From a virus, in IMG/VR virus record IMGVR_UViG_3300025864_000015, positions 1 through 62,966 of that record: a DNA stretch of 62,966 bases, one strand, 5' to 3'. This document shows, in pieces, positions 1-62,966 of the stretch. Numbering within the stretch: the stretch's first letter is position 1; each line of letters opens with the position of its first letter. Position numbers and translations under genes: made by a program. The notes below the pieces were generated by a model. It was given only the letters and a program-made list of their open reading frames with translations. It had not been told where the DNA came from and made no database searches.

Positions 1-126
1 CTTCGCGCCGTGCGGAGAGTGAAGCGGGACGTCCCGTTGAATGTCGTGTTAGCGACCGTCGTCGTCCAGGAGGGGTCATCCGTGGCAAGGGCCGGCGCGG
101 CGATGCCCGTTATCCCGGCTCCCGTC
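1..126. repeat. Terminal direct repeat, left copy
   Basis: These 126 bases recur exactly at 62833-62958, and the same minus-strand frame is open across both copies. This is the overlap expected when a circular molecule is written out linearly, so the real unit is about 62,832 bp. Whether virion DNA has fixed or permuted ends cannot be told from this. Confidence 0.93.
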
Positions 127-662
127 GAGTACAGGCTGCAGACGAGGAAGAGGCGGCTCGGCCCCGTGACGGTGACGCCGCCGGTCAGCGTGACCGGGCT
201 GTTCGCCGCCGTGGCCAACTGGCGGCCCGAGACGTCGATCGCGCTCGCGCCCGAAACGGCCAGCACGATGCCAAAGAGTTTGTACGTGGCATCAGAGGAC
301 GTGAAGGTGAAGTCGCTGGCGGCCACGTCAGCGGCATCGGCGACCTTGTAGAAACAGCCGATATTGGCGTAGGTCTCCGGCGCGGCGGAGAGACTCGCGC
401 CGGTGTTCACGGAGTCGGCGGTCCAGCCAGCCGGGGTATTTAGGGTCAGGGCTTTCCCGTTCGCGCCGATGAAGGCGACGAGCATATGCCCGACTTCGAG
501 GCCGTCGGGCTTGGCGATGACGACCGAGGAGCCATCCGACCCGTTGACGACGGTCTGTGTGTCAACGATGACCAGGGACTGCGCGGCAGCGTCGAGGCCG
601 AGGCCTCCGGTGACGAGCAGGTCCTCGCTATCCCCCAAGCCTCTAAGAACGAGTGCCGACAT
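1..662 (-). CDS. Tail fibre/tip protein, N-terminal part (continues at 62832-61977)
   Basis: The ATG is at 662-660, directly after the TAA of the upstream gene. The frame stays open to position 1 and continues through the repeat into 62832-61977, giving one protein of about 505 residues. This N-terminal 220 residues is small-residue- and Thr/Val-rich (for example VTLTGGVTVTGPSRLF), which looks like beta-sandwich structural protein; no catalytic motif is seen. It sits between the DNRLRE/baseplate-like genes and the glycine-rich tail protein, so a virion tail-tip or fibre role is inferred. The exact function is unknown. Confidence 0.8.
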   Translation of the reverse strand, partial: MSALVLRGLGDSEDLLVTGGLGLDAAAQSLVIVDTQTVVNGSDGSSVVIAKPDGLEVGHMLVAFIGANGKALTLNTPAGWTADSVNTGASLSAAPETYANIGCFYKVADAADVAASDFTFTSSDATYKLFGIVLAVSGASAIDVSGRQLATAANSPVTLTGGVTVTGPSRLFLVCSLYSTGAGITGIAAPALATDDPSWTTTVANTTFNGTSRFTLRTAR

Positions 663-1349
663 TTACGCCAGCCTGTCCCGCCTGTTGGCCCCGGTGCCGT
701 CGAAGGGCACCGTACCGGCCACGTCTTCGTAGACGTTCGCGGTGTAGAGCGGCGTCGTGCCGTTGTCGTCATAGACGGTCATCACGCCGGTCGCCGGGTT
801 GGTCACGACCTTGTTACGCAGGAGCTTCAGGGCCAGCGTCAGGGCCGCGTCCAGCGTCGTGCCGGTGTCGGTGAGGATGGCCGCCGTGTCGGCCTTGACC
901 GCCGGGAGGTCCGTCCCGTGGATGTCAGTGAGCATCGCTGCCACGGCGGGCAGGTCGGTGGCGTGCACGTCGCCGACAGCCGCGAAGGCGTCGCCGGTCA
1001 TGGCGGGCGCTGCGGAACCCTTCCAGTTCACCACGTCGACCCCTTGCGGCCGCGTGTGGAAGAGGAGTACCTGGACGATCTCGCCCGTGGAGCTGGACTT
1101 GATTTGAATGAGCGCGCCGTAGTCATCGTTCAACTCGGCGGCGGAAACGTCGAGGTAGTAAATGCCGGTCGTGCCTATCTCCGCGGCCTCGTGCGTACAG
1201 TCGGCGAAGGAGGGTGCACCGGCACCATGCGCGCCGTACAGGATGAACTCCGAGTCCAGTCCCGCCGCACCCGTGATGAACGTGCCGTCGTTCTTCTGAA
1301 TCGGGAAGTAGGCTCGGGTGTCTACATTCTTCTCACGCCAGAACTCCAT
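663..1349 (-). CDS. Putative baseplate/tail appendage protein
   Basis: 228 residues. The N-terminal 100 residues (YFPIQKNDGTFITGAAGL, then an HEAAEIGTTGIYYLDVS stretch) resemble a domain I have seen repeatedly in phage tail-tip operons, probably a beta-rich module. The middle holds helical repeats of the type DVHATDLPAV / DIHGTDLPAV followed by KADTAAILTDT, suggesting a short coiled or trimeric stalk. The C-terminal 40 residues (NPATGVMTVYDDNGTTPLYT) look like a small beta cap. It ends with TAA directly abutting the next ATG. A structural tail role is inferred from position. Confidence 0.75.
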   Translation of the reverse strand: MEFWREKNVDTRAYFPIQKNDGTFITGAAGLDSEFILYGAHGAGAPSFADCTHEAAEIGTTGIYYLDVSAAELNDDYGALIQIKSSSTGEIVQVLLFHTRPQGVDVVNWKGSAAPAMTGDAFAAVGDVHATDLPAVAAMLTDIHGTDLPAVKADTAAILTDTGTTLDAALTLALKLLRNKVVTNPATGVMTVYDDNGTTPLYTANVYEDVAGTVPFDGTGANRRDRLA

Positions 1350-1360
1350 GGGTTATCTCC

Positions 1361-2044
1361 TCATGCAATGCCCGAGGCGATGCCCGAGCCGATTCCTGAA
1401 CCGATACTGCGTCGGGGTACGGTGCCCAACACGACGTACTCGATGGTCCACCGTGGTCGCTTGGCAGCGTCAGTGGCGTAGTCGGATGAATAGAAAAAGT
1501 TATAGGCGTAAGCGGTGCCTTGGTTCTCAGCAGTTGGCGCGGAGAGGAGCACTCCGAGGTTGCTGGCGGGGTCGTCAGTCCATGCCTGCATGAGCGCCAC
1601 AAGGCCCGCGCCCGACCACGTGATGAATCCGTTGGCAGCGGTCCCATCCAGCGTCGTGGTCGCGAGCACTGTAGCGTCGCGGTCTGTGGCATTACCGCAA
1701 CCAGCCGTGCCCCAGTTGTTGCCGGTGGAGAAGATGTTCCACGTCGTCTCGGCCTCGACCCAGCTCCTCAGCACGCGGCGCAGCTCGACAGCCCACGACG
1801 TGACTGCCCCGGTTGCAGAGGTTTGATACTCCCACAAATCAAGCGCCACCGATGTGATAACCACCCCGGCGGGAGGCAGGCTGGGGGGGGCGATGAGGGA
1901 ACGCACGGCAGAGCTTGCGGTATTGCTCGCGTCACCGCAGACCAGGTTGATTCCGGACCCGGAGTTGGTAGTCGCGGGGTTGGAGATGAGAAAAGTGTCA
2001 TTGCCCGCCGCCGCGTCCGGCTGGAGGATCAGCGGACTCGCCAC
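1361..2044 (-). CDS. DNRLRE-like domain tail protein
   Basis: 227 residues with a GTG start. The pattern DTFLISNP... then LDLWEYQTS, ELRRVLRSWVEAETTWN, an ITWSGAG linker and GVLLSAPTAENQG...RPRWTIEY matches the DNRLRE beta-sandwich seen in bacterial surface and phage tail proteins, often linked to carbohydrate binding. The C-terminus ends in a short Gly/Ser/Ile repeat (IGSGIGSGIASG). It probably contributes to host-surface binding at the tail tip. The family is assigned by eye. Confidence 0.7.
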   Translation of the reverse strand: MASPLILQPDAAAGNDTFLISNPATTNSGSGINLVCGDASNTASSAVRSLIAPPSLPPAGVVITSVALDLWEYQTSATGAVTSWAVELRRVLRSWVEAETTWNIFSTGNNWGTAGCGNATDRDATVLATTTLDGTAANGFITWSGAGLVALMQAWTDDPASNLGVLLSAPTAENQGTAYAYNFFYSSDYATDAAKRPRWTIEYVVLGTVPRRSIGSGIGSGIASGIA

Positions 2045-2045
2045 C

Positions 2046-2144
2046 TCACACCACCCCGAAGTGCAGCGTGCCGATGGGGAAGTACACGGCCGGTAGGTCT
2101 GCGGTTAGGTCGTAGGTGCCGTATATCGTTTCCAGAGAGGGCAT
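2046..2144 (-). CDS. 32-residue micro-protein in the tail operon
   Basis: An ATG at 2144 immediately follows the TGA of the upstream gene (2147-2145), and the TGA at 2048-2046 lies one base from the GTG of the next gene. The gapless packing argues that this is a real gene. The peptide starts MPSLETIYGTYDLTADL and ends GTLHFGVV; it has no TM segment or cysteines. Such mini-genes are common between tail-tip genes. Function unknown. Confidence 0.6.
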   Translation of the reverse strand: MPSLETIYGTYDLTADLPAVYFPIGTLHFGVV

Positions 2145-2543
2145 TCAGACCACGGTCAGGTAAAGCTCGCCAGCCGGGAACTGCGGCGTGTCGCCGATGC
2201 GCTTCGTGACCGGCGAGTCGAGCGGGATGTACCAGCGCCGCGTCGTGTGGTCGCTCGTTGAGTACGCCTCGACGGCCACCACGTCGGCGTTGTAGTCGCT
2301 GGACACCAGATCCGGGTAGGTGACGGGGTCGGTGCTGAAGACGCCGCCCACGCCGTCTGCGGTCCAGTCGGCCATGTCGACGACGACGCGGGCGTAGTTG
2401 CCGCCGGTGACTTCGGCGCCTGCCGTGGATGCGGTCGGCAGCGTGGTGGTCAGGGCCAGTTCCAGATCGTTGTCGCCTTGGTAGGCAGTGCCGCCGGCGA
2501 TGGCGGCGCAGATGAGGACAGCTTCGTCTTCGGTCGCGGGCAT
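2145..2543 (-). CDS. Hypothetical tail-region protein
   Basis: 132 residues from ATG 2543, chosen because AGGAG lies 6 nt upstream and because the frame before it is arginine-rich shadow. It begins MPATEDEAVLICAAIAGG and continues as an alternating beta-rich protein ending GELYLTVV. It lies directly downstream of a 104-residue gene and the tape measure gene, where small distal tail or adaptor proteins are expected. No known domain recognised. Confidence 0.7.
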   Translation of the reverse strand: MPATEDEAVLICAAIAGGTAYQGDNDLELALTTTLPTASTAGAEVTGGNYARVVVDMADWTADGVGGVFSTDPVTYPDLVSSDYNADVVAVEAYSTSDHTTRRWYIPLDSPVTKRIGDTPQFPAGELYLTVV

Positions 2544-2551
2544 GGGGTCTC

Positions 2552-2866
2552 CTAGGGAAGTACGTTGAAGGTGACGGTGAAAGTGCTGAGGGCGCCGGAC
2601 TTGGCGGCGTGGAGTTCGGGCGTGCGGCCGATGGTGCAGGTGGTGCCCCCGAAGATGCGGTAACCGGACAGGTAGGCGGTCGCCGCCGCGATGGCCCCCG
2701 CCGCGTCCCCGTCCGCACAAAGGCCGCTCACGGTGATCTTCTGGAAGTCGCTGATGTAGTTCGTCACCTGCACCGGCTCGGCCGAGAGCGCGTTGGCCAC
2801 GGCCGTACACTGGACGGGCAGTTCACCGATGTCGACGGACTGGACGTAGGGCGGCGAGCTAGGCAT
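2552..2866 (-). CDS. Small tail protein downstream of the tape measure
   Basis: 104 residues. Its start overlaps the end of the tape measure gene by 8 nt. The sequence (VQSVDIGELPVQCTAVANAL; later ATAYLSGYRIFGGTTCTIG) is mixed alpha/beta with three cysteines. Position suggests a tail component acting between the tape measure and tail tip. No family is recognised. Confidence 0.7.
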   Translation of the reverse strand: MPSSPPYVQSVDIGELPVQCTAVANALSAEPVQVTNYISDFQKITVSGLCADGDAAGAIAAATAYLSGYRIFGGTTCTIGRTPELHAAKSGALSTFTVTFNVLP

Positions 2867-5786
2867 TCTGGCCTACCATCTGCCGCATCACGCCGCGCGA
2901 GAGGTGGCGTCCGACCATCTCGGAGAGCTTGCGGGCGGCGGCCTCGTCGGTGCCGACGACGGTGCCGATGTGGACGTGGACGACGGGGGCGGCGGGCCGG
3001 GCGTGAGGCCCAGTCAGCGGCGTGACCCTCACGTGCTCGGGTCCAGCCTCGCCGACGATCATCGGGGTCGCGCCCTTCGTGATGAAGTCGGCACCGGAGG
3101 CGTATTTCATGCCCTTCTGGCCCGGCTTGAATCTGCCGGAGTATGTGGGCGCGACCGTCACGGACAACGCGGACGACGCGGAACCCATACCGGCACCAGC
3201 GACCAGCGCGTCCTCTGCCTTGCGGATGGCCACTCCAGCGGCGAACCAGTCCTTCTCGTTGATCTTCGCGACGATGTTCTTGGGGACGGCTGCGAGGCTG
3301 GTCGCCAGGCTGAGCAGGGCGTTGGGAAGGTCCAGCAGGGTGCTCGCTAGGCCGCTGCCGCCGGTGCCCCCTACGTCTCCCCATCCCTTCATCATCGCGT
3401 CCGTCGCTTTGCGGATAGCCACACCGACGGCGCGCCAGTCCTGCTTGTTGATCTTCTTGACGATGTTTTTGGCGATGCCGGCGAAGGTGGTCGCCATGCC
3501 GACGAGGGTGCTAGCGGCGGTGTTGCGCGCGTCGCTGGCGGCCTGCTGGATGGCTGCGGGGTCGACGAGGGTCGCGGGGTCGACGATGGTCGCGCCCTTG
3601 AGCATCCCGCCAGCCTTGTCCATCCAGCCCGCAGACTTCGCGTTCGCCTGACTCATGGTCGCGGGGCCGGACATGCCGGGAATCAGGACGCTGATGAGGG
3701 TGGCGTTGTCCTTGAGTACCTGCGCCAGCTTCGCCGCCTTCTGCGCCGCCGTATCAAGGGCGCTCGGGTCGATAGCGAGCAGTTCCCCGCTCAGGAGCGC
3801 GACTGCGGGAGCGGCGATAGTCCCAAGGCCCTGCAGCGTCTTGATGGCGTCAACAACCTTGGCCTTGCCGGCTTCGGTCATGGGGCCTTGGTCGAATATC
3901 TTCTGCGTCGTATCGAGGATTTTCTTCGCCGATTCGGCAGCGACGCGCTCCGCGTCGCCCGTGCCGTGGAACCAGACAGGGCCACCGAGGAAGGACTTTT
4001 TGCCGGCCTCGATGTGATCGTTCAGGTCCGATGCCACGTCCGTGGCCAAGAGATTGGCGAAGTCGCGGTACTTCTGGGAGACGATGCCGATCTTCTGCTG
4101 GACCCCGGCGAGATCCTTACCGATGGTGGCGGCGAAGTTCGCGTGAGCGGCCGCGGCCTGCTTCTCGGCGTCCTGCCACTGGCCATAGGCCCACTTGATG
4201 CCCATGTACGCGGCTCCGACTGCAGCGGCGGCGATGATCCACGGCCCCATAGCCACGATTGACGACACGGCTGCCGCCTTGATGCTCGCGCCCATCGCGG
4301 CAAACCGGCCGCCTGTCGCACTCGCTGCCACGCCGAGCTCGTCGACCGCCCTCGTTGCCGGAACGAGCGCCGGCGCGATTCCTGCGGCCGAAGCCGCCTC
4401 TGCCATCTTCGCCAGTTTCGCCGCTTGCGCCGTCTCTCGCTCTGCGATTCTCGCCTGTTGTGCGATGCGAGCCTTACCGGCGTAGTCCGGCAACGCGGTA
4501 CCCATCGCTCCAGCGCCGCCCCGGCCATATATGTTGGGCGGGAGCACTCCGGTTTCCTTGGCCCTGGCGTTCGCCACTGCCGACGCAGTGTTGGCGTCGA
4601 TGGCGACCTTCTCTGCGTACCATGCCGCCGCCGCCGCCTTGGCGCCGCTGAGTGCCTGCAGCCCCTTTACCGCGAGGACGAATGTCGTGAGCGCTCCGCC
4701 TATGGCGATGATGATGGGGAGCAGGAAGCCGAATGCCGAGGCAAGCTTCTTCACCACGTCAAGCGATGGGAAGAGCTTGTCCAGCGCCTTGACGACCCAG
4801 CCGAGCGGGGCAAATATCACGGCGATTGCCTTGGCACCCGCCTTGAACCCGTTGAGGAACGCCGGGCCGATGACGGCGGCGGCCTTCATAATCTTGGCGA
4901 TGTAGGGCGAGATCGCCTTGCCGATGCCCGCCAGCATCAGTTCCCACGTCAGGCTAATCTGGCGCTGCGTCTCCAGCAGCTTCTTCATGCCCCCGGAGTC
5001 CTTGCCCAGCCACGTGAAGCCCGTCGCAGCGACGATCTTGTTGTACCGCTTGATGTCCTTCTCGGAGACGGAGATCCACTTGCTGAGCGACTGGTAGCCA
5101 CGTCCGAGCATGGACTGAGCAGCAAACGCTTTTGTAGCCGCGTCCTTTGTACCGGACAGCGCGTTGCGGTATTCGGGCAGAATCTCGGAGACTGACTTCC
5201 AGTCGCCGTTCGACTTCCTCAGCTCGATGTCGAGCATCGCCATGGCCTTCGCCTGGTTGCCGGTGCCCCCCTGCGCGACCTTGAGGTTCTTGGCAAACAT
5301 GCCGAGGTTCTTGCTGGCCAAGCCGACATCGGCTCCGGTCATCTTGAGCTGGCCGTAGAGTTGCAGCGACGTATCGGGCTTGAGGCCACCAATCCGCGAG
5401 AACTGCTGCAGCGTCCGGCCAAGCGCCATGTACGTCTTCGTGGCCTTGATACCGACGGCGACGATGCCGGCGACTGCGGCCGATGCCATGCCGATAGCGG
5501 CGTAGGCCCCACGCCCGGCCGCGTTCAGCCCGGTGAACGCCCGCGAGAGTGACGAGACGCCGTATGAGAGGTTGCCGCGCGCGAACCCGCCGAGGGCCTG
5601 CTTGAGGTCGCCGAAGCCGCGCCCGATGCCGGACACGCCGAAGGCCTGGAACACCTTGCCGAGCTTCGACATATTGTGGTCGAGATTCTGCGTGTCCTTG
5701 GCGGCGCCCTTGAACGTCTTGCCGAAGGACTTGTCATCCCCGACCAGGGTGAACCGCTCGACTACGTTGTTGACGCGCGTCGACAC
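2859..5786 (-). CDS. Tail tape measure protein
   Basis: 975 residues, the largest gene, located after the tail chaperones as in nearly all siphophages. It is alanine/lysine/glycine-rich and largely helical, with hydrophobic segments near residues 93-113, 350-375 and 510-530, typical of tape measure proteins that span the tail lumen and may enter the membrane at ejection. The C-terminal part (KGATPMIVGEAGPEHVRVTPL) is the usual tape measure tail motif. Length should set tail length; at about 1.5 Angstrom per residue this predicts a tail of roughly 145 nm. No lytic domain is visible. Confidence 0.93.
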   Translation of the reverse strand: MSTRVNNVVERFTLVGDDKSFGKTFKGAAKDTQNLDHNMSKLGKVFQAFGVSGIGRGFGDLKQALGGFARGNLSYGVSSLSRAFTGLNAAGRGAYAAIGMASAAVAGIVAVGIKATKTYMALGRTLQQFSRIGGLKPDTSLQLYGQLKMTGADVGLASKNLGMFAKNLKVAQGGTGNQAKAMAMLDIELRKSNGDWKSVSEILPEYRNALSGTKDAATKAFAAQSMLGRGYQSLSKWISVSEKDIKRYNKIVAATGFTWLGKDSGGMKKLLETQRQISLTWELMLAGIGKAISPYIAKIMKAAAVIGPAFLNGFKAGAKAIAVIFAPLGWVVKALDKLFPSLDVVKKLASAFGFLLPIIIAIGGALTTFVLAVKGLQALSGAKAAAAAWYAEKVAIDANTASAVANARAKETGVLPPNIYGRGGAGAMGTALPDYAGKARIAQQARIAERETAQAAKLAKMAEAASAAGIAPALVPATRAVDELGVAASATGGRFAAMGASIKAAAVSSIVAMGPWIIAAAAVGAAYMGIKWAYGQWQDAEKQAAAAHANFAATIGKDLAGVQQKIGIVSQKYRDFANLLATDVASDLNDHIEAGKKSFLGGPVWFHGTGDAERVAAESAKKILDTTQKIFDQGPMTEAGKAKVVDAIKTLQGLGTIAAPAVALLSGELLAIDPSALDTAAQKAAKLAQVLKDNATLISVLIPGMSGPATMSQANAKSAGWMDKAGGMLKGATIVDPATLVDPAAIQQAASDARNTAASTLVGMATTFAGIAKNIVKKINKQDWRAVGVAIRKATDAMMKGWGDVGGTGGSGLASTLLDLPNALLSLATSLAAVPKNIVAKINEKDWFAAGVAIRKAEDALVAGAGMGSASSALSVTVAPTYSGRFKPGQKGMKYASGADFITKGATPMIVGEAGPEHVRVTPLTGPHARPAAPVVHVHIGTVVGTDEAAARKLSEMVGRHLSRGVMRQMVGQNA

Positions 5787-5989
5787 TACTTCGCTCCGTG
5801 GAACTCAGAGGCGACCTTGCCCGCTACGTTGAACTGCTCGGTGGTCAAATCCAGTACGTCCTCTCGTGTCCAGCCGCCATACGCGATGCAGATTCGGAAG
5901 ATGGATTGCTCGCTGACTACTTCGGCTTGCGCGCCGCCCTCTTCGGCGCCGGGGTAGGGTCCGGCTCGGGAGCCCGCGCCTCGGCCCAC
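5786..5989 (-). CDS. Tail assembly chaperone, frameshift extension (gpGT-like)
   Basis: This frame is open from a TGA upstream of 5989 to its stop at 5786, abutting the tape measure gene. It is in the -1 frame relative to the 5917-6315 gene and has no convincing start of its own. After the overlap it encodes SIFRICIAYGGWTREDVLDL and ends SEFHGAK. The arrangement (two overlapping frames right before the tape measure) is the classic lambda G/GT layout, in which a few percent of ribosomes slip -1 to make a longer chaperone. No textbook XXXYYYZ heptamer is seen; C-rich codons (CCT ACC CCG) near 5948 are one possibility. Confidence 0.75.
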   Translation of the reverse strand: MGRGAGSRAGPYPGAEEGGAQAEVVSEQSIFRICIAYGGWTREDVLDLTTEQFNVAGKVASEFHGAK

Positions 5990-6315
5990 TTGATGACTGA
6001 GCGCAGCAGTTCGCTGTACTCCATGGCCTCAGCCATCGCGGCGAGCTTCACGAACTTGTCTTTGCGGCGCGCGGTGATCCACGCAATGCCGAGTAGCCAG
6101 GATGGGTCGATGTTCGTGTACTTCTCGGCGTCCTCGGCCTCGAACGCCTTGCCGATCATCAGCATCGCGTACTGCGGGTTGACGCCGACTTCGGCGCGGT
6201 ATGCCATCTGCTCGGCCAGCGTCCAGTCGGACGGGTCGCAGTCCATCGGCACGACGGGCAATTCGGACTCTTCTGCGGGTTCCGGGATGGCCCCGGAGAC
6301 TTCCTCTTCACTCAC
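5917..6315 (-). CDS. Tail assembly chaperone (gpG-like)
   Basis: 132 residues from a GTG with GGGGGAA upstream. The acidic N-terminus leads into WTLAEQMAYRAEVGVNPQ and LLGIAWITARRKDK, helical features typical of tail chaperones. The C-terminus is Pro/Lys/Arg-rich and ends in the frame overlap. It would coat the tape measure during tail-tube polymerisation and is not expected in the virion. Assignment rests on position, size and the overlapping -1 frame. Confidence 0.82.
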   Translation of the reverse strand: MSEEEVSGAIPEPAEESELPVVPMDCDPSDWTLAEQMAYRAEVGVNPQYAMLMIGKAFEAEDAEKYTNIDPSWLLGIAWITARRKDKFVKLAAMAEAMEYSELLRSVIKWAEARAPEPDPTPAPKRAARKPK

Positions 6316-6333
6316 GGATTCCCCCTTGGGTGG

Positions 6334-6990
6334 TCAGTGCTTGGCGTAGGAGAGCTTTTTCAGCTCGCTGGTGACGTGCTTGTCGAGGTCCTTGAAGTAT
6401 TTGTTCTCGAGGGTGTCGAGCTTTTTGTAGATGGTCGGGTAGAAGAACCAGCCCTCGACGCCCCTGTTGAACGCTCGGCTGCGGTTGCGCACGGGAATGA
6501 TGTGGCCGGTCTTGCCGCCGTGCTTGGCAAACTGCTCGGCGTAAGACCTGTGCGGGCGACGCGCGGGCTTGGCGTGCAGGCGCACGCCACCCTTCCGTGC
6601 CCGCCACCACACCGCGCCTCCGAACTCGTTGACGGCGTAATGGGGCGCTCTGGTGTCGCCGCCGGTAACGCCCGCCGAACCCGTGCTGGCGAACGTCTTG
6701 ACGGAGCGCGCCATGGCCCCGCGCGGGGTGTCGTGCGCAGAGCCGGTCTTCTTCCAGCCGGACCTCTTCTTCGCTTTCGAGATGCGCTTGCGGACGCTGC
6801 CACCGGCCTGAGCCGTTCCCGCCGTCAGGCTGCCGGTCTTCGGCATGGCGGACTTGATGTCTTTGGCCAGGACGCGCGCCCACTTGCGGTGAATCGACCG
6901 CAGCTCCTTCTTCGCGGAGAAGCCCGCGTGTTCCATGCGCCGCGCGAACGCCCGCAGGTCGGGACCGCTCAGAGAGAAGTCGCGAGGCAC
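6334..6990 (-). CDS. HK97 gp10-like head-tail/tail completion protein
   Basis: 218 residues with a GTG start abutting the TAA of the tail-tube gene. It is basic, with an N-terminal helix pair (LRAFARRMEHAGF, then LAKDIKSAMPKTG). The central APHYAVNEFGG / WWRA motif and the aromatic C-terminal helix (WFFYPTIYKKLDTLENKYF) fit the HK97 gp10 family of tail completion proteins. The gene usually precedes the tail tube; here it follows it, which is slightly unusual. Family call is moderate. Confidence 0.65.
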   Translation of the reverse strand: MPRDFSLSGPDLRAFARRMEHAGFSAKKELRSIHRKWARVLAKDIKSAMPKTGSLTAGTAQAGGSVRKRISKAKKRSGWKKTGSAHDTPRGAMARSVKTFASTGSAGVTGGDTRAPHYAVNEFGGAVWWRARKGGVRLHAKPARRPHRSYAEQFAKHGGKTGHIIPVRNRSRAFNRGVEGWFFYPTIYKKLDTLENKYFKDLDKHVTSELKKLSYAKH

Positions 6991-7623
6991 TTAGGCGAGA
7001 CCCGCCACGTAGTAGGGACCGTCGTTGAACTTGATGGTGAACGGCTGCTCGACGACGCCGCCGATGTCGGCCGTGATGTTGGAGGTGTCGATGGTGCCGT
7101 AGCCGGTGTAGCGGACTTCGCTACCGCCCGTGGTGTCGAGGAACAGGTCGATGCCGATACGCGCGTTGGTTGAGACCATCTCGGCGAACAGGGTGCTATC
7201 GACGTAAGCGCCATCAATGTTGACGCTGCCGGCGACGATCATCGGCGTGAACCGCTTGAACGTGTCGCCGAACGAAGTCACCTCGACGCTTTCGGTGGCG
7301 AGGTCAAGCGCCCAACTTTTGCACTCGCCGACCTGTGCGACGGCCAGATACTTGCCGCTGATGGTGACAGCCGAGGCGCCGGGCGAGACGGTCCATGCGA
7401 CGACGCCGCCGGGCCGCTGGATGCTCGCGTAGCTCGTGACCGCGCCGCCGTTGTACTTGACCACCACGGCGGTGTCGGGGTCGATGAACCGCTTGGTGGC
7501 GTCGTCGATGGTGAACACGGTCTTGGCGCCGTTGGCGGTCATGGCCTCATCGGTCATCACCGTTGCCCCAGCCCCGTACTTCGCCATCCAAATCGAGCCG
7601 AGCCGACCTTTGATAAGTGCCAT
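6991..7623 (-). CDS. Major tail tube protein, copy 1
   Basis: 210 residues. It opens MALIKGRLGSIWMAKYG and has a central LDLATESVEVTSFGDTFKR motif shared with the next gene upstream (LDIGQETVDTTSFGDTFRE), so the two are paralogues. A beta-rich insert of about 70 residues (residues 20-90) distinguishes this longer copy. The C-terminal ITADIGGVVEQPFTIKFND is typical of tail-tube beta barrels. One of the two copies probably builds the tube; the other may be a minor or decorated version. Confidence 0.8.
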   Translation of the reverse strand: MALIKGRLGSIWMAKYGAGATVMTDEAMTANGAKTVFTIDDATKRFIDPDTAVVVKYNGGAVTSYASIQRPGGVVAWTVSPGASAVTISGKYLAVAQVGECKSWALDLATESVEVTSFGDTFKRFTPMIVAGSVNIDGAYVDSTLFAEMVSTNARIGIDLFLDTTGGSEVRYTGYGTIDTSNITADIGGVVEQPFTIKFNDGPYYVAGLA

Positions 7624-7637
7624 TAGTCAGCCCCCGA

Positions 7638-8027
7638 TCAGGAAGCGTGGTAGTTGAGTGCGCCGCTGGCGATGAAGGTGAAGTCGACCCCGATGACCCC
7701 GCCAACGTCGGCGGAAATGGACATCGAAACGAAGGCCGGTCCGTGGTAGTACGGGGCTGCCCCGACGTAGAAGCGCACGTCGGCCAATTCGCTGCCGGCG
7801 ATGGCCGCGGCGCGCAGCACGTCCTGGCCGGTGGTATCACTGGTCGAGTAGTTGCCCTTGGCGGTCGCCGACCAGGTTGCGAACGTGGGGGTGGCCTCGC
7901 GGAAGGTGTCGCCGAAGGACGTGGTGTCCACGGTCTCTTGCCCGATGTCGAGCGTGTAGCTCTGGCACTCCAGCACCGCGTCGGTAACGAGCTTGATGCT
8001 GGCCAAGGTGCCCTTGATTACTGCCAT
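7638..8027 (-). CDS. Major tail tube protein, copy 2 (short paralogue)
   Basis: 129 residues with ATG at 8027 and GGAG about 6 nt upstream. It shares the start MAVIKGTLASIKL, the TSFGDTFREATP motif and the C-terminal ISADVGGVIGVDFTF with the 210-residue neighbour, but lacks that protein's insert. It corresponds to the minimal tail-tube fold. Tandem paralogues suggest duplication, with the longer copy carrying an exposed extra domain. Confidence 0.8.
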   Translation of the reverse strand: MAVIKGTLASIKLVTDAVLECQSYTLDIGQETVDTTSFGDTFREATPTFATWSATAKGNYSTSDTTGQDVLRAAAIAGSELADVRFYVGAAPYYHGPAFVSMSISADVGGVIGVDFTFIASGALNYHAS

Positions 8028-8248
8028 TTGTCCTCCTTAACGGACAAACCCGCTTGCGCGGGCTCCTGATTGACGGACTTGGTCGCCTTCTCAGGCGCAT
8101 GTGGTTTCTTCTTGGGAGGCGGATCGGGGGCGGGGATGAACTCCTCCGCTTCGTGCAGGCCGATCAGTTCGCGGGCCTTGTCGGGGCCGTAATCGGCCAC
8201 GTCCCCGGCCTCGCAACCATCGCGCTTGACGAGTAGCTTGACCTTCAC
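8018..8248 (-). CDS. Small lysine/proline-rich protein of the neck region
   Basis: 76 residues. The N-terminus MKVKLLVKRDGCEAGDV resembles small phage proteins usually found next to capsid and connector genes; the rest is Pro/Lys-rich and probably disordered. Its end overlaps the following tail-tube gene by 10 nt, indicating translational coupling. Structural or assembly role inferred from place only. Confidence 0.65.
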   Translation of the reverse strand: MKVKLLVKRDGCEAGDVADYGPDKARELIGLHEAEEFIPAPDPPPKKKPHAPEKATKSVNQEPAQAGLSVKEDKWQ

Positions 8249-8262
8249 GTAGCTCCTTTCGA

Positions 8263-8724
8263 TTACGGCGTCACGCGAGTCGTGACATTCAGCGCGAACT
8301 CGACCCAGCAGACGCGCGCTGGGGGGTCCGGCTTGATTCCTTGGTGCCAGCTTTGCGACGCAATCTGCACGTCTCTCACGCTGCCGGTCATGGTGTCGTT
8401 GTCGGCCATCTCGTCGACGACTTCGCCGAGGATGACGGCGCAGCGGTCGCGGGCGGACTTGGCATCGGCGTTGGTGCCGTTCTTGGTCAAGGGGGCGGCT
8501 ACGAGCAGGCTGCCGGAGACGGTGTAGGTCTCCTCAAGTTCCGTGCTGCCCATGGATGCGTGCGACTGCTCGACTGAGACTTCCTCGGCGAACTCGATGC
8601 CTTCGAGGCCCAGTTGCTCGGGCTCGACGGGACAGGAGAAGACGTTGACGCCGCGCAAGTCGCTTCGGCTCTGCAGCGCGTCCACGAGCTGGTCCAGGAA
8701 GTCGGGCAGGGAGGTGGAAGCCAT
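8263..8724 (-). CDS. Putative tail terminator protein
   Basis: 153 residues. Helical N-terminus (LPDFLDQLVDALQSRSDL), then a beta-rich body with a long SARDRCAVILGEVVDEM helix and C-terminal strand VCWVEFALNVTTRVTP. Size and order (after the connector, before the tail tube) match lambda gpU/HK97 tail terminators, which form a hexameric ring ending the tail tube. Sequence alone is not diagnostic. Confidence 0.6.
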   Translation of the reverse strand: MASTSLPDFLDQLVDALQSRSDLRGVNVFSCPVEPEQLGLEGIEFAEEVSVEQSHASMGSTELEETYTVSGSLLVAAPLTKNGTNADAKSARDRCAVILGEVVDEMADNDTMTGSVRDVQIASQSWHQGIKPDPPARVCWVEFALNVTTRVTP

Positions 8725-9665
8725 TAGCCGATCCCGATGCCGGAGTGGTCATAAAGTCTGAGCGCCAGCATCACGTTCGGGAGGGCGCTCCACGCGCCGT
8801 TGTATCCATCTCCCTTTTGCCACGAGTAGGACGTGCCCCCGGAGTCGTAGCCGTCCGCCTGCCAGGGGACGTTGCTGGGCGGCAGTTCGTAGACCGCCAC
8901 CTCAATCGCGGCCCGCTTGACGAGCGGGGGCACGTCCGGGTATCCAGCCGTGTAGGTGACCTTGACGTTTCCGATGCCGGGCTGCCAGTAGCCGTCATTC
9001 CACCGCACCTCTCCGGGAACGGACGCTTGCAGCGCCGCCACCTCGTCGGCGGTCAAGGCCGTCCACGTCGTGCCGATTCTGGTGGACGCGGACGTAATCG
9101 CCGTGACGCGCGGCCAGTCGAGAAGGATGGACTGTGTGCCGTAGCCGTCGTGGTACTCGTCGACGTGCTGCGTCGGAACGAAGTCGACCTTGCAGGCATT
9201 GGTGAACAGGCTGCGGATTTCAAGCTCCTTGGCGATAATGTCGGCGTCGGAGAAGTCGGTAGCCGAAGCGAGTTGCGGCCTTGCCCGCGCCTCGGCAACG
9301 GTGAAGAGCGCGGTCGCCGCCTCGGCGACGAGGTCGTACCCCACGGCCACTGTGACCGAAGACGGAACCGCACCATCGTTCGTGACCACGCAGGCGATGT
9401 AGTCGTAGCTGCCGGCGTCGACGCGGTAGACGTTGCCGCCCGTGCCCGCGGTGCTCGGCACCGCCGTCTCGGTGTAGGCGGAGACGATGGCCCCGGCGGC
9501 GACCGTGGCGAAGTCCGCGTTGGCGACGTAGAAGCGCACACTGTGCAGTACGTTGCACTGGACGCGGAAGTCGACCTCGGGCGGAACCGCGATCGGGTAC
9601 GCCACGACGGCGCTCGATGCGGCGGCGTTTACCGCGGCGGCGTTGACGAGGACGGTTTCGGCCAT
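8724..9665 (-). CDS. Head-tail connector fused to an N-terminal beta domain
   Basis: 313 residues. From about residue 118 on (LFTVAEARARPQLASATDFSD, DFVPTQHVDEYHDGYGT, LDWPRVTAITSAS, YTAGYPDVPPLVKRAAIEV) it reads like a Gp6-type connector that docks under the portal. The first 115 residues are a separate Ala/Val-rich beta-sandwich-like module (VRFYVANADFATVAAGA), so the protein is about twice the usual connector length. The extra domain could decorate the neck. The stop overlaps the next start by one base. Confidence 0.7.
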   Translation of the reverse strand: MAETVLVNAAAVNAAASSAVVAYPIAVPPEVDFRVQCNVLHSVRFYVANADFATVAAGAIVSAYTETAVPSTAGTGGNVYRVDAGSYDYIACVVTNDGAVPSSVTVAVGYDLVAEAATALFTVAEARARPQLASATDFSDADIIAKELEIRSLFTNACKVDFVPTQHVDEYHDGYGTQSILLDWPRVTAITSASTRIGTTWTALTADEVAALQASVPGEVRWNDGYWQPGIGNVKVTYTAGYPDVPPLVKRAAIEVAVYELPPSNVPWQADGYDSGGTSYSWQKGDGYNGAWSALPNVMLALRLYDHSGIGIG

Positions 9666-9674
9666 GCCCGCGCC

Positions 9675-10007
9675 TTACGCCGTGTAGCCGTTGATGATGG
9701 TCGTGCTGTGGTCTGTGGCAGACGTGGTCACGTTGACGTTCTTGTTCGCGGTCACGCGGATGTTCAAGCGGCCACTGTTGAAGGTTTGATTCGCGCCGAG
9801 GTAGATGGCCCCGGTCGGCGGGTACAGCACGGTCGCGTCGCCGTCTTTGACGACAAAGCTGTTGGCCGTGCCCTCATTGGAAAACACGATCTGCTCGATG
9901 ACGAACGACTTGCCCGCGCCGGGAGCCGCCTTGACTTCGGTGGCAGTCAGGGCGGCGGCGACACTGGCGGCGCTGGCAAACCATCCGCCTGTTGCATCAC
10001 CTGACAT
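9675..10007 (-). CDS. Small structural protein
   Basis: 110 residues from ATG 10007, which overlaps the upstream stop as TAATG. Beta-rich composition with FVIEQIVFSNEGTANSFVV and a Thr/Asn-rich C-terminus (NVNVTTSATDHSTTIINGY) resembles small phage decoration or neck proteins. Position between the capsid block and connector suggests a virion role. No family recognised. Confidence 0.65.
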   Translation of the reverse strand: MSGDATGGWFASAASVAAALTATEVKAAPGAGKSFVIEQIVFSNEGTANSFVVKDGDATVLYPPTGAIYLGANQTFNSGRLNIRVTANKNVNVTTSATDHSTTIINGYTA

Positions 10008-10270
10008 TACTGCGGCCCCTTCCACGGGGCCGGCTTCGTGGTACGTGCCGCTGCGTTCTGCGGCGGGGTGACTTCGGCGGTCCTAACGACGGGGGCGGGC
10101 TTCGGCTCAGGAACGGGCTCGGGCTCGGGCTCGGGCTTCGGATACGGCTCGGCCTGGCCCTGCTCGATGAGGAACGTGGCCGTCTTTTCGTTGATGTCGA
10201 CGACCCGGCCCTCGACGAGGAACTGGCCGTCGGCGGTGCCGGGAATGGTGACGAGCATGGTGATATTCAT
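10007..10270 (-). CDS. Small protein with charged/proline repeat
   Basis: 87 residues. Start ATG 10270 is chosen because AAAGG lies 7 nt upstream. A compact N-terminus (MNITMLVTIPGTADGQFLVE) is followed by an EPEPEPVPEP-type repeat and a basic Pro-rich end, probably a flexible tether. It follows a strong hairpin and precedes the connector genes. Function unknown. Confidence 0.65.
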   Translation of the reverse strand: MNITMLVTIPGTADGQFLVEGRVVDINEKTATFLIEQGQAEPYPKPEPEPEPVPEPKPAPVVRTAEVTPPQNAAARTTKPAPWKGPQ

Positions 10271-10293
10271 GGGCATCCCTTTCGGGGCGGAGT

Positions 10294-10322
10294 GGGGCCG
10301 GGTCGGGGGGTGACCCGGCCCC
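10294..10322 (-). terminator. Strong GC hairpin between small head genes
   Basis: A perfect 11-bp stem GGGGCCGGGTC / GACCCGGCCCC encloses a 7-nt loop. No T-run follows on the minus strand, so it may act as an attenuator or mRNA-stabilising hairpin that sets capsid-gene stoichiometry. Confidence 0.55.
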
Positions 10323-10335
10323 GGAGTGGTTAGGC

Positions 10336-10584
10336 TCAGACCTTCTCGTCGACCCACACGTCATTGGTTTTCAGAAACAGCTTGCCAGCGCCGTTGACGC
10401 AACTGACGTAGATGCTGCCGTCGGCGTAGAGGGTGTCGGCGCCGATGGCGGTGACGATGGTCCCGTCGTCGGTGGCCTGACCGGCGCAGAGGATGACGGG
10501 GAGCCCGTCGGCGTCGGTGCCGAGGACCATGTAGCCCCCGCCCTGCACGCCGTGGACGGTGGTGTTGTAGCCGGAATCGGCCAT
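10336..10584 (-). CDS. Small capsid-adjacent protein (possible decoration/fibre base)
   Basis: 82 residues. It is Gly- and Asp-rich with regular short strands (MVLGTDADGLPVILCAGQA, then ADTLYADGSIYVS). Immediately downstream of the major capsid gene and flanked by two hairpins, it is placed like a capsid cement protein. This is an inference from context. Confidence 0.6.
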   Translation of the reverse strand: MADSGYNTTVHGVQGGGYMVLGTDADGLPVILCAGQATDDGTIVTAIGADTLYADGSIYVSCVNGAGKLFLKTNDVWVDEKV

Positions 10585-10639
10585 GGGTGTCCTTTCAGTT
10601 GGTACAGCCGGGAATACCCCGGCCTATCCCGTGAGGGGC

Positions 10640-10666
10640 GGGGGCGACCCGCATGGGGCCGCCCCC
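10640..10666 (-). terminator. Hairpin downstream of the capsid gene
   Basis: GGGGGCG pairs with CGCCCCC, with an inner CCC/GGG pair around a GCAT loop, 17 nt after the capsid stop. There is no U-tract; it is probably a partial terminator or 3' stabiliser. Confidence 0.5.
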
Positions 10667-10682
10667 GAGAGATGCTCGCTAA

Positions 10683-11897
10683 CTAACCGAGCAGCAGGCA
10701 CTTCACCGTCGAGGTCTGGAAAAGGTCAGCGTCTATATATGTCGAGAACCTGACCACGCTCTCGAACGAGGTGAAGTACACGCTGTCGTCGCGCTCGACG
10801 TTGACGCCGCCGACGCGACGGACCTTGTACTGGCTCACGTCGCCGAAGGTAACGGGCTTCAGGCCAGTCGTGCAGGCCGGATACGCCGCGTCCTCGAAGA
10901 GGGGCTTGCCGAGGATGCTGCCGATGCCCTTGTCCTTGGCGATGTCGTGCAGTAGGTAGTCGCCGTCGGCGTTCTTGAGCTTGAAGATAATCGCCAGTGC
11001 ACCCGAGCCGGCGATGAAGGAACCGCGCGCACGCGAGCCCGGCATCACGGACAGGTAGAGGTCGATGATCTCGTCGCAGGTGAACGTGGTCTTGGCCGCA
11101 GCAGTAACGCCCGTAGCAGCCTTGGTCGGCAGACCGTCAGGCATGGTCGTGCCGGTGCCAGTCGCTAGTTGAGACGCGACCTTCGTGGCCAGGGCGCGAC
11201 TTGCGACCTCGCCCACGGCCTGCATGATGTTGATCTGCGAGTCGCGGATCAGCTCGTGCGTCAGGGTCATGTAGCCGTCCTGGCGGTACGAATCGAGCTG
11301 AGCCTGCGCGAACACAGGGTAGGTCAGGGTCGCGGCCGAACGCTCAGCCGTCTGCGTGGCGGTGGCGTCAGTCGCGAGGATCGGCCAAAGCAGCGTGTTC
11401 CCGTCAGCCGTGTCGACGTAGGTCGGACCCGCCTGCAGGACGCCAGACTCGGCGTTCTCGTGCCAGATCAGGTTGCTCATCAGCGTGGAGGTGTAGGTAT
11501 AGCCCGCCTTCACGGTCTTGGTCGTGTCCTTGAACCACTCTTCGTCGGCGCGCTTGGTCCACGGCACGGTCAGGTAACGCTTGACCGGACCATCCTCGGT
11601 CGGCGCGGAGCAGAAGCGTTCGATGGAACGCAGCATCGGGTCTTCGGCGGTAGGAGCCGCAGAACCGGCTGCATGGATCACGGACTCGAGCTTGGCGCGG
11701 GACTCGGCAACTTCCGCGTCCATGCTCATGCGCTCGGTCTCGTCCTTCTCAAGTTGGGCGAAGCGCCGGGCGTCGGCAACGGCGCGCTGGTAGCTCTCTT
11801 CAAGCTCGCCTTCGCCGTTGTAATCGACGTTCTCCGCGATCTCGCGGGCGTCGGTAATGGCCTGGGCCTTGCGGTCCAGAATGTCCTTGATAGTCAC
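10683..11897 (-). CDS. HK97-fold major capsid protein
   Basis: 404 residues. Residues 1-85 are a charged helical delta/scaffold domain (ELEESYQRAVADARRFAQLE) that the neighbouring protease would remove. The rest has HK97-fold landmarks: an E-loop-like region (AGPTYVDTADGNTLLWP), the long spine helix (HELIRDSQINIMQAVGEVA), FIAGSGALAIIFKLKNADG and the A-domain end VGGVNVERDDSVYFTSFESVVRF. It is preceded by the protease, the usual order. The mature coat would start after about residue 90. Confidence 0.93.
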   Translation of the reverse strand: MTIKDILDRKAQAITDAREIAENVDYNGEGELEESYQRAVADARRFAQLEKDETERMSMDAEVAESRAKLESVIHAAGSAAPTAEDPMLRSIERFCSAPTEDGPVKRYLTVPWTKRADEEWFKDTTKTVKAGYTYTSTLMSNLIWHENAESGVLQAGPTYVDTADGNTLLWPILATDATATQTAERSAATLTYPVFAQAQLDSYRQDGYMTLTHELIRDSQINIMQAVGEVASRALATKVASQLATGTGTTMPDGLPTKAATGVTAAAKTTFTCDEIIDLYLSVMPGSRARGSFIAGSGALAIIFKLKNADGDYLLHDIAKDKGIGSILGKPLFEDAAYPACTTGLKPVTFGDVSQYKVRRVGGVNVERDDSVYFTSFESVVRFSTYIDADLFQTSTVKCLLLG

Positions 11898-11901
11898 TTG
11901 G

Positions 11902-12651
11902 TCACTCTCCTATTTCAATTGCGAGTAGCTCGATCTCGCGGAGTGCCAAGTCCCGGCGGCTGAGTGTCACTGACGGCTCAGGCGTGGTGTCCTCTAGCGG
12001 CTCAACGATGTCTTCGATGTCATCCGAGCGCTGCTCGGAGTCGTCTTCATGGGTGGGGGTCCACAGGCGGGCGGTCTCGCCGGCCTCGTATGCTTCGCAG
12101 ACCTCTTCGATGCTGTGGCCCGACAGATTGGCGCAGCGCATGAACACGCGGGCCGATACGTCGGTGTCTTCGTAGGCCGGGAATACGACCGGGCTCACGT
12201 CGTACAGCCGGGCCTCGCGGATGGTCACGAGCGGGAGCACTTCGCCGCTGTCTTCATCCGGTTCCTCGCGGAACTCCTTGATCGCCTCGAACGCGAAGCT
12301 GGACTGCGAGATGTCGCCGCGGTCGATGCTGGTCCACAGGTCGCGGGCGGCTTGCGTGTCGGGCAGGTCGATTTCGTAGGCGAGCCCGGACAAATCCTCG
12401 ATCAGGCGCAAGGTGCCGGACTTGTTCCTGCCCAAGACGATGTTCGTGTCGTGGTTGAACAGGGCGCGGATGTCGTTTTCCTTGATCGACTTCTTGAACG
12501 CCTTGGGCGCTATCTGCTCGCGGAACATCCCGTAAATCACGGTCGGCGAGTTGAACATGGCCGCGTGCCCGGTGAGGGTGCTGCCGCCACCGTCGGTGCT
12601 GCGGATGTCGAACTCCGTAGCCACTGAGCGAACTTGCATGTCGGTTCTCAC
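11902..12651 (-). CDS. HK97-type prohead maturation protease (S78)
   Basis: 249 residues from GTG 12651, preferred because GGGAGG lies 7 nt upstream. It has the S78 pattern: LTGHAAMFNSPTV, the catalytic His in RALFNHDTN (about residue 67), the catalytic Ser in GDISQSSFAF (about residue 117), and LYDVSPVVFPAYEDT. The C-terminal 90 residues are acidic and probably a scaffold tail. It cleaves the capsid delta domain during head maturation. An ATG 27 nt upstream is an alternative start. Confidence 0.92.
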   Translation of the reverse strand: MRTDMQVRSVATEFDIRSTDGGGSTLTGHAAMFNSPTVIYGMFREQIAPKAFKKSIKENDIRALFNHDTNIVLGRNKSGTLRLIEDLSGLAYEIDLPDTQAARDLWTSIDRGDISQSSFAFEAIKEFREEPDEDSGEVLPLVTIREARLYDVSPVVFPAYEDTDVSARVFMRCANLSGHSIEEVCEAYEAGETARLWTPTHEDDSEQRSDDIEDIVEPLEDTTPEPSVTLSRRDLALREIELLAIEIGE

Positions 12652-12676
12652 GAAGAACCCTCCCTTTTCGGGCATC

Positions 12677-12700
12677 AAAAAAGCCGCTCCGGGCGGCTTC
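12677..12700 (-). terminator. Intrinsic terminator before the protease gene
   Basis: On the minus strand a 7-bp stem (AAGCCGC / GCGGCTT, loop CCGGA) runs straight into TTTTTT. It follows the endonuclease VII-like gene and lies about 25 nt before the protease start, so it should reduce read-through from the terminase side into the capsid genes. Confidence 0.75.
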
Positions 12701-12727
12701 GCTGGATGGATTTGTTGTGACTGCGTT

Positions 12728-13324
12728 CTAGCGCGCTACTGCAAGCCCCGGCGCGCGGTGTTTGCTAAGGTAATCAACGGCACTGGAGAGAACGTCTGTA
12801 TCCTCGCCAAATAGCCCAATAGAGACATTGCATCGGTGGCACAGAAGACCGCGAACGTTACCCGTGGCGTGATCGTGGTCGACGTGGAGGACGCCATGTT
12901 TGCCGCCAGCATCAGATGTCCCGCAAATAGCACACACGCCCTCCTGCTCGGCCAGCATTAGGTCGTACTCGCGCTGGTCAATCCCGTACTTGTATCGCAG
13001 GTGCCTCTCGCGAGTTCCGGGTGATCCTTGGACACACTGCTTGCACATCGCCTGCAGACCGTGACGCTGCCTGAAGAAGAACTCCCTGGTCGCAGGAAAC
13101 TCCTGGTCACACCTCGTGCAGACCCTGTGCCCCGGCTTCTCGGCGGCTCGCGCTTTATAGCGCGACAGGGGACGCAACTGATGACCCAATCTCTGCTGCT
13201 TGCGATGCGCGGGGCACAGAGAATGCGAGACGGCTGGCTTTCCGCAATCCTCAAACGCACACAGTCGTTTCTCCATGCATCCAGCATGAACATCGATCCC
13301 GGATGCCGCCACAAGAGGTTTCAC
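12728..13324 (-). CDS. Endonuclease VII-like HNH nuclease
   Basis: 198 residues with a GTG start overlapping the upstream TGA (GTGA). Two zinc-knuckle pairs (CAFEDCGKPAVSHSLC; VCTRCDQEF) precede the Endo VII core: YDLMLAEQEGVCAICG, then LHVDHDHATGNVRGLLCHRCN and a helical end. The HVDHDH metal site and CxxC pairs look intact. It could resolve branched DNA at packaging or be a free-standing homing nuclease; its isolation between fibre and protease genes, with its own terminator, favours the latter. Confidence 0.85.
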   Translation of the reverse strand: MKPLVAASGIDVHAGCMEKRLCAFEDCGKPAVSHSLCPAHRKQQRLGHQLRPLSRYKARAAEKPGHRVCTRCDQEFPATREFFFRQRHGLQAMCKQCVQGSPGTRERHLRYKYGIDQREYDLMLAEQEGVCAICGTSDAGGKHGVLHVDHDHATGNVRGLLCHRCNVSIGLFGEDTDVLSSAVDYLSKHRAPGLAVAR

Positions 13325-13569
13325 TTACACTTGGGGCACTGGAACGCCGAGCAAATCGCGGGCCTGTCTTGGTAGATCGAGCACGATGTCCCGTGCTCCT
13401 TGCTGGTCCTAAGCTTTTGGCACTTCGACTGGCCGTGCACTTCCATCAGGCCGTCCGCGCGGTGGCGCATCGCCAGGCCGTGATATGTAAGAAACCTCGC
13501 GGTCTCCTCACTGGGACTCATCGCAACCGCCCACTCACGACAGCAGGCACCGCAGCGCGTGCAAGCCAT
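13321..13569 (-). CDS. YkgJ-like cysteine-cluster protein
   Basis: 82 residues; ATG overlaps the stop of the fibre gene (TGATG). It begins MACTRCGACCREWAVAMS and ends CSIYQDRPAICSAFQCPKC, the C-x2-C-x2-CC ... C ... RPxxC-x3-C arrangement of YkgJ/CxxCxxCC proteins thought to bind Zn or an Fe-S centre. Eight or more cysteines in so short a protein is conspicuous. The role in a virion operon is unknown; metal delivery to the adjacent HxH repeat protein is a speculation. Confidence 0.7.
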   Translation of the reverse strand: MACTRCGACCREWAVAMSPSEETARFLTYHGLAMRHRADGLMEVHGQSKCQKLRTSKEHGTSCSIYQDRPAICSAFQCPKCK

Positions 13570-14660
13570 CAGGCTGCCATCGCAAGGTCTGCGTCGAGGT
13601 CGAACAGTGCGGTCAGTAGATTCATGGCCTCGACCCCGCCGATTGCCTCGATGCTGGTCATCTGCGGGGCCTGCGTCGTCGCCATCGCCGCGCCGTTCGC
13701 GTGCTGATATGCCGGGCCGTGGTAGCCGCCGCCGGTCGGTAGCGCCACGGGCGTCTCGATTGCGGATGCCGACGCAGCCGCCTCTTGCGGTGCCTGCGTG
13801 GTTTCCATGGCCGCGTTGTTGGCGACGGGAGTCGAAAGGTCGTAGGCGAGCGCGGAAACCTGCTTGGCCTGCGTTGTGCCCACGGCCATGGCCTGCGACT
13901 GCGCTGCGACTGTGACTGCGAACTGCGGCGCCTGCTGCGTCTCCAGTGCCAGGCTGTTGACAACTGCGCCCGACGCGATGACCGACCATTGCACCGCCTG
14001 ATGCGTCTCGACGGCCATGTCCTGCGACTGCGCCACTCCAGCCATCGCGCCCTGAGCGGCCTGCGTGGCTGTCAGGGACACGTCCTGATGCTGGTCAGTG
14101 GACGCGGCGCTGGACTGAGCGGCCTGCGATGTTGCGGCGACCACGTGCTGATGCTGCGCCGCTTCTGCCGTTGCTGATTGCGCGGCCTGACTCGTGACGG
14201 CGGCGAGGTGGACGTGGCTGTGAAGGTCGGCGTCGACGGTCTGCGCGGCCTGTGCGGTGACGACGCCGATGTGCTGATGCTGTGCCGCTGCAATGGCGGA
14301 AGTCTGCGCGGGCTGACTGCCGGACAGGGACAGGTGCTCGTGCGAAGACGAGACGGCGGCGGACGCCTGTGCGGGCTGCGTCCCGGTTGCGGCTAGGTGC
14401 TGATGCTGCGCGGCGCTCGCGGATGCGGTCTGCGCGGTCTGAGCGCCCGTGGCTGCCATGTGTTCATGCTGGACGAGAGCAGCGACGGCTGCCTGCACTG
14501 CTTGCGTGGTGGCCAGCGCACAGTTGTTCGCGGGAGCGGCAGCAGCGAGCAGGAACTCCAGCGAGTTCGCGGCAGGTAGCGGCTTGCTGACGGCCTTCGC
14601 TGGCGCGCCCGGCCGCTGCGTGCGGGTGTTGGTGACGGGGAATCTGAATGCGTCAGACAA
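13569..14660 (-). CDS. Histidine-rich 21-residue tandem-repeat fibre-like protein
   Basis: 363 residues. From about residue 63 there are at least eight consecutive 21-residue units of the form QHxH-(hydrophobic)-AATxxQxAQ-(Ser/Ala-rich). The HxH pairs (HEH, HQH, HEH, HQH, HVH, HQH) then decay to HQD and SQD, followed by irregular copies ending in TTQAPQ. The regular period and HxH spacing recall phage fibre tips where stacked HxH motifs bind metal in a trimer core (as in T4 gp37). It lies between portal-side genes and the protease, so it may form a head fibre or neck whisker. No catalytic domain is seen. Confidence 0.8.
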   Translation of the reverse strand: MSDAFRFPVTNTRTQRPGAPAKAVSKPLPAANSLEFLLAAAAPANNCALATTQAVQAAVAALVQHEHMAATGAQTAQTASASAAQHQHLAATGTQPAQASAAVSSSHEHLSLSGSQPAQTSAIAAAQHQHIGVVTAQAAQTVDADLHSHVHLAAVTSQAAQSATAEAAQHQHVVAATSQAAQSSAASTDQHQDVSLTATQAAQGAMAGVAQSQDMAVETHQAVQWSVIASGAVVNSLALETQQAPQFAVTVAAQSQAMAVGTTQAKQVSALAYDLSTPVANNAAMETTQAPQEAAASASAIETPVALPTGGGYHGPAYQHANGAAMATTQAPQMTSIEAIGGVEAMNLLTALFDLDADLAMAA

Positions 14661-14663
14661 GCG

Positions 14664-15128
14664 TCACTCGTCCCACGTCCACTCGACGTGCAGGACGCTG
14701 CCTGCAGCCGCGCCGAAGTTCCACAGCACGAGGGTCGCGCCGACGGCGATGCTGATCTCCATGCCAACGAAGTCCCAGATGATCGGGTAGCCTGCGGTGG
14801 CTGGCGTGACAATGCGGCGCAGAGGGACAGCCGTGGAGACGGTCGGGGCGCTGGACCATGCTGTACCGACTAGGGTGGTGACGGCCGGGTTCGCGACCTC
14901 GTGCGCCACGCCGATGACGGTGGTCGACGCCGTGCCGACGGTGGCTGAGCGATAGAGGCCGATGCTCGAAGCCGTCGCGGCGTTGACCGTGATCTCGACG
15001 CGCTTGAGGTACGGGCGGTCGCTGGATGCGTGAGCGCGAAGGTCGGTGTACGCCGCGCCTGCCGCCGCTGCCGGGGTCGCTACTCCCGCCGAGTAGAGCG
15101 CCACTACCTCGCCACCGTGTGCTGCCAT
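14664..15128 (-). CDS. Hypothetical virion-region protein
   Basis: 154 residues from ATG 15128 (MAAHGGEVVALYSAGVAT); the frame upstream of this is His/Arg-rich shadow. The C-terminal half is beta-rich with several Trp (PIIWDFVGMEISIAVG, VLWNFGAAAGSVLHVEWTW). It overlaps the preceding gene by 25 nt. It looks like a small structural protein paired with the 133-residue neighbour, but no family is recognised. Confidence 0.7.
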   Translation of the reverse strand: MAAHGGEVVALYSAGVATPAAAAGAAYTDLRAHASSDRPYLKRVEITVNAATASSIGLYRSATVGTASTTVIGVAHEVANPAVTTLVGTAWSSAPTVSTAVPLRRIVTPATAGYPIIWDFVGMEISIAVGATLVLWNFGAAAGSVLHVEWTWDE

Positions 15129-15505
15129 GAGTTGATGTGCTGCGTGACGCCGGCGACGATGGTGATGGCGTCCATGTTCAAGTTGCAGAGGGACGTGCCC
15201 ACGCTGCCGTCCTGCAGGCCCGTGGTGCCGTCGGCCTTCGTGATGCGGTACCATGTGCAGTCGCCGCCCGTGATGCCGGTCGTGTCGGTGATTGCGTTGG
15301 CGGTCACGAGGCCGGACGCCGAGGTGCCGAAGCAGGGGGTCGGCAAGGTGAACTCGAAGACCTTGACTTGCGAACCGATGGCGGTATCTGCGGTCGCAGC
15401 TTGGGTGAGCGTGTAGCCGCGCAGCTTGCCGCCGTTGTACAGGGCGTTGAGGGCGTCAGCCTGCGCGTTCACGTGGGCGTCGGCGAGTTTCAGGTTCAGT
15501 GCCAC
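15104..15505 (-). CDS. Hypothetical protein conserved next to portal
   Basis: 133 residues; ATG 15505 abuts the portal stop. N-terminus LKLADAHVNAQADALNALYN is helical, and the rest is a small beta protein (LRGYTLTQAATADTAIG, VFEFTLPTPCFG). This type of protein, starting with an L-x-xxN-AxxDAL helix, recurs in siphophage head operons; a virion role is inferred. Confidence 0.7.
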   Translation of the reverse strand: MALNLKLADAHVNAQADALNALYNGGKLRGYTLTQAATADTAIGSQVKVFEFTLPTPCFGTSASGLVTANAITDTTGITGGDCTWYRITKADGTTGLQDGSVGTSLCNLNMDAITIVAGVTQHINSWQHTVAR

Positions 15506-23549: not shown

Positions 23550-24134
23550 ATGGCAACGGCGGAGAAGCAGTATCTGGCATGCACCGAAACGGCAAAGCTG
23601 GTACGCGGGACTCTGAAAAGGGAGTTTCCGGGCATCAAGTTCAGTGTTCGGTCGCGGCACGGAACGTCGATACAAATCGAATGGCAAGACGGACCGACCA
23701 AGCGGGACGTGGACGCAGTTGTCGGCGCCTATGCGGGCGGAGGCTTTGACGGAACGATCGACCTGGCCTATAGCGTCGAGACGTGGCTCGAGCCCGACGG
23801 GACTGCGTCCTACGGGTACAGCGGCGGGACAACGGGCAGCAGGGGCGCCGATGACGGGTACGCATTCGCGCCACCGTCGCCTGATGCAATCCTGGTGCAC
23901 TTCGGCGCTAACTACGTCTTCACAGAACGCACCTACTCCGAGGGACTGGCGCGCAAGGTGCGTGACGAGCTCGCCGCGGATTGGTCGCAGGTTCCCGGAG
24001 ACTTCCCGGAGGTGCGCGAGGGGCACGACGGCTGGTACCTCGACTGGGAACATCCCGCATACCTCGGCCGCGGCCCGGGAGGCTGCGACCCTTCGCGCCT
24101 GTTCATGCGCGCGGCGGAAGGGATCGAGCCATGA
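23550..24134 (+). CDS. LPD29-like domain protein
   Basis: 194 residues. The N-terminal TAKLVRGTLKREFPGIKFSV, followed by SIQIEWQDGPTKRDVDAVV, then FDGTIDLAY, matches the large-polyvalent-protein-associated domain LPD29 that is common in phage and mobile-element proteins, usually of unknown biochemical role. The C-terminal half (YSEGLARKVRDELAADW, GGCDPSRLFMRA) also fits. It follows the hairpins and couples to the next gene by ATGA. Confidence 0.72.
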   Translation: MATAEKQYLACTETAKLVRGTLKREFPGIKFSVRSRHGTSIQIEWQDGPTKRDVDAVVGAYAGGGFDGTIDLAYSVETWLEPDGTASYGYSGGTTGSRGADDGYAFAPPSPDAILVHFGANYVFTERTYSEGLARKVRDELAADWSQVPGDFPEVREGHDGWYLDWEHPAYLGRGPGGCDPSRLFMRAAEGIEP

Positions 24135-24544
24135 TAGGCAGCAAGCGCGCACGCTATCGCGCGGCAGTCGACGCAGCTGCGGCCGGCCGGAACCCAAACG
24201 ACGCAGTAACCGACAACTACAGCAAGCTTGACGTGCTGGCCATTGCTATCACTGGCAAGGTCGGAACAATGAAATTCACGCTCGGGATCCTCTGCGTGAC
24301 GTTCCTTTGGATTGGCTATAACTGCCTTGCGGCTTCGTTCGGCTGGCCGCAGTTTGACGAGCTGCCTTCCCTGGTCATTTACCTGCTAGCTGTAAACGTC
24401 TTCGGTACCATCCTGATGCCGTTGCTGATGGTGGGTCAGAACATGCAAGCGCGGCAGTCGGAAGCCAAAGCAGAGCAGGACTACGCGAATAACAAGAGAG
24501 CTGTGGAGATCCTCGAGCAGCTCGCGAAGGGTGACACGGCATGA
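24131..24544 (+). CDS. DUF1003-like membrane protein
   Basis: 137 residues. A soluble N-terminus (IGSKRARYRAAVDAAAAG) precedes two TM spans: FTLGILCVTFLWIGYNCLA and SLVIYLLAVNVFGTILMPLL, then MVGQNMQARQSEAKAEQDYA and a helical end. The order WIGYN, FDELPS, M..QN.Q..R.....DY.N matches DUF1003. Likely inner-membrane; perhaps modifies the envelope during infection. Confidence 0.7.
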   Translation: MIGSKRARYRAAVDAAAAGRNPNDAVTDNYSKLDVLAIAITGKVGTMKFTLGILCVTFLWIGYNCLAASFGWPQFDELPSLVIYLLAVNVFGTILMPLLMVGQNMQARQSEAKAEQDYANNKRAVEILEQLAKGDTA

Positions 24545-24621
24545 TCCTGACAATGCTCATACTGTACGTTTGGGCCTGGGTCCTGTTGTGGCTCCTGCTA
24601 AAACACGTGTTCCACTGGTAG
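24541..24621 (+). CDS. 26-residue single-TM peptide
   Basis: ATG overlaps the DUF1003 gene's TGA (ATGA). The peptide MILTMLILYVWAWVLLWLLL plus KHVFHW is almost entirely one TM helix. Coupling and composition support a real micro-gene that may partner the DUF1003 protein. Confidence 0.55.
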   Translation: MILTMLILYVWAWVLLWLLLKHVFHW

Positions 24622-24642
24622 ATCGACAACGGAGGCAGAGCA

Positions 24643-24915
24643 ATGAGCAAGCACACACCTGGCCCGTGGACGTCCAGAGAAGCCTACGACAACGGCGAGC
24701 CCTGCGGCATGGTGATCGGGCCAATGGGATACGACATCGCGACGAGTAATGAGGACGAGAACCGTGCGAACGCCAGGCTTATCGCCGCGGCGCCCGAGAT
24801 GCTCGCCGCACTCTCTGCCATTGTGGAAGCTGGCCGCATGTCTAGCTCGCAACGCGCGGTCTACTGCGCCGATATAGCTCGATCCGCCATTGCGAGGATT
24901 GACATAGGGGACTGA
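24643..24915 (+). CDS. Conserved small phage protein (HTPGPW family)
   Basis: 90 residues with GGAGG 8 nt upstream. The HTPGPWTSREAYDNGEP start and ENRANARLIAAAPEMLAALS core define a very widespread phage/prophage family of unknown function, normally in early or accessory operons. A helical C-terminus (IARSAIARIDIG) follows. Last gene of the plus cluster. Confidence 0.82.
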   Translation: MSKHTPGPWTSREAYDNGEPCGMVIGPMGYDIATSNEDENRANARLIAAAPEMLAALSAIVEAGRMSSSQRAVYCADIARSAIARIDIGD

Positions 24916-24974
24916 CGCGCGCCACATAGCGAGCGATTCGGCCGCCCCGCGCGGCCGTTTCGCGTTAAGGGCTC

Positions 24975-24993
24975 GCCGCTTAGAGCTCTAGCG
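24975..24993. repeat. 19-bp direct repeat containing a palindrome, copy 1
   Basis: GCCGCTTAGAGCTCTAGCG; the core TAGAGCTCTA is a perfect 10-bp palindrome flanked by CGCT/GCG. An identical copy lies 117 bp to the right. Confidence 0.85.
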
Positions 24994-25091
24994 CGAGCCC
25001 GCAGGCGGGCGACTCCTACCCTTGCCGACCTGCCCGCGTCGCGCCTACGGGCCTTGTGGCGTTTCGGATTCGGCAACGGGGCGCCGATTCG

Positions 25092-25110
25092 GCCGCTTAG
25101 AGCTCTAGCG
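25092..25110. repeat. 19-bp direct repeat containing a palindrome, copy 2
   Basis: Exact copy of the element at 24975, preceded in both places by GATTCGG-type sequence. Candidate protein-binding site (repressor, initiator or recombination arm site). Confidence 0.85.
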
Positions 25111-25456
25111 GGCGATTCTAGGCGCCGCAGGGGCCGCGCGATACATCATGCGACCACGGCGCCGCGCGAGCGATGCGGGGCAGCATGGGGCGACCTGCGG
25201 GTATCGGGCGCGGTACCAGGACAACGGCCAGCAACGGGAACAGCACCTAGCGCGCTATCGGCAGGGCGCGAGCTGGCCAGATCGTCGCGAACAACGGCAA
25301 AACGGCCTGCTTAACAAAACTACATAAACGGCGTTTTCGGTAGTGTTGTCATCGTCGTATTTGCGCGCGCAATGGCTTATACTTGCCGGTGCAAGCAGGA
25401 CTGCGGCGGTCTTGATGGGCACCGAAACGGGCATCGATCTTGGGCCGGGATTGTCA

Positions 25457-25505
25457 ATATCTGTACAGTTTTTGGTTCGGTTCTGTCGATTTCTGTGCAG
25501 TTTTT
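25457..25505 (+). promoter_or_regulatory. Two operator-like direct repeats upstream of xis
   Basis: ATATCTGTACAGTTTTT (25457-25473) and ATTTCTGTGCAGTTTTT (25489-25505) agree at 15 of 17 bases and start 32 bp apart, three helical turns. Each carries a CTGTxCAG near-palindrome. They would suit a dimeric regulator acting on the downstream gene. Confidence 0.6.
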
Positions 25506-25563
25506 CCGGCGCGAAATCCGCAAACCAGTTTCGCCGCAAACCGATCTGTGGTAATCTCGCCCC

Positions 25564-25749
25564 ATGAGATTCGCTATAAGGGGAATCACGGCCGCCGGAG
25601 CCGCCGCCATCCTTGGCGTTCACAAGTCGACGGTTACCAGGTGGATAGCCGCCGGGAAGTTGCCCGCACAGCGCTCCCCCGGCGGCCACTACCGGATTCG
25701 GCCTAGTGACGTGGCGAAGATGGAGCGCCGGCAACGCGGATGTTCATAA
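25564..25749 (+). CDS. Excisionase-like MerR-type HTH protein
   Basis: 61 residues. GITAAGAAAILGVHKSTVTR plus WIAAGKLPAQRSPGGHYRI and a final SDVAKME is the HTH_17/excisionase fold: a winged helix with a GGHYRI wing. Small proteins of this form act as recombination directionality factors. There is no ribosome site; a TAATCT -10-like box lies 7 nt before the ATG, so the mRNA may be leaderless. It is 5 kb from the integrase, so a regulator role is also possible. Confidence 0.75.
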   Translation: MRFAIRGITAAGAAAILGVHKSTVTRWIAAGKLPAQRSPGGHYRIRPSDVAKMERRQRGCS

Positions 25750-26082
25750 TCCGTACTCCTGTCGCATGCGCTCCCAAAACTTAGGAGCTTCAACGGCGAC
25801 GATAGCCCGCGTCTCCTGATTCAGCGCCCACGTCTCGCCCTGGTTGTCCATGCGCCTGTGGTGGATGGCGCAGCCCGGCGCACCCTCGTCGAATGCCCAT
25901 GATGCGTTGTGTCCACCATGGCCGCGGTGACGGGGCCAGTGACAGAAACAAGTGGGCGTCGCCTCACAGCCGGGGATAATGCAGGGCAGTTCCCGATACA
26001 AAAGGCGGTACGTCTCGTCGGGCTTGGCCTTCCGCCGCTTCGTCTTCCCCGGTTTGGGAATCGGCGCGCAGGTGTCGCTCAC
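25744..26082 (-). CDS. HNH-like zinc nuclease domain protein
   Basis: 112 residues from GTG 26082, overlapping the CCA enzyme stop (GTGA). Basic N-terminus, then RELPCIIPGCEATPTCFCHW, RHRGHGGHN and APGCAIHHRRMDNQG, the Cys/His layout of HNH-type (DUF968/NinG-like) nucleases. Last gene of the RNA-repair operon; whether it acts on RNA or DNA is open. Confidence 0.65.
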   Translation of the reverse strand: MSDTCAPIPKPGKTKRRKAKPDETYRLLYRELPCIIPGCEATPTCFCHWPRHRGHGGHNASWAFDEGAPGCAIHHRRMDNQGETWALNQETRAIVAVEAPKFWERMRQEYGL

Positions 26083-27107
26083 CCCGCCACACACGCCAAC
26101 TTCTGCGCCCCAGAGTCCGCCGCCTTCAGCGGTGAGTCTTCGAGCAGGTGGTCGCGCACTAGCCCGCTGACGATCTCCGTGCGGGCGTTGCTCCACTTGA
26201 GGTACGCGGCCAGCTTGCGCACCATCTCGTAGCCCAACATGTCGTGCTTGATGTAGTTGCTGCGATCTGGCCGCTCCGTGCGCGTCGCCGGCTTGCCGAT
26301 GTCGTGCAGGAGCGCCGCCCAGCGGATGCTCGGCTCAGGCGGCGTCGCCTCGACCACGCGGCAGGTGTGCTCCCAGAGCGTGAAGTCGTGGTGCGGCGTG
26401 TTCTGGTCGTAGCCGACCTGCACCGCCAGCTCCGGCAGGATGAAGTTGAGTAGGCGAGTCTCCCGGAGCACCCCGAGTCCATGCTTGACGTTGGGGCCGC
26501 ACAGCAGTTTGTCCATCTCCGCCATCCACCGCTCCCGGCTCACGCCCAGCACCTTGTACGACAGTTCGCGGGCGTGCTTCATGGTTGTCGGCTCCGCCAC
26601 GAACCCCAGTTGCGACGCGAATCGCGCCAGCCGCAGTATCCTGAGCGGATCTTCGCGGAAGCGGTGTGACGGCGTGCCGACGGCGCGCAGGATGCCCTCC
26701 GTGAGATCGTCCTGTCCGCCGAATGGGTCGATGAGCCGGCGCCCACGCATCGCCATGGCGTTGATCGTGAAGTCTCGGCGGCTCAGGTCGTGGGTGATGT
26801 TGCTGACGAACACGACCGCGGGTTTGCGACTCCCCGCCGTGTACTTCTCCGAGCGAAACGTGGTGATCTCGACGTAGCGCCACTCGCCTCCCACGTTGAC
26901 CTTCAGGCCGACCGTGCCAAATCGGCTGCCGACGAGATACGGCTTGCGGCCGGCGGCACGGACTAGCGCCTCAACCTCGGCGGGCAAGAGCGGCGTACTG
27001 AAGTCATAATCCTTCGGCTCGCTGCCGAGCACCTGGTCGCGCACGGCCCCGCCGACGAGGTAGACGGGCGAAACGATCTCGGCGACGGTATCGTAGACGG
27101 CTGTCAA
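26079..27107 (-). CDS. cca: CCA-adding tRNA nucleotidyltransferase with HD domain
   Basis: 342 residues from TTG 27107, inferred because it overlaps the upstream TGA (TTGA) with GGGGGA before it; there is no ATG near. Polβ head: YLVGGAVRDQVLG (GGxVR) and KDYDFS (DxD metal site), RRDFTINAMAM, then the tRNA-enzyme signature FREDPLRILRLARFASQLGF. The C-terminus has an HD hydrolase motif (ALLHDIGKPATR). It adds or repairs the 3' CCA of tRNA using CTP and ATP; the HD part may remove 2',3'-cyclic phosphate, as in E. coli Cca. Operon mates RtcB and an RlaP-like enzyme point to tRNA repair. Confidence 0.93.
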   Translation of the reverse strand: MTAVYDTVAEIVSPVYLVGGAVRDQVLGSEPKDYDFSTPLLPAEVEALVRAAGRKPYLVGSRFGTVGLKVNVGGEWRYVEITTFRSEKYTAGSRKPAVVFVSNITHDLSRRDFTINAMAMRGRRLIDPFGGQDDLTEGILRAVGTPSHRFREDPLRILRLARFASQLGFVAEPTTMKHARELSYKVLGVSRERWMAEMDKLLCGPNVKHGLGVLRETRLLNFILPELAVQVGYDQNTPHHDFTLWEHTCRVVEATPPEPSIRWAALLHDIGKPATRTERPDRSNYIKHDMLGYEMVRKLAAYLKWSNARTEIVSGLVRDHLLEDSPLKAADSGAQKLACVAG

Positions 27108-27772
27108 TTCATCCCCCGGATTTCCAGTAGTAGTTCGTTGACGACTGCGTACTCCGGCTCCACGGGCAGCGGTGAGTCGATGCCGTCCATCTCGGCCATC
27201 GCCGCTTGAAACCATGCCCGCAGTTCTGCGACGGGCAGCGTCCCTAGGTCGAACAATTCGTCGCGGTCCTTGACGCGGATGTCGAGCGTGCCATCGCGGA
27301 GCAACTGCGCGCCTTGCTGGCAGAGACGGCCAAGGTGACGGGCGTGCTTCTCGTAACGCTTCGTGACCTTGGGGCCGAAGCCGACCATCCCCTGCCGTTC
27401 GCGCGTCTCAAGTTTCTTCATCTGCTGGATCGCGTAGCCGCCGTATGTCTGCCGGACGCGCTGCGACAGGAACGCGAGGCGGTTGTGCGTCAGCAAGCCG
27501 CCCTCGGCGGTCAGCGTCGGGTAGTCGTTGAGAAACAACTGCTCGATAATGCTCGGATTGCCGGCCAGCGCCAAGCGGATGAACTTGCCGACCTCGTGCA
27601 GCACCGTCTCGTGGCCTGTATCGTCGACCGTCTCCGGGCCGCGGAACTTCGGCAGGCCGAGGATGGTGTCCGTGGGATAGACGAAGACGCCGCGCCAGTC
27701 TTCGTCGGAGTCCGGCGTATCGAGGCCGTATGCCTTGCTGCCGGCGAGTCCGAGCAGAATGGTCCGTCTCAC
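27104..27772 (-). CDS. RlaP-like Polβ-superfamily nucleotidyltransferase
   Basis: 222 residues from GTG 27772, overlapping the RtcB stop. LLGLAGSKAYGLDTPDSDED followed by WRGVFVYPTD is the GSxAYG ... SDxD active site of the nucleotidyltransferase family (PF10127, RlaP) that is recurrently linked to RNA ligases. A helical C-terminal part (RYEKHARHLGRLCQQGAQLL) follows. The predicted role is to modify or extend RNA ends before or after ligation; the substrate is unknown. Tight coupling to RtcB and Cca supports a shared pathway. Confidence 0.85.
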   Translation of the reverse strand: MRRTILLGLAGSKAYGLDTPDSDEDWRGVFVYPTDTILGLPKFRGPETVDDTGHETVLHEVGKFIRLALAGNPSIIEQLFLNDYPTLTAEGGLLTHNRLAFLSQRVRQTYGGYAIQQMKKLETRERQGMVGFGPKVTKRYEKHARHLGRLCQQGAQLLRDGTLDIRVKDRDELFDLGTLPVAELRAWFQAAMAEMDGIDSPLPVEPEYAVVNELLLEIRGMN

Positions 27773-28953
27773 GCTTTCACCACGGCCAGCGGCCTGAGCT
27801 TTGTCGTGATCCGCACGAGATCCGCCTGATTGGCCATCACCACGTCGATGTCGTGGTATGCCCGCCGGCATTCCTCGGCAACGTCGGCCTTCTTCACCTT
27901 GTACAGCGCGATGTCCGCGGCCTCCATCTCGGCGAGCACGTCGGCGGCGGGTATCGCCCTCTGCGCAGCCTTCCGGCCCATTGCCCGTCCGGCTCCGTGT
28001 GAGCACGACATGAACGACTCGCGGTTGCCGAGGCCCGCGCCGATGTAGCTGGCGCTGCCCATGCTGCCGGGAATGATGACGGTCTCGCCTTCGCGAGCTC
28101 TGACGGCTCCCTTCCGGTGCACCATCACGTTCTTGCCGAAGTGGTTTTCCATGGCGGCGTAGTTGTGGTGGATGTCGATCTCGTCGCCCCAGCCGATGCC
28201 CTCGCGGTACAGCACGCTCTGAATGGCGTGCATCATGTGCTCGCGGTTGAGGTAGGCGAAGCGGAGGCAGGCGTTCATCTCGGCGAGGTAGGTCTGACCC
28301 TCGTCTGAGTCGAGCGGCAGGAACGCCAGTTCGTGATCCTTGGGCACCGACGAATGCCAGCGCGCGTTCATCTCGATGGCGAGTTTGTTGTAGTGCTTCG
28401 CCACCTGAAAGCCGACGTTTCGGCTGCCAGAGTGGAGCATGAACGCCACACCAGAAAGTTCGTCGTCGCCCGTTGCCTGCGCCTCGATGAAGTGATTGCC
28501 GCCGCCGAGGGTGCCTATCTGATACAGGGACTTTTCGTACTCGCGCTCGAGGATGGGCGTTTCACCGTACAGCGTGACCTCCGTGAAGAGGTCGAGCCAA
28601 TCGGGTTGCTTCGCGTGATGGTGATTGAAGCCGGTCGGAATCGCGCGCTGGATCTCGTGCATAATGGCATCGCGGCGATCCATGAATCGCGCCAGGGGGC
28701 AGGTAAGCGCGAACGCCCTCATCCCGCAGCCGATGTCCACGCCGACCGCGTTGGGAATCACGACTCCCTGCGTGGCGAGCACGCCGCCTATGGGCATCCC
28801 GTAGCCTTGGTGGCAATCGCCCATGATGGCGACGTGCCGGAAGGCGAAGGGCAGTTCGGCTAGGTGCCGCGCCTGCTCCATCGCGCCCGCTTCTACGTCG
28901 TCCGTCCATATCTTGAGCGGCACTCGTCCGCTTGCGTCAACCTGCATGCTCAC
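27769..28953 (-). CDS. rtcB: RtcB RNA ligase
   Basis: 394 residues from GTG 28953 (GTGA overlap); ATG 28947 is an alternative. RtcB landmarks: MGDCHQGYGMPIGGVLAT, VGVDIGCGMRAF (Mn-binding D73, C76), GTLGGGNHFIE, MLHSGSRNVG, VRAREGETVIIPGSMG and the guanylylated His319 in CSHGAGRAMGR. It joins 2',3'-cyclic-phosphate and 5'-OH RNA ends using GTP and Mn2+, sealing tRNAs cut by anticodon nucleases. All catalytic residues are present and no archease gene is seen in the window. Confidence 0.96.
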   Translation of the reverse strand: MSMQVDASGRVPLKIWTDDVEAGAMEQARHLAELPFAFRHVAIMGDCHQGYGMPIGGVLATQGVVIPNAVGVDIGCGMRAFALTCPLARFMDRRDAIMHEIQRAIPTGFNHHHAKQPDWLDLFTEVTLYGETPILEREYEKSLYQIGTLGGGNHFIEAQATGDDELSGVAFMLHSGSRNVGFQVAKHYNKLAIEMNARWHSSVPKDHELAFLPLDSDEGQTYLAEMNACLRFAYLNREHMMHAIQSVLYREGIGWGDEIDIHHNYAAMENHFGKNVMVHRKGAVRAREGETVIIPGSMGSASYIGAGLGNRESFMSCSHGAGRAMGRKAAQRAIPAADVLAEMEAADIALYKVKKADVAEECRRAYHDIDVVMANQADLVRITTKLRPLAVVKA

Positions 28954-29126
28954 CGCGTCACCCACAGCAGCAACACGACCGTGAACGCGATGCTCCAGAC
29001 GACGCTCCACGCGGCCGTCTCTTTCGTGATCGGCTCCCGCGGCACGCCAATGAGCGCGACCTTACTGAGGGCGTCGAGGGCGAGGAGGGCGATGATGAGG
29101 TAGACGAACCATGCGGGGATGGTCAT
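28950..29126 (-). CDS. 58-residue two-TM protein of the RNA-repair operon
   Basis: ATG 29126 overlaps the previous stop and its stop overlaps rtcB. MTIPAWFVYLIIALLALDAL is a TM helix, then a polar KVALIGVPREPITKETAA loop and a second TM ending LLLWVTR. Its position suggests an operon-specific role, but none is known. Confidence 0.65.
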   Translation of the reverse strand: MTIPAWFVYLIIALLALDALSKVALIGVPREPITKETAAWSVVWSIAFTVVLLLWVTR

Positions 29127-29365
29127 GATTCGACCTCGTAAAACGGCACGCCAGCCAGCACGGTGAATCGCTGCCGCCGGCGCCGTGCCTTCTCCTGCGC
29201 CCTGTTCGGCACCTCGCCTCTCCACGTCAGCAGTGGATGCTTGTTCCAGCCGATGAGTGAGGGCTCGGATGCGTGCTTGGGCAGGCGCTTGGTCTGACGT
29301 TCCGGTCGACCCGTCTCCAGAAGGCGCTGAAGGCGGCGGGCCTGCTTCGCGCGACGCTCACTCAT
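29123..29365 (-). CDS. Small very basic protein
   Basis: 80 residues, about a quarter Arg/Lys, e.g. SERRAKQARRLQRLLETGR and EKARRRRQRFTVLAG. Overlaps both neighbours by 4 nt. It could bind nucleic acid (RNA, given the operon) or be a charge-rich accessory protein; no family recognised. Confidence 0.6.
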   Translation of the reverse strand: MSERRAKQARRLQRLLETGRPERQTKRLPKHASEPSLIGWNKHPLLTWRGEVPNRAQEKARRRRQRFTVLAGVPFYEVES

Positions 29366-29592
29366 AGTACGGCCCTCAGCGCCGGCGCTTCCCGCTGGTA
29401 GCAGAGCAGCCGTTCCTGCAGGTTCGCGATTTGCAGCTTGGACTGCATGGAGCGGATGTTCTTGCGCAGCAGGCAGTTTCGGCGCTGCGTGCGCCCTAGT
29501 TCGTACTCCAGTTCGGCGACGTATTGTCTGACCTCCGGGGGTAGTGATTGAAGGTGCAGGGCTGTTCGCGCTGATCCTTTGGCGATATGCAT
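29362..29592 (-). CDS. Small coiled-coil protein, first gene of the RNA-repair operon
   Basis: 76 residues from ATG 29592 with GGAGG 4 nt upstream. SLPPEVRQYVAELEYELGRT is followed by a basic heptad helix (LRKNIRSMQSKLQIANLQER). It is the first product of the promoter at 29616-29648, ahead of the basic protein, membrane protein and RtcB. Confidence 0.65.
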   Translation of the reverse strand: MHIAKGSARTALHLQSLPPEVRQYVAELEYELGRTQRRNCLLRKNIRSMQSKLQIANLQERLLCYQREAPALRAVL

Positions 29593-29615
29593 GGATCCTC
29601 CCGAGTCGTTTCTGT

Positions 29616-29697
29616 AATTGTCGTCGCAGGGTCGCTCGGCTACTACAAGCAGTTGCGCAACCTCTTGTAGAGCCCCGTCCGTCTGCCGTGCTACGCT
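29616..29697. promoter_or_regulatory. Divergent promoter pair sharing a 28-bp palindrome
   Basis: CTACAAGCAGTTGC / GCAACCTCTTGTAG (29643-29670) is an inverted repeat matching at 12 of 14 positions. Leftward, CAACTGCTTGTAG is followed 21 nt later by ACAATT (29621-29616). Rightward, CAACCTCTTGTAG is followed 21 nt later by TACGCT (29692-29697). So the same promoter type faces both ways, to the RNA-repair operon and to the small genes before the integrase. Confidence 0.68.
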
Positions 29698-29718
29698 GGA
29701 TGAAACGGAAGGAGTGTG

Positions 29719-29892
29719 ATGGGAAGCTTCAACGAAGCGTGCATACAGCCGCTGCCGCCGGTCCCCGGCGTCGTCTGCCCGTTCGACGGCGCGCAACTCG
29801 AGAACTGGCACGACTGCAACGGATACACGCAATTCATCTGCCCGGAGTGCGACTGTCGATTCCGGGCCGATGCGTGGGCGTCTCATGCCTGA
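29719..29892 (+). CDS. 57-residue zinc-ribbon protein
   Basis: GGAG lies 6 nt before ATG 29719. Two Cys sets, VVCPFDGAQLENWHDC and FICPECDCRFRA, give a compact zinc ribbon. The end overlaps the next gene. Such peptides are common in phage early regions and may bind nucleic acid or host proteins. Confidence 0.68.
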   Translation: MGSFNEACIQPLPPVPGVVCPFDGAQLENWHDCNGYTQFICPECDCRFRADAWASHA

Positions 29893-30310
29893 CGATCCGA
29901 GAGAAGTCCTCGCGGCAGCGGGCGTGGAGTGTGCGGAGGTGGAACAACTACAGGGGGCCATCGACGTCGTGAACGCCTATCCGGGCGCCGACGATTTTGC
30001 CACAGAGATGACAATCGCATCGCTGCTCACCCACATCAACGAACTCAGGGATGACGCCATCCTCGCCCTCGCCCGGATCGTGGCGGAGAAGCAGCGGTTG
30101 CTGATATTGGCTTACGAGACTGACTTTCGCTACATCATGTCCTTCGACGAATGGCTGGCCGACCTTCCCGTGGACCAACGCCGCCCGCGCGACCCCGGGG
30201 ACCCACTCCACAGCCGTTGGGATGCGCACCATCGCGGCGTTGACGATGCCCCGCGAACCGGCTGGCACCACCTCAAGGGCTGCTACTGCCCCTACTGCAA
30301 GGATGCGTGA
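29885..30310 (+). CDS. Hypothetical protein with C-terminal Cys motif
   Basis: 141 residues from ATG 29885. Helical N-terminal 85 residues (LLTHINELRDDAILALARIV) with an acidic tail motif SFDEWLADLPVDQRRP, then a C-terminal CYCPYCKDA knuckle. Couples to the next gene. No family recognised. Confidence 0.68.
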   Translation: MPDDPREVLAAAGVECAEVEQLQGAIDVVNAYPGADDFATEMTIASLLTHINELRDDAILALARIVAEKQRLLILAYETDFRYIMSFDEWLADLPVDQRRPRDPGDPLHSRWDAHHRGVDDAPRTGWHHLKGCYCPYCKDA

Positions 30311-30603
30311 TGAACGAGAAAACACGGAAGTCTCTGGCCGACGCACTCCGCGGCCTCGCCACCAAGATCGACGATGAGGCCGTTGATGTCATCGACGCTC
30401 GGATGGAATCGAAGGCTGACGTTACCGAAGGCGTGGCCCCTGGAGGCGCGTGGAGCGAGTATCGTCACAACGGACGGCTCACGTATGACCTCCACATCGA
30501 GCTGTATGTCCCCAAATCCGACGAGGCGCATGAAGACGGCACGTGGTGGAAGTCAGACCCGTCGATAATCGAGGTCATGGGCCGCGTACCTTGGACTGAC
30601 TGA
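30310..30603 (+). CDS. Hypothetical small protein
   Basis: 97 residues; ATG 30310 is favoured (AAGGA 6 nt before), and a GTG at 30307 is possible. Helix (KSLADALRGLATKIDDEAVD), then strands (LTYDLHIELYVPKSDEA) and a Trp-containing end (TWWKSDPSIIEVMGRVPW). Unknown role. Confidence 0.65.
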   Translation: MNEKTRKSLADALRGLATKIDDEAVDVIDARMESKADVTEGVAPGGAWSEYRHNGRLTYDLHIELYVPKSDEAHEDGTWWKSDPSIIEVMGRVPWTD

Positions 30604-30614
30604 CAGGAGGCGTG

Positions 30615-30776
30615 ATGACTGACTTCACGTGGGGCGAGCTCCTGTGGGCGCGCATCGAGTTGTGGTCCGCTCGCTGCGTTGTCCATTGGTACAGGCGCCG
30701 AGGGGAGCACGCGCGTGCTGTCGCATGGGCGCAGAAGCACTATGGCAGACTCGGCTCTCGGGCCGTGCTGCGCTAG
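30615..30776 (+). CDS. 53-residue hypothetical protein
   Basis: AGGAGG lies 4 nt before ATG 30615. Aromatic and basic: FTWGELLWARIELWSARCVV then HWYRRRGEHARAVAWAQKHY. Possibly membrane-associated amphipathic helices. It ends 27 nt before the integrase. Confidence 0.55.
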   Translation: MTDFTWGELLWARIELWSARCVVHWYRRRGEHARAVAWAQKHYGRLGSRAVLR

Positions 30777-30803
30777 GTACGCTAGCCCTGCTAGACTGAA
30801 CCC

Positions 30804-31946
30804 ATGCCCGGCAGCATCTCTAAGCGCGCGAACAAAGACGGCACCTTCTCCTGGCTCGTCACCGTGCCCGTCGGCTACGGTCGCCACGCCGGCAGGATCG
30901 TCAGAAGCGTTAGGGTCGCCAAGGAGACGAAGCACCCGCCGCAGAAGGCACGCGACCTACTGGCGCACTTGCAGCAACAGGCCGAGGGTGGCGTCATCCC
31001 CAGCCACAAGCTCACCATGGGCGACCTCTTCGACCGCTGGCTCGCCGAGTGGGTCGACGACGACGACCGCTACGAGGCCGCCAGTCAGGACGCCTACCAC
31101 TCGACCGTCCGGCTGTACCTGCGGCCCGCCATCGGCCATATCCGCATCCTGTCGCTGCAGCCGACCCACGTGGCGGCACTCTGGAAGCAGATACGTGACG
31201 AGGGCTACGCGCTGTCATCGGTGCGCCGCTACTACGCCGCCCTGCACCTCTGCCTCAACTGGGGCATCCAGCACGGCTTGGTTTTGCGCAACGTCTGCGA
31301 CTCGGACGTGGCCAAGCTGCCGGGCAGGCGCCATGAGGAGCGGCCGGTACTGTCGCTGAAGCAGATGCTAGAGCTCTTGGGCAAGATCCGGGGAACGGAG
31401 ATGGCGCTTCCCATCCTCATCGCGATCAGCGCCGGCACAAGGCGCGGCGAGGCCATCGGCATGAAGTGGGGCGACGTGGACGTGATCGGCAGACGGCTGA
31501 TGGTCAGGCGCAGCCTGTGCCGCAAGAAGGGTCAGGGACTCGTCGAGAAGTGGCCCAAGGGACGCAAGCCGCGCATGGTGCCGATGCCCGACTTCGCCGC
31601 CACTGTGTTCGACGCTGCCAAGGAAGGCAAGCCCGACGGGTGGTACGTCTGCGGCGGCGAGCAGCCAATGAGTCCCGAGCGGGTCAGCAAGGGGTGGAAG
31701 GCGCTGCTCGTGGAACTGGAACTGCCGCCCATGAGGTTCCACGACTTACGGCACTCGTATGCCTCCGCACTCCTGGAGGCCGGAATCGACATGAAGCAGC
31801 TTTCCGAGATGCTCGGGCACCAGCAGATGAGCACCACTTCCGAGATTTACGCGCATGTCTCTGAGCGCATGAGGGAACGCACGCTGTCGGCGTTCAATCA
31901 GGCGGTGGTGGAGGCGGCGGCGCAAGGTACGCGATTGCGGCCATGA
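30804..31946 (+). CDS. int: Tyrosine-family integrase
   Basis: 380 residues. N-terminal AP2-like arm-binding domain (PGSISKRANKDGTFSWLV), SAM-like core-binding domain (residues 70-170, LTMGDLFDRWLAEWVDDDDR) and catalytic domain with R213 (SAGTRRGEAIG), H313-x2-R316 (FHDLRHSYA), H339 (MLGHQQMSTT) and nucleophile Y349. All catalytic residues are present. It makes the phage temperate. A TAGACT box sits 6 nt before the ATG and there is no ribosome site, suggesting a leaderless transcript. Its 3' end overlaps the convergent HNH gene by 53 nt. Confidence 0.95.
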   Translation: MPGSISKRANKDGTFSWLVTVPVGYGRHAGRIVRSVRVAKETKHPPQKARDLLAHLQQQAEGGVIPSHKLTMGDLFDRWLAEWVDDDDRYEAASQDAYHSTVRLYLRPAIGHIRILSLQPTHVAALWKQIRDEGYALSSVRRYYAALHLCLNWGIQHGLVLRNVCDSDVAKLPGRRHEERPVLSLKQMLELLGKIRGTEMALPILIAISAGTRRGEAIGMKWGDVDVIGRRLMVRRSLCRKKGQGLVEKWPKGRKPRMVPMPDFAATVFDAAKEGKPDGWYVCGGEQPMSPERVSKGWKALLVELELPPMRFHDLRHSYASALLEAGIDMKQLSEMLGHQQMSTTSEIYAHVSERMRERTLSAFNQAVVEAAAQGTRLRP

Positions 31947-32394
31947 GGCGCTTGGGGTCATCGCGGAAATGGCCGATTCCGAGGTTGCAGTGGTAGCAGA
32001 GGATGCCGCGCGTCAGCCCTGTGTCGTGGTTGTGGTCGGTATGCCAGTTGCCGCATCCGCTGGGCTCCACTGCCCCGCAGATGGCGCAACTGTTGCCCTG
32101 CGCGACCAGCATTGCATCCCACTCGCCCGGAAGAAGATGATATCTCCGACGTAGATCCCTAGCGGCCTTCTCCTCGCGGTGCGCGGCGTAGTGGGATGCA
32201 TTGTAGGCGCGTACCTCCTCGCGGTGCTCGGCATAGTAGGCGGCGTCGTGTGCGGCCCGTTCCTCGCGGTGTGCCGCGTACCATGCGGCGGCGTAGGCGG
32301 CGCGCCCCCCACGACACGCATCGCAGCGGCACCCCCTCTGGTAGTGGTATCGGCTCGGCGACCCATGCGCCCTCAGTAGGTTGACTCTCCTCAC
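31894..32394 (-). CDS. Endonuclease VII-type HNH nuclease, last gene of the early operon
   Basis: 166 residues. An N-terminal module RRVNLLRAHGSPSRYHYQRG then CRCDACRGGRAA is shared with the 33957-34298 gene. His-rich helical repeats follow (YAAHREERAAHDAAYYAEHR), then the nuclease core MLVAQGNSCAICGAVEPSGC and WHTDHNHDTGLTRGILCYHC. It ends in a Pro-rich tail that overlaps the integrase antisense. Confidence 0.85.
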   Translation of the reverse strand: MRRVNLLRAHGSPSRYHYQRGCRCDACRGGRAAYAAAWYAAHREERAAHDAAYYAEHREEVRAYNASHYAAHREEKAARDLRRRYHLLPGEWDAMLVAQGNSCAICGAVEPSGCGNWHTDHNHDTGLTRGILCYHCNLGIGHFRDDPKRLMAAIAYLAPPPPPPPD

Positions 32395-32735
32395 TCCGCC
32401 AGCGCCTGGATAGCGATGCGGTGCGCGGAGCCGGGGGCGGTCGATTGAATTGCAACGAGGGCAGTCTTCAGCCGCTCGTTCTCCGCCTCCAATTTGACGA
32501 GAGCAGCACTTGCGATGCCTCTCTCGATGATGTACGCAGACAGCCGGTCCACGAAGTTGCGGTTCTCCGCCTCCAGCTCGGCGACCTTGGCCCGAAGCTC
32601 CTGTATCTGCTGAGCCATTTCAGGATGAAGCGATGCGCGATAGGAGCGCAGTTCCCCCTCCAGCGCGGAGAGGTGGCAGCCCGCACAGTCCTCGGGCAAG
32701 TAGTGGTTCACGGATGCGTCATATGGTCCGCTCAC
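32391..32735 (-). CDS. Coiled-coil protein with N-terminal Cys pair
   Basis: 114 residues with a GTG start. DCAGCHLSALEGELRSYRAS starts a long helical stretch with clear heptads (IQELRAKVAELEAENRNFV; ALVKLEAENERLKTALVAIQ). Couples to neighbours by 4-nt overlaps. Several other small early genes share the EMEAENERL-like segment. Function unknown. Confidence 0.68.
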   Translation of the reverse strand: MSGPYDASVNHYLPEDCAGCHLSALEGELRSYRASLHPEMAQQIQELRAKVAELEAENRNFVDRLSAYIIERGIASAALVKLEAENERLKTALVAIQSTAPGSAHRIAIQALAE

Positions 32736-32941
32736 GACATGCCTCCCTCGCGGGGCCTAGCGTCCAGGGCGTCAGCATCTACCAGCAACCTTAGTAGCGG
32801 GTTGTGGCTTTCATACATCTCCAGGCGCTTTTGTAGATCGGCCTGCTGGGCCTTCATCCGGTCATACTTCTCCCACGCGATGTTCTCGCGCCTCTGCGAG
32901 CCGGCGATGGCCTTGGCTGCGGTTGCTGGTGTGACGTGCAT
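32732..32941 (-). CDS. Small helical protein
   Basis: 69 residues from ATG 32941, with GAGGAG 7 nt upstream; frames further upstream look like shadow. Helical (HVTPATAAKAIAGSQRREN, YDRMKAQQADLQKRLEMYES). Unknown role. Confidence 0.65.
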   Translation of the reverse strand: MHVTPATAAKAIAGSQRRENIAWEKYDRMKAQQADLQKRLEMYESHNPLLRLLVDADALDARPREGGMS

Positions 32942-33354
32942 CACTTGCTCCTCTGATTGATTTGCCTGTGGTATTCTGTCTTGCTGAGAATGTTGGCCAA
33001 CTCGCACCGCCCCCTCTTGCTCCAAATGCAGCGAGCGCACCCGATAGGGTCAAACGGACAACCATAGTGCTGTTCTGCGTAGTCTCCGGTCACCCCGCCC
33101 CCCTCACGTCATGATATTCTGTCTCCATGGCCAGCCTCACAGATAGTTCATTTTCAAACACGGCGCACACTGGGCGCACATCCGCGAGCCGTCCGCGTTG
33201 CCCGTTTCCGCAAAGTACCTGCAAATTGCACCCTGCCGACGTAGCTCAGTAGGCCAGAGCACATCACTCGTAATGATGTGACGGCAGGCTGCAGCACGGC
33301 CTGAATCCGGCTCGCAGGCTCGAAACAGCCCCGCCTTTGCCCATCCTTCCACGG
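32942..33354. other. Gene-poor stretch holding a tRNA-like element
   Basis: About 410 bp. A 71-codon minus frame (33352-33137) exists but has no ribosome site and runs antisense to the tRNA-like sequence, so I do not call it. GC falls near 32950-33000 and 33115-33175. The only structured element seen is the tRNA-like one at 33232-33288. Confidence 0.55.
33232..33288 (+). tRNA. tRNA-Thr(CGU)-like element lacking a recognisable T arm
   Basis: The D arm (GCTC-AGTAGGCCA-GAGC, 33244-33260) and anticodon arm (CATCA-CTCGTAA-TGATG, 33262-33278; anticodon CGT at 33269-33271, Thr) are textbook, preceded by TA at positions 8-9. Downstream, no GGTTCRAATCC arm or matching acceptor strand fits. Instead CCTGCCG (33232-33238) pairs perfectly with CGGCAGG (33282-33288), just 3 nt after the anticodon stem. 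It may be a T-armless mini-tRNA, a decayed tRNA, or the host-tRNA fragment of attP. Confidence 0.42.
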
Positions 33355-33693
33355 CTATGCCCGCCTACGGGAACTCATCGGGCGCTCATCGGCGCGGGTG
33401 CGGAGGTCGGCGAGCCACTTCCGATAGATGCCCCCACTGTCGTAGGTGTCGCCTATCAGCGGGTAGGCATCCTCGAACGCCAGTCGCAGCAGCGCGTCCC
33501 GCTCCGCCTCCGTTCCGGCGATGCGCTCGCCCGCCTTGCGCCACGACTCTCCGATGCGATGCAGGTCGCTATCCCGCTCCCTCAGCTTCGCCTCCATCTC
33601 GGAGATTGCGGCGTCAGCAATCATGCGGCTCACGTAGTTCGTGACCGGTCTGAAGCGGACACGCTCTTTCCGGTACTCCTCAACTGCGCTCAC
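33355..33693 (-). CDS. Helical hypothetical protein
   Basis: 112 residues; GTG start with GAGGAG 6 nt upstream. Contains MIADAAISEMEAKLRERDSD (shared style with other early coiled-coil proteins), then AERDALLRLAFEDAYPLIGD and a basic end. Unknown function. Confidence 0.68.
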   Translation of the reverse strand: MSAVEEYRKERVRFRPVTNYVSRMIADAAISEMEAKLRERDSDLHRIGESWRKAGERIAGTEAERDALLRLAFEDAYPLIGDTYDSGGIYRKWLADLRTRADERPMSSRRRA

Positions 33694-33714
33694 GTCGTCT
33701 CCTCTGATTGATCT

Positions 33715-33960
33715 TCACGTCCGCCCCCCCTTCCCCGCCACGGCCCGAACCGCGGCAACCGGCGCGGCCTGTTCCCCTGCCGCCACCCACCTCAGGGCCA
33801 TGAGCCCGCTGCGGTAGAACCGCCACTGACGCCCCACCTTGAACGCGGGCACGCTCCCGTCGTTGATGCAGTCGAGAAGGGTCGACTCGCTGCAGCGCAG
33901 TAGCTCCCGGGCTTCGGCGAAGACGAGGATCTCGGGGGATGTGGCGCGGGTCACGCTCAC
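33715..33960 (-). CDS. HTH_17/excisionase-type DNA-binding protein
   Basis: 81 residues from GTG 33960 (GTGA overlap). EILVFAEARELLRCSESTLL followed by DCINDGSVPAFKVGRQWRFY and SGLMALRW is the canonical excisionase/MerR-like winged HTH (VxEAAxLLxxSxxTVxRxIxxGxLPAxKxGRxWRI). It lies in the early operon, 1.8 kb from the integrase, so it is a rival candidate for the directionality factor. Confidence 0.78.
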   Translation of the reverse strand: MSVTRATSPEILVFAEARELLRCSESTLLDCINDGSVPAFKVGRQWRFYRSGLMALRWVAAGEQAAPVAAVRAVAGKGGRT

Positions 33961-34298
33961 GAGGTATCCGCCGCTACGCACTCGGCTGCAGCCGTGTGGT
34001 CAGCCCTAGCTTGTTTCCGCCGAGCCGCCTGAGCCGTCCCGCGTTCGCGAACTTTGTCGGGATTTGCTGCGGCCCACTTACGGTAGTACGTCGAGATGTA
34101 CTCACTCTTCTCGACGTTGTAGGTGCGGCGGTAGTCGCGTATGAAGTCCGCTTTGGACGCCCTCCTGCGCGCTGCGTATCCTGACGCCATCCCCCGGCAA
34201 GCCACGCATCGACACCCTCCGCGGGATTCGCTTCCACCGCGTGTGTACAGATACTGCGCCGGCGACCCGTGCGCCCGTAGCAGGTTGACGCGCCTCAC
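33957..34298 (-). CDS. Truncated HNH relative keeping the N-terminal zinc module
   Basis: 113 residues from GTG 34298. RRVNLLRAHGSPAQYLYTRG then GCRCVACRGMASGYAARRRA matches the start of the 31894-32394 nuclease, but the HNH core is missing; the rest is Arg/Ala-rich helix (KWAAANPDKVRERGTAQAAR). Either a decayed nuclease or a stand-alone DNA-binding protein. Confidence 0.7.
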   Translation of the reverse strand: MRRVNLLRAHGSPAQYLYTRGGSESRGGCRCVACRGMASGYAARRRASKADFIRDYRRTYNVEKSEYISTYYRKWAAANPDKVRERGTAQAARRKQARADHTAAAECVAADTS

Positions 34299-34714
34299 GC
34301 CCGCCCCCTCTTCACTGGCATGAACTGCCGGGGAAGCCTCAACTGCTGAGGCGGCCCCGCGGTCACCTTGCGTGGCGGACGGAGGAAGATGGCGCGCCAA
34401 TACTTGACCAGCATGTCCTTCGAGCCACGCCATGCCTTCGGTTGCCGCACGCCCACGAAGCAGTACCCGGCCCTTCCGCGCCGCCCCTCGATGATCCAGC
34501 CGTGGTGGCGCCAACACTCGACGGCCTCATAGACGATGCAGGGGTCACCGCCAAGTTCCTCCTCAAGATGGACGATTTGATACTTGTGGTCGGATAGCAG
34601 GTCGCCGACGGCCTCGAAGTAGGTTTTCCGCAGGGCTGGATTCTGGCGCGGACTCTTCGGGTCATCGAACGCATACCAGCTGTGACTCTGGCGCGTCAGC
34701 AGGACCTCAGCCAT
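34295..34714 (-). CDS. Hypothetical protein, possible winged helix
   Basis: 139 residues. SHSWYAFDDPKSPRQNPALR, then a helix-turn-helix-like stretch (LLSDHKYQIVHLEEELGGDP, VYEAVECWRHHGWIIEGRRG) and a basic C-terminus. It may bind nucleic acid. The following radical SAM gene overlaps it by 8 nt. Confidence 0.62.
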   Translation of the reverse strand: MAEVLLTRQSHSWYAFDDPKSPRQNPALRKTYFEAVGDLLSDHKYQIVHLEEELGGDPCIVYEAVECWRHHGWIIEGRRGRAGYCFVGVRQPKAWRGSKDMLVKYWRAIFLRPPRKVTAGPPQQLRLPRQFMPVKRGRA

Positions 34715-35600
34715 ACGTCACCAGTTTCGTCTTAAACGTCGCCTGCCACTCTTCCCACGTCATCGAGTTGAACGCGACCATGTTGTTGACCCAGCGAGCG
34801 AACCTGCGCTGGTAGGGGTCGTTGCGCTTGTACGGCATCACGAACGGGTCGGCACCTAGCGACCTGACGATCTCGACGCGCTCCATGTCTTCCTCTGGCG
34901 TTGAGTCAAAGCCGACCAGGACGTAGAACATGAGGCGTCCGGCGGGCCATCCTGCACGCTGCATCATGGCGACGGCGGCGCGCACTGACTGTTCGTCCCG
35001 CACGTGGTCAAAGGCCATGTGGATACTTTTCGTCGTGCGAGATCTCCGCAGCGTTTCTGCGTGATCGTCAGTGAGTAGGCGGGCGTCAAGTCCCTGGCTG
35101 AAGTCGAGCGCGCAGTTCGCAGCCGTGGCGTCGGCGCACAGTTTGCGGAAGTGGTCGAGCGGAGCGGCAGTCACGTTGCCGTCGATGAGATGCAGGATCT
35201 CGCGGCCCGTCCAGATGTCTCCAAACTCCGCGACGATGCGCAGGGGACCGTCCTTCTTCGGCACCACGCAGAACGGGCAGCGTCGCGGGCAGCCACGGGT
35301 CGAGTAGCCGATGTCGTCTTTCCACCACGGCCACAGCGACCAGTCCGGCTTGGTGTGCTCAATCTCGTCGTCAAGCACCGTCATGAGGTCGTAGCCGCTG
35401 CCGCCGCGCACCGCGTCCTCGGGCAGGTACGGATCATCCGGTGTGTCGGTGAATACTTTGCTCGCATAGGTGGTATCGGCGGGGCTGATCGGCACAAAAT
35501 CGCCGACGAGATCTCCACGTCGCAAATGTGAAGTCGCCAACTTCGCCAGCGCGAGGTTCGGCCACTTGCCGTCGACTTGGGCGATGGCGATTCTAGCCAT
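34707..35600 (-). CDS. Radical SAM enzyme
   Basis: 297 residues. After about 95 residues of a Rossmann-like N-terminus (ARIAIAQVDGKWPNLALAKL) comes the 4Fe-4S motif GYSTRGCPRRCPFC with C104, C108, C111 (CX3CX2C). TIM-barrel features follow: LIDGNVTA, LDFSQGLDARLL, IHMAFDHV, FYVLVGFDSTPEEDMERV. The layout resembles B12-binding/radical SAM or MiaB-like tRNA-modifying families, without a TRAM domain. It probably modifies a nucleotide or RNA/DNA base; the substrate is unknown. Confidence 0.85.
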   Translation of the reverse strand: MARIAIAQVDGKWPNLALAKLATSHLRRGDLVGDFVPISPADTTYASKVFTDTPDDPYLPEDAVRGGSGYDLMTVLDDEIEHTKPDWSLWPWWKDDIGYSTRGCPRRCPFCVVPKKDGPLRIVAEFGDIWTGREILHLIDGNVTAAPLDHFRKLCADATAANCALDFSQGLDARLLTDDHAETLRRSRTTKSIHMAFDHVRDEQSVRAAVAMMQRAGWPAGRLMFYVLVGFDSTPEEDMERVEIVRSLGADPFVMPYKRNDPYQRRFARWVNNMVAFNSMTWEEWQATFKTKLVTYG

Positions 35601-35952
35601 TCAGCACCTCCGCAATCTCCCGCGCCGCATACCCCGAACGGACTTGTGAGCCGGTGAAGTGCAGGACGCGGTAGCCCAAGCGGATTGCCGCATGATCCTT
35701 CTCGTTGTCTCGTGCGGACCCGGTGCCGCGATTGTGCGCTCCGTTCACCCATTCGCCGCCGTCGACTTCGATGAGGAGCTGCTGCTCGGGAAAGGCGAAG
35801 TCGCTGCGCCAGCGACGGACCGGATGGAAGTAGAACTGGCGGACAGGCCAGAGGTTGAGGGCCTCAAGTTGCCCGTCCAGCTTGTCCTCCAGCGCCGTCC
35901 TCTTCGCCTTCACGATCATCCGATTGGCCTGGGCGGGGGTGACGGCGGTCAC
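35593..35952 (-). CDS. Vsr/DUF559-like PD-(D/E)XK endonuclease
   Basis: 119 residues. Helical N-terminus, then FHPVRRWRSDFAFPEQQLLI followed by EVDGGEWVNGAHNRGTG, and RDNEKDHAAIRLGYRVLHFTGSQV. The D ... ExDG ... and GYRVLHF strand match DUF559/Vsr-type nucleases. A DNA nicking or repair role near the replication genes is likely. Confidence 0.82.
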   Translation of the reverse strand: MTAVTPAQANRMIVKAKRTALEDKLDGQLEALNLWPVRQFYFHPVRRWRSDFAFPEQQLLIEVDGGEWVNGAHNRGTGSARDNEKDHAAIRLGYRVLHFTGSQVRSGYAAREIAEVLNG

Positions 35953-36179
35953 TCTTCTACCTCCAGCACGTCGAACGCCCGCACGTCATTGAGCATCATC
36001 GCTAGGACATGAATGAGTCCGTCCTTCGTGTCGGCAAAGAGGCCCATGGCGTTCTCGGTCCATGCGTCGCCGCCGTCTTCTCTCAGTCCCTCGTACACCT
36101 CGCGCACCTCGAACAGGTCTTCGGTTTCTCCGTCGGGCATTGTGATGGTGCGATGGGTTGCCTGATAGCGCCAGGTCAC
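35949..36179 (-). CDS. Small acidic hypothetical protein
   Basis: 76 residues from GTG 36179 (GTGA). Beta-rich start (TWRYQATHRTITMPDGETED) followed by FEVREVYEGLREDGGDAWTE. Proteins with this W-R ... FEVREVY pattern occur singly in actinophage early regions. Role unknown. Confidence 0.68.
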   Translation of the reverse strand: MTWRYQATHRTITMPDGETEDLFEVREVYEGLREDGGDAWTENAMGLFADTKDGLIHVLAMMLNDVRAFDVLEVEE

Positions 36180-36598
36180 GGCGTGCTCCTCTCGGCCCAG
36201 CAGTTGCAGGAGAACCCGGTGTCCGCTTTGAGTGCGCCGAACTTTACCCATGCCGCGTTCTGTACAGCACAAGTGTCACAATGCGCGCACCCATCACAAC
36301 GCCCATCCCGCAGCGCGTCCCGCTCGTTCATCAGTTCGTGCATCAGAGTGCCCCATGAATGAGACCTCTCTGTGAGCGCAGCAAGTTCGGCCTCGGCCCG
36401 CTCGGCACGGTCCTCTTGGTACACGGCATCTTCTCTTGCGGCCTTCTTGTCGGCCTCCATCTCGGCGATGCGCCTCTCATACTCCGCGCTCTTGCAGCCG
36501 CAGTCGTCGTGGTGGGTCATGTGCGGCCTGACGCTGGTGAACCCGCAGTCGATGCCGTGCAGGCCGTCTTTGCCGTGGCACGTTGGGCAGGTGGTCAT
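36176..36598 (-). CDS. Zinc-finger/coiled-coil protein
   Basis: 140 residues from ATG 36598. N-terminal CPTCHGKDGLHGIDCGF, a DDCGCKSAEYERRIAEMEAD helix with heptads to about residue 80, and a C-terminal Cys cluster CDGCAHCDTCAVQNAAWVKF / FSCNCWAE. A modular zinc protein of a kind repeated in this genome. Function unknown. Confidence 0.68.
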   Translation of the reverse strand: MTTCPTCHGKDGLHGIDCGFTSVRPHMTHHDDCGCKSAEYERRIAEMEADKKAAREDAVYQEDRAERAEAELAALTERSHSWGTLMHELMNERDALRDGRCDGCAHCDTCAVQNAAWVKFGALKADTGFSCNCWAERSTP

Positions 36599-36852
36599 GG
36601 GGTTGCCTCGCTTTCGGTATTGCAGAATTCGCACCCGCAGCCGTCCTCGTGATGCCAGCCGTCCTGCGGCGTGAACTCGCCGCCGGGGCCGAACGTCGTG
36701 CGACCGTACGGGCTCCCCGATACGCGGAACCGCTCCTGACGCGGGTTGTTAGGCAGATAGTCGATGGTGTACTCGCAGCCATGCTTGCCGATGATCTCGG
36801 GTATGCTCGCGGGCAGTCCAGCGTCCTTGACCTGCTGCAGGGACAGGGTCAT
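36595..36852 (-). CDS. Hypothetical protein with CGCEFC motif
   Basis: 85 residues from ATG 36852 (ATGA). LSLQQVKDAGLPASIPEIIG, a beta region (CEYTIDYLPNNPRQERFRVS) and a terminal HEDGCGCEFCNTE knuckle. Unknown function. Confidence 0.65.
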   Translation of the reverse strand: MTLSLQQVKDAGLPASIPEIIGKHGCEYTIDYLPNNPRQERFRVSGSPYGRTTFGPGGEFTPQDGWHHEDGCGCEFCNTESEATP

Positions 36853-37388
36853 GGGGCCACCTGCTCGCATACCGGACAGTGCCCGTCCGCTTGGATCGTG
36901 GCGCCGTCTTCCGGACAATAAGAAACCGCGGGCGGGACAGGGGACTTGTCCCCGCGCCCGCGCGTTTCTTTCTTTCTATCTATCTTTCTATCTACGTGCG
37001 CCGTCCTAGCGCCGTCCGCCGGACGTCCAGTGGACGCGCTGTTTCGTCCTTCGCGCTTCCGCTCCGCGTCCTTCTCTCTTGCCACCACTAATGCACCCCC
37101 ATACTCATCCCAGTCATGCACGTGCAGACCGTCGCCGTTATCGATGAATCCACACGCCGTCAGGTGTTTGATAATGTCTTTCGGCGCGCCCTCCCACTCG
37201 CAAGCCAGGGCGATGTCTTCAGCGTCGTGTTTCGTCAAATCGCCATCGGATGCGTAGTCGATGCACCACCACCACAGGCAGTGAAGGATGCCAATCGCCT
37301 CGGGGAGCCGTACGCCAAGGCGCCGCGCCAGTTTGCGAGTCTTCGGGTGCTGCCTGAGCGCTTGGTATGACTTAATCCAAGCGCTCAC
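36849..37388 (-). CDS. Replication initiation-like protein, copy 1
   Basis: 179 residues. The N-terminal domain (AWIKSYQALRQHPKTRKLAR, IGILHCLWWWCIDYASDGDL, IALACEWEGAPKDIIKHLTA, HVHDWDEYGG) is the winged-helix domain of phage replisome organisers and is paralogous to the 39572-40393 gene. Instead of that gene's C-terminal domain it ends in a linker and a zinc ribbon (YCPEDGATIQADGHCPVC). Confidence 0.75.
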   Translation of the reverse strand: MSAWIKSYQALRQHPKTRKLARRLGVRLPEAIGILHCLWWWCIDYASDGDLTKHDAEDIALACEWEGAPKDIIKHLTACGFIDNGDGLHVHDWDEYGGALVVAREKDAERKREGRNSASTGRPADGARTAHVDRKIDRKKETRGRGDKSPVPPAVSYCPEDGATIQADGHCPVCEQVAP

Positions 37389-37525
37389 TCCGCATCCACG
37401 TCCCTTCCCACCAGCAGCATCGCGCCGCAGCGCCGGCAGTTGACGTACTCGTGGAGCTCGCCGTCGATGTAGAACGGGGCGGGGCCGAAGGGGTCGCCGG
37501 TGTGGTGGCAGGCCGGGCAGGTCAC
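37385..37525 (-). CDS. 46-residue zinc ribbon
   Basis: GTG 37525 overlaps the ASCH gene's stop. TCPACHHTGDPFGPAPFY and YVNCRRCGAMLLVGR form a four-Cys ribbon. Role unknown. Confidence 0.65.
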   Translation of the reverse strand: MTCPACHHTGDPFGPAPFYIDGELHEYVNCRRCGAMLLVGRDVDAE

Positions 37526-37842
37526 GGAGCCACCGCGAACGCCACTGCCCACACCATCGGGTCCGCGTCCGTCGCCATTTTGTTGATCGTGTAGAAAGCT
37601 GTCAGGTAGGTGCCGATGCCGGTGTAGCCTTCGGCAACGGCGTCGTCGTGGGATATGGACCGCAGCAGTTCCTGCCACACGTCGAGGATGCGGACGTGGG
37701 CGAAGACGCTGGTGTTGTCGAGCATCCGGGTCTGGCACTGGTGGACAGCGCCGACGTTCCAGCGCTTCTTGCCGAGGCGGCGGGTCTGCGTCTTCGTGAG
37801 GGCGATGATGGGGGCGATGTGCTCTTGGCGGAAGAGGATCAC
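37522..37842 (-). CDS. ASCH-like domain protein
   Basis: 106 residues from GTG 37842. ILFRQEHIAPIIALTKTQTR then RLGKKRWNVGAVHQCQTRML and VRILDVWQELLRSIS fit the ASCH/PUA-like fold of phage proteins (FxxEhxxxIxxGxKTqTxR). ASCH domains bind RNA or modified bases. Coupled to the DUF5131 gene. Confidence 0.75.
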   Translation of the reverse strand: MILFRQEHIAPIIALTKTQTRRLGKKRWNVGAVHQCQTRMLDNTSVFAHVRILDVWQELLRSISHDDAVAEGYTGIGTYLTAFYTINKMATDADPMVWAVAFAVAP

Positions 37843-52771: not shown

Positions 52772-54087
52772 GCGGGCATCTCCATTCTCGTCTGAGCTGA
52801 GGCGGCTTCGATGCGCCGCTGGGCGATTTCGATGTACTCGGCCTCGCGCTCGACGCCGATGAACTCGCGCCCCTCCATCGCGCACGCCACGCCGGTCGTG
52901 CCGCTGCCCATGAACGGGTCGAGCACCACGTCGCCGGGACGGGCCACAAGACGGACCAGCCAGCGCATGAGGGCCAGATTCTTGACCGTAGGATGTGTGT
53001 TGCCCTCGCCACGCTCGGCCCGCGAAGCCTTCGGCGCATAGAAGAATCTGCTCGCGCCGCCGGAGTCGCCGTACGTGAATGGTGCGTCACCGGGCAGTTC
53101 CCCAATGCCAGTGGAGTGAGTTCTGTCTGCCTCTCGTCCTGCGCCCGTGGACGGAGCCGACCACGCCTTAGCCAGCCCTGCCGTCTGCCCGTCCAGCATC
53201 GCGCAGGGGCAGTTCGGGTTGGTGTGGATGCGGACGGGTTCCTTGCCGTGGGGGCCGGAGTATCCGATGTCCCTCGTGTCCTTACGGCCGAGCCCTGCTA
53301 TGCGACTCGCGACTGCCGTACCGTCACGATTGTGCCCGACGTGAGTCCCCGTCTTCGCCGTCCCCTCCCGCGTCTCGTCGCAGGTGCATTCCAGGACCAG
53401 ATTCGCGGGCCAGCGACCGGAGGGGGGAGCGAAATCGGCACCTACTGTTTTGCCTGCAGCCATCATGCCTGCCGCCTTCACGCTGCGCTCTGCCCCTGGA
53501 AGGTCCACGCGGTTTCCGTTCTTGGCGTATGCACCACCGTTCAGGTTGTCGGAAGTCCCCACCCGGCACTCCTCAATCCCCAGCTCCCGCATCGGCCCCG
53601 GCTTGCGGGCGAGGATGATCGGCTCCCATGCGGGCTTGAGGCAGGACTTGCCTTTGGGGAAGCCGCTGCCGTAGAGCCACATGAGCGTGTCGCGAATCTC
53701 GAACCCGGCGTCTTCGAGGGCGCAGGCGAGGCGATGCCATGTGCGGGTGCCGCCGAAGGCCAGGAGGTAGTGGGAGGGGCGCAAGACGCGCAACGCCTCG
53801 GCCCATGTTTCAGGAGAGAATGCGACCAGGCCTGTGTCCCAATCCTTGCCCATGAACCCGGCTCCCGTCATCGTGCGGCGGAAGACCAGCGGCGCGCCAC
53901 AACGCGGGCAGGGGTCGCCGACCTTGACGTGATCGCTGCCGCCGCACTGCCGCCCACAAGCATCGCAGGCGGGCACATCGGCCACCCTGTTCGTCAGCGC
54001 GTAGGGCGGATCGCACACGACCGCGTCCACGCTGCCCGCGTCCATCGCGGCCATTTCGGCGAGGCAGTCGCCGTGAAGGAGCGTCAC
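52768..54087 (-). CDS. DNA adenine-N6/cytosine-N4 methyltransferase with zinc-ribbon insert
   Basis: 439 residues. LLHGDCLAEMAAMDAGSVDA, catalytic DPPY (26-29), C-terminal VVLDPFMGSGTTGVACAMEG (SAM-binding) and GREFIGVEREAEYIEIAQRR give the beta-class order. A zinc ribbon (CDACGRQC ... CPRCGAP, residues 39-65) is inserted straight after DPPY, and a long target-recognition region lies in between. Likely an orphan modifier that protects phage DNA. The target site is unknown. Confidence 0.92.
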   Translation of the reverse strand: MTLLHGDCLAEMAAMDAGSVDAVVCDPPYALTNRVADVPACDACGRQCGGSDHVKVGDPCPRCGAPLVFRRTMTGAGFMGKDWDTGLVAFSPETWAEALRVLRPSHYLLAFGGTRTWHRLACALEDAGFEIRDTLMWLYGSGFPKGKSCLKPAWEPIILARKPGPMRELGIEECRVGTSDNLNGGAYAKNGNRVDLPGAERSVKAAGMMAAGKTVGADFAPPSGRWPANLVLECTCDETREGTAKTGTHVGHNRDGTAVASRIAGLGRKDTRDIGYSGPHGKEPVRIHTNPNCPCAMLDGQTAGLAKAWSAPSTGAGREADRTHSTGIGELPGDAPFTYGDSGGASRFFYAPKASRAERGEGNTHPTVKNLALMRWLVRLVARPGDVVLDPFMGSGTTGVACAMEGREFIGVEREAEYIEIAQRRIEAASAQTRMEMPA

Positions 54088-54326
54088 GCGGGAACCTTCT
54101 CTTCCACGCGCATCATGAGGATCGGCTCATGTACTGAGTGACCGCAGCAAGCCGACACGCAGCCGGGGATGTGTCCGAGGCAGGCGTCATACCCCTCTGC
54201 CGTCGGTGGCCTGCCGCAGCGGGGGCAGGGACGATTCGGGTCGTCGTCAACGGGCACGCCGTCCTCATAGCGCCAGACGCCGCGCTTGTAGGTGACGAGG
54301 CGGCCGCGGGAGTAGGAGAGGATCAT
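54084..54326 (-). CDS. Small zinc protein (ACCGH type), copy 1
   Basis: 80 residues. NRPCPRCGRPPTAEGYDACL followed by GHIPGCVSACCGHSVHEPIL. The same C-x2-C ... D-x-C ... PG-x-V-x-ACCGH string occurs in the 55773-56030 gene. A family of phage zinc proteins often beginning actinophage accessory operons. Unknown role. Confidence 0.68.
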   Translation of the reverse strand: MILSYSRGRLVTYKRGVWRYEDGVPVDDDPNRPCPRCGRPPTAEGYDACLGHIPGCVSACCGHSVHEPILMMRVEEKVPA

Positions 54327-55561
54327 AGGAAGCGCTCATATCTGCTCGGCTCCGCGTCGGCCCGGTTCACATTCAGCGGGTAGCGCCACGACACGCCCAC
54401 GTCCTCGTGGCAGCCGACCAACTTCTGCACCGGGTCTGCGTAGGAGCCCAGCTCATTCAGCGCGTATTCGTCGCCGCCCTTGAGGCTGCCGACGATGAAC
54501 TGCTCGCCGACGCCGTCCATCTTCGGTAGGTCCGCGGCTTGGTGGATGTGGCCGTACCAGCGATAATGGACGCGGCGGCCGTGACTTGATTCGAGCGCCG
54601 TGAGCTTGCCGTCCATGCGCTGGAATGCGTACCAGGGGATGCCGCCGTAGCCGCCCCTGGCTGCGCTGTAGCCATGATTCAGCGAGTGGTAGTGCCCGCG
54701 TACCTCGACGATGGCCGTCCAGGCTTTTGGGACCACGACGGACACGCGGTCGTTGGTGGCCGTGAGGTCGCGGACCATCTCGCCGATAAGCCAGTCCGCC
54801 GTTTCAGTCGGCTGCTTCCACGGCATCTTCGCCGAGCGCCGTCCGTGGTTGCCGGGGACAATGATGTAGGTGACGGGGATGTACTCGGAGAGTTCGGTCA
54901 GAGCCACGGCCTTGACCTGTGCCACGAGCCGCATGGCCTCGAAGACCGGCAGCGCGTTCGTGGCCTTGTTGTCGTCGAGGAGGTCGCCCGTGAAGGAATC
55001 GCCGAGGTCGAAGACGTGCAAAACCTCGAATGTCGTGCCGGTGTGGCAGTCAAACAGGATCTTCAGCGTGCGGTCGACGGTGTACTGCATCCGCCGGCAC
55101 ATGATGGCGGGGTTGTACTCGTTGAATCCCTGCATCACGTCGCGGTCGATGATCTCGCCGCCGTGAGGGTCTGCCCATGTGAGGATCGCGTCCTCGACGA
55201 TGCTCCCGCGCCCGAGATGCGGTGGCAGCACCCGCGTCGGCGTGACCTTGCCCATGACGCCGAGCGCCGCCTCCAGCACGTCCTCGTACACGTTGCTCGT
55301 CTTAACTGCGGCGGTGTACAGTTTCTTTGTCTCCGCGAGCTCGGTCTTGAGTCGGGCGATGGTCTTATCCTCGGCGAACTGCTCCTCGGATGTCATCGCC
55401 GCCGGCGTCGCGTCCGGCGTGTACTTCCGACCCCAGTGCTCCGCCGGGACCGCCAGCCCCTCACTCTTCGCCATCTTCCGCGCCGTCTGGTAGTGGCAGC
55501 CGATGCGGCCGGCGAGGTCGTTGAGGGACGTGCTCTCGTCGTAGGCTTCGCGGACGGTCAC
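54323..55561 (-). CDS. Metallophosphoesterase with N-terminal HTH
   Basis: 412 residues from GTG 55561. N-terminal HTH (SLNDLAGRIGCHYQTARKMA), a coiled coil (IARLKTELAETKKLYTAAVK), then calcineurin-like motifs: ILTWADPHGG, HVFDLGDSFTGD, IIVPGNHGRRSA, GHYHSLNHG and WYGHIHQAAD. All metal-binding Asp/His/Asn motifs are present. This architecture is common in phages; it may act on nucleic acid or nucleotides. The substrate cannot be read from sequence. Confidence 0.87.
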   Translation of the reverse strand: MTVREAYDESTSLNDLAGRIGCHYQTARKMAKSEGLAVPAEHWGRKYTPDATPAAMTSEEQFAEDKTIARLKTELAETKKLYTAAVKTSNVYEDVLEAALGVMGKVTPTRVLPPHLGRGSIVEDAILTWADPHGGEIIDRDVMQGFNEYNPAIMCRRMQYTVDRTLKILFDCHTGTTFEVLHVFDLGDSFTGDLLDDNKATNALPVFEAMRLVAQVKAVALTELSEYIPVTYIIVPGNHGRRSAKMPWKQPTETADWLIGEMVRDLTATNDRVSVVVPKAWTAIVEVRGHYHSLNHGYSAARGGYGGIPWYAFQRMDGKLTALESSHGRRVHYRWYGHIHQAADLPKMDGVGEQFIVGSLKGGDEYALNELGSYADPVQKLVGCHEDVGVSWRYPLNVNRADAEPSRYERFL

Positions 55562-55776
55562 TACCCACGCTCCTGTCCGGGCGCATGACCGAGCGCCGCG
55601 GCGATGCCGGGGTTGGGCAGACCGTTGCGCGTCACCAGCCACCTCGCGCAGCACTTGCCTGAGCAGAAGAGGTATTTGGGCCAGAGGTCGAGGGCGGCGT
55701 CGTGGCGCTTGAATTCGCACTCCATGGGGCCGTGCGCGCCGCACTCCTCGCATGAGGCGATGCGGATGGGCCTCAC
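55561..55776 (-). CDS. Zinc-binding small protein
   Basis: 71 residues from GTG 55776. IRIASCEECGAHGPMECEFK then KYLFCSGKCCARWLVTRNGL form a treble-clef-like Cys set. Unknown. Confidence 0.62.
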   Translation of the reverse strand: MRPIRIASCEECGAHGPMECEFKRHDAALDLWPKYLFCSGKCCARWLVTRNGLPNPGIAAALGHAPGQERG

Positions 55777-56030
55777 GCGCGATACTCCCCAGACACCATC
55801 GCCGCCGAATAGGTGCGCGGCCAGTCCGGTGGATTGCCGCCCATGGCCCTCATCACGGTCAGAGCGGCACACCCGTACAGGGTTACGGATGGGTCGCCTT
55901 CGAGGGTCAGGTACGGGATGATGAGGGGGTCTCCATGGCCGCAGCAGGCGTTGACCACGCCCGGCAGATTGGAGATGCAGGGGTCATGGCCCATCCGGGC
56001 CTGCCCGCAATGGGGGCAGGCGGCGGTCAC
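55773..56030 (-). CDS. Small zinc protein (ACCGH type), copy 2
   Basis: 85 residues from GTG 56030. ACPHCGQARMGHDPCISNLP followed by GVVNACCGHGDPLIIPYLTL, paralogous to the 54084-54326 gene in its Cys/His core, with a different C-terminus (ALTVMRAMGGNPPDWPRTYS). Unknown. Confidence 0.66.
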   Translation of the reverse strand: MTAACPHCGQARMGHDPCISNLPGVVNACCGHGDPLIIPYLTLEGDPSVTLYGCAALTVMRAMGGNPPDWPRTYSAAMVSGEYRA

Positions 56031-56290
56031 AGCGCCTGCTCCCCAGCCGCCATAGCCTTGCGCACGGCTTCGGCAGAGTTGCCCGACGCATCTCTCCACG
56101 CCTCACACCGCTCCTTATCCGGCCTCGCTATCTTGCGCGGGGCGGGGTGGACGGCGATGCACCATGAGGCTAGTCCGAGGCCGACTTTGCGACGTTCGTA
56201 GACGTAGTGCGGCTTGGGCGACTTCCCAAAGCGACGGTAGCAGGACGTACCGCCCATGCCGCAACGGTCGCAAGTGAACTGCGGCGTCAC
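56027..56290 (-). CDS. Zinc-finger hypothetical protein
   Basis: 87 residues from GTG 56290. FTCDRCGMGGTSCYRRFGKS, then aromatic SWCIAVHPAPRKIARPDKER and a helical end (GNSAEAVRKAMAAGEQ). Unknown. Confidence 0.62.
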   Translation of the reverse strand: MTPQFTCDRCGMGGTSCYRRFGKSPKPHYVYERRKVGLGLASWCIAVHPAPRKIARPDKERCEAWRDASGNSAEAVRKAMAAGEQAL

Positions 56291-56775
56291 GATGCCCTCA
56301 GGAAGTTGGGCCGCGCGAACTCGCCACGGAAGCGGAGGGCGGCCAGGTCGTAGGCCAACGCTGCGTCTATCTCGTTGTCGAAGCACCCGAGATGGCGCGC
56401 TCTTCCGTCATGGCCGATATGGGCCACCCACTTGCCGCTGCCCTTGCTCCAGCTCACGCCCTGGAACGCAGACGTGCGCCCCCTCTGCGGCCTTAGGTTG
56501 GCTTGATTCTCGCGGTGAGTACAGCAACGTAGGTTGGCACGGCGGTTGTCGAGGCCGTCACCGTTGATATGGTCGACCTCGACGCCGGGGTCGGGCAACA
56601 GAATCTGGCGATGCATTCGGGTCGGCCTACACACTCCGCCGGTGCGCGATCCACGCACCGCATACCGGGCTCGTCGATCAGTGTGTGCGCTCCATTTCCA
56701 CCCCGACAGCATCTCGAAGTCTTCATCGTCAACGAGCGCCACCATGCCGCGCGTCAGGGGAATCTCGCAGCTCAC
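56287..56775 (-). CDS. AP2-HNH homing endonuclease
   Basis: 162 residues from GTG 56775. IPLTRGMVALVDDEDFEMLS, then MHRQILLPDPGVEVDHINGD and GLDNRRANLRCCTHRENQAN (HNH_3 core), and an AP2 DNA-binding end (FQGVSWSKGSGKWVAHIGHD; GCFDNEIDAALAYDLAALRF). Standard length and complete motifs. A mobile, free-standing gene inserted in the operon. Confidence 0.92.
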   Translation of the reverse strand: MSCEIPLTRGMVALVDDEDFEMLSGWKWSAHTDRRARYAVRGSRTGGVCRPTRMHRQILLPDPGVEVDHINGDGLDNRRANLRCCTHRENQANLRPQRGRTSAFQGVSWSKGSGKWVAHIGHDGRARHLGCFDNEIDAALAYDLAALRFRGEFARPNFLRAS

Positions 56776-57203
56776 TTCTGCCGCGCCAGGTCGAGAAGCC
56801 AGTCGCGCCACGTTGTTCCGGGGTCGGACTTCCGAAAGTCCCACGGCAGCGATGCGAACCCGGTACCGTCATCCCTGATTTTCCTCTTGTCACCGAACGC
56901 GCTAAGCAGCCGCAGGACGAAGCGGGCCTCGTGGCGGAATGAGTCGCGCACCTCCGCGTCTTCGGAAAGCTCACACCAGTGCGCCCAATCAACTCCGCTC
57001 TCCCCCGTGTTGCTGTTGGTCTTGGCCTCGCACAACGCCTCCGCCACCATCTTCTCTGTCAGCGGGCCATACGTGAGCTTGGCGCAGTTGGGGCAGTCGG
57101 TGCTGGACGGAAGTTGCATCAGCATGTCGCCATCGCGCGCCCGCGCCCAAGACGATACGAACACTTCGTGCCCGCACTCGTCACACGTGAATGTGACCTT
57201 CAC
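56772..57203 (-). CDS. Zinc-ribbon hypothetical protein
   Basis: 143 residues. VTFTCDECGHEVFVSS and DCPNCAKLTYG make a zinc ribbon; then helical regions (LTEKMVAEALCEAKTNSNTG; SFRHEARFVLRLLSAFGDKR). Coupled to the CHAP lysin by GTGA. Unknown. Confidence 0.66.
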   Translation of the reverse strand: MKVTFTCDECGHEVFVSSWARARDGDMLMQLPSSTDCPNCAKLTYGPLTEKMVAEALCEAKTNSNTGESGVDWAHWCELSEDAEVRDSFRHEARFVLRLLSAFGDKRKIRDDGTGFASLPWDFRKSDPGTTWRDWLLDLARQK

Positions 57204-57883
57204 TTCTGCAGCCTAGCGAGGTCGAAGACGACGTTGATCTGCTCGAAACTGCGGAACTCGCGGCGCACGGCGTCAGGACCGGCCCCGCCCGCGTTGGCCT
57301 CGTCGGTGTGGATGTAGCTGACGTGCGCCCCTTCCGGCTTCACCTCGTCGATGGTTCCGATGTGGTCGCCGCTGCCGACGTAATGGGCGTAGTCCCATAC
57401 GAACGTGCAGCTCATTCCGGGGAGCCAGAGGTCGCGGTGAGGCACAATGATGTGATTGCGCTGCGCGTAGAGTTCCATCGCCGGGACGTAGGCCGGATTG
57501 CTGGGGGGCGGGCCGTTGAAGTGACAGAGCTTCCTGGCGACATACCAGTGCCCCTCGGCGCACCAGGGTTCATGCCAATCCAGTCCGCAGAACGCGGCGA
57601 TCTCACGTTGCTTGGCGCTTCCCTCCTTCACGCCCATGAGCGAATCGTAGCCTCGCGCCATGGCCTGGCGGAACTCCTGATGCACGTTCGGAGGGAGAAG
57701 CAGGTCACAGAGCGCCTGCGTCTTCTGCGCTGAGGGGTGCAGCCCGGCATGCGTAGAGACGCGCCAGGCGTTCGTCTGCGCACCGTTTCCCCACTGGTCG
57801 TTGTCCGCCCACAGGTGCTCGGCGATGTCGTGCCGCTTGATATACGCGGCCATCTTCTCTTTGACGAGCTTGTTGGACTGCAC
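57200..57883 (-). CDS. CHAP-type endolysin candidate
   Basis: 227 residues; GTG start with AGGAGG 7 nt upstream. The first 90 residues are helical. WHEPWCAEGHWYVARKLCHF (C108), then PGMSCTFVWDYAHYVGSGDH followed by IGTIDEV (H174) reproduce the CHAP/NlpC-P60 Cys ... GDHIGxI pattern. It would cleave peptidoglycan cross-links. No separate wall-binding domain is obvious. First gene of its operon, behind promoter motif d. Confidence 0.75.
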   Translation of the reverse strand: MQSNKLVKEKMAAYIKRHDIAEHLWADNDQWGNGAQTNAWRVSTHAGLHPSAQKTQALCDLLLPPNVHQEFRQAMARGYDSLMGVKEGSAKQREIAAFCGLDWHEPWCAEGHWYVARKLCHFNGPPPSNPAYVPAMELYAQRNHIIVPHRDLWLPGMSCTFVWDYAHYVGSGDHIGTIDEVKPEGAHVSYIHTDEANAGGAGPDAVRREFRSFEQINVVFDLARLQK

Positions 57884-57913
57884 GGATGCCTCCTAGGTGA
57901 CTATCGACAACCT

Positions 57914-57953
57914 GATTCTGGACGCAGCTATCCCGATGTACTACAAGCAGTTG
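57914..57953 (-). promoter_or_regulatory. Conserved phage promoter motif, copy d
   Basis: CAACTGCTTGTAG (57953-57941) on the minus strand, 21 nt, AGAATC (57919-57914), about 30 nt before the CHAP gene. Same spacing as copies a-c. Confidence 0.65.
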
Positions 57954-57999
57954 CAGCCAACAGTTGACCGCGGCGCGGCGGTGTGATACTCGCGCGCGT

Positions 58000-58761
58000 C
58001 TACAGACTAGAGATGAGCTTTTCCAGGGCCGCCACAGCCGCTTTGAACGTCGCGAGAATGGCCTGCAGTGCGGCCTTGAGCCCGGTCGGGGTGGGAGGAG
58101 CGGGCGCGGGTGGCGGAGTGGGTACGAAGACGGGTAGCTCCACGGCCGCGCACGCCTCGCCACCGTTTGCCATGCAGACGGCGAGGTCGGCCCACGTGAT
58201 CTTGCACTTGCCGCCCTGGCCCCACGACGTGCCCCACGAGTTCTGCAGGTAGCAGTACGTGGCGTCGGCACCGTAGGCCGCGATGCCGTGGCCACCGGCG
58301 ACGTTGCCGGTCGGCCGCACGATGCCACTCGCGTCCGGCGTAAACATGCCGTCATACCAGTCGATGCCGAAGACCACGGGGCCGTGGTTGAGCAGGAACG
58401 TCTTTGCGTCAGGGAGGCTGCCGAAGGCGTAGGCGGCCAGCCTGCCGCGCTGCTTCATCGCCTTGGCTCCCGAACGCACGGAGGTGCCGTCCTCCTGCCG
58501 CGGCTCGCCGTCGATGACCTTGCACTCGTAGTAGATGGCGTCGCCGTCTGCGCCTGAGTAGTCGTCGTCGACCGGCAACGTATTGCCCCAGTCGGCGAAG
58601 CCGAAGCCGACGCAGTGCCCGCTGTCGCCCTGGTCAAGCACCGGGCCGACCCCCCAGTACATCTGCGTGATGCCGAAAGACGGGTGCAGATAGGTGGCGA
58701 GCTTGTAGTCGCGATCATCGGGCGGAGACGGGATTCGGCCGAGGCCGTGGGCGTTGGGCAT
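58000..58761 (-). CDS. Papain-like (C1) cysteine protease
   Basis: 253 residues with GGAGG before ATG. VGPVLDQGDSGHCVGFGFAD (oxyanion Q44, nucleophile C50), NVAGGHGIAAYG (H158) and YLQNSWGTSWGQGG (N174) form a full C1A catalytic set. There is no propeptide of usual length. A Pro-rich linker (PTPPPAPAPPTPTG) connects to a C-terminal amphipathic helix (KAALQAILATFKAAVAALEK). Located with a TM peptide and a coiled-coil/TM protein right after the virion operon, so a role in lysis or virion protein processing is inferred. Confidence 0.9.
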   Translation of the reverse strand: MPNAHGLGRIPSPPDDRDYKLATYLHPSFGITQMYWGVGPVLDQGDSGHCVGFGFADWGNTLPVDDDYSGADGDAIYYECKVIDGEPRQEDGTSVRSGAKAMKQRGRLAAYAFGSLPDAKTFLLNHGPVVFGIDWYDGMFTPDASGIVRPTGNVAGGHGIAAYGADATYCYLQNSWGTSWGQGGKCKITWADLAVCMANGGEACAAVELPVFVPTPPPAPAPPTPTGLKAALQAILATFKAAVAALEKLISSL

Positions 58762-58769
58762 GAGGCCTC

Positions 58770-58844
58770 CTACAGCAACTTCGTGGCGAGGAAGACAATG
58801 AGAATGACGATGATGACGATGACTAAGACTCGCTCGATGGACAT
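58770..58844 (-). CDS. 24-residue TM peptide in the lysis cluster
   Basis: AGGAG lies 5 nt upstream of ATG 58844. The peptide MSIERVLVIVIIVILIVFLA then TKLL is a single TM helix. Its stop codon overlaps the ribosome site of the protease gene. Position and composition suggest a holin-like or lysis-timing peptide. Confidence 0.65.
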   Translation of the reverse strand: MSIERVLVIVIIVILIVFLATKLL

Positions 58845-58852
58845 GGTTTCTC

Positions 58853-59254
58853 CTAATGCGATAGCTGAATGATGATCGAGACGATGAGGCCCGCGCTGGC
58901 GATGATTGCCGCGATGCCGTAGAGGGTGGCCTTCGTGCCCTCGCCTTGGCCCGCCCCGCGATCGGAGCGACGGCTGAGTTCGCTGATCCGCTCGTCCTGC
59001 TTGTCGTAACGCGCAGTGGCCGCGTTCTCGGCCTTCAGCACGGCCTCCTTGGCGTTCGTAAGAGCAATCTGGTTGGCCTTATCCGTCGCCACGAGAGCGG
59101 CCGTCGTGGCCTTGTCCATCCCCGTGAATCGGTCATCGGTTCGCTCCCAGAGCTTCTCAATGTCGTTAGTGAAGTTGCCCTGGAGCATCTCGACAGACGC
59201 CTTGAGCCCCGCCACCTGCGCGACCATCGCTTCTCTGAACGCTGCCTCTGTCAT
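58853..59254 (-). CDS. Coiled-coil protein with C-terminal TM (holin-associated type)
   Basis: 133 residues from ATG 59254, chosen because the upstream frame crosses the operon terminator. Long coiled coil (EAMVAQVAGLKASVEMLQGN ... ATARYDKQDERISELSRRSD), short hinge and one TM helix (LYGIAAIIASAGLIVSIIIQ). This XhlA-like topology is typical of actinophage lysis cassettes. Probably inner-membrane, N-terminus in cytoplasm. Confidence 0.75.
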   Translation of the reverse strand: MTEAAFREAMVAQVAGLKASVEMLQGNFTNDIEKLWERTDDRFTGMDKATTAALVATDKANQIALTNAKEAVLKAENAATARYDKQDERISELSRRSDRGAGQGEGTKATLYGIAAIIASAGLIVSIIIQLSH

Positions 59255-59300
59255 GTGCGCCTCATCAGGTTCCTTGTCTCGTCGGTGCGTGAATAGAGTC

Positions 59301-59329
59301 GGGGCCGCCCGGTATGCCCGGACGGCCCC
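59301..59329 (-). terminator. Terminator at the end of the virion operon
   Basis: GGGGCCG (59301-59307) pairs with CGGCCCC (59323-59329), with an inner CCGG/CCGG pairing, about 40 nt after the last tail gene. No U-run. Confidence 0.6.
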
Positions 59330-59366
59330 TGGTCGCGGAGGGGGTGCCGCGTTTCGAGAGGCTGTG

Positions 59367-60611
59367 TTAGCGCCGCTTGATTGACTTCGCCCCGGCGGCG
59401 AGCCGCGCGAGCCATACGTCGAAGCGCCTTGAGTTCTCGCCGAACTGCACATCCGCCGAAAGCTCCAGCGGGTGCAACGTCACGGCCGTGATCGGCTGCC
59501 CGTTCAAGGTGCCGCCGGGCCGCAATCCGAGGGCGTCCACGCCCTGTATCGTGACGCTGCCAGCGGGGCCGAGGGCGCCGTGGCTGGCGAGGAAGCGTTC
59601 GCCGAAGCGCGTCGCCTGATGCCCTGTCTTGATACTTTCCGGCGCGTCCAGATACTCATTACGCGGACCGGCGCCGCCGTGCACGATGACCTCGCGGCGC
59701 TTGCCCTTCGCGTTCGTGAAGCCGATGCGCACGCCGCCGAACTGCTCGTCGACGGTCTTCTCGATGGACCACGTGGTGCGCGGGTCGGAGTAGGCGTAGG
59801 AGTAGTCGGCGCCGTGACCCGGCTGGGCGAAATGCACGACGTTGTTCCCGTAGGCGGCGTAGTTGTCACCGGTCATGCCGCAGACCTCGTCAATGGCCTC
59901 CCAGCGGTCCTTGGGCAACCCGTCGAAGTACATCTCCGTGAGGTCGTAGTTCTTCGCGTCCCCGCCGCCGCTCATGCCTCCGACCTCAAGGATGTCCTTG
60001 AGTACGCGGCGCGTGGTCACGTTGCGCCCGAGGTCGCTGCCGTAGACGACCGCCTTCGTGATGCGGATGCCCCACGGCGGCGGGTCGGCCTTGGTGTACT
60101 GGTCGTTGAAGTGCTTCAGGTAGGCGTCAGTCGGCGGCGTGAAGCTGTAGGCGATGCACTCGACGCGCACCACGAGGCAGCGAGCCCGCTGGATGCTGTT
60201 CGTCGCGTGAATCTGAATGGGCCGCCACGAGGCCAGCCGCGCCTCTTCGAGCAGGGCGTCCAGTTCGGTCTGCAGATAGGCCTTGGCGGCGGGGGCGGTG
60301 GCGGCGTCGACCTCCAACTGCTTCGCCTCGATATCCGCTTGCAGAGCCGCACTTCCTGCGCCGGGTTCTAGCTGGCGGCGGAAGATGCAGGCGAGCTTGT
60401 CTCCGTCAATGTGCTCGCGCAGGTAGACCGACACGCGGAAGTAGGGATGCAACGCCGCCTGATACCCGCCGATGTCCATGTCGATGTCGACGGCGCGGAT
60501 GTAGTGGTCGCTGCTGATCACGTTCTCGTCGCCGGTGAGGCCGCCGTACAGCTCAAGGTAGACGCGCGCGTTCTGGCCCGGTGAGTCAAGTTCGACGACG
60601 GGATCGCTCAT
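59367..60611 (-). CDS. Tail protein, baseplate hub-like
   Basis: 414 residues. Beta-rich N-terminus (VELDSPGQNARVYLELYGGL), a helical hairpin around residues 95-135 (ALQADIEAKQLEVDAATAPA; AYLQTELDALLEEARLASW), then ILEVGGMSGGG, EVCGMTGDNYAAYGNNVVHF and a C-terminal IQGVDALGLRPGGTLNGQPI / VTLHPLELSADVQF typical of tail-associated hub proteins. Final gene of the virion operon. A lytic motif is not apparent. Confidence 0.7.
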   Translation of the reverse strand: MSDPVVELDSPGQNARVYLELYGGLTGDENVISSDHYIRAVDIDMDIGGYQAALHPYFRVSVYLREHIDGDKLACIFRRQLEPGAGSAALQADIEAKQLEVDAATAPAAKAYLQTELDALLEEARLASWRPIQIHATNSIQRARCLVVRVECIAYSFTPPTDAYLKHFNDQYTKADPPPWGIRITKAVVYGSDLGRNVTTRRVLKDILEVGGMSGGGDAKNYDLTEMYFDGLPKDRWEAIDEVCGMTGDNYAAYGNNVVHFAQPGHGADYSYAYSDPRTTWSIEKTVDEQFGGVRIGFTNAKGKRREVIVHGGAGPRNEYLDAPESIKTGHQATRFGERFLASHGALGPAGSVTIQGVDALGLRPGGTLNGQPITAVTLHPLELSADVQFGENSRRFDVWLARLAAGAKSIKRR

Positions 60612-60618
60612 AGCATCC

Positions 60619-61980
60619 TCACAGGTACGGCGGGAAGTCGCCCGCGTGATCGTCCGGCCAGCCCCAGTAGACGAACTCGTCGGTTAGCTCCTCGCCGGCG
60701 CAGTCGGTATGCGGCTGGTCTGCCGGGACGTGCGCGACGCTGATGCCTTCGGGGTAGATCGGCGTGTGCACCATGACCTCGTCGTAGTCGTCGTAGATGT
60801 CTTCGTAGCCAATCGGCACGGGGTACTCGACGAGGCTTTCGGCGGCGGTCGGGATACGGATGATCGCTGTTCCGCCGCCGCCCTTCGGGCCGGGGTTCAG
60901 CCCGTAGTTGCCCCTCGCCCCGCTGCCGCCGCCGCCCTTGCCGTCCACGCCCGCCTCGCCGCCTTCGCCGCCGCCGCCGTATCCGGCGTTCCCGGTCATA
61001 TAGCCCCAGTTATTCGGCCGCTCTGTGCCCGCGCCGCCGCCGCCGAACCACGGCACCCAGCGCCAGTTCGCCTCTTTGTAGAGGTGGTACTCGAGGCCGG
61101 TGCCCGGCCCTTGGAACCAGCCGGCGATATCGCAGGGCCGCCCGATGCCTCCGTTCGGCATGTCGCCGCCGTAGGCGGGCCACCATGAACCGCCACCGCC
61201 GCCAGCGGTGCGCCGATACATGGACGTTGACCCGCTGCCCGCGTGGCCCCAGTGCCCTTGATCGCCATGCGTGTTGAGGGCTCCGTCTTGATGGCCAAAC
61301 CAAATCATGTAGGCCTGGTACCGGTCCCACGGGGCCACGTCGTTCGAGGTTTCTACCCACAGGCCGCCGGGAGGTACGGTCCTGTCGGCGAACTCCCCGC
61401 CCAGCGGCCACGGCCCGCCGCCGCCGCCGCTGCCGCCGCCGCTGGGGCCGTAGTAAATCTCGTCCTCCGTTCCGTAGCCCGCGCGCGACCCCCACTGCGA
61501 GCTGCCGTAGCCGCCGCCGTGGGCCACTAGCCCAGAGAAGCTCGAATCGCCGCCTTGGTTGCCCTGCGCGGCCCGGTAGGCGACCTCCGCGCCGCCCGCG
61601 CCCACGATCACGTCGCCCGAGGTGATGTCGACGTCATGTTCGTCGAGGAAGCCTCCCGCACCGCCGCCGCCGCCCTGAACGCCGCCGCCGCCGGAGCCGC
61701 CGCCGGCGACGAGGAGCACGTCGGCCGTCACAAGTGACCTCTCGTGCAACAACTGGAACCTGTCGGACTGGCGGAACGTGTAGACCGTCCAGCCGGTCGC
61801 ACCCCCGTAGTAGTTGGGGAAGACGTTGACGAGAGCCGCGTTCACGTCGCGGTGGATGCCGAAGATGGAACTTCCGCCGAGGATCGAGCCGGCGCCGATG
61901 CCGAGTCCGTTGGAGTCGCGCCGCACCGAGAAGCCGGGCTGTACGCCGCTGCCGCCGGGGACGACGATATCGAGGCTCAT
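60619..61980 (-). CDS. Glycine-rich tail protein
   Basis: 453 residues from ATG 61980 (ATGA overlap with the upstream fibre gene). After 85 residues comes VTADVLLVAGGGSGGGGVQG, then VDITSGDVIVGAGGAEVAYR, the glycine-rich domain found in phage receptor-binding and tail proteins. Poly-Gly segments recur to about residue 390 (YGGGGEGGEAGVDGKGGGGS). It ends in an acidic, aromatic tail (IGYEDIYDDYDEVMVHTPIY). Polyglycine-sandwich folds of this kind form adhesin tips in some phages. Confidence 0.82.
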   Translation of the reverse strand: MSLDIVVPGGSGVQPGFSVRRDSNGLGIGAGSILGGSSIFGIHRDVNAALVNVFPNYYGGATGWTVYTFRQSDRFQLLHERSLVTADVLLVAGGGSGGGGVQGGGGGAGGFLDEHDVDITSGDVIVGAGGAEVAYRAAQGNQGGDSSFSGLVAHGGGYGSSQWGSRAGYGTEDEIYYGPSGGGSGGGGGPWPLGGEFADRTVPPGGLWVETSNDVAPWDRYQAYMIWFGHQDGALNTHGDQGHWGHAGSGSTSMYRRTAGGGGGSWWPAYGGDMPNGGIGRPCDIAGWFQGPGTGLEYHLYKEANWRWVPWFGGGGAGTERPNNWGYMTGNAGYGGGGEGGEAGVDGKGGGGSGARGNYGLNPGPKGGGGTAIIRIPTAAESLVEYPVPIGYEDIYDDYDEVMVHTPIYPEGISVAHVPADQPHTDCAGEELTDEFVYWGWPDDHAGDFPPYL

Positions 61981-62832
61981 GCCGTGTTCCCCGAGGTACG
62001 CGAGGCGACCTCGAAGGTGTCCGGCGAGCTGCGCGCGCCCTGGTCGGTCGACCATCCCTGCAAGTCGCTGGTCACGTAGCAGCGCCGGAAGCCGCGGTGG
62101 TCGCGAAGCTTCGTCATCGGCCCGGCATAGGTGAGTGTCCAGCCGGCCGTCGAGCCGACGTTCTTCTGCCGACTCTCCAGTCTGCCACGGAAGGTCTGCC
62201 CGCCGCAGACAATAACGCAGTCGGAGTACATCGCCGGAGCCGAGCCGCCGCCGAGTATGGCGGTGTCGATCGTCGCGGCGATGAAGCCGCCGTGGTCGGA
62301 GAGGTCGATGGAGACGTCGAGGATGCCAGCGCGGTGCGTCAGCCCTTCGATACCGAGGGCGAAGCCGTGGCGGTAGAAGATGTCGGGCTTGATGAGGCCG
62401 GTCTCCCGCGCCGGCAGAGCCTCCCCGACAGACGCAAGGCGCGCGGCGCTGCCGGTGAAGATCGCGCCGAACGCGGCCATAGGTCCGACGTAGGCGTTGC
62501 CGAGATGTGGGCGCTGCGTCGTCGTAAGCGTGGCGGTGCCGTAGCGGGCGCGCAGGTTCGAGGGGCTGGTGAGGTGGGCGCGTCCGGCGATGGTGACGCT
62601 GCCGTGGGAGACCAGTTCGTTGTCGAAGTAAGCGTGCCCGGACAGCGAAACCGCCCCATGCGCGCTAAAGGGGTTGTCGGAATACAGAAAGGCATGGGCG
62701 GAAAGCGAGATGGTCCCGTGCGCGCGGAGCAGTTCCTCCCTGACCGCGATGACCGCCATGATGCCGTAGATGCTTGGCGGGCTGCCGCCCGTCACTGCCT
62801 GGGTGATATCACCAGATGCGCTGCTCGCGCTC
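61977..62832 (-). CDS. Tail fibre/tip protein, C-terminal part (continues from 662-1)
   Basis: Second part of the gene that starts at 662; residues about 221-505. A GTG at 62795 is not the start, since the frame is open across the contig join. Around residues 250-320 there are short repeats (RAHGTISLSAHAF, SAHGAVSLSGHAYF, VSHGSVTIAGRAHL). The rest is beta-rich (LDVSIDLSDHGGFIAATIDT; CVIVCGGQTFRGRLESRQKN) and resembles tail baseplate proteins. Confidence 0.82.
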
Positions 62833-62958
62833 CTTCGCGCCGTGCGGAGAGTGAAGCGGGACGTCCCGTTGAATGTCGTGTTAGCGACCGTCGTCGTCCA
62901 GGAGGGGTCATCCGTGGCAAGGGCCGGCGCGGCGATGCCCGTTATCCCGGCTCCCGTC
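62833..62958. repeat. Terminal direct repeat, right copy
   Basis: Identical to 1-126. The last 8 bases (62959-62966, TTGTCCGT) do not match bases 127-134 (GAGTACAG), so they are either a sequencing/assembly end artefact or a minor variant. Confidence 0.93.
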
Positions 62959-62966
62959 TTGTCCGT

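Follow-up and report, generated by a model that had tools for sequence, protein, structure and literature searches.

Why would a phage carry three enzymes that act on RNA ends in a single set of overlapping genes? We examined this question for an operon at 29592–25744 (minus strand) of the IMG/VR virus record IMGVR_UViG_3300025864_000015, the whole of which (62,966 bases) was analysed and is called the window here. The window holds genes for terminase, portal and major head protein, replication and recombination genes, and a tyrosine integrase gene (30804–31946) adjoining the operon; its source is therefore probably a temperate tailed phage. The operon consists of seven genes without gaps or internal stops, and all seven were found exactly at the positions given for them by a first-pass annotation made from the sequence. 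A GGGAGG ribosome-binding site precedes the ATG of the first gene, which encodes a small coiled-coil-like protein (76 aa; 29362–29592); this is followed by genes for a small basic protein (80 aa, net charge +12, ATG start; 29123–29365), a small membrane protein (58 aa, two hydrophobic stretches by hydropathy, ATG start; 28950–29126), RtcB (394 aa, GTG start; 27769–28953), RlaP (222 aa, GTG start; 27104–27772), Cca (342 aa, TTG start; 26079–27107) and a small HNH-like protein (112 aa, GTG start; 25744–26082). The six junctions are all 4-nt overlaps (in order ATGA, ATGA, GTGA, GTGA, TTGA and GTGA), and the overlapping genes look translationally coupled; the enzymes had been described as fused, but they are encoded by overlapping genes and do not form one polypeptide. 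Scans for sigma-70 promoters and terminators around the operon gave no excess over shuffled sequence.

Each of the three enzymes was compared with its family. RtcB matched Pfam PF01139 with an E-value of 2.2e-107 (360 bits versus a curated cut-off of 27), and its residues D73, C76, N153, H154, H174, H263 and H319 aligned with those of RtcB from archaea and Thermus, so that the residues for metal binding and guanylylation are retained. The catalytic residues noted on first reading are thus present, and the assignment of the window RtcB as a 3'-phosphate/5'-OH RNA ligase is confirmed by family and active site. RlaP, an RNA-ligase-associated Pol-beta nucleotidyltransferase, matched PF10127 (E-value 4.3e-18; 66.3 bits versus a curated cut-off of 23). 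A scan of viral contigs with the single RlaP protein gave no match, and viral relatives were collected with a four-sequence alignment, a nine-sequence alignment being too diverse. The GSxAYG/SDxD site reported for RlaP is present, together with E60; G11, S12, D23 and D25 do not vary across 28 viral homologues, all of which have E or D at position 60. This pattern fits the acid triad expected of a Pol-beta nucleotidyltransferase, with position 60 as the putative third acid of the active site.

Cca, a class II tRNA nucleotidyltransferase with an HD domain, matched PolyA_pol (PF01743, 2.4e-30), PolyA_pol_RNAbd (PF12627, 1.5e-11) and HD (PF01966, 1.7e-08). The protein carries GG.VRD, DxD, RRDFT and EDxxR motifs plus an RNA-binding domain; over about 75 phage homologues the catalytic motifs are nearly invariant, and the HD residues H247, H268, D269, H288 and H320 are kept at 84–92%, so that both Pfam and the homologue alignment agree with the GGAVRD/DYD and HD motifs first read from the sequence. 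Loss of catalytic residues on careful alignment had been named as grounds for abandoning the RNA-repair proposal; in the alignments the active-site residues of RtcB, RlaP and Cca are intact. An HD domain is found in E. coli Cca and is absent from E. coli poly(A) polymerase (PMC10673834). The best match of the window Cca to an NCBIfam model was the CCA-adding equivalog TIGR02692, where its score (250.5 bits) lies below the cut-off (438.8); for this reason the protein is filed as a tRNA nucleotidyltransferase of the CCA type, short of a proven CCA-adder, and it is likely to add CCA. PADLOC matched no defence model to RtcB or RlaP, and its sole result for Cca was a weak Cas10 match within the HD part.

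To our knowledge, RlaP has been predicted but is uncharacterised. Its AlphaFold model (mean pLDDT 93.8) shows the fold of a nucleotidyltransferase, its C-terminal half being helical, and the closest solved fold is that of Hailong HalB (Z 10.3 over 168 residues, rmsd 3.3–3.8, 13–15% identity), followed by a nucleotidyltransferase-like protein and aminoglycoside nucleotidyltransferases (Z 5.5–6.8). Hailong is a defence system that makes single-stranded DNA oligomers (PMC12657230). The nearest solved fold thus belongs to a defence enzyme and not to a tRNA repair enzyme, an observation that counts against a repair reading. Should these folds reflect function, RlaP would be a co-carried enzyme outside repair, making untemplated oligonucleotides or another modification in the manner of HalB or the MNT/ANT enzymes. 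We consider this very improbable. Neither the RlaP sequence nor an RlaP profile matched any PDB chain, HalB included, and because sequence profiles fail to reach HalB the resemblance of the model is one of fold; the last residues of the window RlaP are GMN, and a C-terminal tyrosine of the kind that serves HalB as primer is lacking; and genes for RNA ligases, Pnkp and Cca, as well as Pth2-like and Thg1-like genes, repeatedly neighbour RlaP.

Neighbourhoods were compared for viral relatives of RlaP, Cca and RtcB, and for 80 bacterial RlaP loci. Among 50 viral contigs with relatives of the window Cca (a non-random sample of its nearest relatives, with close relatives only partly removed), RlaP was present in 40, an ATP-grasp RNA ligase in 22 and RtcB in 13, and RtcB, RlaP and Cca occurred all together in 9; the background rate for named phage records was below 1% for RlaP (427 of 50,697) and for Cca (457 of 50,697). 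When about 80 loci were compared without prior labels, the genuine neighbour seen most often beside viral Cca was, by a wide margin, RlaP (54 loci); Thg1-like and Pth2-like genes, identified by eye from their sequences, were present in 12 and 10 of the loci compared. After the Cca proteins were collapsed at 70% identity, 39 of 65 clusters had a co-directional RlaP no more than about 6 kb away, and in 22 it lay directly upstream of Cca. A constant pairing of RlaP with Cca was only partly borne out: their bit scores against the window gave a rank correlation of 0.52. No Cca was found within 6 kb of RlaP in the 80 bacterial loci (nearly all actinobacterial), and the pair therefore looks phage-specific in the sample examined. 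RtcB mostly operates without these partners, since among 40 contigs carrying an RtcB close to that of the window, RlaP was present in 9 and Cca in 2.

A neighbourhood search for triplets of the three genes had been proposed in the first-pass annotation, and tight RtcB/RlaP/Cca clusters were found to recur in two distant phages, L193 and L039, whose RtcBs are 31–36% identical to that of the window. The L039 cluster has a different gene order with RtcB on the opposite strand, whereas in L193 (G075; IMGVR_UViG_2706794911_000004) RtcB, RlaP and Cca have the same order and strand as in the window; this phage differs in having a homing-type gene between RlaP and Cca, a GC content of 34%, proteins 31–37% identical to those of the window, and no small upstream proteins like those of the window. 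RlaP and Cca have their closest relatives in G001 (locus L002; IMGVR_UViG_3300037264_000454), where the two genes likewise overlap (71% and 71% identity), but where an ATP-grasp RNA ligase with a KIDGS motif lies upstream and RtcB is lacking; its HNH protein (57% identical) is several genes away from Cca, whereas that of the window adjoins Cca. RlaP and Cca are among the best-conserved genes between the window and G001, which are otherwise different phages. For RtcB the closest relative (79%) belongs to a different phage, G003, whose RlaP–Cca pair is less similar to that of the window (43% and 50%), lies about 15 kb away from this RtcB and has a gene for an RF-1-type protein in its vicinity. 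With the nearest RlaP and Cca in G001 and the nearest RtcB in G003, the window operon looks composite. At the DNA level the operon gave only short matches to named phages, and among the matches listed almost all were RtcB genes.

The known association of RlaP-type enzymes with RNA ligases holds in these data, RtcB adjoining RlaP in the window and an ATP-grasp ligase or Pnkp being present in relatives. As judged from gene content, the unit conserved across phages is RlaP plus Cca, and the ligase that goes with it can be exchanged: RtcB in the window, and in other phages an ATP-grasp enzyme, in some cases accompanied by Pnkp. We tentatively suggest, as a possibility with clearly less than even prospects, that RlaP and Cca form a phage-borne unit for restoring tRNA 3' ends which is inherited or assembled independently of the ligase and can be combined with sealing by RtcB or by an ATP-grasp enzyme, with RlaP acting on the acceptor side when the ligase is RtcB. 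Such a role in the RtcB version, on acceptor 3' ends in place of anticodon gaps, would depart from what is currently predicted for RlaP.

The operon as a whole is probably a tRNA-repair operon that sustains translation when host defence damages tRNAs, and we infer from its context that its substrates would be tRNAs attacked by such defence. RlaP and Cca extend 3'-OH ends, and a Pol-beta enzyme that adds NTPs leaves a 3'-OH. RtcB takes 3'-phosphate or 2',3'-cyclic phosphate ends according to a jumbo-phage review (PMC7824862), where RtcB is predicted to seal 2',3'-cyclic phosphate breaks, CCA enzymes to restore tRNA 3' ends and RlaP to refill lost nucleotides ahead of ligation. The last of these predictions, together with the placement of RlaP beside RtcB in the window, in L193 and in L243 (directly upstream of RtcB), speaks for a linear pathway as in ATP-grasp systems, with RlaP refilling the anticodon break, RtcB sealing it and Cca tidying the acceptor end. 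The mismatch between the 3'-OH that an RlaP-type enzyme leaves and the phosphate that RtcB needs makes such a pathway unlikely in our judgement, as does the fact that no enzyme of the operon is known to restore a phosphate; because they use different 3' ends, RtcB and RlaP/Cca would not work as one chain unless ends were converted. Of the first-pass annotation's proposal, RNA repair as counter-defence is the best-supported reading, by context and by published phage predictions (PMC7824862); its pairing of anticodon sealing with 3'-end restoration stands for parallel routes and fails for a single linear pathway, where the chemistry of the 3' ends conflicts.

Two parallel routes of tRNA repair, seal versus heal-and-rebuild, are favoured because RtcB is not known to use the 3'-OH left by a nucleotidyltransferase. 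RtcB would seal clean anticodon-loop cuts bearing a 2',3'-cyclic phosphate and a 5'-OH, and RlaP and Cca would rebuild, from a 3'-OH, tRNAs with lost nucleotides or damaged 3' ends. As a candidate end-healer for the second route, the Cca HD domain might first remove cyclic or 2'/3' phosphates; in E. coli Cca this domain acts as a 2',3'-cyclic phosphodiesterase and as a phosphatase (Yakunin 2004, as cited in PMC10673834).

The enzymes could instead mature and maintain the phage's own tRNAs and transcripts, a reading for which tRNA arrays in some relatives (eight tRNAs in L150) and a degenerate tRNA-like element detected with Rfam at 33235–33320 of the window can be cited. That element is without a proper acceptor and T arm, and ARAGORN found no tRNA in the window; tRNAs lie near Cca in just 13 of 80 fetched loci, and 34 of the 42 tRNAs near Cca already encode CCA. 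Since few Cca loci hold tRNAs and most such tRNAs encode their CCA, tRNA maturation is a poor alternative, to which we give little credence.

The adjoining integrase gene raises a further alternative, that the operon is accessory prophage cargo guarding the lysogen from toxins generally and selected in the lysogen and not during infection. The bacterial RtcB2-PrfH operon, which is reported to protect against colicin E3 (PMC9223846), lends this some credit; the same enzyme set is, however, reported for jumbo phages (PMC7824862), and we hold lysogen protection to be improbable, about as much so as the linear pathway. The bacterial RtcB-PrfH operon would resemble the window operon in setting RtcB against toxin-damaged translation machinery, but no RF-1-type GGQ hydrolase (PF00472) was matched in the window, beside RtcB or elsewhere. 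The Pnkp/Rnl1 repair of T4 has a common purpose with the proposed tRNA repair, the re-sealing of anticodon-cleaved tRNA, and differs in ligase chemistry; no match to AAA_33 (Pnkp) or to PF09414 (ATP-grasp RNA ligase) was found in the window.

The first-pass annotation had considered the combination of these enzymes with the three small proteins undescribed. This does not hold for the enzyme set and its role, for the jumbo-phage review (PMC7824862) names RtcB, RlaP and a CCA-adding enzyme as tools reversing tRNA cleavage, within a prediction covering RtcB, RlaP, Cca, Thg1 and PTH2. The section of the review consulted describes co-occurrence, whereas in the window the three genes form one overlapping operon in a 63-kb integrase-bearing record. 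In the limited literature covered we found no description of one operon of overlapping genes in an ordinary-sized phage, of recurrent RlaP–Cca adjacency, or of a ligase swap around the pair. Part of this detail may already be given by Burroughs and Aravind in 2016, reportedly the founding paper behind the jumbo-phage review. The compact three-enzyme operon and its relatives with differing ligases offer a small, experimentally tractable panel for working out the tRNA ends on which RlaP acts and for learning how phages reverse immunity directed at tRNAs; they also raise the possibility that counter-defence by phages includes restoring tRNA 3' ends besides sealing anticodon cuts.

The four other proteins of the operon had few relatives. 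The coiled-coil, basic and membrane proteins, listed at first as of unknown kind, gave no confident relatives in the phages and loci searched: none was found for the three among the loci fetched, the basic, coiled-coil and HNH-like proteins had no match among 50,697 named phage records, and the membrane protein gave weak database matches only (e.g. PHROG 26874, 6.5e-4). They are for this reason not assignable to the repair system, and nothing so far supports them as members of it. The HNH-like call is in part upheld: the protein has no Pfam match and only a weak one to PHROG 131 (E-value 3.5e-4), but homologues lie 3' of RlaP–Cca in L002 and, more distant, in L163, and three homologues all keep C34, C39, H48, C71 and H75.

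The solved fold nearest to the predicted model of RlaP (m32fa24a9ecd8; window 27104-27772, minus strand) was that of HalB, the nucleotidyltransferase of Hailong defence, whose product is DNA oligomers (PMC12657230). G003, another phage with RlaP-Cca, also encodes RtcB, and about 3 kb downstream of its RlaP-Cca lies a gene for a GGQ release-factor-like protein (10226-10573 of L163, the fetched G003 locus), adjoining a gene for an HNH homologue. A small uncharacterised protein encoded in the window (29870-30310, plus strand) has a counterpart in G003 (L163 8465-8851); its occurrence in both hints that the two phages draw upon a common gene pool.

A tRNA-like element (window 33235-33320, plus strand) matched the Rfam tRNA model at 32 bits (gathering threshold 29) but was not picked up by ARAGORN run on the window; it is similar to tRNA-Thr(CGU) in the D arm and the anticodon arm, and degenerate in the acceptor and T arm. 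Two further minus-strand genes of the window encode a phage radical SAM protein (34707-35600; PHROG 9298, 1.4e-66) and a DUF5131 protein (37839-38789), the latter also matched by the PADLOC candidate models PDC-M41B and PDC-M30B (about 1e-51).
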